This document shows positions 1-64,000 of a stretch of DNA of 64,000 bases, piece by piece. This stretch comes from Pleurocapsa minor GSE-CHR-MK 17-07R (GTDB lineage Bacteria; Chloroflexota; Anaerolineae; Aggregatilineales; Phototrophicaceae), in NCBI GenBank assembly GCA_019359125.1, contig JAHHHY010000009.1, positions 186,001 through 250,000 on the forward strand, written 5' to 3'. The position numbers and the translations under genes are program-made. The notes below the pieces were generated by a model, which worked only from the letters and a program-made list of their open reading frames with translations, was not told the origin of the DNA and did no database searches. Position 1 is the stretch's first letter; the number at the start of each line of letters is the position of its first letter.

Positions 1-1
1 G

Positions 2-2740
2 GAAGCGGTTTATCTGGGTCTCTCTGGCGCCGAACAGGCACTCGCGCGTCAGATTTTTCTGCGTCTCGTCACGCTGGGCGAAGGCACCGAAGATACGCGG
101 CGGCGCGTCCTGCGCTCTGAATTGAAAGCGCTGACGGACGACAGCGACCAGCTCGATGAAATTCTGGAAACCTTCGCCGCTTATCGCCTGTTCGCGCTGG
201 ATACTGATGTCGGGACGCGCTCTCCCACCGTAGAGATTGCGCATGAGGCGCTGCTGCGTGAATGGGAACGGCTGCGCAACTGGCTGAATGAAACCCGTGA
301 CGACATTAAAGTCCAGCGACAGCTTGCGCTGATGACGGACGAATGGCGCAGTGCCAATCAGGATGCCAGTTTCCTCGCCCATGGCGTGCGCCTGGCGCAG
401 TTCGAAGCCTGGTCAGAAACCAGCCGCCTTGCCCTGAACACGCATGAGCGCGCTTTTCTGTCTGCCAGCCTTGCACATCGAACCCGGGAAGCTGAGCTCG
501 AAACAGAACGGCAAACGCGCGAACGTCAACTGGAACGCCGGTCGCAGACCTTTCTGCGCGGGTTAGTCGCTGTGCTGGCGCTGGCAGGGATCATCGCCGC
601 GGTGCTGGCCATCAATGCCAGCAGTAGCGCGGCTGAAGCACAACGCGAACGCGATGCGGCACAGGTGGCTCGCGCGACCAGCGAGGCCAATTTCGCCCGC
701 GCCGAACAGCAGCGGCTGTACTTAAGCGCAAACGAGGCGATAGATCGCGGAGCAGGCGGAAACATTGGGTTGGCGCTGGCATTGCGCAGCCTGCAATATG
801 GCTACAGCCCCGGCGCGGAAGCCGCGATTATGCGCGCCAGCCGAGCGGGAACGACTATGCTGGAATTGACGGGCTTTGGTTTCGACATCTATGGCGTGCG
901 TTATTCGCCTGATGGCTCGATTATCGCTGCGTCCAGTGAAGGAGGCACCCGCATCTATGACGCGGAAAGCGGCACGGAATTACAGTTTTTGCCTGAAGAT
1001 ACTGCGATCGTGTGGACAATTGACTTTGCACCTGACGGCGGGACCCTGGTGACCCTCGCCAATTCGGGGACTGCACGCGTCTACGACACCGCGACATGGC
1101 AGGAAACCCATGCTTTCGAGATTGAACTGAATGTCTGGTTCGCCGATTTCTCGTATGATGGCACGCGGCTGGTGATCGGCGGCGACAGCTTTATTGACGT
1201 GAGGGACACGGCGACATGGGAACGCGTAGCACAATATGAGCGGCCGATAGACGAGGATACCCGCCTTCTCAGTGTGCTGTTTGGCGCGACAAATGTCGAA
1301 CGCTTCATCATGCGCCAGAATAACCGTATTGTGATTCGAGATGCATCGAACGGTGACCTGCTGTGCACTCCGCTTGATGCTGATGTACCAGACGATACCT
1401 ATACCTGGTGGTCTGAACGTGATCCGGTGTTCATGGTCGCCCCGGCGGACCCGATTGACGGCGCGTACCGCGGATACATTTATAACTACGAGACGTGTTC
1501 CCTGCTCACAACAGTCAGTGAACCTGATTACCGCATCTGGTACGGTGAATACGATCCCGTCAATGATCGTATGGTGACGATCAACTCCAACAGGGAGGTG
1601 GCGCAGTGGCAGATGTCCACCGGATATGAACTGGCGCGTTTCAGCGTACCCACCAACAGTTATGATCTCGATCTCTCACCTGATGGCACGCGCCTTGCCC
1701 TTGCCGATATTCCAGTTGCGCGCGTGATCAATCTGACATTTCCGGCGCAGCCTGAGTTCATCACGACCGAGCTGGCCAATACACATTTTCCGCGGTTTGC
1801 GCCCGATGGTGAAAGCATCTACATCGGCGCGTTTGGCGACGCCGGGCGTTATACGCTGGAGCCGGGCGCCCCCGCCATTCAACTGTATGAGCAGGCCATT
1901 CGCGCCTTTTCGGTCTCCACAGATGGGCGCTATCTTGGGGCAGCGCTTGAACTAACGAACACCGATGAGCATCCGCTGTTGTGGATCGACGCCAGCACAG
2001 GCGAAACGGTGCGTACTTTCGAGGGGTTCTCGCAGCTTGCAAATAACACCGATATTACGCGGGATGGCAGGCTTATGGCCAGCGGATCATTTGATCTGAC
2101 TGCCCGTATCTGGGATACTGCCACTGGCGCAGTCCTGCACGTGCTGGAGGGACATGAAGGGGTCATTCCCGCGGTCAGCTTTTCACCGGACGGCACGCAG
2201 CTGGCAACCAGCAGCAGCGACGGGACAGTACGTGTGTGGAATACTGTAACAGGTGCCTTGATCCGCATTATCGAAATTGGTGCACCGGTACCGTTTGTGA
2301 GCTATTCGCCTGACGGCACACTCATCGGGGCCACTAATGGCGATGGATTTGCCCATCTGTACGATGCCGAGACCGGCGAAGAACGCTTTCGTCTGGTTGG
2401 GCATACCGACGTTGCGTGGACGATTCGTTTTTCGCCGGATAGCAGTCTGGCAGTGACCACTGGATGGGACAGCAGCGCGCGTATCTGGGATACACGCACC
2501 GGCGCGCTCCTGCGCACCCTGACGAACGGCACTGGGAATGATGTGTACTATGCGGAGTTTTCACCCGATGGGCAGACCGTGCTGACAGGAAGCGAATTTG
2601 ATCATCGCGTGGCTTTGTACTCCGTTGATTTCAATGCGATGATCGCGGCGATGTGCGCACAACCCTTGCTCGATCTTAGCCCGGAACAGCGCACGCAGTA
2701 CGGCATCACAGACAGTGATCCGGTCTGCCCGCCACTGTAA
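2..2740 (+). CDS. nSTAND1-type NTPase C-terminal part - TM helix - WD40 repeat protein (5' truncated by window edge)
   Basis: Frame is open from base 2 (EAVYLGLSGAEQALARQIFLRLVTLGEGTEDTRRRVLRSEL...), typical of nSTAND1 proteins; hydrophobic helix FLRGLVAVLALAGIIAAVLAI; repeated WD40 signatures (FSPDGTQLATSSSDGTVRVWNT etc.). Confidence 0.85.
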   Translation, partial: EAVYLGLSGAEQALARQIFLRLVTLGEGTEDTRRRVLRSELKALTDDSDQLDEILETFAAYRLFALDTDVGTRSPTVEIAHEALLREWERLRNWLNETRDDIKVQRQLALMTDEWRSANQDASFLAHGVRLAQFEAWSETSRLALNTHERAFLSASLAHRTREAELETERQTRERQLERRSQTFLRGLVAVLALAGIIAAVLAINASSSAAEAQRERDAAQVARATSEANFARAEQQRLYLSANEAIDRGAGGNIGLALALRSLQYGYSPGAEAAIMRASRAGTTMLELTGFGFDIYGVRYSPDGSIIAASSEGGTRIYDAESGTELQFLPEDTAIVWTIDFAPDGGTLVTLANSGTARVYDTATWQETHAFEIELNVWFADFSYDGTRLVIGGDSFIDVRDTATWERVAQYERPIDEDTRLLSVLFGATNVERFIMRQNNRIVIRDASNGDLLCTPLDADVPDDTYTWWSERDPVFMVAPADPIDGAYRGYIYNYETCSLLTTVSEPDYRIWYGEYDPVNDRMVTINSNREVAQWQMSTGYELARFSVPTNSYDLDLSPDGTRLALADIPVARVINLTFPAQPEFITTELANTHFPRFAPDGESIYIGAFGDAGRYTLEPGAPAIQLYEQAIRAFSVSTDGRYLGAALELTNTDEHPLLWIDASTGETVRTFEGFSQLANNTDITRDGRLMASGSFDLTARIWDTATGAVLHVLEGHEGVIPAVSFSPDGTQLATSSSDGTVRVWNTVTGALIRIIEIGAPVPFVSYSPDGTLIGATNGDGFAHLYDAETGEERFRLVGHTDVAWTIRFSPDSSLAVTTGWDSSARIWDTRTGALLRTLTNGTGNDVYYAEFSPDGQTVLTGSEFDHRVALYSVDFNAMIAAMCAQPLLDLSPEQRTQYGITDSDPVCPPL

Positions 2741-2885
2741 GGCGGGGTATCGGAACAGATAGCACTGTCCTCAGTGTCACCGATCTGGGCAGGGATTAGC
2801 GGACAGAACATTTGTCACGCGGCGTGGAGCCCCTCGAAACCGGTAGGGCTGACTCAGGCTGTGATCACGAGGCCCGTGTGATCCC

Positions 2886-3776
2886 CTATAGTGGAGGCAT
2901 AGCAACTGCTGTTAACGGTTCCAGACGCAATGCTTCCAGCGTCAGCTTCCATATCTGCTCTGGCAGGTCGTCCCTGATGATGCTGCCAGGCCACGCCAAC
3001 GCTTTCCCTTTAGGATTGAAATAGCTGCCGCTTATGCCCTCTACATCTGCTGATGAGGCCAGATAAATTGACGAACGCGCTGCTTTCTCAGGCCTGGCAT
3101 TCGCCAGCATGAGGGAAAACAGCGCTCCCATCAGGCGTGCGACGGGCGTTTTCGTGCTGACCATATTGCGCGTCATGGCGGTATCCGCCAGGCCGGGAAA
3201 CGTGACGTTCAGGGTGACCCCACTCCCTTGCAGATGCTGTGCGAAGGCATAGCTTCCTGCCATCATGATATTTTTCGCTGGTCCATATCCGATTTTTGCC
3301 TGATCCGCCAATGGTTTACGCAGATTGGCGATGTCCACGCCGCCTGCGCCTGGCATGCCGCCTGTCACATTGATCACGCGCCCATTCCCCGATGCGCGCA
3401 GCAATGGCAGCAGATGGTAGGTGAGCAGCGCCGGTACCAGATGGTTGACCACGAGAGCCGCCTGAAACCCTTCTTCGGTATCCACGCGACTGGCGGGGAT
3501 CATGCCCGCATTGTTGATCAGGACGTCCAACCGCGAAAATCGACTGCGGAAGGTGTCAATGAGTCTGTGCGTCTGCGAAATGAGCGATAAGTCACTGAGG
3601 ATCAGATCGATATTCTGGTGACCGCTGGCTTCCTGAATATCGCGCACAGCCGCCTTGCCACGTTCTGCATCTCGTCCGCTGACGACGACGTGCGCGCCGA
3701 GTTTCGCCAGCCCGATAGCCGTCTGTTTGCCGATACCGCCAGTTCCGCCTGTAATCAGGACCGTTTTGCCGTGCAT
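2886..3776 (-). CDS. SDR family oxidoreductase
   Basis: TGGTGGIGKQTA Rossmann motif, NNAG, YGPAKN (YxxxK). Confidence 0.9.
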   Translation of the reverse strand: MHGKTVLITGGTGGIGKQTAIGLAKLGAHVVVSGRDAERGKAAVRDIQEASGHQNIDLILSDLSLISQTHRLIDTFRSRFSRLDVLINNAGMIPASRVDTEEGFQAALVVNHLVPALLTYHLLPLLRASGNGRVINVTGGMPGAGGVDIANLRKPLADQAKIGYGPAKNIMMAGSYAFAQHLQGSGVTLNVTFPGLADTAMTRNMVSTKTPVARLMGALFSLMLANARPEKAARSSIYLASSADVEGISGSYFNPKGKALAWPGSIIRDDLPEQIWKLTLEALRLEPLTAVAMPPL

Positions 3777-3818
3777 GGGAGTGTCTCCTTTGAGACTTGG
3801 ATTTACAGCGACAGCGCA

Positions 3819-4433
3819 TTACGCCGAAAGGACGCCTTGCCTGCGCGCAGGCCTGACGATGCGCAGCATCAGGGTCAGCAGGAAATACCCTGTCACTACA
3901 AAGGTCAGTCCGAACGTCGCAAACAGAAAGCCCGCTTTGATGCGCGTGAAGATCAGCCCTAATTCCATAAGCTGGAGGGCATTAGCGGCTGAAGGATCGG
4001 AGACCACCACGACAAAACACAGATTCTCGAACCAATCGAACACGCCAACGCCCCACGGAATCAGCAGGAATGGACTGGCGATCAAAAGATCAGTCCATCG
4101 GTTTTTACGTCGACTCAGAAAGTACGCCCACAGCAGCGAGAGCGCGCCAAACACAAGGGGAGGCATCAGATTGTCGAGGATGAAAAATACCCAGTAGAAC
4201 AGCCGCGCCTCAGACGAGTACGTCATGATCTGGTCGATGGCCTGCGTCGCAGTCAGGAGCGAGGACGTGTTTTGCAGGTCGATGGGCAGAAAACCGGCAA
4301 CCTGTTCAAACTGGCTGCCGAACGCGCTGAGGGTGAGCAGCCAGCTCACATTCAGGGTGACGATGAGGGCGAGAATCACCCACAGGCTCGTCATTCTTCC
4401 AAAATTGAGGATCCATGTACGCATTACTGTCAT
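3819..4433 (-). CDS. hypothetical integral membrane protein
   Basis: 204-aa ORF with several hydrophobic segments; co-oriented with neighbours. Confidence 0.6.
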   Translation of the reverse strand: MTVMRTWILNFGRMTSLWVILALIVTLNVSWLLTLSAFGSQFEQVAGFLPIDLQNTSSLLTATQAIDQIMTYSSEARLFYWVFFILDNLMPPLVFGALSLLWAYFLSRRKNRWTDLLIASPFLLIPWGVGVFDWFENLCFVVVVSDPSAANALQLMELGLIFTRIKAGFLFATFGLTFVVTGYFLLTLMLRIVRPARRQGVLSA

Positions 4434-4463
4434 GCTGTCATCTCCTGAAAGATACTTCGATGG

Positions 4464-4886
4464 TCAAAGTGGGACGAAGACAAATCGTCCGAAGGCGATA
4501 AAAGCTGCTGCAAGTGCCAGCGTAAGCGGTCCTACCACCAGGCTGGGCTCGTGGCGCCGCAGATGAACGACGATCGCGCCGAGCATTAGCACGGCTAACC
4601 CGATGGCTGCCAGCGGCGTGAGCGCAGGCAGGATGCCTGTTAACGCGGGCAGGATCAGCCCTATCCCACCCAACAGCTCCAAAAGTCCAATCAGCCGCAC
4701 ATGACTCGCGCTGAAATCTTTGACCCACCCCATGTTTTGTCGGCCCGTTTGCGTCACCGATGCGAGCATCTTCTCGCGCGGCACTGCCACTTTCAGAACG
4801 CCAACCATGATGAACACAAGACCCAGCAGCAATTGCACTATCCACAGAACGGTATTCATCGCGGAATACACCTTTCGCTGATACAT
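4464..4886 (-). CDS. DoxX family protein
   Basis: 140 aa, four TM segments, DoxX-like pattern LLGLVFIMVGVLKV...RLIGLLELLGGIGLILPA. Confidence 0.8.
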   Translation of the reverse strand: MYQRKVYSAMNTVLWIVQLLLGLVFIMVGVLKVAVPREKMLASVTQTGRQNMGWVKDFSASHVRLIGLLELLGGIGLILPALTGILPALTPLAAIGLAVLMLGAIVVHLRRHEPSLVVGPLTLALAAAFIAFGRFVFVPL

Positions 4887-4921
4887 ACAGGAACGTACGT
4901 TGGCACCCAGTCTTGAGGGCC

Positions 4922-5733
4922 CTAACGCTCGCTCGTGCGCTGTCGCAAACTGGAAACAGCGAACGTAAAGGTGACGATGCCGAGAACAATGGCGATCGCA
5001 ATGCCAAGGACGATTTCGCCCGTGTTGCCCCAGCCATCAAGCAGAATCGTGCGCATTGCCTGCAGAATGTAGGTGATGGGATTGATCTGGGCGGCGGTTT
5101 TAATCCACCCTTGCAGCAGTTCGAAGGGCACAAAGGCCGCCGTCAACAGGGTGAGCGGGAAAAACAGAAACGAGATCCCCTGGGTGGCAGCGGGATTGCC
5201 CGTGCGCAGCCCGACGCCGACTGTCAGGCCAGCCAATGCGTTGCCCACCAGCATCGCCATGCCGATGATCGCCAGGATGCCAGCAATGCCCGTCGGCGGG
5301 TTTAGCCCCAGCAGAGCACCCCGACCAGGGTGACCAAAGCTGTTTGCACACCCAGCACGATTGCACCCGCGAACATAGCGCCGAGCAGCACCGCGCCGCG
5401 ATTTACCGGCGTGAGCATCAGCTTGTCGAAGTAGCCGCTGGCGACATCCTGAACGATGGATTGTCCGGCGATGCCAGAGCTGCTGAGTGCGGAATTCAGG
5501 ACTGCCCCTGGCAGGATAAACGCCAGGTAACTTTTTCCGATCAGGCCGGGGATGAAGTCCGACGCGCCACCCAGCGATGCCAGGTAGATCAGCAGGGTGA
5601 ACACACTCAGGACCAGGCCCGGAAGGTATGATCCGGGTGTCCGCAGGATGGTACGAATGGTGCGGGTCGTCAGGGCTGCCACCTGAATCAAAAAGGGCGT
5701 GCTGACATCGTTGGTTATCGTGATCGGGGTCAT
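4922..5733 (-). pseudogene. ABC-2 type transporter permease with an apparent frameshift near 5305-5320
   Basis: N-terminal half in frame of ORF 5302..5733 (MTPITITNDVS...VTLVGVLCWG*), C-terminal half in frame of ORF 4922..5821 (LLGLNPPTGIAGILAIIGMAMLVGNALAGLTVGVGLRTGNPAATQGISFLFFPLTLLTAAFVPFELLQG...); together they make a normal permease. Confidence 0.75.
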
Positions 5734-5771
5734 ATAGTTGTCTCCTTGTCGAACCTTCAGAAATGGAACGG

Positions 5772-6785
5772 TTACGTGCTAATCGGCTGCGTTTGTTCAA
5801 ATGACCGTTTGGCATCATCAACGGCCAGTCGCTGCCCGGTCACTTCGAGAAAAACATCGTCGAGGGTGGGTTGAGAGAGCGTCAGCAGGGTCATCTCCAG
5901 CCCGGCGGTTTGCAGGCGATTGGCGACCACGGCGACAGCCGCGGCAGCGTTGTTCAGATAAAGGCGCAGCGTTGATCCATCCGTTTGAGTGGGCGCAGTC
6001 GAAAGATCCGCGAGGACCGATTTGCCACGTTGAACATCTTCGGCGTTCCGAAAAGTCACATTGATCGCCTCAGAACCGATCTGTGCTTTCAATGCCCGTG
6101 GCGTCCCTTCGGCGACCAGCGCACCACCGTTGATGATGGCCACGCGGTCCGCGAATTCATCTGCCTCCTCCAGATACTGCGTGGTCAGGAAGATGGTCAT
6201 CCCTAACTCTGCGTTCAGCCGGCGCACTTCTGCCCAGATGTCGCGGCGGCTTGCCGGGTCAAGCCCTGTCGTTGGCTCATCCAGAAAAAGAATGCGCGGC
6301 TCATGAACCAGCGCCAGCGCCAGGTCCAGCCGTCGTCGCATTCCCCCGCTGTACTGCCCGACACGCCGACTCTGCGTTTTGGGGTCGGTCAGTTTCACCA
6401 GCTCCAGGAGTTCTTCGGCGCGCGCTGCGGCTTGTCTGGAGGTCCTGCCAAACATACGCCCCTGCAAAATGAGGAGTTCCCTGGATTTCATCAGCGGATC
6501 AAGCCCGACTTCCTGCAGGGCGACCCCGGTCACACGCCGAATTTGCGCCGCTTCAGAGGCAATGTTGAAGCCTCCAATCAGGGCGGTTCCGCTGGTAGGG
6601 CGTGCAAGCGTGGTCAGGATTTTCACGACAGTACTTTTGCCAGCACCGTTCGGACCAAGAAATCCGAAGATTTCCCCGGATGCGACCTGAAATGACACCC
6701 CTTTCACGGCTTCAAAAGTGCCATAACGCTTCACCAGTTTTTCGACCACGATCTCATGATTCAACACAGAGCATCCTTTCAACAC
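5772..6785 (-). CDS. ABC transporter ATP-binding protein (DrrA-like)
   Basis: Walker A GPNGAGKST, signature YSGGMRRRLDLA, Walker B ILFLDEPTTGLDP. Confidence 0.92.
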   Translation of the reverse strand: MLKGCSVLNHEIVVEKLVKRYGTFEAVKGVSFQVASGEIFGFLGPNGAGKSTVVKILTTLARPTSGTALIGGFNIASEAAQIRRVTGVALQEVGLDPLMKSRELLILQGRMFGRTSRQAAARAEELLELVKLTDPKTQSRRVGQYSGGMRRRLDLALALVHEPRILFLDEPTTGLDPASRRDIWAEVRRLNAELGMTIFLTTQYLEEADEFADRVAIINGGALVAEGTPRALKAQIGSEAINVTFRNAEDVQRGKSVLADLSTAPTQTDGSTLRLYLNNAAAAVAVVANRLQTAGLEMTLLTLSQPTLDDVFLEVTGQRLAVDDAKRSFEQTQPIST

Positions 6786-6845
6786 GAGCCTGCCAAAGAT
6801 TTGACAGGTTTTCAGGGCAAAATAGCAGGGCCTGCTTCGTACTGT

Positions 6846-6869
6846 AAACTACCTAATTATTGGTAGTTT
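6846..6869. promoter_or_regulatory. putative TetR operator 1 (upstream of ABC operon)
   Basis: Perfect 8-bp arms AAACTACC-N8-GGTAGTTT; related copy at 7476-7499. Confidence 0.65.
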
Positions 6870-6887
6870 TCACAGGCAAAAAAAATT

Positions 6888-7472
6888 TCAGCGCGACTGA
6901 AGTCCCCGAATCAGGACCTCGATGATCTGATCGGCAGCCTGGTCTTTGCTGAAATACTGCTCATTGGTTGGCGCGTTCCTGATCCCCTCGATCAGCGACA
7001 GGAATGCCCCCACGAGCAAGCCAGCATGAGGGAGTGGCAGATCTGTTTCCTGCTGAGCCTGCATAAAGATTTGCTCAAGGGGCATCAACATGGCGCGATA
7101 CATACTCATCATCAGCTGGTCCGCGTGAACTTTACTGATCTCCGGCATATCGGACTGAATGACGCGCGTCACATTCATGGGGGGCTGTGAGAGCAACCAG
7201 TGGGTCACCGCGTGAAGCTGTCCCTGCCAGTTTAGCGCCTCGTTCTGCATCACTTCACGCAGTCCTTCACGATGCCGTTGCAGGCTGCGTTCCGTCACCT
7301 CGACGAACAATTCTTCCTTGCCCTTGACGTGGTAATAGAGTGATGCCTGTTTCATGTCCAGGTCCTGCGCGATATCACGCAGCGTCACTGAGCTATAGCC
7401 GCGCTGACTAAACAGACGTTCGGCCGCATCGAGCACGCGTTCACGGGATAACGAATGTGTTGAATCATTCAT
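6888..7472 (-). CDS. TetR/AcrR family transcriptional regulator
   Basis: N-terminal HTH RVLDAAERLFSQRGYSSVTLRDIAQDLDMKQASLYYHVKGKEEL. Confidence 0.92.
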   Translation of the reverse strand: MNDSTHSLSRERVLDAAERLFSQRGYSSVTLRDIAQDLDMKQASLYYHVKGKEELFVEVTERSLQRHREGLREVMQNEALNWQGQLHAVTHWLLSQPPMNVTRVIQSDMPEISKVHADQLMMSMYRAMLMPLEQIFMQAQQETDLPLPHAGLLVGAFLSLIEGIRNAPTNEQYFSKDQAADQIIEVLIRGLQSR

Positions 7473-7475
7473 GCT

Positions 7476-7499
7476 TGCCTACCTAACATTTGATAGTTT
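7476..7499. promoter_or_regulatory. putative TetR operator 2 (immediately upstream of tetR start)
   Basis: TGCCTACCTAACATTTGATAGTTT, 17/24 identical to operator 1; 4-27 bp upstream of the start codon at 7472. Confidence 0.55.
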
Positions 7500-7739
7500 A
7501 GAGCATTCGGGATACTGTGTCAAGGAGGTATCTGATTTGCACACTTTATACCACCGATTCCTGGCCTCAGGTACAACCTGCTTAATCATTTCCTGGCCAG
7601 TTCACAGGTTCATGGTACTCTCAAACGACTCATGCAGGCATACCCTGATTATGCCAAAAGGCCCGCTGGAATCATTCAAGCGCCGCATTGCTGTGCGATT
7701 TCACAGATTCTCATTTCCCCTGATTGCAGCGGTTACCCG

Positions 7740-8048
7740 TCAGCGCGTCCGGTCGTGAGGCTGCATGTCCACGCTGAGTCGGATCGTCACCACATCGCCC
7801 TCGTTCAGACTTTCGCGTTTGCGAACCATATCTTTGAGCGGCACCAGGTACAGCGCGTCTTTGGGAATCAGCGAGGTTTTCCACTGCGTTCTGCCCACCT
7901 GAACCGCCACCGGGATGACGCCCCAGCCGTAGGTCACCAGCCCCGATATCGCCTTGATGTCGCGGCTGTGCTCTTCGGGAACGGTCACGAAGTAAAACGG
8001 GGAAGGCCCACGCCAGTACCAGATTTCGCCGTCAAATTCGATATCCAT
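7740..8048 (-). CDS. DUF1905-like domain protein
   Basis: MDIEFDGEIWYWRGPSPFYFVTVPEEHS...GWGVIPVAVQVGRTQWKTSLIPKDALYLVPLK; internal ATG at 8048 preferred over the longer ORF. Confidence 0.8.
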   Translation of the reverse strand: MDIEFDGEIWYWRGPSPFYFVTVPEEHSRDIKAISGLVTYGWGVIPVAVQVGRTQWKTSLIPKDALYLVPLKDMVRKRESLNEGDVVTIRLSVDMQPHDRTR

Positions 8049-8359
8049 GGAATCATCCCGTCTGTTCACTGGTTGAACTACCTGTCCATCTCTTAAGGAT
8101 AGCATTGATAGACCCAGCGACAGCCAGAAATGGGCATAGCTGTGAATATGCCTCATCCGAAACTAAATACGCAGGGCGCTATGTAGTGACCAATAGTCTC
8201 CGCGTTGCAGAATGGGCGTGCGTGCACGTAGTTCTGTGATAACAGAATCACCTGTTGCGGGCAGGTTTGACGACGGGAATGCGTATAGAAGCAATACATC
8301 TTCAAAACGGATATTACTATTAATATAAACATATCCGACACAGTCACAGGGTGAATTTT

Positions 8360-11300
8360 ATGCGTTTGGCCATATTTGTCATCGTGTTGCTCGCCCTGTG
8401 CGCAAATGGCGCAAATGCCCAGACTGAAATCAGCCTTGTACAGCGGATTCCGGATGCTGGTGCCGTCAATATTGCGACGGATGGCGCCATCACCGTGGTG
8501 TTTTCGCAGCCAGTGATCGCGCTGCTTGGCATCGAGGATAGCGCGGCGCTCCCCGATCCCGTCAACATCATTCCGGACATTGCTGGCACAGGCGAGTGGT
8601 TGAACACTGTCATCTGGCGTTTCACCCCAGATGAGCCATTTCCCGCCAGCAGCGTCATTACGGTTGAAACGGATCCGTCATTCAGAAGCGCCGAAGGAGA
8701 CGCTATCGCGGCGGACCGATGGCAGTTCACCACACGAACACCTCGAATCAATTATGTTGAACTTTATGATGGTGAGGGGCCAAAGCGCGCGGAGACACCC
8801 CTTGGCCTGGACTGGTCCATTGTGCTGGGATTTAGCCAGCCGATCGATCCCCGTGCCTTTGTTCAATTGATCGCCTTACGGGATGCCGATGGCGCGCCCG
8901 TGCTGATGACGTATGAACAGCCAAATGACAGAAGCATTCTTGTGAATCCTGTAGACCTGCTGGAGATGGACGAGGAATATACGATTTTCGTTTCGGATAT
9001 CAGGGATGGTCAGCGTTTGCTGGAAGCGCCTTTCACACAGACCTTCCGCACCATCCCATTTCCCTCTGTCGTCAGCGTTTATCCGGAAGCGGATCGTCAC
9101 ATCAGCATTGACGAGGTCGCCAGCGGCGCACAGATGCAGTTTGCCACGACGATGGACCTTGATTCCCTGCGTGGCTTACTTCAGCTTGAACCCGACACCG
9201 TGGCGTGGCAGCCGCGGGCGGATCGGTACGACCTGTCGAAATTTTATATCGACTTTGAGCCCACTGTGGGCGAGACCTACACGATCACCTTGCTGCCAGG
9301 GGCACTAGACGTGTATGGAAATGCGATTACGTCTGAAATAACCTGGTCATTTACAGTGACGGAGCCCCTGCCGCTACAGATATCCCTGCATGCGTATCCG
9401 GTCATCCGCAACAGCTTCAGCGTCACTAATGCGTACCGCGAGGATACGCGTATGGCGATGAGGGTCTCTGGTGATGAAGACCTGATCGGAACTATGGAAC
9501 TGTATCGTGCCGGAGACATCGCAGAAAGCATGGGGGCCGTCCCTGAAGAAGACGCCAGCTATCCCCGTGAAAGTCTCGTGCGTGCATTATCGGAAAATGG
9601 CGATCTGGTACGCACCTGGCAGCAGACCTTCAACGGTGGTGGCGGCATGACCAGTTCGGAAATTCTGCTTGCGGGAGAAACAGGTGGCAGGCTGGAGCCA
9701 GGACTGTACGTCGTGCAGACTGATTTCTCTCCGACAGATCCCGACAGCCGGATTCGGGATTCGAATCTGCTGCTTGCCGTGTCCACGGCCATCCTGACCG
9801 TACAGCGCGGCCCAACCGAGACGCTGGTATGGGTGACCGATATGGAAACCGGTCTCCCTGTCCGCGCGGCGCTCGTGTCTGTCTATGGGCTGGATAGCAC
9901 ACCCGCGCGCGCCTATACAGACCACAACGGTATCGCACGAGTAGCAAAAGTGACCCTGCCGGAGCCTGGTTGCTATTTCGAGTGTTACCCCCGAGATTAT
10001 GTGATGGTCACCGCCGAAGCACCGGGCGTGTATGGGGCATGGTATACAGAGTATGTCATCTTTGCCCAAGCGGAAGTCGGCAATCTGTATACCGACCGCA
10101 GCGTGTATCGTCCCGGCGAAACGGTTTACTTCCGTGGCGTGCTGCGCGATCGAGCCGATATGACGTATACAATCCCGCAGGATCGGCAGATTGTTATGCA
10201 GATCTGTACCCAGGGGAATCTGTGCCTGACGGATAGTGAGGGTCTGTTTCGGAGGAATGTAACTATTTCCAGCATGGGAACCTTCAACGGCAGCGTCACA
10301 CTGCCCGAAGACGCTCCCCCCGGCGAGTACTTCATCGAGACGGACTCAGGCTTTGTCCCCTATGAGAACATCTCATGCTGGGATTCCTTTTTTGGCGAGC
10401 CATACTGTGATTCGTATCCTTCTCGGGGAACGCAGTTCAGGGTCGCCACCTTTGAAACCCCGGAATTTGAAATGACGGCTGCGCCAGCCGCCCCTGAAGG
10501 GATGCAGGGAGAACCGCTGGGTGTTGTGGTCAATGCGACGCTTTTCAGCGGTGGTCCGCTTCAGGATGCGGCGGTGACATGGCGTATCAGCGCCTATGCG
10601 AGGGCATTCCAGTACGAGGATTACGCTTTCGCTGACCCAGAGGTAGGCGGAGGATACTACGGCGACAATCGTGCTATGCAGATGACTCTTACCACAGGTG
10701 CAGATGGCAGCGCCATCATTCCGACGGAACAGATCACGGGGGCAGCGCCTCTCCAGGTGCAAATGCATGTGCAGGTGGCGGAGGGTGCGGAAAGCCACGA
10801 CGCCAATCTTGACTTCTATCTGCACTCCACTGACGTGTATGTGGGTCTCCGCAGACCGCAGGCACGCGCAGAACAGGGCAGCGAGGTCGCGCTCGATGTC
10901 ATTACAGTGACACGAGACCGACAGATCGCCCCGAATCGGCCGGTTGCCTATACTGTCGAGCATTTGCGGCGGGAACAGCGCCCCGGTGATATGTATGGTT
11001 ATTATGTGATCGAGACGATTGTCACACCGGTCAGCAGCGGCCGGGTGATGACCGGTCACGATGGCAGCGCCTCAATTCCCGTCCTGCTGGAGGAAGTGGG
11101 TCGCTATCGGGTGCGCGCTGAAACGCTTGATGACGAGGGTCGCCTGCACAGCAGCGTGATCGAAATTGCGGTTGGCCCGGACCCCGTCATTCCGTTTCAG
11201 GCAGTGACCTACGAGGACAAGACATTTGCCATCACGCCAGATCGCGCGGGCTATCGGCCGGGCGACACCGCCCGACTGAGTATCCAGACACCGGGCAGCG

Positions 11301-13921
11301 GCACCCTGCTGCTGACCATTCAGCGCCAGCGCGTACAGCGGGCCTTTGTGCTGCCCGTTCACTCGTCAGAGCCGCTCACCTTTGAGCTGCCCCTCGGAAA
11401 TGAGGATGCACCAAATATCTATGTCACCGGCACCTTTGTGCAGGGCGTGCAGTCAGAAAATGACAGTCCGTCGTATGCAGTAACCAGTCTTGCCCTGGGC
11501 GTGGAACCACTGCATCGCCTGCTGAACGTAGAGATCAGCGCATCAACTACGACAGCCGCGCCGGGAGAAACTGTCACTTTTGACGTTCGCGTGACCGACC
11601 AGCGCGGTATTCCCGTGGTTGCCGAACTGGGGATGGCACTCGTGGATGAAGCGATTCTCTCCCTGTGGCCACCTTACAGCCCGTCGCTGGTGGAAACTTT
11701 TTATGGCTGGCAGTCCAACCAGGTGACATGGGACATCTCGCTGTGCGGGCTGATCGATGATCTGGTCGATACTTTGGGGCCGCCAGGCATGGGGGGCGGT
11801 GGCGGTGGGTCTGATACCAGCACACCGACCAGCATTGACCCGCGCCAGGACTTTGAAGTAACACCGCTTTGGCTGCCCAATGTCTTCACCGATGAAAATG
11901 GTTCTGCGTCGGCCAGCGTGGTCCTGCCCGACAACCTAACGCGCTGGCGCTTCGATGTGCGGGCGGTTTCCCTGTCCACGCTGGTGGGACAGGCGGACAT
12001 GACCATCACCTCATCGCTGCCCTTTTTTATTCGTCCCCAGACGCCACGCTTTCTGGTCGCAGGAGATATTGTCGAGCTGGCCATGTTCGCCCACAACCAG
12101 ACAGATACTGCGCAGACGGTGACCGCCTCTCTCGTGGCTGACGGTGTGACGCTGCTGGACGATGCCGAACAAATCGTGACCCTGCCGCCATTTTCACAGC
12201 AGCGTATCATGTGGCTGGCGCAGGTGAACGACACGGATGGTGTTGAACTGACCTTTGCTGCCGGAAATGGGTCTGTGCAGGATTCAGCCCGACCGAACCT
12301 GCCTGATAACCGTATTCCTGTGTTTGCCTACACCGCCACCGAGACGGTTGCCACAGCGGGATTCCTGGATGGTGAGGGAACGGTAACGGAGCGTATCGTG
12401 CCGCCGAAAGATGCTCTGGAGAGCGAGCTTATCGTCTCGCTGACATCATCTCTTGTGGATACCGCGCTGGCGGCGGAAAATGCCTACCCCCTGTCAGCGT
12501 ATGATACCAGCGATCGGATGATTGCCCGGCTGATGATCAATACGGCGCTGTATCAGGTCAGCCCATCGGCCACACTGGCTGAAGAGGTCGAGCGTGATAT
12601 TCAGGCGCTGCTTGATCGGAGAGAGGGCCTAAACAGGTTGTGGGCATGGGCCTCGAATGGACCTGATTCTCCGGTTCTCTCCGGGTATGCGACGATTGCA
12701 CTCTCACAGGCCGCAGATGCCGGATTCGACAGCGCAGATGGGCCCGCTCAGGTCGGCTGTAGTCTGCTGTTTAACAGCTATGGCTTGCCTGCGCTGGATG
12801 GCGCGGCGGCAGACGCGACGTTCAACACCGTCGCCCTGGCGCAGTATGTGTACACCATTTGCGAACGAGAGAACCGCGATGAGATCATGAAGCTGTATGA
12901 TTTTCGTGATCGCCTGTCCCCTGCTGCCCAGGGTCTGCTGCTCCTTACCGTGGCTGAAGAGATGCCGGAAATTGCCGATGTCGTCACGAATGGGCTGTTG
13001 GCCAGCGCGCTGATGACGGCCACAGGTACGCATTGGGAGGGGGAAAACAGGGCGCTGTGGGATACCGATACCCTGACCACATCGCTGGTGCTGTCTGCGC
13101 TGATGGAAACATCGATGGGGACTGAATTCCTGCCGGCTGTCCTGCGCTGGCTGACGACAGCCCGAACCGGGGATATCTGGTCATCGCCGTTGGAAACAGC
13201 CTGGAGTGTACGGGCGCTGGTTACATATGCGCGTCAGTATGAAGCGCCATCGGCGGAGTATCAGGTCGGGGTGTCGCTGGACGAGACACAGATTGTTCCC
13301 ACACGGCCAGCAGCAGGGCTGTCCGAGCAGTTTGTACTGCCGCTTAACCCGCAGCAATATGCGCTCACGCTGGAGCGCGGCGCTGGTGATGGCACGCTGT
13401 ACTACACCGCTGCGCTTCAGTCTACGCTGGAAGCTGCCACTGCACCGTCTGTGTCGCGCGGTACGACGGTGGTGCGCGAATATCTCAATGCTGAAGGTGA
13501 ACTCATCTCCTCTGTGCGCCTGGGCGATACTGTCTTTGTCCGGCTGACAGTGTTGGCGCCGCAGGATATCTATTATTTCGTGCTGAATGATGCCTTGCCG
13601 GCCGGGCTGGCCGCTGACGATCCCTCCCTGATCAATACACCGACCAGTGGTATTTCGATTGTACGGTCACTTCCGCAGGATGACCTGCAATGGTATTTCG
13701 GCGCCAGTGCGTTCTCACGTAGCGTTTTTACTGACACGAATGTGTTGTTCTATGCCGATGTGCTGCCAGCGGGCACCTATATTGTGACCTACGAAGCACG
13801 GGCCGGGGCAGCGGGGCAGTTCCAGGCGATGCCCACACATGCCTATGCCTCGGTTACGCCTGATGTTTTTGGACGCAGCGCGGGGGCTGCTTTCAACGTG
13901 TTATCGCATGATGCGCCGTAG
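8360..13921 (+). CDS. secreted bacterial alpha-2-macroglobulin-like protein (MG domains) lacking thioester motif
   Basis: Signal peptide MRLAIFVIVLLALCANGANAQ; YRPGETVYFRGVLRD, A2M region WLPNVFTDENGSASASVVLPDNLTRWRFDVRAVS; GTG at 8351 is an alternative start. Confidence 0.85.
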   Translation: MRLAIFVIVLLALCANGANAQTEISLVQRIPDAGAVNIATDGAITVVFSQPVIALLGIEDSAALPDPVNIIPDIAGTGEWLNTVIWRFTPDEPFPASSVITVETDPSFRSAEGDAIAADRWQFTTRTPRINYVELYDGEGPKRAETPLGLDWSIVLGFSQPIDPRAFVQLIALRDADGAPVLMTYEQPNDRSILVNPVDLLEMDEEYTIFVSDIRDGQRLLEAPFTQTFRTIPFPSVVSVYPEADRHISIDEVASGAQMQFATTMDLDSLRGLLQLEPDTVAWQPRADRYDLSKFYIDFEPTVGETYTITLLPGALDVYGNAITSEITWSFTVTEPLPLQISLHAYPVIRNSFSVTNAYREDTRMAMRVSGDEDLIGTMELYRAGDIAESMGAVPEEDASYPRESLVRALSENGDLVRTWQQTFNGGGGMTSSEILLAGETGGRLEPGLYVVQTDFSPTDPDSRIRDSNLLLAVSTAILTVQRGPTETLVWVTDMETGLPVRAALVSVYGLDSTPARAYTDHNGIARVAKVTLPEPGCYFECYPRDYVMVTAEAPGVYGAWYTEYVIFAQAEVGNLYTDRSVYRPGETVYFRGVLRDRADMTYTIPQDRQIVMQICTQGNLCLTDSEGLFRRNVTISSMGTFNGSVTLPEDAPPGEYFIETDSGFVPYENISCWDSFFGEPYCDSYPSRGTQFRVATFETPEFEMTAAPAAPEGMQGEPLGVVVNATLFSGGPLQDAAVTWRISAYARAFQYEDYAFADPEVGGGYYGDNRAMQMTLTTGADGSAIIPTEQITGAAPLQVQMHVQVAEGAESHDANLDFYLHSTDVYVGLRRPQARAEQGSEVALDVITVTRDRQIAPNRPVAYTVEHLRREQRPGDMYGYYVIETIVTPVSSGRVMTGHDGSASIPVLLEEVGRYRVRAETLDDEGRLHSSVIEIAVGPDPVIPFQAVTYEDKTFAITPDRAGYRPGDTARLSIQTPGSGTLLLTIQRQRVQRAFVLPVHSSEPLTFELPLGNEDAPNIYVTGTFVQGVQSENDSPSYAVTSLALGVEPLHRLLNVEISASTTTAAPGETVTFDVRVTDQRGIPVVAELGMALVDEAILSLWPPYSPSLVETFYGWQSNQVTWDISLCGLIDDLVDTLGPPGMGGGGGGSDTSTPTSIDPRQDFEVTPLWLPNVFTDENGSASASVVLPDNLTRWRFDVRAVSLSTLVGQADMTITSSLPFFIRPQTPRFLVAGDIVELAMFAHNQTDTAQTVTASLVADGVTLLDDAEQIVTLPPFSQQRIMWLAQVNDTDGVELTFAAGNGSVQDSARPNLPDNRIPVFAYTATETVATAGFLDGEGTVTERIVPPKDALESELIVSLTSSLVDTALAAENAYPLSAYDTSDRMIARLMINTALYQVSPSATLAEEVERDIQALLDRREGLNRLWAWASNGPDSPVLSGYATIALSQAADAGFDSADGPAQVGCSLLFNSYGLPALDGAAADATFNTVALAQYVYTICERENRDEIMKLYDFRDRLSPAAQGLLLLTVAEEMPEIADVVTNGLLASALMTATGTHWEGENRALWDTDTLTTSLVLSALMETSMGTEFLPAVLRWLTTARTGDIWSSPLETAWSVRALVTYARQYEAPSAEYQVGVSLDETQIVPTRPAAGLSEQFVLPLNPQQYALTLERGAGDGTLYYTAALQSTLEAATAPSVSRGTTVVREYLNAEGELISSVRLGDTVFVRLTVLAPQDIYYFVLNDALPAGLAADDPSLINTPTSGISIVRSLPQDDLQWYFGASAFSRSVFTDTNVLFYADVLPAGTYIVTYEARAGAAGQFQAMPTHAYASVTPDVFGRSAGAAFNVLSHDAP

Positions 13922-13999
13922 GGCCTCCCACAACCCGGCAGGCGTCATGCCAGCGCGGTATACTCTGGCGCATATCTATCCAAACGGAGCAAGCCCGCC

Positions 14000-14917
14000 A
14001 TGAAGATGATCCCTGTTGCCCATACGGACCTGAACGTCTCGGAGATTGCGCTGGGCTGCATGCGCATCAATGAGCTGACCAACCCGCAGATCGTGCATCT
14101 GGTGCAGACGGCGATGGAAGGGGGCATCAATTTCTTCGACCATGCCGATATCTATGGCGGCGGCGACTGCGAGACGAAATTTGCCGAGGCGCTGGGCATG
14201 ACTCCGCGCTTGCGCGAGACGATGCTGCTGCAATCCAAATGCGGCATCCGCAAAGGCATGTTTGACTTCTCGAAGGAACACATCCTGAATGCGGTCGATG
14301 GCATCCTGAAACGCCTGCAAACCGACTATCTGGATGCGCTGCTGCTGCATCGCCCGGACGCGCTGGTGGAGCCGGAAGAAGTGGCTGAGGCCTTCACCCT
14401 GCTGCATGACAGCGGCAAGGTGCGCCATTTCGGCGTGAGCAACCAGAACCCGATGCAGATTGAGCTGCTGAAGAAATTCGTCATCCAGCCGATCGTGTTC
14501 AACCAGCTCCAGTTCAGCATCACCAATTCCGGCATGGTCGACGCCGGCATCAACGTGAACATGGAAATTGACGCCTCGATCGACCGCGACGGGAGCATTC
14601 TCGATTACTGCCGCCTGCACGACATCACCATTCAGCCGTGGTCACCGTTCCAGTACGGCTTTTTTGAAGGCGTGTTTCTGGATAACGACAAATTTCCAGA
14701 GCTGAACCGCGTGATCAACAGGCTGGCCGAGGCCAAAGGCGTCGCCAACACGGCCATCGCGATTGCCTGGATTCTGCGCCATCCCGCGCGGATGCAGCCG
14801 ATCCTGGGCACCACCAACGCCGAACGCGTGAAGGCGATCTGCAAGGCGTCTGATATCACGCTGTCGCGCCAGGAATGGTACGAGATTTATCTGGCGGCAG
14901 GGAACACGCTGCCCTGA
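14000..14917 (+). CDS. aldo/keto reductase (YdhF-like)
   Basis: GINFFDHADIYGGG, LQSKCGI, LLLHRPDALVEPEEV, FGVSNQNPMQIELL. Confidence 0.9.
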   Translation: MKMIPVAHTDLNVSEIALGCMRINELTNPQIVHLVQTAMEGGINFFDHADIYGGGDCETKFAEALGMTPRLRETMLLQSKCGIRKGMFDFSKEHILNAVDGILKRLQTDYLDALLLHRPDALVEPEEVAEAFTLLHDSGKVRHFGVSNQNPMQIELLKKFVIQPIVFNQLQFSITNSGMVDAGINVNMEIDASIDRDGSILDYCRLHDITIQPWSPFQYGFFEGVFLDNDKFPELNRVINRLAEAKGVANTAIAIAWILRHPARMQPILGTTNAERVKAICKASDITLSRQEWYEIYLAAGNTLP

Positions 14918-14945
14918 TGCTGCTTCACGATACTGGCACAAAAAA

Positions 14946-14990
14946 ACAGCTTCCCCACGAGATATCATGCGGGGAAGCTGTCTTTTTGTG
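14946..14990 (+). terminator. intrinsic terminator after aldo/keto reductase
   Basis: ACAGCTTCCCC - 14 nt - GGGGAAGCTGT followed by CTTTTTG. Confidence 0.8.
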
Positions 14991-15006
14991 AAAACGTCAA
15001 CCGGCC

Positions 15007-15399
15007 TCAGGCAGCCGCAGGACGCCGCGACAGCACCCACGCGATCAGCAGGCCAGCGGCTGCGGCAAACAGCAGCCACGCGGCGCCGTGCAGCGCATGC
15101 GTGGTGCTTTCGCCATAGGCCTGTGGCAGCCACGAGAGCACGATGCCATCGATGGTGATGGCGGTGAAGGTCATGATGGCGACCGGCTCCAGCATCTGGC
15201 GCATGGGCACGCGGCTGACGGCGCTGGCAATCAGCAGGCTCCCATACAGCAGCGGGTAGCTGGCGATATACATCACGATCAGCACGGGGCTTTCGGCGCT
15301 GAATACCCCCGGCCCGGCGATGCGGATAATCAGCAGGCCACCGAGCCAGAAGGCAACGCCAAGCGCCATAAAGAGGAGAACCTTCGGTGTTTTGAGCAT
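15007..15399 (-). CDS. small integral membrane protein (DUF5367-like, tentative)
   Basis: MLKTPKVLLFMALGVAFWLGGLLIIRI...; 4 hydrophobic segments; internal ATG at 15399. Confidence 0.55.
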   Translation of the reverse strand: MLKTPKVLLFMALGVAFWLGGLLIIRIAGPGVFSAESPVLIVMYIASYPLLYGSLLIASAVSRVPMRQMLEPVAIMTFTAITIDGIVLSWLPQAYGESTTHALHGAAWLLFAAAAGLLIAWVLSRRPAAA

Positions 15400-15568
15400 G
15401 GGCACACATCCTGTTGTGAGCGTGAAACTCGATGCCCCCAGTGTGCGGCTTGCCGCAGGGGCAGGGTCAAGCGGGCAGGATGAGGCTGTGATGAGCACAT
15501 GACAGGAAAGGCAGCAGGGCAGCAGCGTTCATATGCGCGCTGCTGCCCTGCCCATGACAAAAGTAGCC

Positions 15569-16651
15569 TTATGGGGTGGTGGACGGCGCAACGAGCAGGA
15601 TCATCGGCGAGAAGGCCAGATCGCCTTCGTCAGCGGTGCGGTCTGGCAGCAGGGTAATCACCAGGTCGCGCATCGGCAGCACACGCCCGATCCACGAGAT
15701 TTGCTGCTGGCTGGTCGGGCCTGCCCCGGCGATATAGGTCACAAATGTGACCGCGCCGCTGGGGAGGGTCACCCAGTCACTGGTGGCGCCGATGGCCAGG
15801 GAGGGCACAATCTCGACGTTGCCGGGGATCATAAAGACCTGAAGCGTCTCGCTGTAGTTGTTGACAAACTGCACCCGTGAGACATTCCCCGGGCTGCTGA
15901 ACGAGATCAGCTGAACGGGCTGGCTGCCGTCGGTGCTGCCCATAATCATCAGGGTGGTCAGCGCGCCGCCGCGCAGCGCTACGGGGACATCGGCCACCAG
16001 CGTTGTGCCATCGGCGGACGTGACATTCAGCGCATAATCGCCGGGGACACGGTCTGAATCGACCACGCCGAACCAACCCATGCCCTGGCCGAAGGTTTCA
16101 CCAGTGCTGTCTGTGACTGTCAGTGCCGGGCCGCCCGGAATGAAATTGACGAGGCGCACCCGCGCCACATCGGCATTGATATTGTCGCGCAGCAGGTTGA
16201 TGGGCTCAAGCTGAAGCGAGACATTCGCTTCCAAACCGGCAAAAGCCACCAGCCATGTGGTGTTGTTCTGGAAATTCCAGCTGGTCGTCGCGAGGATTTC
16301 GCCAGCCACGCCAGACCCTGCGCTGCGCACCGAGATCGCATGTTGGCCCGCAGGCAGCAGCACGAAGCCGGTTTCGCTGCCAAACGCGAGGCCCGCCGCC
16401 ACCTGGGTGTCGCCCAGGTCGCGCACATACACGTCGACCGGGCCGTAATCGGCAGTCGTGTGGGCAAAACGAACGAGCGCCACCTGGCTATCCGCCGTCA
16501 GATTCCACGGATTGGTCGTCACCATGGAGAGTTCATCGGTCACCGCCACGTCGGGTGTGCTTTCAGGACTCGGTGTTTCTTCCTGGGCATAGACTGAAAA
16601 AGAGGCCAGGCAGATAAATGCCACGGCCAGCGATAAGATCCATTTACGCAT
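15569..16651 (-). CDS. DUF4397 domain-containing secreted protein
   Basis: Signal peptide MRKWILSLAVAFICLASFSVYAQ; VALVRFAHTTADYGPVDVYVRDLGDTQVAAGLAFGSETGFVLLPAGQHAISVRSAG repeats. Confidence 0.85.
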   Translation of the reverse strand: MRKWILSLAVAFICLASFSVYAQEETPSPESTPDVAVTDELSMVTTNPWNLTADSQVALVRFAHTTADYGPVDVYVRDLGDTQVAAGLAFGSETGFVLLPAGQHAISVRSAGSGVAGEILATTSWNFQNNTTWLVAFAGLEANVSLQLEPINLLRDNINADVARVRLVNFIPGGPALTVTDSTGETFGQGMGWFGVVDSDRVPGDYALNVTSADGTTLVADVPVALRGGALTTLMIMGSTDGSQPVQLISFSSPGNVSRVQFVNNYSETLQVFMIPGNVEIVPSLAIGATSDWVTLPSGAVTFVTYIAGAGPTSQQQISWIGRVLPMRDLVITLLPDRTADEGDLAFSPMILLVAPSTTP

Positions 16652-16841
16652 GTTGTGTCCCCCTGTTGGAGCAATGATGGTAACGCCGGGTGGGACGCTG
16701 TCACCAAAAGCAACAGTCCGTCCTATATTCAGTATAGCCCTAACAGGGGCATTGGCAGTCCGCTGGCCGGGGGATACGCGTATCGGCCACCTGATTCATC
16801 TTTGCGATTACAGGTCTTCCGCAGGCCTGACTGACGTTGAT

Positions 16842-18116
16842 TCAACCGGATTTTTGTTTCAGCAGCGTATCAATCATCTGCACTGCGACGCCCACGCCAT
16901 TCTCATCCGCCATGGCAGCGCGCAGAACGGCTGCGTTTCGCTGCATCACTGTATCGGTCACCATCACGCGAATCGCGTCGGCCAGCTTATCCGCCGTCAG
17001 GCGCGAGAACGGTACCGGGGCAGGTCCTACGCCCAGCACATGCGTGCGACCGCCCCAGAACGGCTGGTCGGCTGTGAAGGGCACCACCATCGACGGCACG
17101 CCTGACCGCAGCGCCAGGCCTGTCGTGCCTGAGCCGCCATGGTGAATGACCGCCGCCATGCGCGGGAACAGCCAGGCATAGGGCGCGTAGTCCAGCGGAA
17201 AAACAGTGTCCGGCAGACTTGCCGCCCCCAGCTTCGCCCAGCCGGCATGCAGCAGGCCGCGCCTGCCGCTTTGCCTGAGCGCGTCGAGGATGAGCGCCGT
17301 GGTCTGGCTCGGATCGGGCACAGGCATGCTGCCGAAGCCGATGAATACCGGCGCATCGCCCGACGCCAGGAATGCCAGCAGCTCGGCTGACGGCTGCCAC
17401 TCAGGCTCGTCCAGCGTCCAGTAGCCCGTGGTGTGCACGTGCGCGCCCCATTCCGGCTGGGTGGGAATCACGTGGGTGCTGAAGCCCTGCACCACCGGCA
17501 CGCGCTCGCGCCGCATCCGGCGCATATTGCCCCACCAGAACGAGGCCGGCGGCAGGCCCAGCCCGCGTCGAAAGGCGTTGATCGGTTTGCGGAAAGGCTG
17601 CCAGGCAAGCTGCTGGCCGAGGTAATACGTCAGGCGGTTATACCACGGGCCCAGTGACATCTGGCTGGGCAGCAGCGATAGCGGCCATGCCCCGGTGATC
17701 TCCTGCGGGATGACCGACAGCGCGATATACGGCACGCCCAGATGCTCGGCCAGGTCGTAGCCATAAAAGCCGCCGGGAAGCTGGCTGAGGATCGCGTCTG
17801 AGTCGCGCAGGGCATCCGAGGAAAATGACCTGCCGTAGCTCTCGGTGATCGCGCCGAAGGTCTTCATGATGCCGCGATACATCGACAGCAGACGGAGTCC
17901 GTTTCCCTTCATCTGGCCCAGCATCATCTCGTTGGTCAGCGCCTGGGCATCGCCCGCGATGCCGAAGAATTCCAGCCCCTGCCCGCGCACCATCGGCTCG
18001 AAGTCCTCCAGCGTGACGATGCGCACCGCATAGCCGGCCTCCAGCAGCCCGCGCCCCAGCGCGACGCACGGCTGCACATCTCCGCGTGACCCCACCGCAA
18101 TGATGGTTAGTTTCAT
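16842..18116 (-). CDS. MGT-type glycosyltransferase (GT1/GT28-like)
   Basis: MKLTIIAVGSRGDVQPCVALGRGL, C-terminal HHGGSGTTGLALRSGVPSMVVPFTADQPFWG. Confidence 0.9.
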   Translation of the reverse strand: MKLTIIAVGSRGDVQPCVALGRGLLEAGYAVRIVTLEDFEPMVRGQGLEFFGIAGDAQALTNEMMLGQMKGNGLRLLSMYRGIMKTFGAITESYGRSFSSDALRDSDAILSQLPGGFYGYDLAEHLGVPYIALSVIPQEITGAWPLSLLPSQMSLGPWYNRLTYYLGQQLAWQPFRKPINAFRRGLGLPPASFWWGNMRRMRRERVPVVQGFSTHVIPTQPEWGAHVHTTGYWTLDEPEWQPSAELLAFLASGDAPVFIGFGSMPVPDPSQTTALILDALRQSGRRGLLHAGWAKLGAASLPDTVFPLDYAPYAWLFPRMAAVIHHGGSGTTGLALRSGVPSMVVPFTADQPFWGGRTHVLGVGPAPVPFSRLTADKLADAIRVMVTDTVMQRNAAVLRAAMADENGVGVAVQMIDTLLKQKSG

Positions 18117-19381
18117 CGTGTCACAGGCTCCGGCTGTTTCAGCAGCGATTCCACAAATTCTACCGCCATGCCCAGGCCATCTTCCGCAGAAATCTGGTTG
18201 CCCAGCGCAGATGCTTTGGCGCGCATGTCGCGGCTTTCGGTGGCTTCGCGGATGGCGGCCGCCAGCGCAGGCGCAGTCAGCTTCTTGCGTGGAATCGGTT
18301 TTGTCCCGACGCCCAGCTCATGCGCGCGCCTGCCCCAATAAGGCTGGTCGGCATTGTGTGGCACGACGACCGTGGGCACACCCGCGCGAAAACCGGATGC
18401 CGTTGTGCCGGAGCCGCCATGATGCACCACCGCCGCCATGCGCGGGAACAGCCAGCTGTGGGGCGCATATTTCAGCACATGAATGTCCTCGGGCACAGGG
18501 CCGATGCCCAGCCCGGCCCAGCCCGTGAGCAGCACGGCACGTTTGCCAGCCGCGCGCACGGCATCCACCAGCAGGCGCGTTGTGGCTTCCGGCCTGCTGT
18601 CTGGCATGCTGCCAAAACCAATATAGACAGGGGGATCGCCTGCATCCAGAAAATCCGTCAGCTCCTGCGGCGGCTTCCAGTCTGAATCATCGTCGAACAG
18701 GTAGCCAGTGACCTGCCAGTGCGGCGGCCAGTCGGCGGGGCGCTGAAACAGATGCCGGCTGACAGTAGTCAGCGCAGGCGTGGCCGCCAGCATGTCGCTG
18801 AATGCGCGGAAGCGGCTCTTGGGCACACCAAGCTGTTTGCCGATGGCATGACGCGCGCCAGCCAGCGTCATCCACTCCATGCGATGGATCATGCTGTAGC
18901 TGAGGCCGTGATACCACTGTGGGAAGGGAAACCAGCCCGGCGCGGCTGGCATCGCGGCGAAGGGGGCTTCACGGGTGGGATTCAGCGGCGCCGGATTGAT
19001 CAGGATCGTCCTCAGTCGATTGGCGCGCAGTACATCAAACAGCAGCGGAACGCCAAACTCGACGGTCATCAGCACGTCTGAATCGCGGGTTGCCTCCAGC
19101 GCCTCCATCCCCATCTGCGTCAGGATCGGGGTCACCAGCGTTCGCACCAGCTGCAACTGCCTCAGCAGCCCCACATCCATCATACTGGCGTTTTCTCTGG
19201 CGAACGTGTTGGTGTCCGTCGTGAGCGCGTGGAAACCCAGCCCACGAGCACGCACCCACGCTTCATACACCCTCGACGCCACCACCTGCACGTCGTGTCC
19301 TCCTGCCTGCAGCGCCATTCCCAGGACGACGTGCGGACGGATGTCTCCCCATGACCCATAGACAAAGATGCTGATGCGCAT
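18113..19381 (-). CDS. MGT-type glycosyltransferase (GT1/GT28-like), paralogue of downstream gene
   Basis: MRISIFVYGSWGDIRPHVVLGMAL, VHHGGSGTTASGFRAGVPTVVVPHNADQPYWG; 4-bp overlap with 16842..18116. Confidence 0.9.
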   Translation of the reverse strand: MRISIFVYGSWGDIRPHVVLGMALQAGGHDVQVVASRVYEAWVRARGLGFHALTTDTNTFARENASMMDVGLLRQLQLVRTLVTPILTQMGMEALEATRDSDVLMTVEFGVPLLFDVLRANRLRTILINPAPLNPTREAPFAAMPAAPGWFPFPQWYHGLSYSMIHRMEWMTLAGARHAIGKQLGVPKSRFRAFSDMLAATPALTTVSRHLFQRPADWPPHWQVTGYLFDDDSDWKPPQELTDFLDAGDPPVYIGFGSMPDSRPEATTRLLVDAVRAAGKRAVLLTGWAGLGIGPVPEDIHVLKYAPHSWLFPRMAAVVHHGGSGTTASGFRAGVPTVVVPHNADQPYWGRRAHELGVGTKPIPRKKLTAPALAAAIREATESRDMRAKASALGNQISAEDGLGMAVEFVESLLKQPEPVTR

Positions 19382-19652
19382 GGTGCGTCTCCTCCTTAAA
19401 TTAAGGATAACGACTGGATGCTCCGAACCCGTTGAGTCTATTATAAGGTCATAATTTTGTGCTGGGGGGAAGACATGGCGTGACAGGTCCAATGGCTGCT
19501 TTTGCCAGTTCCGGTGGCAGACCATGTGATGGCCATTGGTTTGGAAAGCATGCTCCGGGTGTGTTAATCTCGACGATATTCAGGCACAATTTTTCCTCAG
19601 TGCCACGTCTCTTAATCCGCACCACACAGCGTAGTGACAGGACAACTTCATT

Positions 19653-20660
19653 ATGGAATTTCGTCGTTTGGGAAAATCCGGTTTACAGGTGAGCGTGCTC
19701 AGCTTTGGCGCGTGGGTCACATTTGGCCAGCAGTATGGCGTGAATGAGGCACTCGAAATTATGGCGGCGGCCTATGACCGCGGCTGCAATTTCTTCGACA
19801 ATGCCGAGGCCTATGCCAAAGGCCAGGCCGAAACCATCATGGGCGAGGCGCTGACGAAATCCGGCTGGCGCCGCGACAGCTATATCGTGTCCAGCAAGGT
19901 GTTCGGCGGCTCGGTGGAGAAGCCGTCGCCGATTCAGCGCGGCCTGTCGCGCAAGCATGTGTACGAGGCCGCCTATCAGGCCATCGAGCGCCTGCAATGC
20001 GAGTATCTCGACCTGTATTTCTGCCATCGGCCGGACCCGCACACGCCGATTGAAGAAACCGTGCGCGCCATGACCGAGCTGATCCAGCGCGGTGATGTGC
20101 TGTACTGGGGCACCAGCGAATGGTCCGCGACCGAGCTGATGGAGGCCTATGCCGTCGCCCGCCAGTATGACCTGATTCCGCCGACGATGGAACAGCCGCA
20201 GTACAACATGTTCCACCGCTATCGCGTGGAGAACGAGTATGCGCGCCTGTATCACCCGGACACCATCGGCCTGGGCACGACCATCTGGTCGCCGCTGGCG
20301 AGCGGCCTGCTGACCGGCAAGTACAACGATGGTGTGCCCGCCGACGCGCGCATCAACCTGCCCGGTTATGAGTGGCTGAAGGCGATGTTTGAGAGCGAAA
20401 CCAGCAAGGCGCGCCTGGCCAAAGTGCCCGCGCTGGCGAAGATTGCCGCCGACATCGGCACGACGATGCCGAAGCTGGCGCTGGCCTGGTGCCTGAAGAA
20501 CCCGAACGTGAGCACGGTCATCACCGGCGCGTCGCGTGTGTCGCAGGTGGAGGAAAACTTCGACGCGCTGGCGGTGGTGCCGCTGCTGACCGACGACGTC
20601 ATGGCCGCCATCGAGGCCGTGCTGCAGAATAAAGAGCACAGCCTGCACGGGGCCAGCTAG
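19653..20660 (+). CDS. aldo/keto reductase, voltage-gated K+ channel beta-subunit-like
   Basis: [67 protein letters not shown]. Confidence 0.92.
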
Positions 20661-20691
20661 CCCGCCGGATTTACAACAGTATCCACAACCC

Positions 20692-20731
20692 ACAGCCGCA
20701 GCGGGGAAACTTCCTCACTGCGGCTGTTTTT
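20692..20731 (+). terminator. intrinsic terminator after aldo/keto reductase
   Basis: ACAGCCGCAG...CTGCGGCTGT followed by TTTTTGTC. Confidence 0.8.
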
Positions 20732-20824
20732 GTCTTGAGTCTGATTTCTGTCCCCGGAAACCACCGATCACACGCCGGGTTGTTCAATTTATCCGATTGA
20801 CTGGACATTTGGCCGCCATTTGCC

Positions 20825-20853
20825 TTGACACGCCCCTGCTATCGCGCTATCTT
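20825..20853 (+). promoter_or_regulatory. sigma70-type promoter for sugar ABC operon
   Basis: TTGACA - 17 bp - TATCTT, ~110 bp upstream of the substrate-binding protein. Confidence 0.6.
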
Positions 20854-20962
20854 CGAGTTAATCTTCTGCTTATCTGTGACTTGTGATGGCCCTAAAAATG
20901 TTATTGACCACCGCAGGATAAGCAGGCGTGTAAAGGTAATCTTTTCATAAAGGAGCAATACC

Positions 20963-21904
20963 GTGAAGAAATTTAGGCTTCTCGTCATCGTTCTGGCGCT
21001 GCTGCTGGCGATTGTGCCCGCTGCCGCCGCCCAGGATGAACCCGGCGTCTACTACTGGATTTCGCATGGTTCGCCGGCTGACCCGGTCTGGACCTACTTC
21101 CTCGATGGCGCCAATCAGTGGGCCGCCGACACCGGCAATACCGTGAACACCTCGTTCCACAGCGGCGATGTCCCGTCGCATCAGGAAGCCATCCGCGCAG
21201 CGATTGCCGCTGGCGCAGCCGGCATCGTCACCAGCAGCCCCGACCCGGGCAGCCTGGTGGAAGTGGCCGCTGAAGCCAATGCCGCTGGCATCCCCATCAT
21301 CAACATCAACACGCCCGACCCGTCGGCCAGCTTTGATGCCTATGTCGGCACCAACAACGTCGAAGTCGGCCGCCGCTGGGCCCAGTACCTGGTCGATGGT
21401 GGCCACGTGGAAGCCGGCGACTTTGTGTGGATGCCGGTGGAAGTCCCCGGCGCGACCTATGGCGTGCAGGAAGAAGAAGGCATCGCCAGCGTGTTTGAAC
21501 CCCTGGGCATCACCTGGGAAGTGACCGACGCCACGCTCGATCAGGCTGAGATCATCACCCGCATGAGCGACTATCTGACCGCCAACGCCGGGAACGTCGA
21601 CGCCATCATTGGCCTCGGTGACCTGGTGACCGGCAGCATCGCCCGCGTGTTTGACCAGGTCGGCATCGAAGCCGGTTCCATCCCCGTCGTCGGCTGGGGC
21701 AACTCGCCCGAGACGGCACAGGAAATCATCGACGGTTACGTCCTCGCCGGCATGTGGCAGGACCCGCAGATGACCAGCTATCTGGGCCTCAGCCTGGCAG
21801 CGGCAGCAGCCAGCGGCATCCCCCCCGGATTCGACATCCTGGTGGGCGCCCTGTATGAAGCCGACACCGCCCCGGTCTACCTGGGCATCCTGACCGGCAA
21901 CTAG
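20963..21904 (+). CDS. sugar ABC transporter substrate-binding protein (ribose/AI-2-like)
   Basis: Signal peptide, periplasmic-binding fold: YYWISHGSPADPVWTYFLDGANQWAADTG...SSPDPGSLVEVAAEANAAGIPIININTPDP. Confidence 0.9.
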   Translation: MKKFRLLVIVLALLLAIVPAAAAQDEPGVYYWISHGSPADPVWTYFLDGANQWAADTGNTVNTSFHSGDVPSHQEAIRAAIAAGAAGIVTSSPDPGSLVEVAAEANAAGIPIININTPDPSASFDAYVGTNNVEVGRRWAQYLVDGGHVEAGDFVWMPVEVPGATYGVQEEEGIASVFEPLGITWEVTDATLDQAEIITRMSDYLTANAGNVDAIIGLGDLVTGSIARVFDQVGIEAGSIPVVGWGNSPETAQEIIDGYVLAGMWQDPQMTSYLGLSLAAAAASGIPPGFDILVGALYEADTAPVYLGILTGN

Positions 21905-22034
21905 CCAGTCTCATCCGGCCTGTGTGCGTTCGCTGCTGAAAAGCCCGGCGCACGCAGGTAAATTTTCGGAACACAGGGCCGTCGGAAGCAGTTTCGGCGG
22001 CCCTGCGCCTATATCCCTTGTTGTTCTCAGCGAA

Positions 22035-23036
22035 ATGAAGAACTCCTCGATGGAAAAACGTTCGCTCCTCCAACGCTTTATCGCGCGGCCGGAGTTTGGG
22101 CCGTTCGTACTGCTCGCTATTCTGCTGATTGTTTTTTACGTCATAAATCCAACATTTCTGTCTACCCTCAATATTGGCAACGTGCTCGCCTTTGCGCCGG
22201 AGCTGGGCATCATCGCGCTGGCGATGACCCTGCTGCTGACCGCGGGTGAAATTGACCTGTCGGTAGGCTCTGTCTTTGGCTTCTCTGCCGTCATCATGTG
22301 GACGCTGTTCAACAGCGGCGTCGCGTCGCTGGAAATTGCGTTTGTGCTGGCGATGGCGCTCTCACTGGTGATTGGTTTCTGCAGCGGCTTCATGGTCACG
22401 CGGATGAAGATTCCGTCGTTCCTGGTCACGCTGGGCATGCTGCTGGTGGTGCGCGGCTCCGCGCTGTACATCACCGACGGTTTCCCGCAGCGCACCTGGG
22501 ATGCCAGCGGCAGCTGGCTGGCCGAGCTGCTGGTGGGCGACTTTTATATTGGCGAACTGCGCGTGTGGGCATCGCTGCTCTGGTTCATCCTGCTGGCGGT
22601 CATCATCGGCTATGTGCTGACGCAGACCAAGCGCGGCAACTGGATCCTGGCGTCGGGCGGCAATGCCAACTCGGCGCGTGCGCGCGGCGTGCGCGTTAAT
22701 GCCACCAAGATTTCCCTGTTCATGCTCACGGCGGCGCTGGCGGCCTTCGCCGGCATCATCAGCTCGATCCGCACGTCGGCGGCCAACCCGAACAGCGGCA
22801 CCGGCTATGAGCTGGAAGTCATCGCTATGGTGGTGATCGGCGGCACATCGATGGCGGGCGGGCGCGGCACCATCATCGGCACCGTGCTGGGGGTGTTCAT
22901 CCTGCGCATCATGCGTAACGGCATCATCCTGATCGGCGTCCCCGGTCTGGCGTATAACATATTCGTCGGCGCGATCATCCTCGGGATGATGGCGCTGCAT
23001 TCGTGGCTTGAACGCCGACATAATGCGGGGGTGTGA
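22035..23036 (+). CDS. sugar ABC transporter permease (RbsC-like)
   Basis: ALAMTLLLTAGEIDLSVGSVFGFSAV, VVIGGTSMAGGRGTIIGTVLGV. Confidence 0.92.
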   Translation: MKNSSMEKRSLLQRFIARPEFGPFVLLAILLIVFYVINPTFLSTLNIGNVLAFAPELGIIALAMTLLLTAGEIDLSVGSVFGFSAVIMWTLFNSGVASLEIAFVLAMALSLVIGFCSGFMVTRMKIPSFLVTLGMLLVVRGSALYITDGFPQRTWDASGSWLAELLVGDFYIGELRVWASLLWFILLAVIIGYVLTQTKRGNWILASGGNANSARARGVRVNATKISLFMLTAALAAFAGIISSIRTSAANPNSGTGYELEVIAMVVIGGTSMAGGRGTIIGTVLGVFILRIMRNGIILIGVPGLAYNIFVGAIILGMMALHSWLERRHNAGV

Positions 23037-23782
23037 CCATGACTGACCTGGTACGCATGGAGCACATTGAGAAGTATTTTGGCCGCGTGCAGGCGCTGAA
23101 CGATGTCTCGTTCAACGTGAAGGAACGCGAGATCGTCGGCCTGCTGGGCGACAACGGCGCGGGCAAGTCCACGCTCATCAAGATTCTGTCGGGCGCGCTG
23201 ACGGCCACCAGCGGCGATATCTATATCAAGGACCAGAAGGCCGATATCCGCAACACCGGCGACGCCATCAGGTATGGCATCGAGACGATATATCAGGACT
23301 CGGCGCTGGTGCCGCAGTTATCGATTGCCCGCAACCTGTTCATGGGGCGCGAGCCGGTCAAAGGCCGTTTTGGCCAGCTGGACCAGGCGCATATGAACGA
23401 GGTGGCCAGCAATCTGCTCAAACAGGTCGGCATCAGCAAGCCGATACCGCCGACCACGCCGATCAGCGCACTGTCGGGCGGCGAGCGCCAGGCGGTGGCC
23501 ATCGCCCGCGCGATGTATTTTGAAAGCGACCTGATCATCCTCGATGAGCCCACCAACAACCTTGGCGTGGAGGAAACACAGGGGGTGCTGCGCTTCGTGC
23601 GCAACGCACGCGACAGCGGCCACTCGTGCATCTTCATCGCGCACAATATCTATCACGTGTTTCAGGTCGTGGACCGCATCGTGGTGCTGCGCCGTGGCAA
23701 GAAAGTGGCCGATGATATCGACCCGAAGAAGACGACCATCGAGGCGGTGGAGCATATCATCACCGGCATGGTCGAGGCGTAA
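23033..23782 (+). CDS. sugar ABC transporter ATP-binding protein (single NBD)
   Basis: GDNGAGKSTLIKILSG, LSGGERQAVAIARAM, LIILDEPTNNLGV. Confidence 0.93.
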   Translation: MTMTDLVRMEHIEKYFGRVQALNDVSFNVKEREIVGLLGDNGAGKSTLIKILSGALTATSGDIYIKDQKADIRNTGDAIRYGIETIYQDSALVPQLSIARNLFMGREPVKGRFGQLDQAHMNEVASNLLKQVGISKPIPPTTPISALSGGERQAVAIARAMYFESDLIILDEPTNNLGVEETQGVLRFVRNARDSGHSCIFIAHNIYHVFQVVDRIVVLRRGKKVADDIDPKKTTIEAVEHIITGMVEA

Positions 23783-23833
23783 TCAATCACCGGGGCGGAT
23801 GCGCGCGTGTCCGCCCTGGTGATTGATTACGCC
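23776..23833. repeat. large inverted repeat (24-bp arms, 10-nt loop) overlapping the ABC ATPase stop codon
   Basis: GGCGTAATCAATCACCGGGGCGGA - TGCGCGCGTG - TCCGCCCTGGTGATTGATTACGCC. Confidence 0.9.
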
Positions 23834-23869
23834 GGGATGAACTCATTTAAGCCCATCTGTCTAAGGCGT

Positions 23870-24030
23870 CCGCCGCCCCGGGTTCAAAACCCAGGGCTAC
23901 CAAACCAACAAGTCCCTAAAGGGACTAGAGGTGGTTGCCTCGCTGAATCTGTATTTCAAAAGAGTTGCTTTTAAGTCCCTTCAGGGACTTGGGCTTCTCG
24001 TAGCCTGAGGTTTTGAACCTCAGGCGGCGG
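23870..24030. repeat. structured intergenic repeat element, copy 1
   Basis: CCGCCGCCCCGGGTTCAAAACCCAGGG ... AAGTCCCTTCAGGGACTT ... CCTGAGGTTTTGAACCTCAGGCGGCGG; homologous to 48911-49065. Confidence 0.85.
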
Positions 24031-24051
24031 AAGAACGAGAAACCTGTTTCC

Positions 24052-24094
24052 TAACAAGGGGGGATGCCATGTGACCGGCATCCCTCTTGTTTTT
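24052..24094. terminator. bidirectional terminator-like hairpin
   Basis: AACAAGGGGGGATGCC ATGTGACC GGCATCCCTCTTGTTTTTA. Confidence 0.7.
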
Positions 24095-24108
24095 ATACGT
24101 GTTTGCCC

Positions 24109-24849
24109 CTACTCGCCTGCGGGAACCTCGACGCGAGAGAACTGCCCGCGGATATCGCCGAAGTAGACCTGGCCGGCGGTGTGCAGGTTGAAGTACAGCT
24201 CGCCCGCCTCGGCGATGATCTGCATTCCGGCGATCGTGCGCACTTTTTCAATTGGCACGCTGGGGACGATTGGGCAGCCCAGCGTGAAACCGTCGATCAG
24301 GCCGCCATCGGAGGCTTCGGTCACCGCGACGATGTCCTCGTTGTGCACGGTCACCGTCAGCAGGCCGTCTTCCATGTAGGCCTGAACATCACCCAGCAGT
24401 GAAAAGTCGATGATGATCGGGCCCAGCTGGCCGGGCAGGCCGCAGTGCAGATGCAGCATGACGATATCGGCCGGATCGACATTCTCGACCGCCAGATACA
24501 CCGTCGCCTGGCTCAGGTCATTTTCAAATTCGATCACAGCATGCCCGCGAGACGTGCGCTCGTTGCGCCCCACAGACGGCTCGGTGGAGCGGAACTGCGG
24601 CGGCACAAAGAAGGGGGTGTCCTCTTCCTCGCCGCCTTCCTGCAGCGGGCTGAGGAACGCCTGATAGACAAAGCCAACCTCGTCTCCAGCCGCGGGATTC
24701 AGCGGAATCGGGCTTTCCTGCGCCGCCTCTGGACGTGGCTCGCCGGGCGTGTGTTCATGCTGCGCCATCACCGCGCCGCTCACCAGCAGCAGCGCACTGC
24801 TTCCTACTGCCAGCGCGCGAAGTAGTTTGATCCAGCCAGATGTCATCAT
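24109..24849 (-). CDS. CHRD domain-containing secreted protein
   Basis: Signal peptide; AEAGELYFNLHTAGQVYFGDIRGQ. Confidence 0.8.
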   Translation of the reverse strand: MMTSGWIKLLRALAVGSSALLLVSGAVMAQHEHTPGEPRPEAAQESPIPLNPAAGDEVGFVYQAFLSPLQEGGEEEDTPFFVPPQFRSTEPSVGRNERTSRGHAVIEFENDLSQATVYLAVENVDPADIVMLHLHCGLPGQLGPIIIDFSLLGDVQAYMEDGLLTVTVHNEDIVAVTEASDGGLIDGFTLGCPIVPSVPIEKVRTIAGMQIIAEAGELYFNLHTAGQVYFGDIRGQFSRVEVPAGE

Positions 24850-24956
24850 GTTCAGAGTTCCCTTTTTGTCGAGTTCAGCGAAGTCGTTACCTGCCCGACA
24901 GTCTACAGGGAAACCCACAATGGAATCAAAGTGTGTGATAATAAACAGAATGTCGT

Positions 24957-25562
24957 TTATATATCGGCGGCAGGCGGCGGCTGGTTGAAAATGAACGTGT
25001 AAAACTCGTTCAGCACGGTCTCGGTATCGCCCAGCTCCGGGTGAGCCCCCCAGTATTCGAGCAGGTCAAGCACAGCCGCGACATACAGGCGTGCCGCAAT
25101 TTCCGGGCGCACGCCGGGCATCAGCGCGAAATTGCCCGCTTCCAGATGGCCGACAAACTGTTCGATCAGGAAATCTTTGGCGCGCACCCGCCACGCCGAC
25201 ACCGTCAGGCTGTCGAGGCGCATCAGGAAGGCGCGCTGGGCGTCAAACGCGCTGAACAGGATGCGCCACGATTCATACTCGCGCCGGGGGCTGGGCAGGC
25301 CAGCCACGGCCTGCACCACAAACTGATCGACGCGCATCATCCAGCCTTCAAACACGGCCAGCGCCGCGTCCGCCTTGCTGTCGAAATACTGGTAGAACGT
25401 CCAGCGGCCGTAATTGGCCTCTTCGGCGATGTCGGTCACGGTGACGGCATCGTAGCCATGCTGCATGACCAGCCGCACCAGCGCGTTCATAAACGCTGTC
25501 CGCGTCTTCTGCTGCCGTTTCGACAATGCGCCAGCGGCGTCTTTCGGCTGATCGCCCATCAT
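24957..25562 (-). CDS. TetR/AcrR family transcriptional regulator
   Basis: KTRTAFMNALVRLVMQHGYDAVTVTDIAEEANYGRWTFYQYFDSKADAALAVFEG; internal start preferred over the 280-aa ORF. Confidence 0.85.
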   Translation of the reverse strand: MMGDQPKDAAGALSKRQQKTRTAFMNALVRLVMQHGYDAVTVTDIAEEANYGRWTFYQYFDSKADAALAVFEGWMMRVDQFVVQAVAGLPSPRREYESWRILFSAFDAQRAFLMRLDSLTVSAWRVRAKDFLIEQFVGHLEAGNFALMPGVRPEIAARLYVAAVLDLLEYWGAHPELGDTETVLNEFYTFIFNQPPPAADI

Positions 25563-25593
25563 TTGCCACCTGCTCCTGTGCCTGCGTGATGCC

Positions 25594-28314
25594 TCAGCCG
25601 GTCGTGCCCAGGCCGTTGGCAATCGCGTTGACGGTTTGCAGCAGGCGGGTGAGCAGGGCGGGCGTCTTTTCAGCGCGCCATTCGCCCAGCAGGGCGATCT
25701 GCTGCAAGTGCAGCCGGTGCAGCGGCGCCCGCCTGAAGCTGATTTCCGCCGCGACATTGGGCCGTTTTTCCAGCAGCGACCCGTCATACAGCAGCTCAAG
25801 CTGTTCGCGTGTCAGCGCGTACTCGTCAAGGATGTGCCCCAGCAGGCGGTCGCGCAGGGCGGCGTCCTGCACCATGCCTGCATACAGCCCCATCAGCTCC
25901 GGGCTGGCCTGCATCAGGCTGGTGGCCGCGCTGCTGATGACCTGGTGCAGCGTGGGCCAGTCGAAGACCTGCTGGCGCAGCAGCGCATAGGCGTTCGGCT
26001 CGGTCGCCTGCAAGGCCTGCAAGGCGGTCCCCAGTCCATACCAGCCAGACAGGAAATAGCGCGACTGGCTCCAGCTGAACACCCACGGGATCGCGCGCAG
26101 GTCGGCCAGGGAATGCTGGCCGGTGCGCCGCGATGGCCGCGAGCCGATGCCGCTTGACTCAATCACGTCGATGGGCGTCGCCTGCCGATAGAAGGCGATG
26201 AAGCCCTCCTGATTCAGCAACGCCTGATATTTATCGCGGCTGAGCTGGGCCAGCCGGGTCATGGCTGGCTCCAGCGGACGGGCGCTGGCTTCCGGGAACT
26301 GATCGAGCATGGAGGTGCGCAGGGTGCCCGACAGCAGCAGCTCCAGGTTGTGCGCCGCCGTTTGCAGATTGGCATAGTTGCGCGCGATGACCTCGCCCTG
26401 TTCGGTCAGGCGCAGGTCGCCCCGCAGGGCAGTCTGTGGCAGGGCGCGCAGGAAGCGGTGCGTCGGGCCGCCGCCACGGCTGCCAGAGCCGCCGCGCCCA
26501 TGGAAGAAGCGGACGCGCACGTTTTCATCCACGCCCACGGCTGCCAGCGCGCGCTGGGCCAGATGCAGACCCCAGATGCTGGCCAGCGTGCCGCCGTCTT
26601 TGTTGCTGTCGCTGTAGCCCACCATCACCTGCTGCACCGGCGTTTCCGGCGCGCCCTGCTGATATGACAGGCTGCGTTTGGTCAGCGGGTGACGCAGGAA
26701 GGTTTGCAGGATTTCCGGGCTGTGTTCCAGGTCGTCGATGGTCTCGAACAGCGGCACCACCGGAAGCTGGCACACCATGCCTTCGGGCGTGGCGATCATC
26801 AGGCCGGCCTCACGCGCCAGCAGATAGACCACCAGCAGGTCAGACACATCGCGCGTCATGCTCACGATCAGCGCGCCCAGCCCGGCCGCGCCTTCCGTGC
26901 GAATAGTCTCCGCCAGCACGCGATAGCAATCGAGCACGGCGGATGCCTGCGGCCCCAGCGGGGTATTGGGCAGGGTGAACGGGCGCGGCTGTCTCAGCTC
27001 GGCTTCAAGGAAGGCGCGCCGTTTGGCTTCGTCCCAGGTCTCGAAATCGGCATCGGCCAGCCCGCCAGCCGCCAGAATCTGCCCGACGGCCAGGTCGTGA
27101 AACTGGCTGTTCTGGCGGATATCGAGCACGGCCAGGTGAAAGCCGAAGCTGTCGACCATGCGCATGATCGGCAGCACATCGGCATCGGCCAGCCGACGCG
27201 CCCCGATGGACACCAGGCTGTCGTACAGCCGATGCAGGTCGGCGGCCAATGCCCCCGCGGTCGGGTAATCCGTGTTTGTCGGGTCGCTGTCGGGCAGGCG
27301 CTCCAGCATCATGGTGACGGCCTGGCGCCACGGTTCGTCCGGATTGCGCTGTAATGCGTGTGCCATGTCCGCGCCATACTGTTCTGCGGCCTGCGTAATC
27401 CAGGCGCTCAGGTCGGCCGGCACAGGCTGGGTGAAGCGCGACAGGCTCAGCTTGCGCGCCAGGCTGGTGAGCTGTTCGCGCAGCAGGCCCAGCGCCTCCA
27501 TGCGCAGGTCATGCAGCGTCTGCCGGGTGGTCCCTGCTGTCACCAGTGGATGCCCGTCCCGGTCGCCGCCCACCCAGGTGCCAAAGGTGATGCGCGGCCA
27601 GTGGTCCGGCCCGGCCAGCAGCGCCGGGTCAAAGCCGGCCTCCACCCAGGCCTGCATCAGCCGCTGATCCAGCAGCTCCAGCACTTTCGGGAAAATGCGG
27701 CGCAGGTAATAGACCACGTTGCGCACTTCCGTGGCGACATCCGGCTTCTCCAGATAAATCTCGCCGGTGCGCCACAGCCGCTCCAGCGCCGTCCTGATAT
27801 TGTCGCGGATGGCGCGCTTCTCGTGCGGCGTCCACATCTGGTTCTCAAGCTGCACAAGCTGGAGATATAAGTACCGGTGCTGCTCCAGCACGGTATAGCG
27901 TTTCGCCTCGGTGGGATGCGCGGTCAGGACTGGCTCAATGTGCAGACCGGTGACTTCGTCGGCCACCTGCTGGTCGGGCAGGCCAGCCTGTTTCAGCGCA
28001 TGCAGCGTCTGGCTCCACAGGCCGGAAAACTGGCTGACGGCATCGTGTTTTTCAAGCTGGCGGCGGAATTGCACGACCGCATTTTCCTCGACCAGGTTGA
28101 GCATCTGGAACGCGATCGAATAGGCCTGAATCCAGCGCAGGTCGTCCAGCGCTGCCGGATCGACGGATGCCCGGCCATCATCCTGCCAGGGCAGCGCATC
28201 GGCCAGCGCTTCATCCCCGGTTTCCGACAGCACTTCCCGGAAACACTGCATCACGAAGCGCAGGTCAGCATCGACTTTATCAAAATCGCTGGTCTTGGAG
28301 CTGGAAAGCAGCAT
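25594..28314 (-). CDS. ppc: phosphoenolpyruvate carboxylase
   Basis: VLTAHPTEAKRYTVLEQH, GTWVGGDRDGHPLVTAGTT, VMVGYSDSNKDGGTLASIWGLHLAQ, FFHGRGGSGSRGGGP; internal ATG at 28314. Confidence 0.97.
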   Translation of the reverse strand: MLLSSSKTSDFDKVDADLRFVMQCFREVLSETGDEALADALPWQDDGRASVDPAALDDLRWIQAYSIAFQMLNLVEENAVVQFRRQLEKHDAVSQFSGLWSQTLHALKQAGLPDQQVADEVTGLHIEPVLTAHPTEAKRYTVLEQHRYLYLQLVQLENQMWTPHEKRAIRDNIRTALERLWRTGEIYLEKPDVATEVRNVVYYLRRIFPKVLELLDQRLMQAWVEAGFDPALLAGPDHWPRITFGTWVGGDRDGHPLVTAGTTRQTLHDLRMEALGLLREQLTSLARKLSLSRFTQPVPADLSAWITQAAEQYGADMAHALQRNPDEPWRQAVTMMLERLPDSDPTNTDYPTAGALAADLHRLYDSLVSIGARRLADADVLPIMRMVDSFGFHLAVLDIRQNSQFHDLAVGQILAAGGLADADFETWDEAKRRAFLEAELRQPRPFTLPNTPLGPQASAVLDCYRVLAETIRTEGAAGLGALIVSMTRDVSDLLVVYLLAREAGLMIATPEGMVCQLPVVPLFETIDDLEHSPEILQTFLRHPLTKRSLSYQQGAPETPVQQVMVGYSDSNKDGGTLASIWGLHLAQRALAAVGVDENVRVRFFHGRGGSGSRGGGPTHRFLRALPQTALRGDLRLTEQGEVIARNYANLQTAAHNLELLLSGTLRTSMLDQFPEASARPLEPAMTRLAQLSRDKYQALLNQEGFIAFYRQATPIDVIESSGIGSRPSRRTGQHSLADLRAIPWVFSWSQSRYFLSGWYGLGTALQALQATEPNAYALLRQQVFDWPTLHQVISSAATSLMQASPELMGLYAGMVQDAALRDRLLGHILDEYALTREQLELLYDGSLLEKRPNVAAEISFRRAPLHRLHLQQIALLGEWRAEKTPALLTRLLQTVNAIANGLGTTG

Positions 28315-28408
28315 GCGAAACCTTTCCTGATTCAGCTGATAGGCAGATAGTACCACCGCATCCCGCGTGTGTATGGGGCAGTGCATCATTTTTCAGCGGG
28401 CAGTGTAA

Positions 28409-28450
28409 CAAAAAATCGCCCCGTCGTGTTGTTAAATACGACGGGGCGAT
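28409..28450 (-). terminator. intrinsic terminator hairpin in the ppc leader / divergent intergenic region
   Basis: Minus strand ATCGCCCCGTCGT - 10 nt - ACGACGGGGCGAT followed by TTTTT (13-bp perfect stem plus U-tract). Confidence 0.8.
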
Positions 28451-28522
28451 GCGCGAAGCTGCCGGGCCCAAGCTATACTCTCATCGGTCGTGCCGCCATA
28501 TATACCATTCTGGAGCCAAGCA

Positions 28523-29341
28523 TTGAGCACAGCAGATTTTCCTGCCAATCCCCTGCATAAGCCGGGGTATGTCCTGGAATTCAACGATGCGTTTGAAGGG
28601 CCAGCCATCGATACGGCCAAATGGGTGCCGTATTATCTGCCCCAGTGGAGCTCGCGCGCGCAGACAGCCCCGCGCCACAGCTTCGGACCGGGCGGCTTCG
28701 CGCTGCATATCGACGTCGATCAGCCGCCGTGGTGCCCCGAATTTGACGGGCAGGTCAAATGTTCATCGATTCAGACGGGCGTGTATTCCGGGCCGGTGGG
28801 CAGTACCGCCGGGCAGCACGGCCTGCGCCTGAACGCGATCGTGCGCGAGGCCCAGCCGACGATCCGCACATACACGCCGCAGTACGGCTATTTTGAGGTG
28901 CGCTGCCGGGCGGTGGCTGCTCAGGGCAACGTCTCGGCATTGTGGATGATCGGCTTCGAGGAAAATCCGGTCGAGTCGGGCGAGATCGCTATCTTCGAGG
29001 TGTTTGGCGAACACGCGACGCCGACCCAGTCCGAGGTGCGTTACGGGGTGCATCCGTGGCAGGATGACGCGCTGAAAGATGAATTTTACCGCGAGGTGCT
29101 GTCGTTCGATGCGACCGCGTTCCATATTTACGCGGCGGAATGGACGCCCACGCACATCGATTTTTACATCGACAACGTCAAACGCCAGACCATCCGGCAG
29201 TCGCCCGCCTACCCGATGCAGTTCATGCTTGGCCTGTATGAATTACCGGGCGCGGCGCACGATTCGGCGGCCTATCCGAAGCGTTTCGTGGTCGATTATT
29301 TCCGGGGCTACCAGTCGGTCGGCGGATACCAACAGGGCTGA
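28523..29341 (+). CDS. glycoside hydrolase family 16-like protein
   Basis: YGYFEVRCRAVAAQGNVSALWMIGFEENPVESGEIAIFEVFGE...FHIYAAEWTPTHIDFYIDN; start codon (TTG) uncertain. Confidence 0.75.
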   Translation: MSTADFPANPLHKPGYVLEFNDAFEGPAIDTAKWVPYYLPQWSSRAQTAPRHSFGPGGFALHIDVDQPPWCPEFDGQVKCSSIQTGVYSGPVGSTAGQHGLRLNAIVREAQPTIRTYTPQYGYFEVRCRAVAAQGNVSALWMIGFEENPVESGEIAIFEVFGEHATPTQSEVRYGVHPWQDDALKDEFYREVLSFDATAFHIYAAEWTPTHIDFYIDNVKRQTIRQSPAYPMQFMLGLYELPGAAHDSAAYPKRFVVDYFRGYQSVGGYQQG

Positions 29342-29346
29342 GGGCA

Positions 29347-29715
29347 TCAACCGGCGAAATCGGCACTAGTGCGCAGGATGGTCACGCCCACGCTGTCGGT
29401 GAAGCGCAGCGCGCCCGGCTTTTCCAGGCGCACTTCGATCTTGGGCACGCCGCACTCGACAACGGCCAGCCGCGCGATGCTGGTCGCCAGCGCCTCGACG
29501 GTGTTGTAGCTGGACGCCTCGACATGGGCGATCACGGCTTTGTTCACCGTGCGATAGTTCAGGATATCGGCCGGGTCGTCGGTGACGCCGCCCTTGCGCA
29601 GGTCGGTGAACAGGGTCATGTGGATAATGACATCCTGCTTGTTGCGCCGTTCTTCGGGGTTGAAGCCGATGATGCAGCGCAGGCGCAGCGCGCGTATCTC
29701 GATGCGGTCTTCCAT
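29347..29715 (-). CDS. folB: dihydroneopterin aldolase
   Basis: MEDRIEIRALRLRCIIGFNPEERRNKQDVIIHMTLFTDL...YNTVEALATSIARLAV...VRLEKPGALRFTDSVGV. Confidence 0.9.
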   Translation of the reverse strand: MEDRIEIRALRLRCIIGFNPEERRNKQDVIIHMTLFTDLRKGGVTDDPADILNYRTVNKAVIAHVEASSYNTVEALATSIARLAVVECGVPKIEVRLEKPGALRFTDSVGVTILRTSADFAG

Positions 29716-29718
29716 GGC

Positions 29719-30540
29719 TTATTCGGCCTTTCCGGTGGCTGCGTCATCGACGCTGGGGGGCAGGTATTTGCGCAGGAAGGCCGGCACGCGCTCGCGGCTC
29801 TGTTTGCTCAGCACGAGCGTCATGCCCACGGCGATCAGCACGTTGGTGAGCAGGAAGAACAGGCCTTCTTCCAGCGGCAGGCCGTTGCCCACGTCCACAT
29901 TGACCGTCTTCGACGGATTGATCTTCCAGGTGCCGCTTTCAATGGCCAGCGAGTCGCTGAGTGCCAGATACAGGGTAGACGGCACGAAGCCCAGCGCGAC
30001 CAGCTTCTTGTGCTGCCACAGGATGTCGCCGCCGAAGGCCGTCTGGAACATGATCGGCAGCAGCGCCCACGTCAGCGTGAGCGTGAGGTAGGTGCGCGAC
30101 TTTGGCCCGCGGATCAGGTTCCACGTGCTCCACAACCAGACAGCGCCCAGCGTCGCCGTCAGCATGAAGCGGATCAGCAGCGGGTTGGCAGGTTTGTTTT
30201 TGTTGAGGGGCAGCCAGCGCATCAGCGTCAGCATCCACGAGCCGGTGAGCAGCGTCTGCACGACGAAAAAGGTGTATTCCTCAATGGGTACATAGCCCAG
30301 CACGATGCCGGTGACCAGCTTGCGGTCGTACCACCACACCTTCGTGCGCACGAGATAATTGTCCCACGGGGTGGTCCATGCGACCGCGACGGTGACCAGG
30401 CCGGTGAGCGCGGCTTTGGGCGACAGCCCGCGAAATTCACCCGGTTCGCGCTTGCCGCGCCTGCGATCCCACCATCCAAGAATGCTCAGCAGCGTCAGCG
30501 GGATCATGACGAAGCGCAGCAGAAAGCCAAAGTATTTCAT
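29719..30540 (-). CDS. fused CrtYcd-type lycopene cyclase domain protein
   Basis: Two lycopene-cyclase-type repeats with PxEE motifs: VPIEEYTFFVVQTLLT and LPLEEGLFFLLTNVLIA; polytopic membrane protein. Confidence 0.8.
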   Translation of the reverse strand: MKYFGFLLRFVMIPLTLLSILGWWDRRRGKREPGEFRGLSPKAALTGLVTVAVAWTTPWDNYLVRTKVWWYDRKLVTGIVLGYVPIEEYTFFVVQTLLTGSWMLTLMRWLPLNKNKPANPLLIRFMLTATLGAVWLWSTWNLIRGPKSRTYLTLTLTWALLPIMFQTAFGGDILWQHKKLVALGFVPSTLYLALSDSLAIESGTWKINPSKTVNVDVGNGLPLEEGLFFLLTNVLIAVGMTLVLSKQSRERVPAFLRKYLPPSVDDAATGKAE

Positions 30541-30641
30541 GCGGGTTTATGTCCTGTGTGCGCCGCTAACTATACCTGCACTTCACCTTCACGAGGGGGT
30601 TTCCTAAGCGGGCCTTAATTCCACGCGCCCATAGGCATCAA

Positions 30642-30819
30642 CGATAATTTGAACCGCCAAGGCGCAAAGAGCGCCAAGGTTTGAAGATAGAAGCCATCGG
30701 GTGTCCAACAGTCAGACCCACCGCCTGGAATATGGGGCAATGTTTACAGTGTTGCCAGTTATTCCCTGTGTCTTGGCGTCATGGCGGTTCATCGCTCTTT
30801 TGCATTCTAAAGGTAAGGC
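30642..30819. repeat. dispersed AACCGCCAAG-type intergenic repeat, copy A
   Basis: GATAATTTGAACCGCCAAGGCGCAAAGAGCGCCAAGG ... TCTTGGCGTCATGGCGGTT ... TTCTAAAGGTAAGGCC; matches copies at 36392 and 55569. Confidence 0.85.
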
Positions 30820-32082
30820 CTATTCGCCGGTTTTCTGGTCAAAGCGGGCGGCGAAAATGGCGTCGGCCAACGTGTGCAGGGCCTGGCGTGTGCCCTCGTC
30901 AAATTCACGCGCCAGCAGATGGCGCTCCAGCAGGTCCTGGTCGCTGAGCTGTTCCGGGCTGGTGCCGAGGCGGGCACGCTGCGTCCGCTCGATATCCGGC
31001 TTGAGCGAGGCGATCACATGCGCGCCGCCGCGTTTCAGCGCATCGCGCACGCTGCCTTCGTCAAACAGCGCGGCCGATTCAGGCGTCAGACGCACCTGGA
31101 TGCGCACCACGGCATCGCGCACATTGGTCCGCTCGATCTGGTCGACCATCTCGGCGGTCGGCGTCTCACTCTCGCGCAGGTCGGCATTTAGCGTGACGAA
31201 CGGCCGCGCATCCACCTGATGAAAGGCCCAGGTGGTGGCATTTCGCGCCAGCTCGACCATGCAGAAGCCTTTGGTGTCGGCCTCCTCGCCAAAGTCGATG
31301 CGCTCGAAGCTGCCGCTGTACACGACCGGCGGGGTGCCCGGCCTGCCATGCGTCAGATTCTGGTGCTTGTGGATATGCCCCAGCGCCACGTAGTCCCAGC
31401 GGGCATCGGCCAGTACGCTCAGCGGCACCTCGATATCGCGCCCCAGCATGATCTGCCGTTCGCTGCCGGTCACCGCGCCCTGCACCGTGAAATGGCCGGT
31501 CAGCAGGCGTGGCACCTCCGGCCCGACAGCATCGGCCTCCTCGGCCAGTTCTTCCAGGCGCATGCCCAGGTTGTGCTGCACCATCTGGTCAATCTGCGCG
31601 ATCGACAGGCCAGCGGTGGCCGCGCCGTCCATCAGGCGCTGGCGCACGGGATAGGGCGCGCAGCCCACGGCGACCGGCCCGCGCGCGGTCTCGACCACAT
31701 GCAGCTCAAACGTGTTGGCCAGCATGACATTGGGCACGCGCAGGGTGTCGTAGATTTCCACACTGCTGGCCTTGCGGTCCTGCTGCGGCAGGTCATGGTT
31801 GCCCTCCAGCAGGATGACCGGCGCCAGCGCGCTCAGGTCGCGCATGCGAAAGGCAAATTCGCGCTGCTGGGTGGGCGTGGGCGTGCGCGTCTTGAAAGCA
31901 TCGCCCGCGAAAATAATCAGGTCGACGCCGTGTTCCTGCACAAACGCGATGATATCGTCCAGCCGATGCAGGAAATCGAGCAGGCGCGTGTTCATGCCGG
32001 TAGCGGGGTCGATGCGCCCGTGCGTCTCGATGCCAATGTGGGCGTCTGCGAAGTGCAGCACGCGGATGGGTGGGCGGGTCAT
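30820..32082 (-). CDS. SbcD/Mre11-like DNA repair exonuclease (metallophosphoesterase)
   Basis: VLHFADAHIGIETHGRID, IIFAGDAFK, LLEGNHDL, ALGHIHKHQ. Confidence 0.9.
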   Translation of the reverse strand: MTRPPIRVLHFADAHIGIETHGRIDPATGMNTRLLDFLHRLDDIIAFVQEHGVDLIIFAGDAFKTRTPTPTQQREFAFRMRDLSALAPVILLEGNHDLPQQDRKASSVEIYDTLRVPNVMLANTFELHVVETARGPVAVGCAPYPVRQRLMDGAATAGLSIAQIDQMVQHNLGMRLEELAEEADAVGPEVPRLLTGHFTVQGAVTGSERQIMLGRDIEVPLSVLADARWDYVALGHIHKHQNLTHGRPGTPPVVYSGSFERIDFGEEADTKGFCMVELARNATTWAFHQVDARPFVTLNADLRESETPTAEMVDQIERTNVRDAVVRIQVRLTPESAALFDEGSVRDALKRGGAHVIASLKPDIERTQRARLGTSPEQLSDQDLLERHLLAREFDEGTRQALHTLADAIFAARFDQKTGE

Positions 32083-32304
32083 GGGGCAGAGTACTCCCGT
32101 TCGGAGTGTGTCATAGTGCCGTTCAGTGTACCTGAATTGGGCGGGCAGGTGCTATATGAGAGGTGAGTAATGCTTTTGCGCGCGGCTGGGCCAGAAGTGG
32201 TATGCTACGGATAATATTAACAGTGTCTTTGCGACGTTAAAGGCCGTTATTCGTATACGACATAACCCTTTTGACCGTGGCTGTGCACACGGTGGACAAC
32301 GATT

Positions 32305-32970
32305 ATGAACTCTGTGGCTTCATCTGTACCCCATCCCCCAACCACGACAACCCCGCTGGCCCCCACGCGGCGCAGTGACATCACCCGCTGGCTGGTGAAG
32401 ACCCCGCTGCTGGCCTATCGCCTGGGCCTGGCCGAGCCGCTGGACATGCTGCACCTGCTGGTGCTCTCGACCACGCGCTCCAGCGGCATCACGCGCCACA
32501 CCGCGCTGGAATATCGCGCCCACGGCAACCGGCTGTATGTGATCTCGACCCGTGGTGACCGCGCCGGCTGGGCGGTCAATGCCATCGCACAGCCGGCCGT
32601 GACCGTGCAGCGCGGGGGCAAGACGTTCGCGGCCTGCATGGAACGGGTGACGCACACCGGCGAAGCCCTGATGGCGCTGCGCCTGTTTCACGGCACCGGC
32701 CCGTTTGTGTATGACACCGTGTTTACGCCGATGCAGTCGCTGCGCGGACGCGATGCCGTGACCGAGCGCGACCTGCCGCGCATTACCGCTCAATATGCTA
32801 TCTTCCGGATTATCCCGCAGCCGGATATGCCGCTGCCGCTGTCTCCGCTGGCCGATGACCTCCGCTGGGTGCTGCCTGTGGCAGGCCTGGCGACTGTCGC
32901 GCTGGGTGCGCTGGCCGCCCTGGCATTTGCCGTGCGCGGCTGGTCCCGCCGCGGGGATCAGCTTGGCTAG
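32305..32970 (+). CDS. nitroreductase/F420-dependent deazaflavin family-like protein
   Basis: TTRSSGITRHTALEYRAHGNRLYVISTRGDRAGWAVNAIAQPAVTVQRGGKTFAA. Confidence 0.7.
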   Translation: MNSVASSVPHPPTTTTPLAPTRRSDITRWLVKTPLLAYRLGLAEPLDMLHLLVLSTTRSSGITRHTALEYRAHGNRLYVISTRGDRAGWAVNAIAQPAVTVQRGGKTFAACMERVTHTGEALMALRLFHGTGPFVYDTVFTPMQSLRGRDAVTERDLPRITAQYAIFRIIPQPDMPLPLSPLADDLRWVLPVAGLATVALGALAALAFAVRGWSRRGDQLG

Positions 32971-32973
32971 GCG

Positions 32974-33660
32974 ATGACCGTTTCGCCCGAGGCCTTATCC
33001 CGCCCAAACAACCGCTGGCTGCATCACGTCATGCGCGCGCTGGTGCAGGTGCATCCGCCGGTCACGCTGATGGTGGGCGCGCCGCCTGATGTGTGCGTGC
33101 GCACGCTGGCCACAGCCGCCAAACCGAGCACGTCGCGCCTGCATCACCGCGATCTGTTTCAGGAAGGCCGCCGCTACTACATCCAGCCGCGCGACGACGG
33201 CTTCCGCATGATTACCGATACGCGCGTGTTCTGGGGCAGCAGACGCCAGCGCACGCCGGCGGTGGTCGTGCTGTATGGGCAGGTCAGCGCGGCGGGCACA
33301 GACGACAGCCTGTCGATCCTGCGCCTGCGTGCGCGCATGAAGCCGACCGCCATGCTGACCGCGCTGGCGATGCCGCTGTTTATCGCCTGGATTCTGACCT
33401 ATATGCCGTGGGGCGCACCGCTGATCGTTTTTCTGATCACCGTGCTGGTGGGGCTGTCCTGGCTGGGCACGCGCTTCAATGCCGCGTTCCAGGCCAACGA
33501 GATGGTGTATTTCGTGCGCACCGTGCTGGACGATCTGCCGCAGGCGAATATCATCGCGCTCAGCCCTGCCCCCGCCCCCGATGTGATTGTGTCGCAGCAG
33601 GCCCCGCCAGTCGCTGATTTTCAGCGCGAATGGGAACGCACCTACGGCGAGTCGTCCTGA
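32974..33660 (+). CDS. hypothetical membrane protein
   Basis: 228-aa ORF with a central TM pair; 4 nt after upstream gene. Confidence 0.6.
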   Translation: MTVSPEALSRPNNRWLHHVMRALVQVHPPVTLMVGAPPDVCVRTLATAAKPSTSRLHHRDLFQEGRRYYIQPRDDGFRMITDTRVFWGSRRQRTPAVVVLYGQVSAAGTDDSLSILRLRARMKPTAMLTALAMPLFIAWILTYMPWGAPLIVFLITVLVGLSWLGTRFNAAFQANEMVYFVRTVLDDLPQANIIALSPAPAPDVIVSQQAPPVADFQREWERTYGESS

Positions 33661-33694
33661 CGCGGGTGTGATCCCGCGGGTGCAGGGCAGGCAA

Positions 33695-33731
33695 GAAAAA
33701 AGGCGCATCCGTGATGGACGCGCCTTTTTGA
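33695..33731. terminator. bidirectional intrinsic terminator between convergent genes
   Basis: AAAAAAGGCGC ... GCGCCTTTTT. Confidence 0.8.
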
Positions 33732-33755
33732 TGTGGCGTTGTGGCTGCCTGCGAA

Positions 33756-34382
33756 TTACGCCAGGCGGTTGTAGAATTCGACGACCAGCTGTTCGGTCAC
33801 CGGGGTGGGGATTTCGGCGCGTTCGGGCAGGGCGGTGAAGGTGGCGCTGGCGCTGGCCTTGTCCACCGAGAGGTAGCTCAGGTTATAGACCTGGCTTTCC
33901 ATGCTCTCCACGACGTGCACGTTCTTGCGCATGCGCTCAGCGACGCTGATCACCATGCCAGGATTCGCCTGGAATGACGGCAGGTCGACACGGGCACCGT
34001 CGACATTGACGTGGCCGTGCTTGACGAGCTGGCGGGCAGCCCAGATGGTGGCCGCGAAACCGGCGCGGTACACCAGGTTGTCGAGGCGGCGTTCCAGCAG
34101 GCGCAGCATGTTCTCGCCGGTGTTGCCACTCTGGCGGCGTGCGCGCATGAAGTAACGGCGCATCTGCGACTCGCGGATGTTATAGATGTATGCCAGCTTC
34201 TGCTTCTCGTTCAGCTGCAGGCCATAGTCGCTGCGGCGGCCACTGCGGAAGGTCTTGTCCTTGCCGTGGTCTCCCGGGGGATAGCCGCGCTTTTCCATGA
34301 TGCGCTGATACTTGGGACGCGGAACCAGCACCTCGCCGAAGCGGCGCTGAACTCTAGCTTTTGGTCCGTGATACGATGCCAT
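33756..34382 (-). CDS. rpsD: 30S ribosomal protein S4
   Basis: [35 protein letters not shown]...[20 protein letters not shown]...[31 protein letters not shown]. Confidence 0.97.
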
Positions 34383-34636
34383 GTACTCAAACCTCGGTAA
34401 TATCGAAATCGGCGCGGCACAGATGTTCCGCGAGAATCTGCTCTCAAAACTGATGATGCATCATACAACCCGCCAAAATGAATTTCTAGGGTGACTTGCC
34501 AAATGATGCGTCAGGCTGTTTTTGCCTGTCTTACAGACATCATGACACTCTGACAATACTGATCGCAGACTTTGTATTTCGCGGATCAAAACACGTGATA
34601 TAGTGTAGGAAAAATGCCCGATTCGGAGCGGTAACT

Positions 34637-35515
34637 ATGGGGTTTGAAAGCGATCTGAGCGGCCTGCTGCGGCAGGTGCCGCCCATCATGTATGTCATGT
34701 TTTTCGGCTCGATCGTGCTGATGATCATCGTCATCACCGCCATCGTGCTGGACCGCCGCCGCCGCGCCCAGTTGTCATCGGCTGGCCCCGCCGTGCAGAA
34801 TTTCAGCATGGCGGCTGATTTCTCTGACCAGGACCTGCCGGATATCGACAGCCTGACGGTCAATGCCAGCCCCGCCCCCAGCCGCGGGCAGGGCGGCGTG
34901 TTTGCCCTGACGCTGGCCAGCGGCGAGCGCGTGGATGCCGCCGAGGTGATGACCATTTACCGCGATGTGGCCGAAGGCGGCCTGCTGGTCCAGATCGGGA
35001 CGCAGGTGTATCGCCACCCGCCCGCCAATGCCGACAGCGAGTTCAAGCGCCGCTTTGCCACTACCGTGCGCGAGCTGAGCAGCGTGATTGCATCTGCCGC
35101 GCCTGCCCCGAAGGCCGAGGCCGCCGCGCCTGCCTCGTCGCCAGCGCCTGCTCCCCGTGCCACGGGCGAGATTCCCGGGCTGAGGATGCCGCCTGCTGCT
35201 GTGCCGCTGCCGGGCGACCTGCCCAAGTTCAAGATGCCGGATGTGGTCGAGCCGCCCAAACGCGGCCGCCGCCGCCCGCCCAGCGAGCCCATTCCGGAGA
35301 TCAATATCGCCCAGGCGATTGAAGACTATCTCCAGTTCAAGCTGGCAAGCACTGACCGCTTCCCCGGTCGCCAGATTCATGTGCGGTCAGCGGCCGGTGG
35401 CGGCCTGCGCATCGAGGTCGACCAGTCCAGCTACGAGACTGTCGCCGACGTGGCCGATGCCGACGTACGCGCCTTCCTGCAGGAAGCCATCGAGGAATGG
35501 CAGTCGCGCCAGTAG
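34637..35515 (+). CDS. hypothetical single-pass membrane protein
   Basis: TM segment VMFFGSIVLMIIVITAIVLDRRRR, Ala/Pro-rich linker. Confidence 0.6.
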   Translation: MGFESDLSGLLRQVPPIMYVMFFGSIVLMIIVITAIVLDRRRRAQLSSAGPAVQNFSMAADFSDQDLPDIDSLTVNASPAPSRGQGGVFALTLASGERVDAAEVMTIYRDVAEGGLLVQIGTQVYRHPPANADSEFKRRFATTVRELSSVIASAAPAPKAEAAAPASSPAPAPRATGEIPGLRMPPAAVPLPGDLPKFKMPDVVEPPKRGRRRPPSEPIPEINIAQAIEDYLQFKLASTDRFPGRQIHVRSAAGGGLRIEVDQSSYETVADVADADVRAFLQEAIEEWQSRQ

Positions 35516-35588
35516 CGGCCTGCTTTTCATTCGCGAATTCTCACCAATGCCCGTCACCCGACGGGCATTTTGTTTGCATACGACCTGC

Positions 35589-35626
35589 TTGACACGCCAT
35601 ATCATTCGTACTACGATTTAATCGTA
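35589..35626 (+). promoter_or_regulatory. sigma70-type promoter with overlapping MarR-type operator
   Basis: TTGACA - 17 bp - TACGAT; -10 is the left arm of palindrome TACGAT-TTA-ATCGTA. Confidence 0.7.
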
Positions 35627-35664
35627 CTGCGAAACGTTCGCCCTGCGAACAAAGGAGCGTCAAC

Positions 35665-36348
35665 ATGACCCCTGATGAGAAGCGTGAGCTGGCCCAGCTC
35701 ATGATGGATACGGTGCCCACGGTCGCCCGTATGCTGGACATGCGCATGCGCGGCGTGCGCCCGCGCCACCGCCTGCACCCGCCCCACATCACGCTGCTGA
35801 AGCGGCTGAAAGATGGCCCGCTGGTGCAGGGCGACCTGGCCGATGTGCTGATGGTGGGCGGCAGCACGCTGTCGGCCACACTGGATGCGCTGGAGCGGCG
35901 CGGCTGGGTGAAGCGCACGCGGCTGGAAAGTGACCGGCGCATGGTGCAGATTGAGCTGACGACCGAGGGTGCGGCGGTGCTGGCGGATATCCAGAATTAT
36001 GCCTACGAGGGCCTGCGCGACATGATCGAGTCGCTGAGTGAGGATGAGGCGCGCCAGGCGCTGGCTGGTCTGCGCGTGCTGCGCGCTGTAATTGAGCGTG
36101 CCCAGCAGGCCGAGGCCGAGCGCAACATGGACGACCCGCGCCAGTTTGACATGCCGATACCGCCTGGCTTTGGCCCGGAATTTTTTCAGGGGATGCCGCC
36201 CGAAGGCATCCCGATGCGGCGCCCGCTGCCGCCGGACTTCGTGCCGCCGGTGCCGCCTGTCCCGCCGATTCCTCCCATGCCGCCGATGCCGCCGTTTGGC
36301 CGCCGCCGCGAGAAGCGCAAAAACGACGACAAGCCCGATATTGTCTAG
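35665..36348 (+). CDS. MarR family transcriptional regulator with Pro/Met-rich C-terminal tail
   Basis: wHTH QGDLADVLMVGGSTLSATLDALERRGWVKRTRLESDRRMVQIELTTEG; tail VPPVPPVPPIPPMPPMPPFGRRREKRKND. Confidence 0.88.
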   Translation: MTPDEKRELAQLMMDTVPTVARMLDMRMRGVRPRHRLHPPHITLLKRLKDGPLVQGDLADVLMVGGSTLSATLDALERRGWVKRTRLESDRRMVQIELTTEGAAVLADIQNYAYEGLRDMIESLSEDEARQALAGLRVLRAVIERAQQAEAERNMDDPRQFDMPIPPGFGPEFFQGMPPEGIPMRRPLPPDFVPPVPPVPPIPPMPPMPPFGRRREKRKNDDKPDIV

Positions 36349-36391
36349 GGGCTGGGGAGCATGGCGGGTGGCTCGTGAGTCGCCCTGGCGC

Positions 36392-36485
36392 ATTTGAACC
36401 GCCAAGACGCCAAGAGCGCCATGACTTGAAGGATGGAATTCGGCTGGTGGGGAACAGTCAGACCCGCCATCTGCATAGAAAACAG
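36392..36485. repeat. dispersed AACCGCCAAG-type intergenic repeat, copy B (5' half only)
   Basis: TTTGAACCGCCAAGACGCCAAGAGCGCCATGACTTGAAGGATGGAAT...CAGTCAGACCCGCCATCTGCATAG. Confidence 0.75.
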
Positions 36486-36509
36486 AATCGATTCAAAACA
36501 CGCGCTGGC

Positions 36510-37445
36510 CTACATCAGAATTTGCATAGCCGACGGCATGACCGAGAAACTGACTTCGCGGCCGTCTGCGCCTTCGCCGTCCAGCTCCATGCCGAAGGTG
36601 TCTTTGCAACTCACGGTGACCTGGCTGGCGCGGGCATGCATGACCGCCGGATGCGTGAGGTGGCTGGCGTCGTATACGCGGCGCAGCGCGGCCAGGATGG
36701 TCAGGCGTGAGGCGGCGCGCACGAGCACGACATCAAACTGGCCGTCGGTGGGCACGGCATGCGGCGCGATCTTCATGCCGTGGCCAAACGTGGTGCCGTT
36801 GGCCACCACCAGCGCAAACACGCGGTCGTCGTACCAAGGCTTGCCATCCAGGGTGATGGTCAGGCGCTGCGGCTGGAATGTCAGGATGGCCTGCACGGTC
36901 GAGAGCAGAAATGTCCATGGGCGGCGCGTCTTCTTCTTCTCGATGATGCGGCTGACGGCACCGCCCAGCCCGGCGCTGGCGATATTCAGGAAGTACTCGT
37001 CTGTGCCGTCTTTGGTCATGCGGCCGATATCGAGCGCGGTCGGCTGGGCCCGGGCGATCCAGTCGGCGGATTCCTTCATGCTGCGGATGGGCATGCCGAT
37101 GCCGCGCGCCCAGTCGCGCCCCGTGCCGATGGGCATGCTGCCATACACCATGCGGTCATTTTCGGGTACGCGCTGATTCTGCGCGATGAGCGCATTGACC
37201 AGCGCGTGATTGGTGCCGTCGCCGCCGATGGAAATCACGCGGCGCACCCCGCTGGCATAGGCGTGATCCAGGCGTTCGCCCACTTCGCTGGCGTGCTGCG
37301 TCACCACCACCAGCAGCTCGCCCAGCCGTTCCCACAAGAGTGGCTCCAGCTGCTTCCACAGCGCGCCTGCGCGCCCGCCGGCCGCGTGCGGGTTCAGGAT
37401 GATGAGGGTGGTGTCTTTTGGCGTCGCTGCGGGGGTGTCTGCCAC
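36510..37445 (-). CDS. diacylglycerol kinase family lipid kinase
   Basis: IILNPHAAGGRAG, GGDGTNHALVNAL, PIGTGRDWARG. Confidence 0.9.
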   Translation of the reverse strand: MADTPAATPKDTTLIILNPHAAGGRAGALWKQLEPLLWERLGELLVVVTQHASEVGERLDHAYASGVRRVISIGGDGTNHALVNALIAQNQRVPENDRMVYGSMPIGTGRDWARGIGMPIRSMKESADWIARAQPTALDIGRMTKDGTDEYFLNIASAGLGGAVSRIIEKKKTRRPWTFLLSTVQAILTFQPQRLTITLDGKPWYDDRVFALVVANGTTFGHGMKIAPHAVPTDGQFDVVLVRAASRLTILAALRRVYDASHLTHPAVMHARASQVTVSCKDTFGMELDGEGADGREVSFSVMPSAMQILM

Positions 37446-37450
37446 GGGTG

Positions 37451-37813
37451 TTAGTCCAGCCCTTCCACCAGCATGAATACGGTGTCCAGACCATACGGCT
37501 TGGGCAGATAGCCATTGGCACCGCTTTCCAGCGCACGGCCCTCATCTTCGTGGGGGCTGCCGCTGGTCAGGTAAATGTTCATGTCGTGCATGCGCGGGTG
37601 CTGGCGCACCGAGCGCACGAAATCAAAGCCGGTCATGCCGGACATGTTGACATCCACCAGCGCAAAGCGCGGCGTCTCAGGCAGCGACTCCAGCATATGC
37701 AGGGCGCTGTCGGCAGACTGGGCGATTACGGCCTCATAGCCCAGCATACGCGCCGCCTCGGAGAGAAGCTCCGTCAGCAGCTGATTGTCATCCACGAACA
37801 GCAAGTGACTCAA
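37451..37813 (-). CDS. stand-alone response regulator receiver domain
   Basis: LLFVDDNQLLTELL, FALVDVNMSGMTGFDFV, YLPKPY. Confidence 0.88.
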   Translation of the reverse strand: MSHLLFVDDNQLLTELLSEAARMLGYEAVIAQSADSALHMLESLPETPRFALVDVNMSGMTGFDFVRSVRQHPRMHDMNIYLTSGSPHEDEGRALESGANGYLPKPYGLDTVFMLVEGLD

Positions 37814-37853
37814 AATAGCCCAAAAGTCTTTCTGAAAGACGGATTCCGAAGTG

Positions 37854-39122
37854 CTAAGGCCGCGTTTGTCCGCTGCCCACTACTACCCATTTATACGTCG
37901 TCAGTTCTTCCAACGCCATAGGACCACGGGCATGCAGCTTCTGGGTGCTGACGGCAATTTCCGCCCCCAGCCCCAGCGCCGACCCGTCGTTGAAGCGCGT
38001 GCTGGTGTTCACAAACACCGCCGCGGCATCGATCTCGCGCACGAAGCGGTCTGCGTGCTCCGGCGTCTCGGTGATGATGGCCTCGCTGTGGAAGGTGCTG
38101 TGCGCGTTGATATGCTCGATCGCGTCGTCCAGCCCGTCCACCACTTTCAGCCCCAGGATGAGCTGCATCCACTCGGTGTCGAAATCCTGTTCGCCGGCAG
38201 GCTGCACGCCGGGCAGGCCATCCACCAGCGCCAGCGCACGCGGCTCGGCACGGAAGGTGACGCCCATCGGCGCCAGCGTCTGCACGGCGCGGGGCAGGAA
38301 TTCCCCCGCAATTGCCTCATGCACCAGCAGGGTATCGAGCGCGTTGCACACGCTGGGGCGCTGCGTCTTGGCATTGACAGCGATCGACAGCGCGTGGTCC
38401 AGATTGGCGGTGTCGTCGACAAACTGATGCACGATGCCCAGCCCGCCGGTGATGACCGGGATGGTCGCGTTCTGGCGGCAGAAATCATGCAGGCTTTGCC
38501 CGCCGCGCGGGATGATCATGTCCACGAACTGGCTCAGCTTGAGAAGCTGCTCCACGTAGGCGCGGTCGGTGCTCTCGATAAACTGGATGCTGTCGGCGGG
38601 CACATGGGGCAGATTGAGCGCATGCAGCGCGCCGCTGATGGCCGCCATCACGGCCATATTGCTGTGGAAGACTTCGCTGCCGCCGCGCAGGATGGAGGCA
38701 TTGCCGGTCTTCAGCGCCAGCACCGCGCAGTCAGCGGTCACGTTGGGGCGCGCCTCGTAAATCATGCCAATCACGCCGATCGGGGTGCGCACTTTGCGCG
38801 CGTTCAGGCCATTGGCCAGCGTGCTGTCGGTGATGACCGTGCCTACCGGGTCGGGCAGCTCCGCCACTTTGCGCACATCGCGGATGATGCCGCCCATGCG
38901 GCTGGTCAGGTCAAAGCGGTCGCGGATGAGCGTCTCGGCCAGGCCGCGCGCACGGGCTGCTTCCAGGTCGCGCGCGTTGGCGGCCAGGATCGCCTCGCTA
39001 TGGGCCTCCAGCGCGTCGGCAATCGCCAGCACAGCCCGGTTCTTCTCGTCAGACGAGGCCTTCGCCAGCGCCCTTGCGGCCAGCTTCGCGCGCTGCCCGG
39101 CAGCATTCAGATCGTAGGTCAT
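37854..39122 (-). CDS. proA: glutamate-5-semialdehyde dehydrogenase
   Basis: GVIGMIYEARPNVTADCAVLALKTGNASILRGGSE, SVCNALDTLLVHE. Confidence 0.96.
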   Translation of the reverse strand: MTYDLNAAGQRAKLAARALAKASSDEKNRAVLAIADALEAHSEAILAANARDLEAARARGLAETLIRDRFDLTSRMGGIIRDVRKVAELPDPVGTVITDSTLANGLNARKVRTPIGVIGMIYEARPNVTADCAVLALKTGNASILRGGSEVFHSNMAVMAAISGALHALNLPHVPADSIQFIESTDRAYVEQLLKLSQFVDMIIPRGGQSLHDFCRQNATIPVITGGLGIVHQFVDDTANLDHALSIAVNAKTQRPSVCNALDTLLVHEAIAGEFLPRAVQTLAPMGVTFRAEPRALALVDGLPGVQPAGEQDFDTEWMQLILGLKVVDGLDDAIEHINAHSTFHSEAIITETPEHADRFVREIDAAAVFVNTSTRFNDGSALGLGAEIAVSTQKLHARGPMALEELTTYKWVVVGSGQTRP

Positions 39123-39138
39123 GACGTAAGTTCCTCAG

Positions 39139-39280
39139 TAATGAGTGATGAGTGATGAGTGATGAGTAAGAATTATAAGTGTCTGGTTTTTCAAAAGCCC
39201 TTATTTATTTGTTTCGTACAGACTGGAACCACGTTCATCCCTCATTACTCGTTACTCATCCCTCATCACTCGTCTTCATC
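39139..39280. repeat. heptameric repeat arrays in inverted orientation (proB-proA intergenic)
   Basis: TAATGAG(TGATGAG)x3 TAAG at 39139-39170 and CTCATTA CTCGTTA CTCATCC CTCATCA CTCGTCT at 39241-39275. Confidence 0.85.
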
Positions 39281-40388
39281 CCATCAGCACCATATTGTTC
39301 CGGTGGATCAGGGCATCCCCATAATTATAGCCCAGGATTTCCTGGATATGTCCGCTTTGCACACCAATCAGACGCCGGATCGCGTCGCTGTCATACGCGG
39401 TGACGCCGTGGGCCAGTTCGCGGCCATCCGGCCCGATGATGGCGATCGTGCTGCCGCGTTTGAAATCTTCCTCCACGCCCGTCACGCCGACGGGCAGCAG
39501 GCTGGCCCCGCCGCTGAGCAGCTTGCGCGCCGCGCCGGCATCCACCAGCAGACGCCCGCGCACCTTCTCGATCAGCAGGCGGCGCTTGCGGCGCTCGATG
39601 CCCTCACGGGAGGTCTCGAAGCGGGTGCCGATGCTGACGCCTGCCGCCAGGTCGGTCAGCACATTGGGCCGGTCGCCGGACGCAATCACGGTCGCCACGC
39701 CGCCGCGCGTGGCCAGCTTGGCCGCCTGCAGCTTGGTGACCATGCCGCCAGTGCCCAGCCCGGTGGACGTGCCGCCCGCCAGCGCAAACGTCTCGTCGGT
39801 GATACGTTCGACGCGCTCGATCAGCGAGGCGTCGGCATGTTTGCGCGGGTCGGCCGTGAACAGGCCCTGCTGGTCGGTCAGCAGCACCAGCAGATCGGCC
39901 TCGATCAGCGTGGCCACCAGCGCCGACAGGTTGTCATTGTCGCCCACACGGATTTCTTCGGTGGCGATGGTGTCGTTTTCGTTGATGATCGGGATGATGC
40001 GCTGGTCGATCAGCGTGAGCAGGGTATCGCGTGCGTTCAGGAAGCGTTCGCGGTTGCCCAGGTCATCGCGGGTGAGCAGCACCTGCGCCACCACCACCTC
40101 GAAGATGTCGTACAGGTCGCTGTAGCGCTGAATCAGCCGCCCCTGCCCGACCGCGCTGAGCATCTGCTTGACGGGCATGGCCGGATTGAGCGCGGGGAAA
40201 TTCAGCCGTTCGCGGCCAGCCGCCACCGCGCCGCTGCTCACCAGCACGACTTCGTGGCCGGCGGCATGCAGCTGGGCGGTCTGCTGCACCAGCGCCAGCA
40301 TACGCTGGGTGCTGAGGCGAGTGGTGCCGCCGGTGAGCACGCTGGTGCCCACTTTGACGACGATGCGCTGAGAGACTGGCTGGTTCAT
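39276..40388 (-). CDS. proB: glutamate 5-kinase
   Basis: MNQPVSQRIVVKVGTSVLTGG, PIINENDTIATEEIRVGDNDNLSALVA, TGLGTGGMVTKLQAAKLA; start 40388. Confidence 0.95.
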   Translation of the reverse strand: MNQPVSQRIVVKVGTSVLTGGTTRLSTQRMLALVQQTAQLHAAGHEVVLVSSGAVAAGRERLNFPALNPAMPVKQMLSAVGQGRLIQRYSDLYDIFEVVVAQVLLTRDDLGNRERFLNARDTLLTLIDQRIIPIINENDTIATEEIRVGDNDNLSALVATLIEADLLVLLTDQQGLFTADPRKHADASLIERVERITDETFALAGGTSTGLGTGGMVTKLQAAKLATRGGVATVIASGDRPNVLTDLAAGVSIGTRFETSREGIERRKRRLLIEKVRGRLLVDAGAARKLLSGGASLLPVGVTGVEEDFKRGSTIAIIGPDGRELAHGVTAYDSDAIRRLIGVQSGHIQEILGYNYGDALIHRNNMVLMG

Positions 40389-40435
40389 AGGCTGTTTGGG
40401 GCTGATAGGCGATGCAGTTGACAGATTTGAGTGTA

Positions 40436-40472
40436 CACCAGGTTGCCCCTCCGTTGACCGGGCAACCTGGTG
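40436..40472. repeat. perfect 13-bp inverted repeat (hairpin) between proB and the M50 protease gene
   Basis: CACCAGGTTGCCC - CTCCGTTGACC - GGGCAACCTGGTG. Confidence 0.85.
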
Positions 40473-40477
40473 ACGGA

Positions 40478-41821
40478 CTAGCGCCAGCGGCGGCGCAGCA
40501 TGGCCGCGCACAGCACAGCGGCGATGATCGGCAGCGCGAACACGCTCTCGCGAATGACCGGCGCGGTCTCGACGATGCGCACCTGAAACGGCACCGGCAC
40601 AAATGTCACCACAAACACGAGCAAACTCAGGATGGCGATGAAGCGGCGGCGCGGGTCGAGCTGGGTGACGGCATCCAGCGGGACGGCGTAAAACCGCCCG
40701 AAGATGAACAGCAGGCCCAGCCACAGCAGCCAGCTCTCGCTGAAAAACAGCGTCAGCGCGATGGTGGCCAGCAGCACTGGCACATACAGCCTGCGCGCCG
40801 AATTACCCACCAGCGAATACAGGATGTGCCCGCCGTCGAGCTGGCCCAGCGGAATCAGGTTGATGGCCGTCACCAGCAGGCCGGTCCAGCCCGCCTGCGC
40901 CAGCTGATTCATCGTCACATCGATATCGCCCACTGGCACGAAGCGCCCCAGTGTCAGCACTTTCGCCAGCGCGTATAACAGCGAATTGCCTTCCACCAGG
41001 CCAGAGCCTGCCACCGGGCCGACAGGCGAGGTCGCCAGGCCGATCATCACAATCGGGATGGCAAACAGCAGGCCCATCAGCGGGCCGGCCGCGCCCACGT
41101 CCAGCAGCGTCTTGCGGTTCTTCAGCGGCTCGCGCAGCTGAATGAACGCGCCCGCCGTGCCAAACAGGCTGAGCGGCGGCGGCAGCGGGATGAAATAGGG
41201 CAGCGTCGCGCCCATCTTATGGCGGCGTGCGGCGAAATAATGGCCCAGCTCGTGCGCACCCAGAATCAGCATGAGCGCGATGGCATAGGGCGCGCCACGC
41301 CACAGGTTTTGCAGCGGATTATTGAATATTTCAGCGCCCAGTGCGGGATTCACGCCCCCGGCTTCGCCTGCCGCGATATTGGTGCCCACATACAGCAGCG
41401 ACAGCAGCGTGGCAAAAAACAGGGCGATGTTGATCCACGGCGAGCGTTCGGTCACTTTGGGCCGCCCGTGCGCGATGATCAGCAGCACGCCGCCGCCCGC
41501 GGCCCGGTTATGGCGCAGCAGCGGGATGTAATCCAGCGGCGCTAACAGCCCGTCGATGCTGGCGTAGGCTTCCTCGCTTGGCAGCGTGAGCTGGCCCTCA
41601 AACACGACTTCCGGGGCCGAGCCGGGCAGCAGCAGCATATCTTCTCGCAGCGCCTGCCCGGTATTCTCGTCAACAGCGATTTCGCGCGAGATGACCATGA
41701 TCGTGGCGGCGATAGCGCGCAGGTCACTGAAACGATCCGGCTCCAGGGCCGCATCGGTCAGTGGCCGGGGCGCACGCGACGCGGGCTGGTCGTCGTGCGA
41801 GAGGGCCGGTTCATTAAGCAT
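40478..41821 (-). CDS. site-2 protease family (M50) membrane metalloprotease
   Basis: HELGH zinc motif (LGAHELGHYFAARRHK), second motif NLIPLGQLDGGHI, polytopic. Confidence 0.88.
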   Translation of the reverse strand: MLNEPALSHDDQPASRAPRPLTDAALEPDRFSDLRAIAATIMVISREIAVDENTGQALREDMLLLPGSAPEVVFEGQLTLPSEEAYASIDGLLAPLDYIPLLRHNRAAGGGVLLIIAHGRPKVTERSPWINIALFFATLLSLLYVGTNIAAGEAGGVNPALGAEIFNNPLQNLWRGAPYAIALMLILGAHELGHYFAARRHKMGATLPYFIPLPPPLSLFGTAGAFIQLREPLKNRKTLLDVGAAGPLMGLLFAIPIVMIGLATSPVGPVAGSGLVEGNSLLYALAKVLTLGRFVPVGDIDVTMNQLAQAGWTGLLVTAINLIPLGQLDGGHILYSLVGNSARRLYVPVLLATIALTLFFSESWLLWLGLLFIFGRFYAVPLDAVTQLDPRRRFIAILSLLVFVVTFVPVPFQVRIVETAPVIRESVFALPIIAAVLCAAMLRRRWR

Positions 41822-42305
41822 GCAGGCGGCCAATCGCTTTCAGGATTTGTTCGATGTGGTTGATGTCGTGCAGGATGGTGTTATAGGCGATTTCGCGCAC
41901 GGTCATCTGGCCATTTTCCGGGTGCTGGCCGATGCGCTCGAACTGTTCCGGCGTGACGGTCTTCAGCCACTCGACCATCTCATTGCGGTTGGTGATAAAC
42001 CACGACAGCGCCTCGCCAATCTTGCGCCCGCCATAGTTTTCGCTGATGACGCGGCCGGGCACATCATACACACGGAAGGTGGGGTTGTCTTTGCTGACCG
42101 CATCCTTCATGCGCGTGAGGAAGATATGGTCGAAATCGGCCATATGGCAGATGATTTCCACCGAGTTCCAGCCGTCCGGCCCGTCGCGCAGCACAATCGA
42201 CTGCTTGGCCGTCATGTTTTCCACGATGGCGCGCAGGATGTGGGCGGTGCGTTCCAGGTTGATAATCGCTTTTTCGGGCGGGAAGAAGACGTTATTCATC
42301 GTCAT
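41814..42305 (-). CDS. DinB family protein
   Basis: DGWNSVEIICHMADFDHIFLTRM...MTVREIAYNTILHDINHIEQI. Confidence 0.85.
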   Translation of the reverse strand: MTMNNVFFPPEKAIINLERTAHILRAIVENMTAKQSIVLRDGPDGWNSVEIICHMADFDHIFLTRMKDAVSKDNPTFRVYDVPGRVISENYGGRKIGEALSWFITNRNEMVEWLKTVTPEQFERIGQHPENGQMTVREIAYNTILHDINHIEQILKAIGRLHA

Positions 42306-42439
42306 GATGGGTGCGAATCCTTTGTCGTTCCTGAAAGTGGGTTTTGTGGGCTGCTGATAATAATCAGACGCAATTTCTACGTCCGTCTTATAATGAGATT
42401 ATAGTCTTTATAAGAGACGTAAACGAGGAAGTGGTTTAT

Positions 42440-45070
<2,631 letters not shown>

Positions 45071-45110
45071 GAGGCTAACCTCACGCCCTGGTCACGCGCC
45101 AAATGTTCGC

Positions 45111-45138
45111 GTAGCGGCATGGCATGCCATGCCGCTAC
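45111..45138. repeat. 28-bp perfect palindrome (REP-like, variant) after clpB
   Basis: GTAGCGGCATGGCATGCCATGCCGCTAC. Confidence 0.85.
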
Positions 45139-45234
45139 TCATATTCGCCCAGCGCCCCGGCAAAATTCCCGCGTACCAGCAGGGCGGGCACACAGGACTT
45201 GTCCAAACATAGACTGTGGGGCGATTTCCCTGCC

Positions 45235-47115
45235 TCAGGCCTTCACATGCACGGCCTCGACCACCTGCGCGGCCAGGTTATAACGGCCATAGCTGGGGAT
45301 GATATACGCGCCCTGGGCGAACGGCTTGAGCGCGAGCAGCAGCTCCTGCGCCACGCGCACGCCTTCCTGGGCAGCATCTTCCCCGGCATCCTCGATGCGG
45401 CGCATAATCGCATCCGGGATGCTGATGCCGGGTACCTCGTTGTGCAGAAACTGCGCGTGCTTCATGCTGTACAGCGGCATCACACCCACCAGCACGGGCA
45501 GCTTCAGCGCCGATCCTGTCACCTGCTGATAACGCTCCAGGAAAATTTCGGCCTTGTGCGGCTCAAAGACAGGCTGGGCCAGCGCGAAATCGGCGCCGTT
45601 TTCCAGCTTCTTGCGCGTCAGTTCCACTTCCTTGTCCAGATCATCCGGCGCCAGATTGAGCGCGCAGCCCACGGTGAACGAGGTCGGCTGGCCGATGCTG
45701 TTGCCTGCCTGGTCGAGGCCGGCATTCAGGCGCTGCTTGCTCAGCTTGATCAGGCCGGTGGGCACGATGTCGTAGTTGTCATTGGCCTCCGGATAATCGC
45801 CGATGCGCGTGGGGTCGCCCATGCACACGAAGATATTGCGCAGGCCCAGCGCGTGCGCGCCCAGCAGGTCGCTCTGGATGCGCAGCATGTTGCGGCCGCG
45901 CGTGGGGAAATGCAGGATCGTCTCGACGCCCAGCGCCTGCTCCAGCGCATGACAGGCCGCCCACGGGCTGACGCGCATACGCGCCGTCGGGCTGTCGGCC
46001 ACGTTCAGGACATTCGCTCCGGCGTCCAGCAGCAGGCGCGCGCTGGCCACCATTTTGTCGAAGTTATGGCCGCGCGGCGGCGTCATCTCCACGCTGATGG
46101 CAAACTGGCCGGTCGCCAGCATATGCGCCAGCTCTGACGGCCGTTCGGGGGCAGACATATCGCGCTCGTCCTCGTCGGCATCGCTGGCGATTTCGATGTG
46201 CGGGCGGCGCGACGGGTCATCCAGCGCGGCGCGCATGGCGGCGATATGCGCGGGCGTGGTGCCGCAGCATCCGCCGATGACCTGCGCGCCCAGCTCGCGG
46301 AATGTGAGCGCGTAATCCGCGAAATATTCCACGGTAGCGGCGTACATCATGCGGCCGCCCACGCTCTGCGGAAAGCCGGCGTTGGGCATGGCCGACAGGC
46401 GCGCATGCGGCGTGCTCTCGCGCATGGCAGCCAGCACGCGGGAAATCTGCGACGGGCCGCCGGAACAGTTGACGCCGATCACATCCGCGCCGGCCTCGCT
46501 CAGCTCACGGGCGACACGACCAGGCAGATAGCCGTAAATCGTGCGGTCGTCGGCGGTGAAAGTCATTTCGGTGATGATCGGCAGGCCGGGCGCGACGCTG
46601 CGGGCGGCTTCGATGCCCAGCTTCAGCTCGCCCAGGTCGGTGAATGTCTCGAAGATGAGCGCGTCAACGCCCGCCTCGGCCAGCGCGCTGATCTGCTCGC
46701 TGAAAATGGCCACGCCGTCCTCAGGCTTCAGGCGGCCGTACGGCTGCAGGCCCATGCCCAGCGGCCCCACGCTGCCAGCGATATAGGCCTCGCGGCCAGA
46801 CGCGTCAAGTGCCTCGCGGGCGCGCTGCACGCCGGCCTGGTTGATGCGCGCTACCTGGTCTTCCAGCCCGTATTCGGCCAGTTTGATGCGGTTGGCGCCA
46901 AAGGTATTGGTCTCGATCAGCTCGGCGCCAGCCTGCAAGTACTGCGCATGTACCGCGCGGATAACGTCCGGCTGGGTGATGTTGAGCTGGTCAAAGGCCG
47001 CATCAATTGGCAGGCCGCTGCCATGCAGCATGGTGCCCATCGCGCCATCGGCCAGCAGCGGGGCGGGGTCTTTCAGGCGCTCGGCAAATGAGCGGCGGGA
47101 TGTGTGATGCGTCAT
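45235..47115 (-). CDS. bifunctional homocysteine S-methyltransferase / methylenetetrahydrofolate reductase
   Basis: N-terminal LLADGAMGTMLHGSG, GVNCSGGP, VIGGCCGTTPAHI; C-terminal MetF-like SVEMTPPRGHNFDKMV...QPVFEPHKAEIFLERY. Confidence 0.93.
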   Translation of the reverse strand: MTHHTSRRSFAERLKDPAPLLADGAMGTMLHGSGLPIDAAFDQLNITQPDVIRAVHAQYLQAGAELIETNTFGANRIKLAEYGLEDQVARINQAGVQRAREALDASGREAYIAGSVGPLGMGLQPYGRLKPEDGVAIFSEQISALAEAGVDALIFETFTDLGELKLGIEAARSVAPGLPIITEMTFTADDRTIYGYLPGRVARELSEAGADVIGVNCSGGPSQISRVLAAMRESTPHARLSAMPNAGFPQSVGGRMMYAATVEYFADYALTFRELGAQVIGGCCGTTPAHIAAMRAALDDPSRRPHIEIASDADEDERDMSAPERPSELAHMLATGQFAISVEMTPPRGHNFDKMVASARLLLDAGANVLNVADSPTARMRVSPWAACHALEQALGVETILHFPTRGRNMLRIQSDLLGAHALGLRNIFVCMGDPTRIGDYPEANDNYDIVPTGLIKLSKQRLNAGLDQAGNSIGQPTSFTVGCALNLAPDDLDKEVELTRKKLENGADFALAQPVFEPHKAEIFLERYQQVTGSALKLPVLVGVMPLYSMKHAQFLHNEVPGISIPDAIMRRIEDAGEDAAQEGVRVAQELLLALKPFAQGAYIIPSYGRYNLAAQVVEAVHVKA

Positions 47116-47130
47116 CAGGGTTTCCTTTAT

Positions 47131-47285
47131 ATAGTGCTGAGTGCTGAGCAATGAGTACTGAGTCGCCGCTGCAATGACTCAATGCTGCTTTTACTCATCA
47201 CTACTCATTGCTCATTGCTCGGCACTCAGTACTTCTCTCTTGTCTACTCATTGCTCAGCACTCAGTACTCAGCACTTCTCTTTCG
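47131..47285. repeat. heptameric repeat cluster 2
   Basis: AGTGCTG AGTGCTG AGCAATG AGTACTG and inverted CTCATTG CTCATTG CTCGGCA CTCAGTA ... CTCATTG CTCAGCA CTCAGTA CTCAGCA. Confidence 0.85.
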
Positions 47286-47286
47286 T

Positions 47287-47721
47287 CTATGGGCACGACA
47301 GCCTGACTGTGCTGCCGCCCCCTTCATTGGCGGTGATGATTGGCGCGGCGCGGGCGGTGTTGGTGAAGTCACCGCTTTCCACGGCCTGGCGCATGACCGC
47401 GCCGTTCGCGCCAATGAACGCCGCCTCGACAGCAGCGGGCGCGTCGGCGCTGGTATACACGCTCTCCAGCACGCCGTTAAGCTGGAGGAATCCCATTGAC
47501 TCTTCAGACACCAGCGTCAGGCCGGGCACAGACGCCGCAATCGCGCGGCATTCAGCCAGGCGCGTGCCAAACTGTCCGGACAGGAAAATCACCAGCCCCA
47601 GCCCGGTCACGACCACCGCGCCGATGATCAGCGGTAGACCCGCCAGCACCGAACGCGATGGCCGCGGCGGCCGTCCGAATCCATCTTCTTCAAAGCCCAT
47701 GGAAACCTCCAAAGCGATCAA
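47287..47721 (-). CDS. hypothetical single-pass membrane protein
   Basis: 144-aa ORF with TM LPLIIGAVVVTGLGLVIFLSG. Confidence 0.55.
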   Translation of the reverse strand: MIALEVSMGFEEDGFGRPPRPSRSVLAGLPLIIGAVVVTGLGLVIFLSGQFGTRLAECRAIAASVPGLTLVSEESMGFLQLNGVLESVYTSADAPAAVEAAFIGANGAVMRQAVESGDFTNTARAAPIITANEGGGSTVRLSCP

Positions 47722-47793
47722 GTACTGAGTACTGAGTGCTGAGCAACGAGTAAAATGATATGCCTAACTCATTACTCAGCACTCAGCACTATC
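47719..47793. repeat. heptameric repeat cluster 3
   Basis: AGTACTG AGTACTG AGTGCTG AGCAACG AG ... CTCATTA CTCAGCA CTCAGCACT. Confidence 0.85.
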
Positions 47794-47795
47794 CC

Positions 47796-48851
47796 TTAAA
47801 GATACTTCACCCGGGCATCGACCATCCCCCCACTGATGTGGGCTTCCAGCGCAGCCTGCGCGTCTGGGGGCAGCAGCACCGAGCGCGCGGCATTCATAAT
47901 CAGCCGGTCGACCTGATGCGCGCTCCAGCCGAAGGTCTCGGCGCAGCGGATGAATTCCTCGGTCAGCGTGGTGTTGAACATCGGCGGATCATCGCTGTTC
48001 ACGGTGACATTCAGCCCGGCGTCGATCATGCGCTGGATGGGATGCGCGGCCAGCGTTGCCGATCCCCCCAGGCAGACATTGCTGGTGGGGCAGACTTCCA
48101 GCGGCACCTGGCGTTCGCGTAGCAGGGCGACCAGCGGCGCGTCGTCGATGCAGCCGATGCCGTGGCCGATGCGTACCGAGCCTTCGGCCAGCGCGCCATG
48201 AATGTTGACCGAGCCGCCATGTTCGCCGGCATGCAGCACCAGCGTGACGCCAGCGTCGCGGGCACGGGCGAAGCTGTCCGAGAATTTCCCCGGCGGATGG
48301 CCCACTTCATAGCCGCCCAGCCCCAGCGCGACGATGCCGCTGTCTGGCTCGTGGAACGCGTCAATCACCCAGTCGGCGGTGATCGCGCCCTCGGCTGGCG
48401 TCAGCTCGCGGGCGATGTCGAAGATGTAGCGCATGGTCACGCCCAGGGTGTCCTCCGCCCAGCGGCGCGCCCGATTGAGCGCGTCAAGCTGCTCGTGAAA
48501 GGGGATGCCCTTCTGATGGTAATGCGTGTACGGGGTGTAGGTCACCTCGCTGTACACGATATTCTGCGCGGCCTGGCCCTTCAGGAAGTCACGCGCCAGC
48601 TGCTCGATATCTTCAGGCGTTTGCAGCACCCGCGAAATGCTGATGTAGATATTCACAAAGTGCGGCATGTCGATGAAGGTGAACCAGTCGCGCACCTCGT
48701 CCAGCGTGTTCACGGGCAGGGCGATGCCGTGTTTGCGCGCCAGACGCAGCAGCGTCTCCGGCGGCATGCTGCCTTCCAGATGCACATGCAGATCCACTTT
48801 GGGCACTGCGGTGATGTAGTCACGTAAAGTCAAAGTCGTATCCCTGTACAC
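47796..48851 (-). CDS. add: adenosine deaminase family protein
   Basis: VPKVDLHVHLEGSMPPETLLRLA, LVLHAGEHGG, RIGHGIG, VTVNSDDPPMFNTTL. Confidence 0.93.
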   Translation of the reverse strand: MYRDTTLTLRDYITAVPKVDLHVHLEGSMPPETLLRLARKHGIALPVNTLDEVRDWFTFIDMPHFVNIYISISRVLQTPEDIEQLARDFLKGQAAQNIVYSEVTYTPYTHYHQKGIPFHEQLDALNRARRWAEDTLGVTMRYIFDIARELTPAEGAITADWVIDAFHEPDSGIVALGLGGYEVGHPPGKFSDSFARARDAGVTLVLHAGEHGGSVNIHGALAEGSVRIGHGIGCIDDAPLVALLRERQVPLEVCPTSNVCLGGSATLAAHPIQRMIDAGLNVTVNSDDPPMFNTTLTEEFIRCAETFGWSAHQVDRLIMNAARSVLLPPDAQAALEAHISGGMVDARVKYL

Positions 48852-48910
48852 AGCACGGTTATGGTCACTTCATACGGCTGCGATGCGTTCACATTTGCAC
48901 GCGCATCTGT

Positions 48911-49065
48911 GCCGCCCGGGGTTCAAAACCCCGGTCTGCCAACTGACACGTCCCTGAAGGGACTGAAGGATTCTGCTTTGTTGAGTCTGTTCCTGAACGA
49001 CCTGCTTTCAAGTGCCTTCAGGTACTTGTTTTTTTGTAGCCTGGGGGTTTTGAACCCCAGGCGGC
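48911..49065. repeat. structured intergenic repeat element, copy 2
   Basis: GCCGCCCGGGGTTCAAAACCCCGG ... CAAGTGCCTTCAGGTACTTG ... TAGCCTGGGGGTTTTGAACCCCAGGCGGC. Confidence 0.85.
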
Positions 49066-49094
49066 AAAATAGCGAAAAAAACGGCTTCAGAGCT

Positions 49095-52000
49095 TTACGC
49101 TCCTTCAATCTGCTGCACGCGGTCGACGCCGACGCTAAAGTATTTGGCGTCAGGGTGGTGCACGACGATGGCCGCCGTGCTCTGTTCCGGAATCCACTGG
49201 AACGACGGGCTCAGCTCCAGGCCCAGCGCCGTCGCCGCCTGGGGCAGCAGGCGCATGACCGTGGCGTGGTCGTTCAGGTCGGGGCAGGCCGGATAGCCCC
49301 ACGAGTAGCGCTTGCCCTGGCCAGAGCCGATGCCCAGCCCGGCATTGACCACTTTCCGGTTGACATATACTGCGGTTGCTTCGGCGGCCTGCACCGCCAG
49401 CCCATGGAAGAAATAGGCCTCGCTGTAGCTGTCTGCCCCCTGAAGCTTGTCGAAATGCTCGCTGGCCGCCTGCCCCACGGTCGCCACCTGCAAGCCCATG
49501 ACATCGATCAGGCCGCTGTCTGCCGGGGCGAAATAGTCGCTGATGCACAGGTAGTCGCCATACGGCTGGCGCGGGAAAGCGAATCGTCCCACTTCGCGGC
49601 GTTCGACCCCCCCATAGGCATCCGGGCTGAGGACACCGCCGGCGGCCTCCAGCGCGGCCTGGAACGGCGCCGGATCGTAAATTACCAGGTCGTCGCCCTC
49701 ACTGTTGACCGGGAAATAGCCATAGACGGCCTGCGGCAGCAGCGTCTTTTCGCGGATGGCCGCGCGCGTCATGACCTCCAGCCGCGCCTCAAACTCGGCC
49801 TGAAGTTTCGTCCATTCCTCTCCGTGCGTATTGGTCGCGCCCCAGCTCAGGCGATACAGCTCCGGCTTGTGCAGATATTGCAGCACGATCTCCAGCGGCA
49901 TGGACTCAATCGTCTTGCCGCCCCAGAATGGCGCAGACGGCACGACTTTGGCGGGCTGCACGGTCTTGGCCATGCCATAGTGGCGTTCGCGGCGCACCGG
50001 CACGGGCTTGTTCATCTCGGCGTAGGCATCGGCCACCAGCTCCTGCACGAAGGTCTGGCGTTTGTCGCTGACGAGCGTGTCCATCACACTCAGCCCTTCG
50101 AAAGCGTCTTTGCAGTAGAACACGCCTGGCTCATACGGCTCCTGCGAGTCTTCCAGGAACAGGATGCGCCGGCCAAACTTGCGGTTGATGGCCGCGCCGC
50201 CGATCAGCACGGGGAACTTCAGCCCGCGCTTGGCCAGCTCGTTGACGATGATGGGCATCTGCTTGCTGGTGCTCACCAGCAGCGCGCTCAGGCCGATGGC
50301 GTCGGCCTTGTACTCGATTGCCTTCTCGATGATGGTATTGGCAGGCACCTGCTTGCCAATATCGTGCACGGTGTAGCCGTTGTTGCTCAGGATGGTCTTG
50401 ACGAGATTTTTGCCGATATCGTGCACGTCGCCATAGACCGTGGCCAGCACGACCGTGCCCTTGCTGGAGCCTTCGACCTTGTCCATGAAGCGTTCCAGAT
50501 AGGCGACCGTCATCTTCATGACCTCGGCGCTTTGCAGCACGAACGGCAGGATCAGCTCGCCCGCGCCAAATTTATCGCCCACTTCCTTCATGGCCGGCAG
50601 CAGCACATTGTTCAGCACGCCCACGGCATCCTGGCGGGTGAGCGCCGCGTCGATATGCGCCTCCAGGCCCTGCTTCTTGCGGTGCACGATCTTCCAGTGC
50701 AGCGCCTCCTCGTCGGTCATGGTGGCGGTCGGGTCTTCCACCTCGCTGCCCGCCAGCTTGACATCGTTCTTCTCGAAGTACTGGATGAAGCGCGGCAGGG
50801 CGTCCTGGTCGGTGTTGTAGATCAGGTCGTTGGCCAGTTTGCGCTGGTCCTCCGGTATTTCGGCATAGGGCGTGATGTGCGCGGGATTCACAATCGCCAT
50901 GTCCAGCCCGGCCGCCACCGCATGATACAGGAACACACTGTTGAGCACGCCGCGCGCGGCCGGCGTCACGCCGAAGCTGACATTGCTCACGCCCAGCGCG
51001 GTCATCACGCCGGGCATGGCCTGCTTGATCAGGCGGATGCCCTCGATCGTCTCGATGGCGTCATTGCGCAGCTCCTCCTGCCCGGTCGTCAGCGGGAAGG
51101 TGAGCGTGTCGAAAATCAGGTCTTCGGCGCGCATGCCGTAGTCGTTCACGGCGATGTCGTGGATGCGCTGGGCGATCTGCAATTTGCCTTCCCGCGTGTG
51201 CGCCATGCCCACCTCGTCGATGGTCATCGAGAGCACGCCCGCGCCATACTTGCGCGCGATCGGCAGCACCTGGTCGATGCGCTCGCGGCCATTTTCCAGA
51301 TTGTTGCCATTGATGATGGCGCGGCCCGGATAAACCGACAGGGCTGCCTCGGCCACGGCTGCGTCGGTCACGTCGATAATCAGCGGCGCTTCCACCGACA
51401 TCGACAGCTTTTTAACCAGCGTACGCATCTGTACGGCTTCGTCGGCGCGTTCGGTCAGCGCCACGCACACGTCCAGCATGTGCGCGCCCGCCTCCACCTG
51501 GTCGACCGCGATCGGCACGACGGCATCGTAATCGTCGTCCAGCAGCAGCTGCTTGACCTTGCGGCTGCCCTGCGTATTCACGCGCTCCCCAATCATCGTC
51601 GGGCCGGGATTCTGCACCATTGGCGTGGCGCGCATGTTGCTGCTGGCCACCGCGAAGGTGTCTGGTTCGCGCTGGGCCGGGGCGCGGCGTTCCAGCGGCT
51701 CCGGCGAGTCTTTGGCGGTCAGGAACTGGTCATAGCTGAAGCCGTGTACGCGCTCGTACAGGCGGGCGATGTGTTCCGGCCGCGTGCCGCAGCACCCGCC
51801 GACCACGCTCACGCCGCGCCGTGCAAAGTCGCTCACCATCTCGGCAAACGGGTCCGGCTCCATCGGGTACACGGCCTCGCCGTCCACGTTGATGGGCAGG
51901 CCGGCATTCGGCAGCACGCTGATGGGGATGCGGCTGTGCTCGGCCAGATAGCGGATCGGCTCACTCATGTATTCAGGGCCAGTGGAGCAGTTCATGCCGA

Positions 52001-52706
52001 TGATGTCGATCGGCAGCGCCTCCAGCGTGGCCAGCGCGCTGGCGATATCCGTGCCGAACAGCATGCGCCCGGCGGTGTCCAGCGTGATCTGCACCTGCAA
52101 CGGGATGCGCGTCTTGCTGTCCTCGAAATAACGGTTGATGCCCCAGATGGCGGCCTTCACCTCCAGGATGTCCTGGCTGGTCTCGATCAGCAGCACGTCC
52201 GCGCCGCCTTCGGTCAGCCCGCGCGCCTGCTCATAAAATACGGCGGCCAGCTCGTCAAACGTGACGTTGCTCAGGTCGGGGTCGTTGCCGCTGGGCAGCT
52301 TGCCGGTCGGGCCCATGCTGCCGGCGACGAAACGCGGGATGCCGGTCTCGCTCTCGAAACGGTCGCACACCCCGCGTGCCAGCGACGCGGCCGCGTGGTT
52401 GATGGCATAGCACTGGTCTTCGAGGCCGAATTCTTTCAGCGTGATCGGGTTGCTGCGAAACGTATCCGTCTCCACGGCTTCCGCGCCGGCCGCCAGGAAC
52501 GAGGCGTGAATCTCGGCGATCACATCCGGCCGCGTGAGCACCAGATAGTCATTCATGCCGTTGTATTTTTCGCCGCCAAAGTCCTCGGCCGTCAGCTTAT
52601 AGAGCTGCACATTGGTGCCCATCGCCCCGTCAAAGACGACGACGTGGTCGTGGACGGCGTCCAAATAGCGGCGATTGGTGAAGGTGCGGGAATAGGTCTG
52701 GGTCAT
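49095..52706 (-). CDS. metH: cobalamin-dependent methionine synthase
   Basis: GMNCSTGPEYM, GGCCGTRPEHI, pterin-binding domain, B12-binding DVHDIGKNLVKTIL, C-terminal AdoMet activation domain RYSWGYPACPDL. Confidence 0.97.
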   Translation of the reverse strand: MTQTYSRTFTNRRYLDAVHDHVVVFDGAMGTNVQLYKLTAEDFGGEKYNGMNDYLVLTRPDVIAEIHASFLAAGAEAVETDTFRSNPITLKEFGLEDQCYAINHAAASLARGVCDRFESETGIPRFVAGSMGPTGKLPSGNDPDLSNVTFDELAAVFYEQARGLTEGGADVLLIETSQDILEVKAAIWGINRYFEDSKTRIPLQVQITLDTAGRMLFGTDIASALATLEALPIDIIGMNCSTGPEYMSEPIRYLAEHSRIPISVLPNAGLPINVDGEAVYPMEPDPFAEMVSDFARRGVSVVGGCCGTRPEHIARLYERVHGFSYDQFLTAKDSPEPLERRAPAQREPDTFAVASSNMRATPMVQNPGPTMIGERVNTQGSRKVKQLLLDDDYDAVVPIAVDQVEAGAHMLDVCVALTERADEAVQMRTLVKKLSMSVEAPLIIDVTDAAVAEAALSVYPGRAIINGNNLENGRERIDQVLPIARKYGAGVLSMTIDEVGMAHTREGKLQIAQRIHDIAVNDYGMRAEDLIFDTLTFPLTTGQEELRNDAIETIEGIRLIKQAMPGVMTALGVSNVSFGVTPAARGVLNSVFLYHAVAAGLDMAIVNPAHITPYAEIPEDQRKLANDLIYNTDQDALPRFIQYFEKNDVKLAGSEVEDPTATMTDEEALHWKIVHRKKQGLEAHIDAALTRQDAVGVLNNVLLPAMKEVGDKFGAGELILPFVLQSAEVMKMTVAYLERFMDKVEGSSKGTVVLATVYGDVHDIGKNLVKTILSNNGYTVHDIGKQVPANTIIEKAIEYKADAIGLSALLVSTSKQMPIIVNELAKRGLKFPVLIGGAAINRKFGRRILFLEDSQEPYEPGVFYCKDAFEGLSVMDTLVSDKRQTFVQELVADAYAEMNKPVPVRRERHYGMAKTVQPAKVVPSAPFWGGKTIESMPLEIVLQYLHKPELYRLSWGATNTHGEEWTKLQAEFEARLEVMTRAAIREKTLLPQAVYGYFPVNSEGDDLVIYDPAPFQAALEAAGGVLSPDAYGGVERREVGRFAFPRQPYGDYLCISDYFAPADSGLIDVMGLQVATVGQAASEHFDKLQGADSYSEAYFFHGLAVQAAEATAVYVNRKVVNAGLGIGSGQGKRYSWGYPACPDLNDHATVMRLLPQAATALGLELSPSFQWIPEQSTAAIVVHHPDAKYFSVGVDRVQQIEGA

Positions 52707-52749
52707 GGGTCTGGGTCTCGTTTTATGCACTGTGATTCATGATTGTTCC

Positions 52750-52774
52750 GGGGCAAGGCATGCCTTGCCCCTAC
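52750..52774. repeat. REP-like palindrome containing the RAYT stop codon
   Basis: GGGGCAAGGCATGCCTTGCCCCTAC. Confidence 0.85.
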
Positions 52775-53331
52775 GTGATTCCGTTGGTGTGATGCCTGCG
52801 TTCTTCATGCCGGGCCGGATTGGTGATGATGTACTGACGGCAATGGTTCAGGTCTCTTTCGTCACGGATGATGTGGTCATAATAACTGCGCTGCCACACC
52901 GGACCACCTTCGACATCACGCAGCATATTTATATGACGCGCGGTTGCCGATTTGAACGCGCCAATAACCGTCCCCAGGGAACCGGCCTGCGGCTTTCCAA
53001 ACCCTGCGGGCGCCTGGCGTAGGGGCAAGGCATGCCTTGCCCCTACATCCCGCGATCCGGATTCGGCCGCGCGGTGAAACATCAAAATACCATGCACATG
53101 GTTTGGCATCACGACGAACGCGTCAATCTCGACATGCGGAAAATGGCTCGGCAATGACATCCAACATGCCTTCGCAACGTCTCCAAACGCGTTCATATTT
53201 GCCACACCATCCACAATCTCCCCAAACAACACCTCTCGCGCATGCGTGCATATCGTCACAAAATATGCCCCGTCGCCCGCATAATCCCATCCGGCCAATC
53301 TGCCTGACCGGCGCGCTGTTTCACGCGTCAT
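52771..53331 (-). mobile_element. REP-associated tyrosine transposase (RAYT, TnpA_REP/Y1 HUH family)
   Basis: RRSGRLAGWDYAGDGAYFVTICTHAREVLFGEI, HUH motif in MPNHVHGILMF, catalytic-Tyr region WQRSYYDHIIRDERDLNHCRQYI. Confidence 0.92.
53019..53046. repeat. 28-bp perfect REP-like palindrome inside the RAYT ORF
   Basis: GTAGGGGCAAGGCATGCCTTGCCCCTAC, translated in frame as part of VGARHALPLRQ. Confidence 0.9.
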
Positions 53332-54416
53332 TCCTGCGCAGCACCCGGCTTCTGGCGGCGCAGGTCTTTCACCTTCGCCTGCAAGTCCTGAAAATACTCG
53401 CTCTCGGTGATCTGGCGCACTTCCTTCTCGCGCTTGGCCGAGTCGATCTGAATCTCGAGGCGGCGCACTTCCTGGCGCAGGCGCTGTTCACGGGCATACA
53501 TCTCCTGCAAGAGATGCTTGAAGTGACGCGCTGTCTGGCCGATTTCATCACCGCGCACCGCGATGCTGCTCACCGAAGCGATCTGGTCAGCGGTGGGCGA
53601 CCAACTCGCGTCGTCGGCAGCGCTGCGGGCCGTCCCCGCGATCTGCTCCATCGGCACGACCACGGCCACCTGTAACAGTGACCGCGCCGCCAGCATCAGC
53701 ACAAACAGCGTGACGCCAAACACCACCATCAGGATGGTCACCCAGGTCTGCGCCGTGCCCACCACATCGCTGGCCGGCACATACACCACCTGCGCGGCGA
53801 TGATTTCGCCCACCTGCCAGCCAAAGCCATTCTGCGATCCATAGGTGGCGATCAGGCTGGCGGGCGCCTGCTCTGGCGTGCTGTGGCAGGCCAGGCACGA
53901 GTCGCTGGTTACGCGCAGCGGGCGGGCGGTGTAAAACACTTCCACGCCGTCGCGCATGGTGAAGCCCGACATATTGGCATTGGCGACCGCGTCGGCGCGC
54001 ATCGCTTCCAGCAGCCCGAATTCAAACGCGTCGGCCATATCACGCGGATTGGTCGGGTTGCTGGCGGCCTCTTTGTAAAAGTACGATAAATACTGCGGCG
54101 AGGTGCGCCAGTGCTCGAATACCTCGCGGGCCGAATAGGCAGGCACGGTTTCCGCGATGAACGTTTCGGACGCGGCCAGTTCGTCGCTCAGCAGCGCGTT
54201 GATGCGGGTGCTGGTGTAGTGCCGCACCGAGTTCATCATCTCGATGGCGGCATCGGCCCGCAGGCGGCTGATGGCTGTCGCCTGGCCAAACATCATCTGC
54301 GACACGACCGCCCAGCAGGCGATGAAGCCGATGGCGGAAATCACCAGCAGCACGAGGGTGAATTTCCGCCTCAGCCGCATATCCCCCATCCAGCTGGCTA
54401 TGGATGTCCGTATCAT
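53328..54416 (-). CDS. membrane protein with DUF3365/Tll0287-like haem-binding sensor domain and HAMP/coiled coil
   Basis: CXXCH haem motif (SCLACHSTPE), flanking TM segments (LVLLVISAIGFIACWAVV, VTILMVVFGVTLFVLMLAA), C-terminal coiled coil. Confidence 0.8.
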   Translation of the reverse strand: MIRTSIASWMGDMRLRRKFTLVLLVISAIGFIACWAVVSQMMFGQATAISRLRADAAIEMMNSVRHYTSTRINALLSDELAASETFIAETVPAYSAREVFEHWRTSPQYLSYFYKEAASNPTNPRDMADAFEFGLLEAMRADAVANANMSGFTMRDGVEVFYTARPLRVTSDSCLACHSTPEQAPASLIATYGSQNGFGWQVGEIIAAQVVYVPASDVVGTAQTWVTILMVVFGVTLFVLMLAARSLLQVAVVVPMEQIAGTARSAADDASWSPTADQIASVSSIAVRGDEIGQTARHFKHLLQEMYAREQRLRQEVRRLEIQIDSAKREKEVRQITESEYFQDLQAKVKDLRRQKPGAAQE

Positions 54417-54487
54417 GACTGCTCCCGTAACGCTATGAGTCCGTGATGATCCCTCTATTGTATGGTAAGTTGCGGATCATAGCCGAA

Positions 54488-55291
54488 TCACGTCGTTTCA
54501 GGGGCGCTGGCAGCCGCCTCAACCGCCAGCCAGAACAGCTTCTCGCGGTTGCCCGCCTGCCCGCCGATCCAGTCGCGGTGGTCCCAGGCATCACCCCCCA
54601 GGTCATCGCCGCCATACAGGATCTGGCCGAATGGCACGCCGCGGAACTGCGCCACGGCGAAGAAGGCGGCCGCTTCCATCTCGACCGTCAGGCAGCCTTC
54701 GGCGCGGCGCGCAGCAATTTTGGCCGTCGTCTCGCGGTAGAGCGCGTCGGTCGTCCAGGTCAGGCCGGCCACATAGGGCACATGATGGCGCTCCAGCGTC
54801 GCCCGGATATGCGCGGTCATGCCTGCGTGGGCATCGACCGTGCGCGATGCCGGCAAATAATGGTAGCTCAGGCCTTCGTCACGCATGGCGCTGGTGGGCA
54901 CGACGACATGCCCGACCGTCAGCGCGCTGTCCAGCACGCCCGCGCCGCCGACAGCCACGAACTGTCGCCCGCCCAGCGCGATGCCTTCTTCCAGGAAACC
55001 GCCCGCCAGCGGCGCGCCCACACCCGGATGCAGGAACGCGACTTCCACGCCGTGCCAGTTCAGCTTCCACACCGGATTGCGGCCCATCTCGCTTTTCAGG
55101 TCGACCACATGCCCCGCGTCATGCGGGGCAGCGGCGCGCACCGCCTCCAGCACCTCATGGAAGAAGCACAGGACGACCCGCGCAGGCATCGCGGCCAGAT
55201 GGGGCAGCACGCGTGACGGCTCGATAAAGGCCTGCGGCGCCGGGTCAAATTCAAGCAGTGGGGCGTGTAACGCGTCGGGATACGGATGCAT
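54488..55291 (-). CDS. nucleoside phosphorylase family protein
   Basis: AVGGAGVLDSALTVGHVVVPTSAMRDEG, CLTVEMEAAAFFAVAQFRGV; start at internal ATG 55291 (upstream ORF part is leader terminator). Confidence 0.85.
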   Translation of the reverse strand: MHPYPDALHAPLLEFDPAPQAFIEPSRVLPHLAAMPARVVLCFFHEVLEAVRAAAPHDAGHVVDLKSEMGRNPVWKLNWHGVEVAFLHPGVGAPLAGGFLEEGIALGGRQFVAVGGAGVLDSALTVGHVVVPTSAMRDEGLSYHYLPASRTVDAHAGMTAHIRATLERHHVPYVAGLTWTTDALYRETTAKIAARRAEGCLTVEMEAAAFFAVAQFRGVPFGQILYGGDDLGGDAWDHRDWIGGQAGNREKLFWLAVEAAASAPETT

Positions 55292-55303
55292 GGGCCTGTC
55301 CTC

Positions 55304-55342
55304 CAAAACAATCACGCCGTCCTGAGCAAACAAGACGGCGTG
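55304..55342 (-). terminator. riboswitch expression-platform terminator hairpin
   Basis: Minus strand CACGCCGTC - 12 nt - GACGGCGTG followed by ATTGTTTT, between aptamer and start codon. Confidence 0.7.
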
Positions 55343-55366
55343 TGGTGGCTGACACCCTGTGCACGT

Positions 55367-55465
55367 CTCATCGTTCAGCGGCTGCTGACGGATTTGGCAC
55401 CGTTCCGACGCTTCGGGGGTTGCCGCGAGTTCACCGGGCCGTTGCCCTCCCTCGCTCTTGATGAG
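55367..55465 (-). ncRNA. SAM-I (S-box) riboswitch aptamer
   Basis: Minus strand CTCATCAAGAGCGAGGGAGGGCAACGGCCCGGTGAACTCGCGGCAACCCCC...GGAACGGTGCCAAATCCGTCAGC...GAACGATGAG matches S-box conserved blocks (AAGAG, GGAGGG, GGCCC.GUGAA, GGCAACC, GGUGCCAA.UCC) with closing P1. Confidence 0.93.
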
Positions 55466-55568
55466 TGATATACATTCATTGTAACAAAGACGCGTTTTGC
55501 GTCAAGGTGGCCGTGACTTTGTGGTCAAGCGGGCGCCCCGCCGAAACAGCTCATATGCATGACCTCAC

Positions 55569-55772
55569 CGATAATTTGAACCGCCAAGACGCCAAGATGC
55601 CAGGAGCGCCAAGACCTGAAGGATAGAAGCCGTCTGGTGGCGAATAGTCAGAACCACCCATCTGCAATAGCGGTCAATGTTTACACAGTCGCCAGTTGTT
55701 CATGATGTATGTCCTGGCGCTCTTGGCGTCTTGGCGGTTAAGCGTTCCTTTGCTTTCTAAAGGTAATGCCTG
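55569..55772. repeat. dispersed AACCGCCAAG-type intergenic repeat, copy C
   Basis: GATAATTTGAACCGCCAAGACGCCAAGA ... GCTCTTGGCGTCTTGGCGGTTAAGCG ... TTTCTAAAGGTAATGCC. Confidence 0.85.
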
Positions 55773-55961
55773 CATGTTCGCCTGATGCGCAGGGGACATC
55801 CAGCCCACGCACAAAGCCTGAAAAACGACAGCTGTTGAGGCGCGCATCAGTCTTTGGGCGGAGACGCGCTCATCACCCTGGCGGGCTTATTGAACGCAAA
55901 TCTGGCATATAGTTATACTGTCTGAAAGTCCAGATAAGCGTCCAGACAGGGCCTCCACACC

Positions 55962-58739
55962 ATGCAGCAGACCGCACATCCGACTGAATACATTGAACGC
56001 GCCACCCTGCTGAACCAGATCAATACCGCGCTGGCCAATGTGCGCTCCGAGAGCGATATCCTGGCCGCGATCGCGCCGTTTGCGTCCCGCTTTGGGCCGG
56101 CGCAACTGCTGCTGCATTTTGTCGATACCGACGAGGCGGGCAGCCCGACGCAGCTCCGGGTGGTGAGCACGATTGGGAATCCTGTCCTGCCGAATGGGCA
56201 AACCTTTCCGGTGTCGGAGGCCACGCTCAAGCTGCTGGAAGCGTGTACCTCGCACGACGCCAACGACCAGCCCGCCTTCTTCAACGACTTCGATACAGAC
56301 CCGCGTGTGGCCGACTCCGCCCGCGCCATTATGCACATCTGGGGCATGCGCAGCGGCATCATGCTGCCCCTGCGCACGGGCAAACGCTGGCAGGCGCTGA
56401 TGGGCGTCACATTTGCCGAGGCGCGCGCGATCACCGCCGAGGAACACGACATCTATACACAGTTATTGCCCACGCTGGCTGCCATCGTGACCACGCGGCG
56501 CGCGCTGCTGTCTGCGCAGGAAGCCAAGGAAGAAGCGACGCTGCTGTACAGGCTGGCTGGCCGTGTGAACTCGGCCGTCTCGCACATGGAGATTGTGCAG
56601 GCCATCAGCATCCTCATGCCCGACGCCGATGCGGCGTATCTCGCCATCCCCGACCATACCTATACGGCACTGGCGGGCAACTTCAGCATCGTGCAGATGC
56701 AGATGAACGGGTCGCAGGCGGGGCAGGTGACCGAAGACAGCATCCCGGTGGCGGCCTTTCCGATCACGTTCACCATGCGCGACAACCGGCTGTATGTGAT
56801 CGAGGATGTGATGATGGATCCGCGCGTCGATCCGGTGTCGAGGACCTCGCTGGCGGAGGCGATGGGCATGCAGGCGACGCTGGCCTGTTCATTTAACCCC
56901 GAAGATGATTTGACCCGCGTGCTGGGGGGCTTTGGCTTCCGCTATGCCCAGCCGCGCGCGTTCAGCGACGGTGAAAAACGGCTGATACTGGCGGCCCGTG
57001 AGCTGCTGATGGCGGCCTTTGACCGCATCCGCCTGCAGCGCGAGACGGAACTGGCGCGCCGCGAGACCGAGCATGCGCGCTCACGCGCCGAAATCGTCGC
57101 CCGTGTGACCAGCGAACTGGCCCGCGCCCGCGATGAAGCCGGCATCCTGACGGCACTCGCCTCGCTGACCAGCATCCCCGACGGATGCTATTCCAGCCTG
57201 CATTTTGCCTCGACCGATGTGGATGGGAACCTCGGCTTTCAGATGAAGTCCAACCGACACCCGGGCGGCAAGTTTGCCGATACCTCGCTCACCTGGTTCA
57301 AGGTGATCTTTCGCGCCTCGGAATGGCCGGGACTGCACTATATTGAACAGCATCCGGAGACAATTCTGCATGTGACCGGCGCTGAAGAAATGCGCGCAAT
57401 CTTCGGGGATGCCGCACAGAAGACGCTCGACCTGGGCTGGCGCACCGCCATCATCATCCCGCTGTGGGCCGATAACGTGTGGTATGGCGCGGTGCAGCTG
57501 CTGTGGATGGAAGAAGTGGTGATCAGCGACGACCTGCGCCAGATGATCGATACCCTGCGGCCAGTGTTGTTTTCGGTGGTGACTGCACGGCAGGCGATTA
57601 TCAGCGCGGAGCTGGCGCGCCACGAGATTGAGCAGCGCGCCAACGAGCTGGCGACGGTGGCCAAAGTGAGCGCGGCCGCCACCACGCTGCTCGAAGAAGC
57701 GCGTTTGCTGCAGGAATTTACCGCGCTCACGCGCACGCATTTCGCCCCGCACGACATCACGCTTTATCTGGCCGACGGCACCAAACATCTGCGGCCGGTT
57801 GCCAGCGTCAGCGATGACCCCGACGACTTTTTGGATGTCGATGGGGAATGTCTGGCGGCGCGGGCAATGCGTGAGCGGCGCGGGCTGATTTCGCATCAGA
57901 TGGTGCAGGAACTGCTGACCGGCATGGACAATCCCCAGGATGCGACCGGCCTGCGCACGACCAGTGAGCTGGCCGCCCCGCTGGTGGTGCGTGACAGTGT
58001 GATTGGGGTGCTGCTGGTGCGCGCGCCCTATGGCACCACCATGGGCGAATCGCAGCTGCGCGTGATGTCCACGCTGGCCGACCTGATCGCGGTGGCGATT
58101 CAGAATTCGCGCAGCTATCGCCAGGGCAAAGAGCTGGCCGCCCTGCAGGAACGCACGCGCCTCTCGCGCGAGCTGCACGACTCGGTCTCGCAGGCGCTGT
58201 ATGGCATCGCGCTGGGCGCCACCACGGCGCGCGCGCAGCTGGACAAGGATCCGGCGCTGGCCAAAGCCCCGCTGGACTATGTCGTCAGCCTGACGCAGGC
58301 CGGCCTGACCGAAATGCGCACGCTGATTTTTGACCTGCGCCCGGACTCGCTGGAGAAAGAAGGGCTGATTACCGCGCTGAGCAAGCAGGGCGGCCTGCTG
58401 GAAGCCCGCCACGGCATCCGCATCGTCAGCGAGATGTGCGATGAGCCGAATCTGCCGCTGGAGACCAAAGAGAACCTGTATCGCGTGGCGCGCGAGGCGC
58501 TGCACAATGTCATGAAACACGCGCAGGCGTCCACGGTGGTGATTCGTCTGGAGGAAGATGAGGATGAGGTGCAGCTCGATATCGTCGATGACGGGCGCGG
58601 TTTCGACCCGAACGAGTCATTTAACGGGCACCTGGGCCTGCAATCGATGCGCGAACGCATGAAGGCGATGGGCGGCCAGATCAGCATCACCAGCGAGGTC
58701 GGCGCGGGCACCCATATCAGCGTGCGCCTGCCGCTGTAA
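55962..58739 (+). CDS. multi-GAF sensor histidine kinase (HisKA_3/NarL type)
   Basis: Several GAF-like repeats; ERTRLSRELHDSVSQALYGIAL, HATPase LYRVAREALHNVMKHAQAS, DDGRGFDPN. Confidence 0.92.
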   Translation: MQQTAHPTEYIERATLLNQINTALANVRSESDILAAIAPFASRFGPAQLLLHFVDTDEAGSPTQLRVVSTIGNPVLPNGQTFPVSEATLKLLEACTSHDANDQPAFFNDFDTDPRVADSARAIMHIWGMRSGIMLPLRTGKRWQALMGVTFAEARAITAEEHDIYTQLLPTLAAIVTTRRALLSAQEAKEEATLLYRLAGRVNSAVSHMEIVQAISILMPDADAAYLAIPDHTYTALAGNFSIVQMQMNGSQAGQVTEDSIPVAAFPITFTMRDNRLYVIEDVMMDPRVDPVSRTSLAEAMGMQATLACSFNPEDDLTRVLGGFGFRYAQPRAFSDGEKRLILAARELLMAAFDRIRLQRETELARRETEHARSRAEIVARVTSELARARDEAGILTALASLTSIPDGCYSSLHFASTDVDGNLGFQMKSNRHPGGKFADTSLTWFKVIFRASEWPGLHYIEQHPETILHVTGAEEMRAIFGDAAQKTLDLGWRTAIIIPLWADNVWYGAVQLLWMEEVVISDDLRQMIDTLRPVLFSVVTARQAIISAELARHEIEQRANELATVAKVSAAATTLLEEARLLQEFTALTRTHFAPHDITLYLADGTKHLRPVASVSDDPDDFLDVDGECLAARAMRERRGLISHQMVQELLTGMDNPQDATGLRTTSELAAPLVVRDSVIGVLLVRAPYGTTMGESQLRVMSTLADLIAVAIQNSRSYRQGKELAALQERTRLSRELHDSVSQALYGIALGATTARAQLDKDPALAKAPLDYVVSLTQAGLTEMRTLIFDLRPDSLEKEGLITALSKQGGLLEARHGIRIVSEMCDEPNLPLETKENLYRVAREALHNVMKHAQASTVVIRLEEDEDEVQLDIVDDGRGFDPNESFNGHLGLQSMRERMKAMGGQISITSEVGAGTHISVRLPL

Positions 58740-58756
58740 CGCCCTGCCAGCCCGCG

Positions 58757-59119
58757 TTACTGGATGCCTGTTTCCGCCAGGATCGCCTTCAGCCCGGCGA
58801 TCGTGATCGGCTTCGGAAGGTAGGCATTTGCGCCCGCTGCGGCAGCTTCTGCGCGCAGGGGTGGCTCCATCGCGGATATCATGATGATGGGCAGGTGTTT
58901 GGTTTCCGGGCGTTCACGCAGCGCCTTGCACATCTCCAGCCCGTTCATGTCTGGCAGCATGATGTCCAGCAGCACCGCATCGGCCTCAAACCAGGTCAGC
59001 TTGTCCCACGCCTGCTGGCAGGTGTAGGCGGCGGCGCTTTCATGCTTCATGATGCGCAGGAACGCGCCGAGCATATCTGCGGTCATCGGCTCATCGTCGA
59101 CGATGAGGATCTTCGCCAT
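58757..59119 (-). CDS. stand-alone response regulator receiver domain
   Basis: ILIVDDEPMTADML, AVLLDIMLPDMNGLEMCKAL, AYLPKPI. Confidence 0.9.
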   Translation of the reverse strand: MAKILIVDDEPMTADMLGAFLRIMKHESAAAYTCQQAWDKLTWFEADAVLLDIMLPDMNGLEMCKALRERPETKHLPIIMISAMEPPLRAEAAAAGANAYLPKPITIAGLKAILAETGIQ

Positions 59120-59122
59120 GCT

Positions 59123-60265
59123 TTAGAGTGCCTTCTCGTAGTAGCGGAACGTCTTGTAGCGGGTCGCACCCACGTTGTCGAGGATGCTGTTCATCGCCTG
59201 GTTGGTGGCCAGAATCCAGCCGGAGTCGGAATTGACGTAGCCGTTTTCGATGAACGCCTTGATCAGCGTGCCATACAGCGACACGTCTACCCCCTTGTTG
59301 CGGTAGGCTTCCTTGACGCCCAGCAGCGGCACGCGCCCCCAGTTGATCACCTTTGCGACCTTCCAGTAGTAGAGCGCCTTCAGCAGCGTGATGATTTCCG
59401 GCGTGCGCGGGCTCGACTTCGACTTGTGCAGCACCAGGTTGAAGTCTGGAATGCCGAGCACAAAGCCGACCGGCTCCTGGTCGACATAGGCGAAGAAGGC
59501 CACGCGTGAATCAAAGAACTGCCCCAGCGACTTGACCATGTTGTCCAGTTCGCGCGGGGTCATCGGCACGAAGCTCCAGTTTTTCTCCCATGCCGCGTTA
59601 TACAGCTCCTTGAACAGCGCGAATTCCGCCTTCAGGTTCTTGCGGTCGACCGGGCGCACGGTGATGCGGTTGCGCTTCATCAGCGCGGCCACCAGCTTTT
59701 GCAGGCGGTCGTAGGTGCCGATCTCTTTGGCGTGGTCGGCCGTGAGGAAGTAGCCATAGGTGTCCATGACGGGGGTGAAACCGGCTGCCAGCACGTGTTT
59801 TTCGTAGTAGGGATAGTTGTAAGGATAGAGCAGCACCGGCCGCGTGAAGCCATCCACCAGCAGGCCGGTTTCCTCGTGCGTGGAGAAGGTCTGCGGGCCG
59901 CGAATCGTATTGTAGCCCTGCGCCCTGACCCACGCGCAGGCGGCATCCAGCAGCGCGCGTGACGCCTCGGCATCGTCGCGCACTTCAAATGCGCCAAACC
60001 AGCCGATGCGCTCCTGATGGAATTCGTTGTGCCGGTGGTTGATGACCGCGCCGATCGTGCCCACGATCTGGCCGTCGCGCCAGGCGGTGAAATACTCGCC
60101 GTCCATGTATTCCCAGGCGGCACCGCGCTTTTTGTCCAGCACATCGCTGCGCATCGACTTCAGCGGGGGCACCCAGTGCGGGTCATCCTTGTACAGGGCC
60201 CAGGGAAACTCGAAGAATGCCTTGTAATCGGCAGGGGTGTCAACTTTGCGAATTTCCAGCGCCAT
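59123..60265 (-). CDS. GNAT-like N-acetyltransferase family protein
   Basis: FFEFPWALYKDDPHWVPPLKSM...FTAWRDGQIVGTIGAVINHRHNEFHQERIGWFGAFEVRDD. Confidence 0.75.
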   Translation of the reverse strand: MALEIRKVDTPADYKAFFEFPWALYKDDPHWVPPLKSMRSDVLDKKRGAAWEYMDGEYFTAWRDGQIVGTIGAVINHRHNEFHQERIGWFGAFEVRDDAEASRALLDAACAWVRAQGYNTIRGPQTFSTHEETGLLVDGFTRPVLLYPYNYPYYEKHVLAAGFTPVMDTYGYFLTADHAKEIGTYDRLQKLVAALMKRNRITVRPVDRKNLKAEFALFKELYNAAWEKNWSFVPMTPRELDNMVKSLGQFFDSRVAFFAYVDQEPVGFVLGIPDFNLVLHKSKSSPRTPEIITLLKALYYWKVAKVINWGRVPLLGVKEAYRNKGVDVSLYGTLIKAFIENGYVNSDSGWILATNQAMNSILDNVGATRYKTFRYYEKAL

Positions 60266-60360
60266 CAGGGGTCATCCTTGCCAGCCGGTGAACCATTGTG
60301 CGTGCCGACTGAAGACACGCGCCTGAGCCAAGTTTACTCGCATTTACGCGAAAAAACACC

Positions 60361-60389
60361 TTGACAGGGCGGGGGCCCGATGCTACATT
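60361..60389 (+). promoter_or_regulatory. sigma70-type promoter of tRNA-Asn
   Basis: TTGACA - 17 bp - TACATT, 16 bp upstream of the tRNA 5' end. Confidence 0.7.
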
Positions 60390-60405
60390 TCTTCTCGCTG
60401 TACAT

Positions 60406-60477
60406 TCCACAATAGCTCAACGGCAGAGCAACCGGCTGTTAACCGGTAGGTTCCTGGTTCGAATCCAGGTTGTGGAG
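60406..60477 (+). tRNA. tRNA-Asn (GTT)
   Basis: TCCACAATAGCTCAACGGCAGAGCAACCGGCTGTTAACCGGTAGGTTCCTGGTTCGAATCCAGGTTGTGGAG; acceptor TCCACAA/TTGTGGA, anticodon GTT in CTGTTAA, T-loop GGTTCGAATCC. Confidence 0.95.
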
Positions 60478-62186
60478 ACACACTGGGCGCGGTTCAAACG
60501 TTGCTCAGGGGAAACGTCGGGAGATACACTCCCGGCGTTTTTTGTTGCCTCGCGCCCGCGCTCCACCGTGTTCTCAGTGCCCGTATTCACGCGCCTGATA
60601 TCGTCTACCAACATCTTCAGGTAGGCGAACGGTGTTCGCAATTCCAGCGTGACCTTTCTTGTATCATCCACGACGACTCTTTCAACAACTTGCCGCAGCA
60701 GTTCTTTCTGATCGCTACGCTGCAAGCCATTATACAGCGTTCCCATCCTGGTAATAATTTCCAGTGCCAGGTCCAGATTATCAATATGAACCCGATGCTC
60801 CTGCTGCATGGTTTCGAGCGTACGATGGATTGTCTGGCGGCGATCCTGCCACTCCATCCACAGGCTGTCCCACACTGCATCAGAAATTTTCCCTGAAGCC
60901 AACAGCCGAGCCATGCGTGCTTCTTCTTCGTCGATCTGCTTGAGCATAAGCTGCATCTGCGTGTGCTCGTCTGGAGGCATATGCCCCACGCGTTCATGAA
61001 CTTCTCTGGTGTAGCTGGCGCGAATAAGTGCAATCAGATCAGGATCGATCTGAATACATCCGATCTCACGCTCAACTGCCGAATCAATGGCCTTACACAG
61101 GAAGCTCACTTCACCAGCACCTGGGATGCGATAATACGATGTGCCACCCCCTTTTCGACCTGAATTTGCGGTCGAGCCGGTCAGCCGCCCCAACCTGCCG
61201 TCAGCATGGCGAAAAAAGACCAGTCCCGTCAAAAGATAAAAATGTTTGCTAGAGATGATGCGATGTGATTTGCGCCGTGAGAGAATTTCCTGCGCCCGCT
61301 CAAATTCCTCGGTTGTAACAATCGGTTTCCAGTTGCCACGCTGAGTTTTCGGAAGCACGTCGTTCTTCAGGCTGACGACCCACCCCGCATATGTCCAGTT
61401 GTGAAAGATGTTGCACAGCGAGCTTGTATTCGCTTTACGCTTGCCGCTCGGTGTAATTTCAACGAATGGTCGACCGGAACGGTGGCGATAACCGCGTTCG
61501 TGAAGCTTTTCCGCGATCTTTTGAAGGGACATTCTGTCTTCAAGCAGCATTTCCCATGCTTCTCGCATGATCTTCGAGCGTTCAGGATCCTGCTCAATCC
61601 ATTTGTCCCATCGTCCGAGATCGGAACGCTTCTCGGAGTCAGTACGAGCTGTGACATTCCTGTAGCCATCGGGTGCGTAGCTAATGAAGCCTCCGCTTTT
61701 GCGCTTTGCCTGTTGACCGCCGCGGGTGCGTACGCCGAGCAGTGCGGACTCGCGGCGGGCAAGCGTAAACGAGAGGGCAACCAGGATGCGATCATCCGGG
61801 TCAATCGGGTCAAGATCGGGTGAGTTGGCGAATCGAACAGCGACACCAAAATCGTTCAGCTCGTCAATGGCGCGCAGCGCCTCGGTATCATTGCGGCCGA
61901 ACCGGTCGGCGCGTTCGACAATAACGTGCGAAAACTTGCCTGTGCGTGCGTCGGCCAGCAGCTGCTGATACCCAACGCGATTGGGCGTCTTACCCGTCAG
62001 CACATCAACATACTCCTCAATGACGGGCATCTCGGAGTGATTGAGCACATTGCCATCGATAATCGACCGCTGGCGTGCGCGTGACAGTTCGGGCTTCTGG
62101 TGATCCTCGCTGCTCGTCCGCAGATAAACTGCCCAACCTGGCTGCGGTGGAGGAGGGGCTGTTTTCTTCTTTCCATATCTGCTCAT
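60417..62186 (-). CDS. large serine recombinase (resolvase + recombinase + coiled coil), C-terminus antisense to tRNA-Asn
   Basis: WAVYLRTSSEDHQKPELSRARQRSI (catalytic Ser region), VIVERADRFGRNDTEAL, recombinase domain, coiled coil QMQLMLKQIDEEEARMARLLASGKI. Confidence 0.9.
   Translation of the reverse strand: MSRYGKKKTAPPPPQPGWAVYLRTSSEDHQKPELSRARQRSIIDGNVLNHSEMPVIEEYVDVLTGKTPNRVGYQQLLADARTGKFSHVIVERADRFGRNDTEALRAIDELNDFGVAVRFANSPDLDPIDPDDRILVALSFTLARRESALLGVRTRGGQQAKRKSGGFISYAPDGYRNVTARTDSEKRSDLGRWDKWIEQDPERSKIMREAWEMLLEDRMSLQKIAEKLHERGYRHRSGRPFVEITPSGKRKANTSSLCNIFHNWTYAGWVVSLKNDVLPKTQRGNWKPIVTTEEFERAQEILSRRKSHRIISSKHFYLLTGLVFFRHADGRLGRLTGSTANSGRKGGGTSYYRIPGAGEVSFLCKAIDSAVEREIGCIQIDPDLIALIRASYTREVHERVGHMPPDEHTQMQLMLKQIDEEEARMARLLASGKISDAVWDSLWMEWQDRRQTIHRTLETMQQEHRVHIDNLDLALEIITRMGTLYNGLQRSDQKELLRQVVERVVVDDTRKVTLELRTPFAYLKMLVDDIRRVNTGTENTVERGREATKNAGSVSPDVSPEQRLNRAQCVSTTWIRTRNLPVNSRLLCR
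60513..60543 (+). terminator. intrinsic terminator after tRNA-Asn, inside the antisense recombinase ORF
   Basis: AACGTCGGGAG - ATACA - CTCCCGGCGTT followed by TTTT. Confidence 0.8.
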
Positions 62187-63142
62187 GATGACCGTAATTC
62201 CGCTGCACTATTGTCCAGTTGTGCCAGGATCGCTAAACCTGCTTCAAAGTCTTCAGTTGAGACAATCGGGTCCCACTGTCCGCGAATAGTTTTTGGCGCG
62301 ATACCTTCACAGTCATGCACAACCCATCCGGCATACGTCCAGTCCTGAAAGGTGTGCTGCAACTTGTGGATGAGCGGTCGCCGTTTTCCTGTTTTTCCAA
62401 CGATAACAAATGGGTTACCGTTGCGGTCGCGGTAGCCCTTCGCATGCAGGACTTCTGCAATCTGAGCGACGGACATCGAGCCCGTGAGCAACAGAGCCCA
62501 TGCTTCTCGCCAGATGTGAGCGCGCTCCGGGTCTGGTTCGATCCAATGGCTAATGCGCCCCATATCGCTGCGCTTATCGAGTTCGGTCTGACCGCGGACA
62601 TTGAGATAACCGTCTGGCGCGCGCCCGGCAAAACCCCCGCTCGCGCGCTTCGCTTTCAAGCCGCCTTTCACGCGTAAACCCATCAATGTCGACTCGCGTC
62701 GAGCGAGCGCAAAGGTGAGAGTGACCAGCACCCGATCATCCGGGGCCATTGGGTCAAGGTCAGGCGTATTGGCGAATCGTACCGCTACACCGAACCTGTC
62801 CAGCTCGTCGATTGCACGTAGTGCCTCGGTATCGTTGCGCCCAAAGCGATCCGCTCGCTCGACGATAACATGGGAGAACTTTCCGGCACGAGCGTCTGTA
62901 AGCATCTGTTGATATGCCTTGCGACGCGGGTCTTTACCTGTCAGTACATCGACGTACTCAGCGTAAACAGCCATGTCTGACATGTCCAGCACGTTCATCT
63001 GGATCATAGTCCGCTGACGCTCACGCGATAGTTCTGGCTTCTGGTGATCCTGGCTGCTCGTCCGTAGATAAACAGCCCAACCCGCTTGTGGTACAGGCTG
63101 CACACGTGCTTTACTTTTGCGGTAACCCATAAAGATGCTCAC
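62183..63142 (-). CDS. second serine recombinase (resolvase + recombinase domain, no C-terminal zinc ribbon/coiled coil)
   Basis: WAVYLRTSSQDHQKPELSRERQRTM, VIVERADRFGRNDTEALRAID; paralogous to 60417..62186; GTG 63142 or ATG 63130 start. Confidence 0.9.
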   Translation of the reverse strand: MSIFMGYRKSKARVQPVPQAGWAVYLRTSSQDHQKPELSRERQRTMIQMNVLDMSDMAVYAEYVDVLTGKDPRRKAYQQMLTDARAGKFSHVIVERADRFGRNDTEALRAIDELDRFGVAVRFANTPDLDPMAPDDRVLVTLTFALARRESTLMGLRVKGGLKAKRASGGFAGRAPDGYLNVRGQTELDKRSDMGRISHWIEPDPERAHIWREAWALLLTGSMSVAQIAEVLHAKGYRDRNGNPFVIVGKTGKRRPLIHKLQHTFQDWTYAGWVVHDCEGIAPKTIRGQWDPIVSTEDFEAGLAILAQLDNSAAELRSS

Positions 63143-63346
63143 TTATCCTGAAGTGTTCTGAACGTTGTCAATACGATACGTCGTTTTTGACCGAGTCTGA
63201 TTTTGACGAGGATTTTCGCTGGTTTCCGGCATGGTTGTCGCTGCTGACCGGGCTTTGGCGAGCAGCTGCGCCACAGCAAATACCCGCCGGACCATTGTCT
63301 CCGGAGTCTCAACCCGCTGTTTCGAATCGTGTTTGGCCTCAATCAT
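63143..63346 (-). CDS. small hypothetical protein (67 aa) of the recombinase operon
   Basis: MIEAKHDSKQRVETPETMVRRVFAVAQLLAKARS...; ATGA overlap with upstream ORF and abuts recombinase start. Confidence 0.5.
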   Translation of the reverse strand: MIEAKHDSKQRVETPETMVRRVFAVAQLLAKARSAATTMPETSENPRQNQTRSKTTYRIDNVQNTSG

Positions 63347-63603
63347 AGAGACCCCACATTCAGGATGTCTTCGGCTGTCGCTGACGCGCCCGTGAGCAGC
63401 CAGTCTTCGGCACCTGCCGAGCACGCATAGCCACTCAGGCAGCGATACGCATCGGCCGTGACCACCAGCAGGGCATGGGTCTGCGCGCCACATTTGGGGC
63501 AGCGCCAAAGCGCCGCAGTCGCGCTGGCTGCCACTGGCCTCCCCAGAGATTCCGTCGCCTGCTTCAGAAAATCCAGTTCCAGTACCACCCTATCCTTCAT
63601 CAT
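63343..63603 (-). CDS. small zinc-ribbon / CHC2-primase-like protein
   Basis: ALWRCPKCGAQTHALLVVTADAYRCLSGYACSAGAEDWLL (CxxC...C....C pattern). Confidence 0.6.
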   Translation of the reverse strand: MMKDRVVLELDFLKQATESLGRPVAASATAALWRCPKCGAQTHALLVVTADAYRCLSGYACSAGAEDWLLTGASATAEDILNVGSL

Positions 63604-63811
63604 GGAAAAGCTCCTTTCGGCGCAGATCTGCGCGCTGCTGTTCGCGTTTTTCCACCGCCTGACGCACGAGCGAATAGACGAGGTTGGCGGTCGTCCGGTC
63701 CTCTTCTTTCGCCCATGCCATCAGCTCAGCGCGTATTCGGCGTGGCACCACGAAGGCGATGCGTGCGTTCTGTTGAGATGTTGCCTGCTTCACAGTGATA
63801 CTCCCTGTCAC
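63590..63811 (-). CDS. small ribbon-helix-helix-like DNA-binding protein
   Basis: NARIAFVVPRRIRAELMAWAKEEDRTTANLVYSLVRQAVEKREQQ; GTG starts (63811 or 63793, the latter with AGGGAG SD). Confidence 0.6.
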   Translation of the reverse strand: MTGSITVKQATSQQNARIAFVVPRRIRAELMAWAKEEDRTTANLVYSLVRQAVEKREQQRADLRRKELFHDEG

Positions 63812-64000
63812 TCTGCATGCTCAGCAGTCTATGCCATTCACCACCCAGGCAACTGCTGCTTTTAGAACACCTGAGCGAAATTGCAGAGAAAAAGGGTGTA
63901 TGGAATGCGGGAATCTGTACCGGGTTTGCAAATCGTGACAAAGTTTTTCAACGAAACGCGCCAGTGATGCAGTAATCCTCCCGTGAGCCTGCGCTTCTAA

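Follow-up and report, generated by a model that had tools for sequence, protein, structure and literature searches.

The 64,000-nucleotide stretch of DNA analysed here (the window) carries a RAYT (TnpA_REP) gene with a perfect 28-bp palindrome inside its reading frame. We consider it likely, with a rough probability of 0.78, that this is a RAYT of group 4 (TnpA_Y1 subclass 2.4) that carries a copy of its own cognate REP in frame, and that this copy was tolerated and has been kept or restored as a substrate-like palindrome. The analysis adds evidence that the REP inside the gene is a cognate (predicted) substrate of the enzyme, that it is kept as DNA, and that it comes with a testable recognition code. 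The question bears on the recognition of a REP family by its RAYT and on why REPs persist, and the element provides an example of a DNA element that stays perfect within a protein-coding gene in several phyla.

The RAYT gene and its two REP copies

As the sequence-only reading had proposed, the minus-strand open reading frame is identified by its sequence features as a RAYT with its catalytic residues present (Table 1). The features of RAYT membership, an HUH motif, a single catalytic Tyr in a Y...NP context and the WQ pair, were all found. The NCBIfam profile NF047646 (REP_Tyr_transpos) gave 76.2 bits (E 2e-21) against a cut-off of 80, with the match split in two stretches, and Pfam Y1_Tnp gave 23.5 bits (cut-off 23). 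An AF2 model was built from an alignment of the window RAYT with 62 homologues (the 63-sequence alignment of Table 1) and reached a mean pLDDT of 85. Its best fold match in the PDB was 4ER8, the structure of E. coli TnpA_REP in complex with a REP hairpin (E 3e-7, probability 1.00). The start of the gene overlaps the stop of an upstream Tll0287-like gene (53328-54416, minus) as ATGA at 53328-53331, and translation of the two genes may be coupled.

Table 1. Positions in the window of the RAYT gene, its motifs and its REP copies
Feature	Position	Strand	Description
RAYT / TnpA_REP gene	52771..53331	minus	186 aa; predicted HUH Y1 tyrosine transposase from profile scores and fold match
HUH motif, His78-Val79-His80	53092..53100	minus	both His residues invariant in the 63-sequence alignment
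In-frame REP GTAGGGGCAAGGCATGCCTTGCCCCTAC, a perfect double-foot palindrome of 28 bp	53019..53046	none	encodes V96-R105 (VGARHALPLR), phase 0 (GTA GGG GCA ...)
Helix alphaC (alpha3), residues 117-131	52939..52983	minus	residues 117, 118, 120, 121, 124, 125, 128 and 129 covary with the REP stem
Trp146-Gln147, conserved WQ of REP-associated TnpAs	52891..52896	minus	invariant in the 63-sequence alignment
YIITNP, catalytic Tyr167 with Asn171-Pro172	52816..52833	minus	Tyr167 and Asn171 invariant in the 63-sequence alignment
Second REP copy	52750..52774	none	exact over 25 bp, with a decayed far foot; the RAYT takes its TAG stop from the GTAG foot

Both palindromes described in the sequence-only reading, one inside the frame and one supplying the TAG stop, were recovered. 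The first is in frame and falls after the HUH motif and before the catalytic Tyr; its feet (GTAG...CTAC) fit the double-foot pattern GT[AG]G...C[TC]AC. None of 100 dinucleotide shuffles of the window contained a match. The second sits between the RAYT and the downstream metH gene and has TCC in place of GTA at its far foot (52747-52749), giving 3 mismatches over 28 bp. It would be the usual flanking REP of a REPtron. The 5' flank of the gene holds no REP copy, the best match there being 13/22.

The sequence-only reading had taken an in-gene REP copy to fall outside the standard description of RAYTs, and in this it was mistaken. In-frame REPs inside tnpA_REP genes, generally between HUH and Y, were published as a unique feature of subclass 2.4, which corresponds to RAYT group 4, by Quentin et al. 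2018 (PMC6006769). The same study described double-foot REPs in this subclass, placed the variable loop away from the active site, and reported the insertions and their tolerance. The window gene shares with subclass 2.4 the in-frame REP between HUH and Y, the double-foot GTAG...CTAC, NHVH and WQ, and its HUH-Tyr distance is 87 as compared to a reported median of 88. It differs in carrying YIITNP where YIxNNP is listed, while the listed NH[IFV]H and WQ are both present. By its insertion and double foot, the window element appears to be another case of the subclass 2.4 in-gene REP.

Related arrangements are described in the available excerpts of Di Nocera et al. 2013 (PMC3733652), where REPs supply stop codons, the GTAG foot often giving the TAG of a flanking ORF, and where REPs also lie within other genes, with repair and replication genes among the targets. 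The GTAG REPs and REPtrons of those excerpts resemble the window in the stop-supplying foot and in the presence of REPs inside ORFs, but the target genes there are different ones. Rickettsia palindromic elements (RPE), as they appear in the same excerpts, are likewise palindromic DNA in frame in protein genes; unlike the window element, they are CGTC-tagged and occur in various unrelated genes, not in their own transposase gene.

Distribution of REP copies and in-loop palindromes

The expectation that the palindrome would be enriched elsewhere in the genome held. The 22-bp REP core occurs exactly 8 times in the 4.85-Mb genome, as compared to 0 occurrences of the backwards control, and the genome contains one further copy with a single mismatch and one compensated variant. 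Six of the 8 exact copies are outside the RAYT. These six and the compensated variant are apparently intergenic: Pfam matches nothing in the open frames that overlie them, except in one frame whose domain begins well after the REP. Among the exact copies and the compensated variant, the in-RAYT copy is the only one seen within a gene. At one locus (L005:1501-1751, G000 C17), two REP copies are 229 bp apart, and what looks like a further palindromic repeat, GGGCGGACCTGCGTGTCCGCCC, stands just ahead of the second. The genome also has a second RAYT-like gene (L010:1115-1582, G000 C16:1115-1582) of 155 aa, with a short loop after HUH and no palindrome.

RAYT homologues are present in 176 of the 397 genomes of the class (Anaerolineae). 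When 100 Anaerolineae genes with clear HUH and WQ motifs were searched for palindromes with arms of at least 9 bp, 65 had one between HUH and WQ (codon-shuffled mean 0.7), while the N-terminal parts of the same genes gave 0 and the C-terminal parts 3. A collection from Chloroflexota, Cyanobacteria, Nitrospirota, Deltaproteobacteria, Planctomycetota, Gemmatimonadota, other Proteobacteria and more gave in-loop palindromes in 59 of 77 genes (null 0.5), with few in other parts of these genes, a percentage that is not a survey figure since the set was chosen by similarity to the query alignment. The in-gene REP is not peculiar to this genome; it is widespread among RAYTs. A REP-like GTAGGG foot is the source of the stop codon in 17 of 175 genes.

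When REPs were counted genome-wide with a loose pattern, background overwhelmed the count in several genomes. One Planctomycetota genome (G472, the genome of L197) has two REP types, with 7 and 5 exact copies. The L103 RAYT carries an extra stretch, HPFDNAQGR, after its start, possibly another in-frame repeat.

Conservation and persistence of the in-gene palindrome

The in-gene palindrome is conserved as DNA, not as peptide. Among 51 loops picked by their left foot only and having a paired right foot, an average of 4.94 of the inner 5 stem pairs were formed, as compared to 1.91 when right arms were shuffled; these loops contain 23 different stem sequences, in which both arms change together. 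Codon usage was examined separately in loops picked by peptide (VGA, then P at REP spacing). In the resulting VGA....P peptides, the Val codon is GTA in 65 of 68 cases and the Gly codon GGG in 67 of 68, while elsewhere in the same genes these codons account for 12% and 28%. Homologues encoding such residues with non-palindromic synonymous codons, which the sequence-only reading had named as contrary evidence, were sought, and this is not what the genes show. Two reading phases of the REP are used, 74 and 26 times, and the third, which reads TAG, is never used. Within the FG[KRHQ]P (FGKP) set, to which the window gene belongs, one and the same 28-mer is read as VGARHAVPL (L155, L163, L170) and as RGTACRAPT (L032, L162, L167). 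Finally, in the LGRLIGAFKTVS clade, which was defined by protein, an identical 28 bp is found in 6 of 8 genes and a variant with one compensated pair in one more. The six genes with the identical REP come from several phyla. They agree at 55-66% of core residues but at no more than 26% of 4-fold third positions, as expected by chance. No earlier report of the codon, phase or alphaC results was found in the literature searched, with most subscription journals and supplements lying outside the search, and these results go beyond what was found in the subclass 2.4 study (PMC6006769).

The in-gene REP is predicted to fall in a flexible loop on the protein surface, after the HUH strand and before helix alphaC; loop residues 91-110 have pLDDT values of 53-61 and no secondary structure in the model. 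The REP may have entered through the enzyme's own single-strand cleavage and rejoining. The loop would then have taken the extra residues in either of the two open phases, and the sequence-only reading's idea of a tolerated protein loop agrees with the position of the insertion in a tolerant variable loop. The palindrome would subsequently have been kept, or repeatedly restored, as a perfect substrate-like form, so that gene and cognate REP would travel together as a compact unit. A clean empty site was absent from the class, family and all-species collections, in which the closest homologues are ~54% identical.

When the positions of REP copies were compared with RAYT matches, the sole exact copy of the in-gene REP was at the RAYT in six genomes. 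With up to 3 mismatches allowed, further copies were present in each of the six genomes of the LGRLIGAFKTVS set. Because near-exact copies exist in the tested genomes, maintenance in place is inseparable from replacement, and the REP may persist either by selection in place or by renewal from such copies.

It is also conceivable, though we regard it as unlikely, that the insertion is neutral: the enzyme acts near its own gene, and REPs landing there survive only when in frame in a floppy loop, where they do nothing. The low confidence and missing secondary structure of the modelled loop suit such a view, as do its description as peripheral (PMC6006769), the existence of decayed REPs, and the clade members that have no REP (L079, L222, L076). 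Against it, an identical 28 bp has been retained in genes whose 4-fold sites are randomised, changes in the arms are compensated throughout, and the REP persists in genomes that have no other exact copy of it.

Autoregulation, in which the transposase level would be limited by binding of the RAYT to its own gene or mRNA hairpin, or by slower translation through the hairpin, strikes us as improbable. The coding strand folds to a strong hairpin (z -3.1), and the palindrome stays perfect in many genes. However, non-Watson-Crick cells on the coding strand comprise 20 G.T and 30 A.C, so that G-U wobble is not in excess, pairing in RNA is apparently not selected, and an mRNA hairpin as the selected form is argued against; in addition, about one third of homologues have no in-gene palindrome.

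That the palindrome is a by-product of codon choice, with the peptide being selected, can be dismissed despite the common VGA....P form, since one DNA is read in two phases as unrelated peptides, the Val and Gly codons are nearly fixed to GTA GGG here only, and the stem pairs covary. Chance or a codon effect as the origin of the palindromes is ruled out by the shuffles, the codon test and the phase test.

REP stem and helix alphaC

Coevolution of RAYTs and REPs was reported by Nunvar et al. 2010 (PMC2817692). Here, a near-identical copy of the in-gene REP (at least 20/22) was found within the gene's own 1.5-kb flanks at 19 of 54 loci, as compared to 5 of 533 control comparisons. REP stem type also follows the protein tree, requiring 61 changes as compared to a shuffled mean of 80 (minimum 74). 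After overall core distance was removed, mismatch at the alphaC residues listed in Table 1 correlated with REP-stem mismatch at 0.24-0.48. The correlation was weaker at residue 130 (0.20) and near zero at alphaC residues 119, 122, 123 and 126 and, on average, over 101 other columns (alphaC versus other variable columns, p 2.5e-7). The spacing of the covarying residues corresponds to one face of the helix. When pairs of proteins less than 62% identical elsewhere were compared, the REP stem was shared (at most 1 apart) in 73% of pairs with alphaC faces at least 76% identical and in 1% of those with faces less than 26% identical.

Individual positions can be matched as well. At REP position 10, G124 occurs with A in 22 genes (0 with C), whereas R124 occurs with C in 37 and with A in 7. 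At REP position 9, T121 goes with A and A121 with G. The FGKP relatives mostly have ACGGC stems together with the alphaC face GSPTRASA or one close to it. The window gene has an AAGGC stem, one compensated pair away from ACGGC, and the face GSGTGASA, and its combination of AAGGC with G124 fits the pattern. The tree under the covariation is weakly resolved, and the well-supported independent contrasts, only 3-4 per test, lie nearly all in the expected direction while being too few for significance. The covariation is a strong lead, not proof.

The E. coli TnpA_REP (PDB 4ER8; subclass 2.2) shares with the window protein the fold, HUH, WQ and Y..NP, and its DNA-binding helix alpha3 contacts the REP stem, with K82 touching the stem bulge (PMC8266576). 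It differs in lacking the long loop that here separates the HUH strand from alphaC, and its REPs have a bulge in the stem. The helix alphaC is equated with alpha3 of the E. coli enzyme by position, as both come between the HUH and WQ strands, rather than by a residue-level alignment of the helices. Since the REP stem covaries with one face of alphaC, the helix taken to be the known DNA-binding one, it is very probable that the enzyme's own substrate is the REP inside its gene.

A stronger proposal, which we offer tentatively and hold to be somewhat doubtful, is that the in-gene REP is a functional, selected and protected copy of the substrate that travels with its enzyme, and that the covariation with the alphaC face amounts to a recognition code readable in genomes. 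Should the in-gene REP be the cognate substrate, every gene of this kind would give both an enzyme and its target, and the code of the DNA-binding helix could be read from genomes and tested by swaps of a few residues.

Exchange of REP and alphaC as a simple linked tract was considered and rejected: the signal declines towards 0 beyond residue 131 and returns at residues 59-64, across HUH. In a crude ungapped comparison, L050, L053, L063 and L028 were picked out as possible mosaic RAYTs, with the C-terminal segment of L050 being closest to L063 and its alphaC closest to L053.
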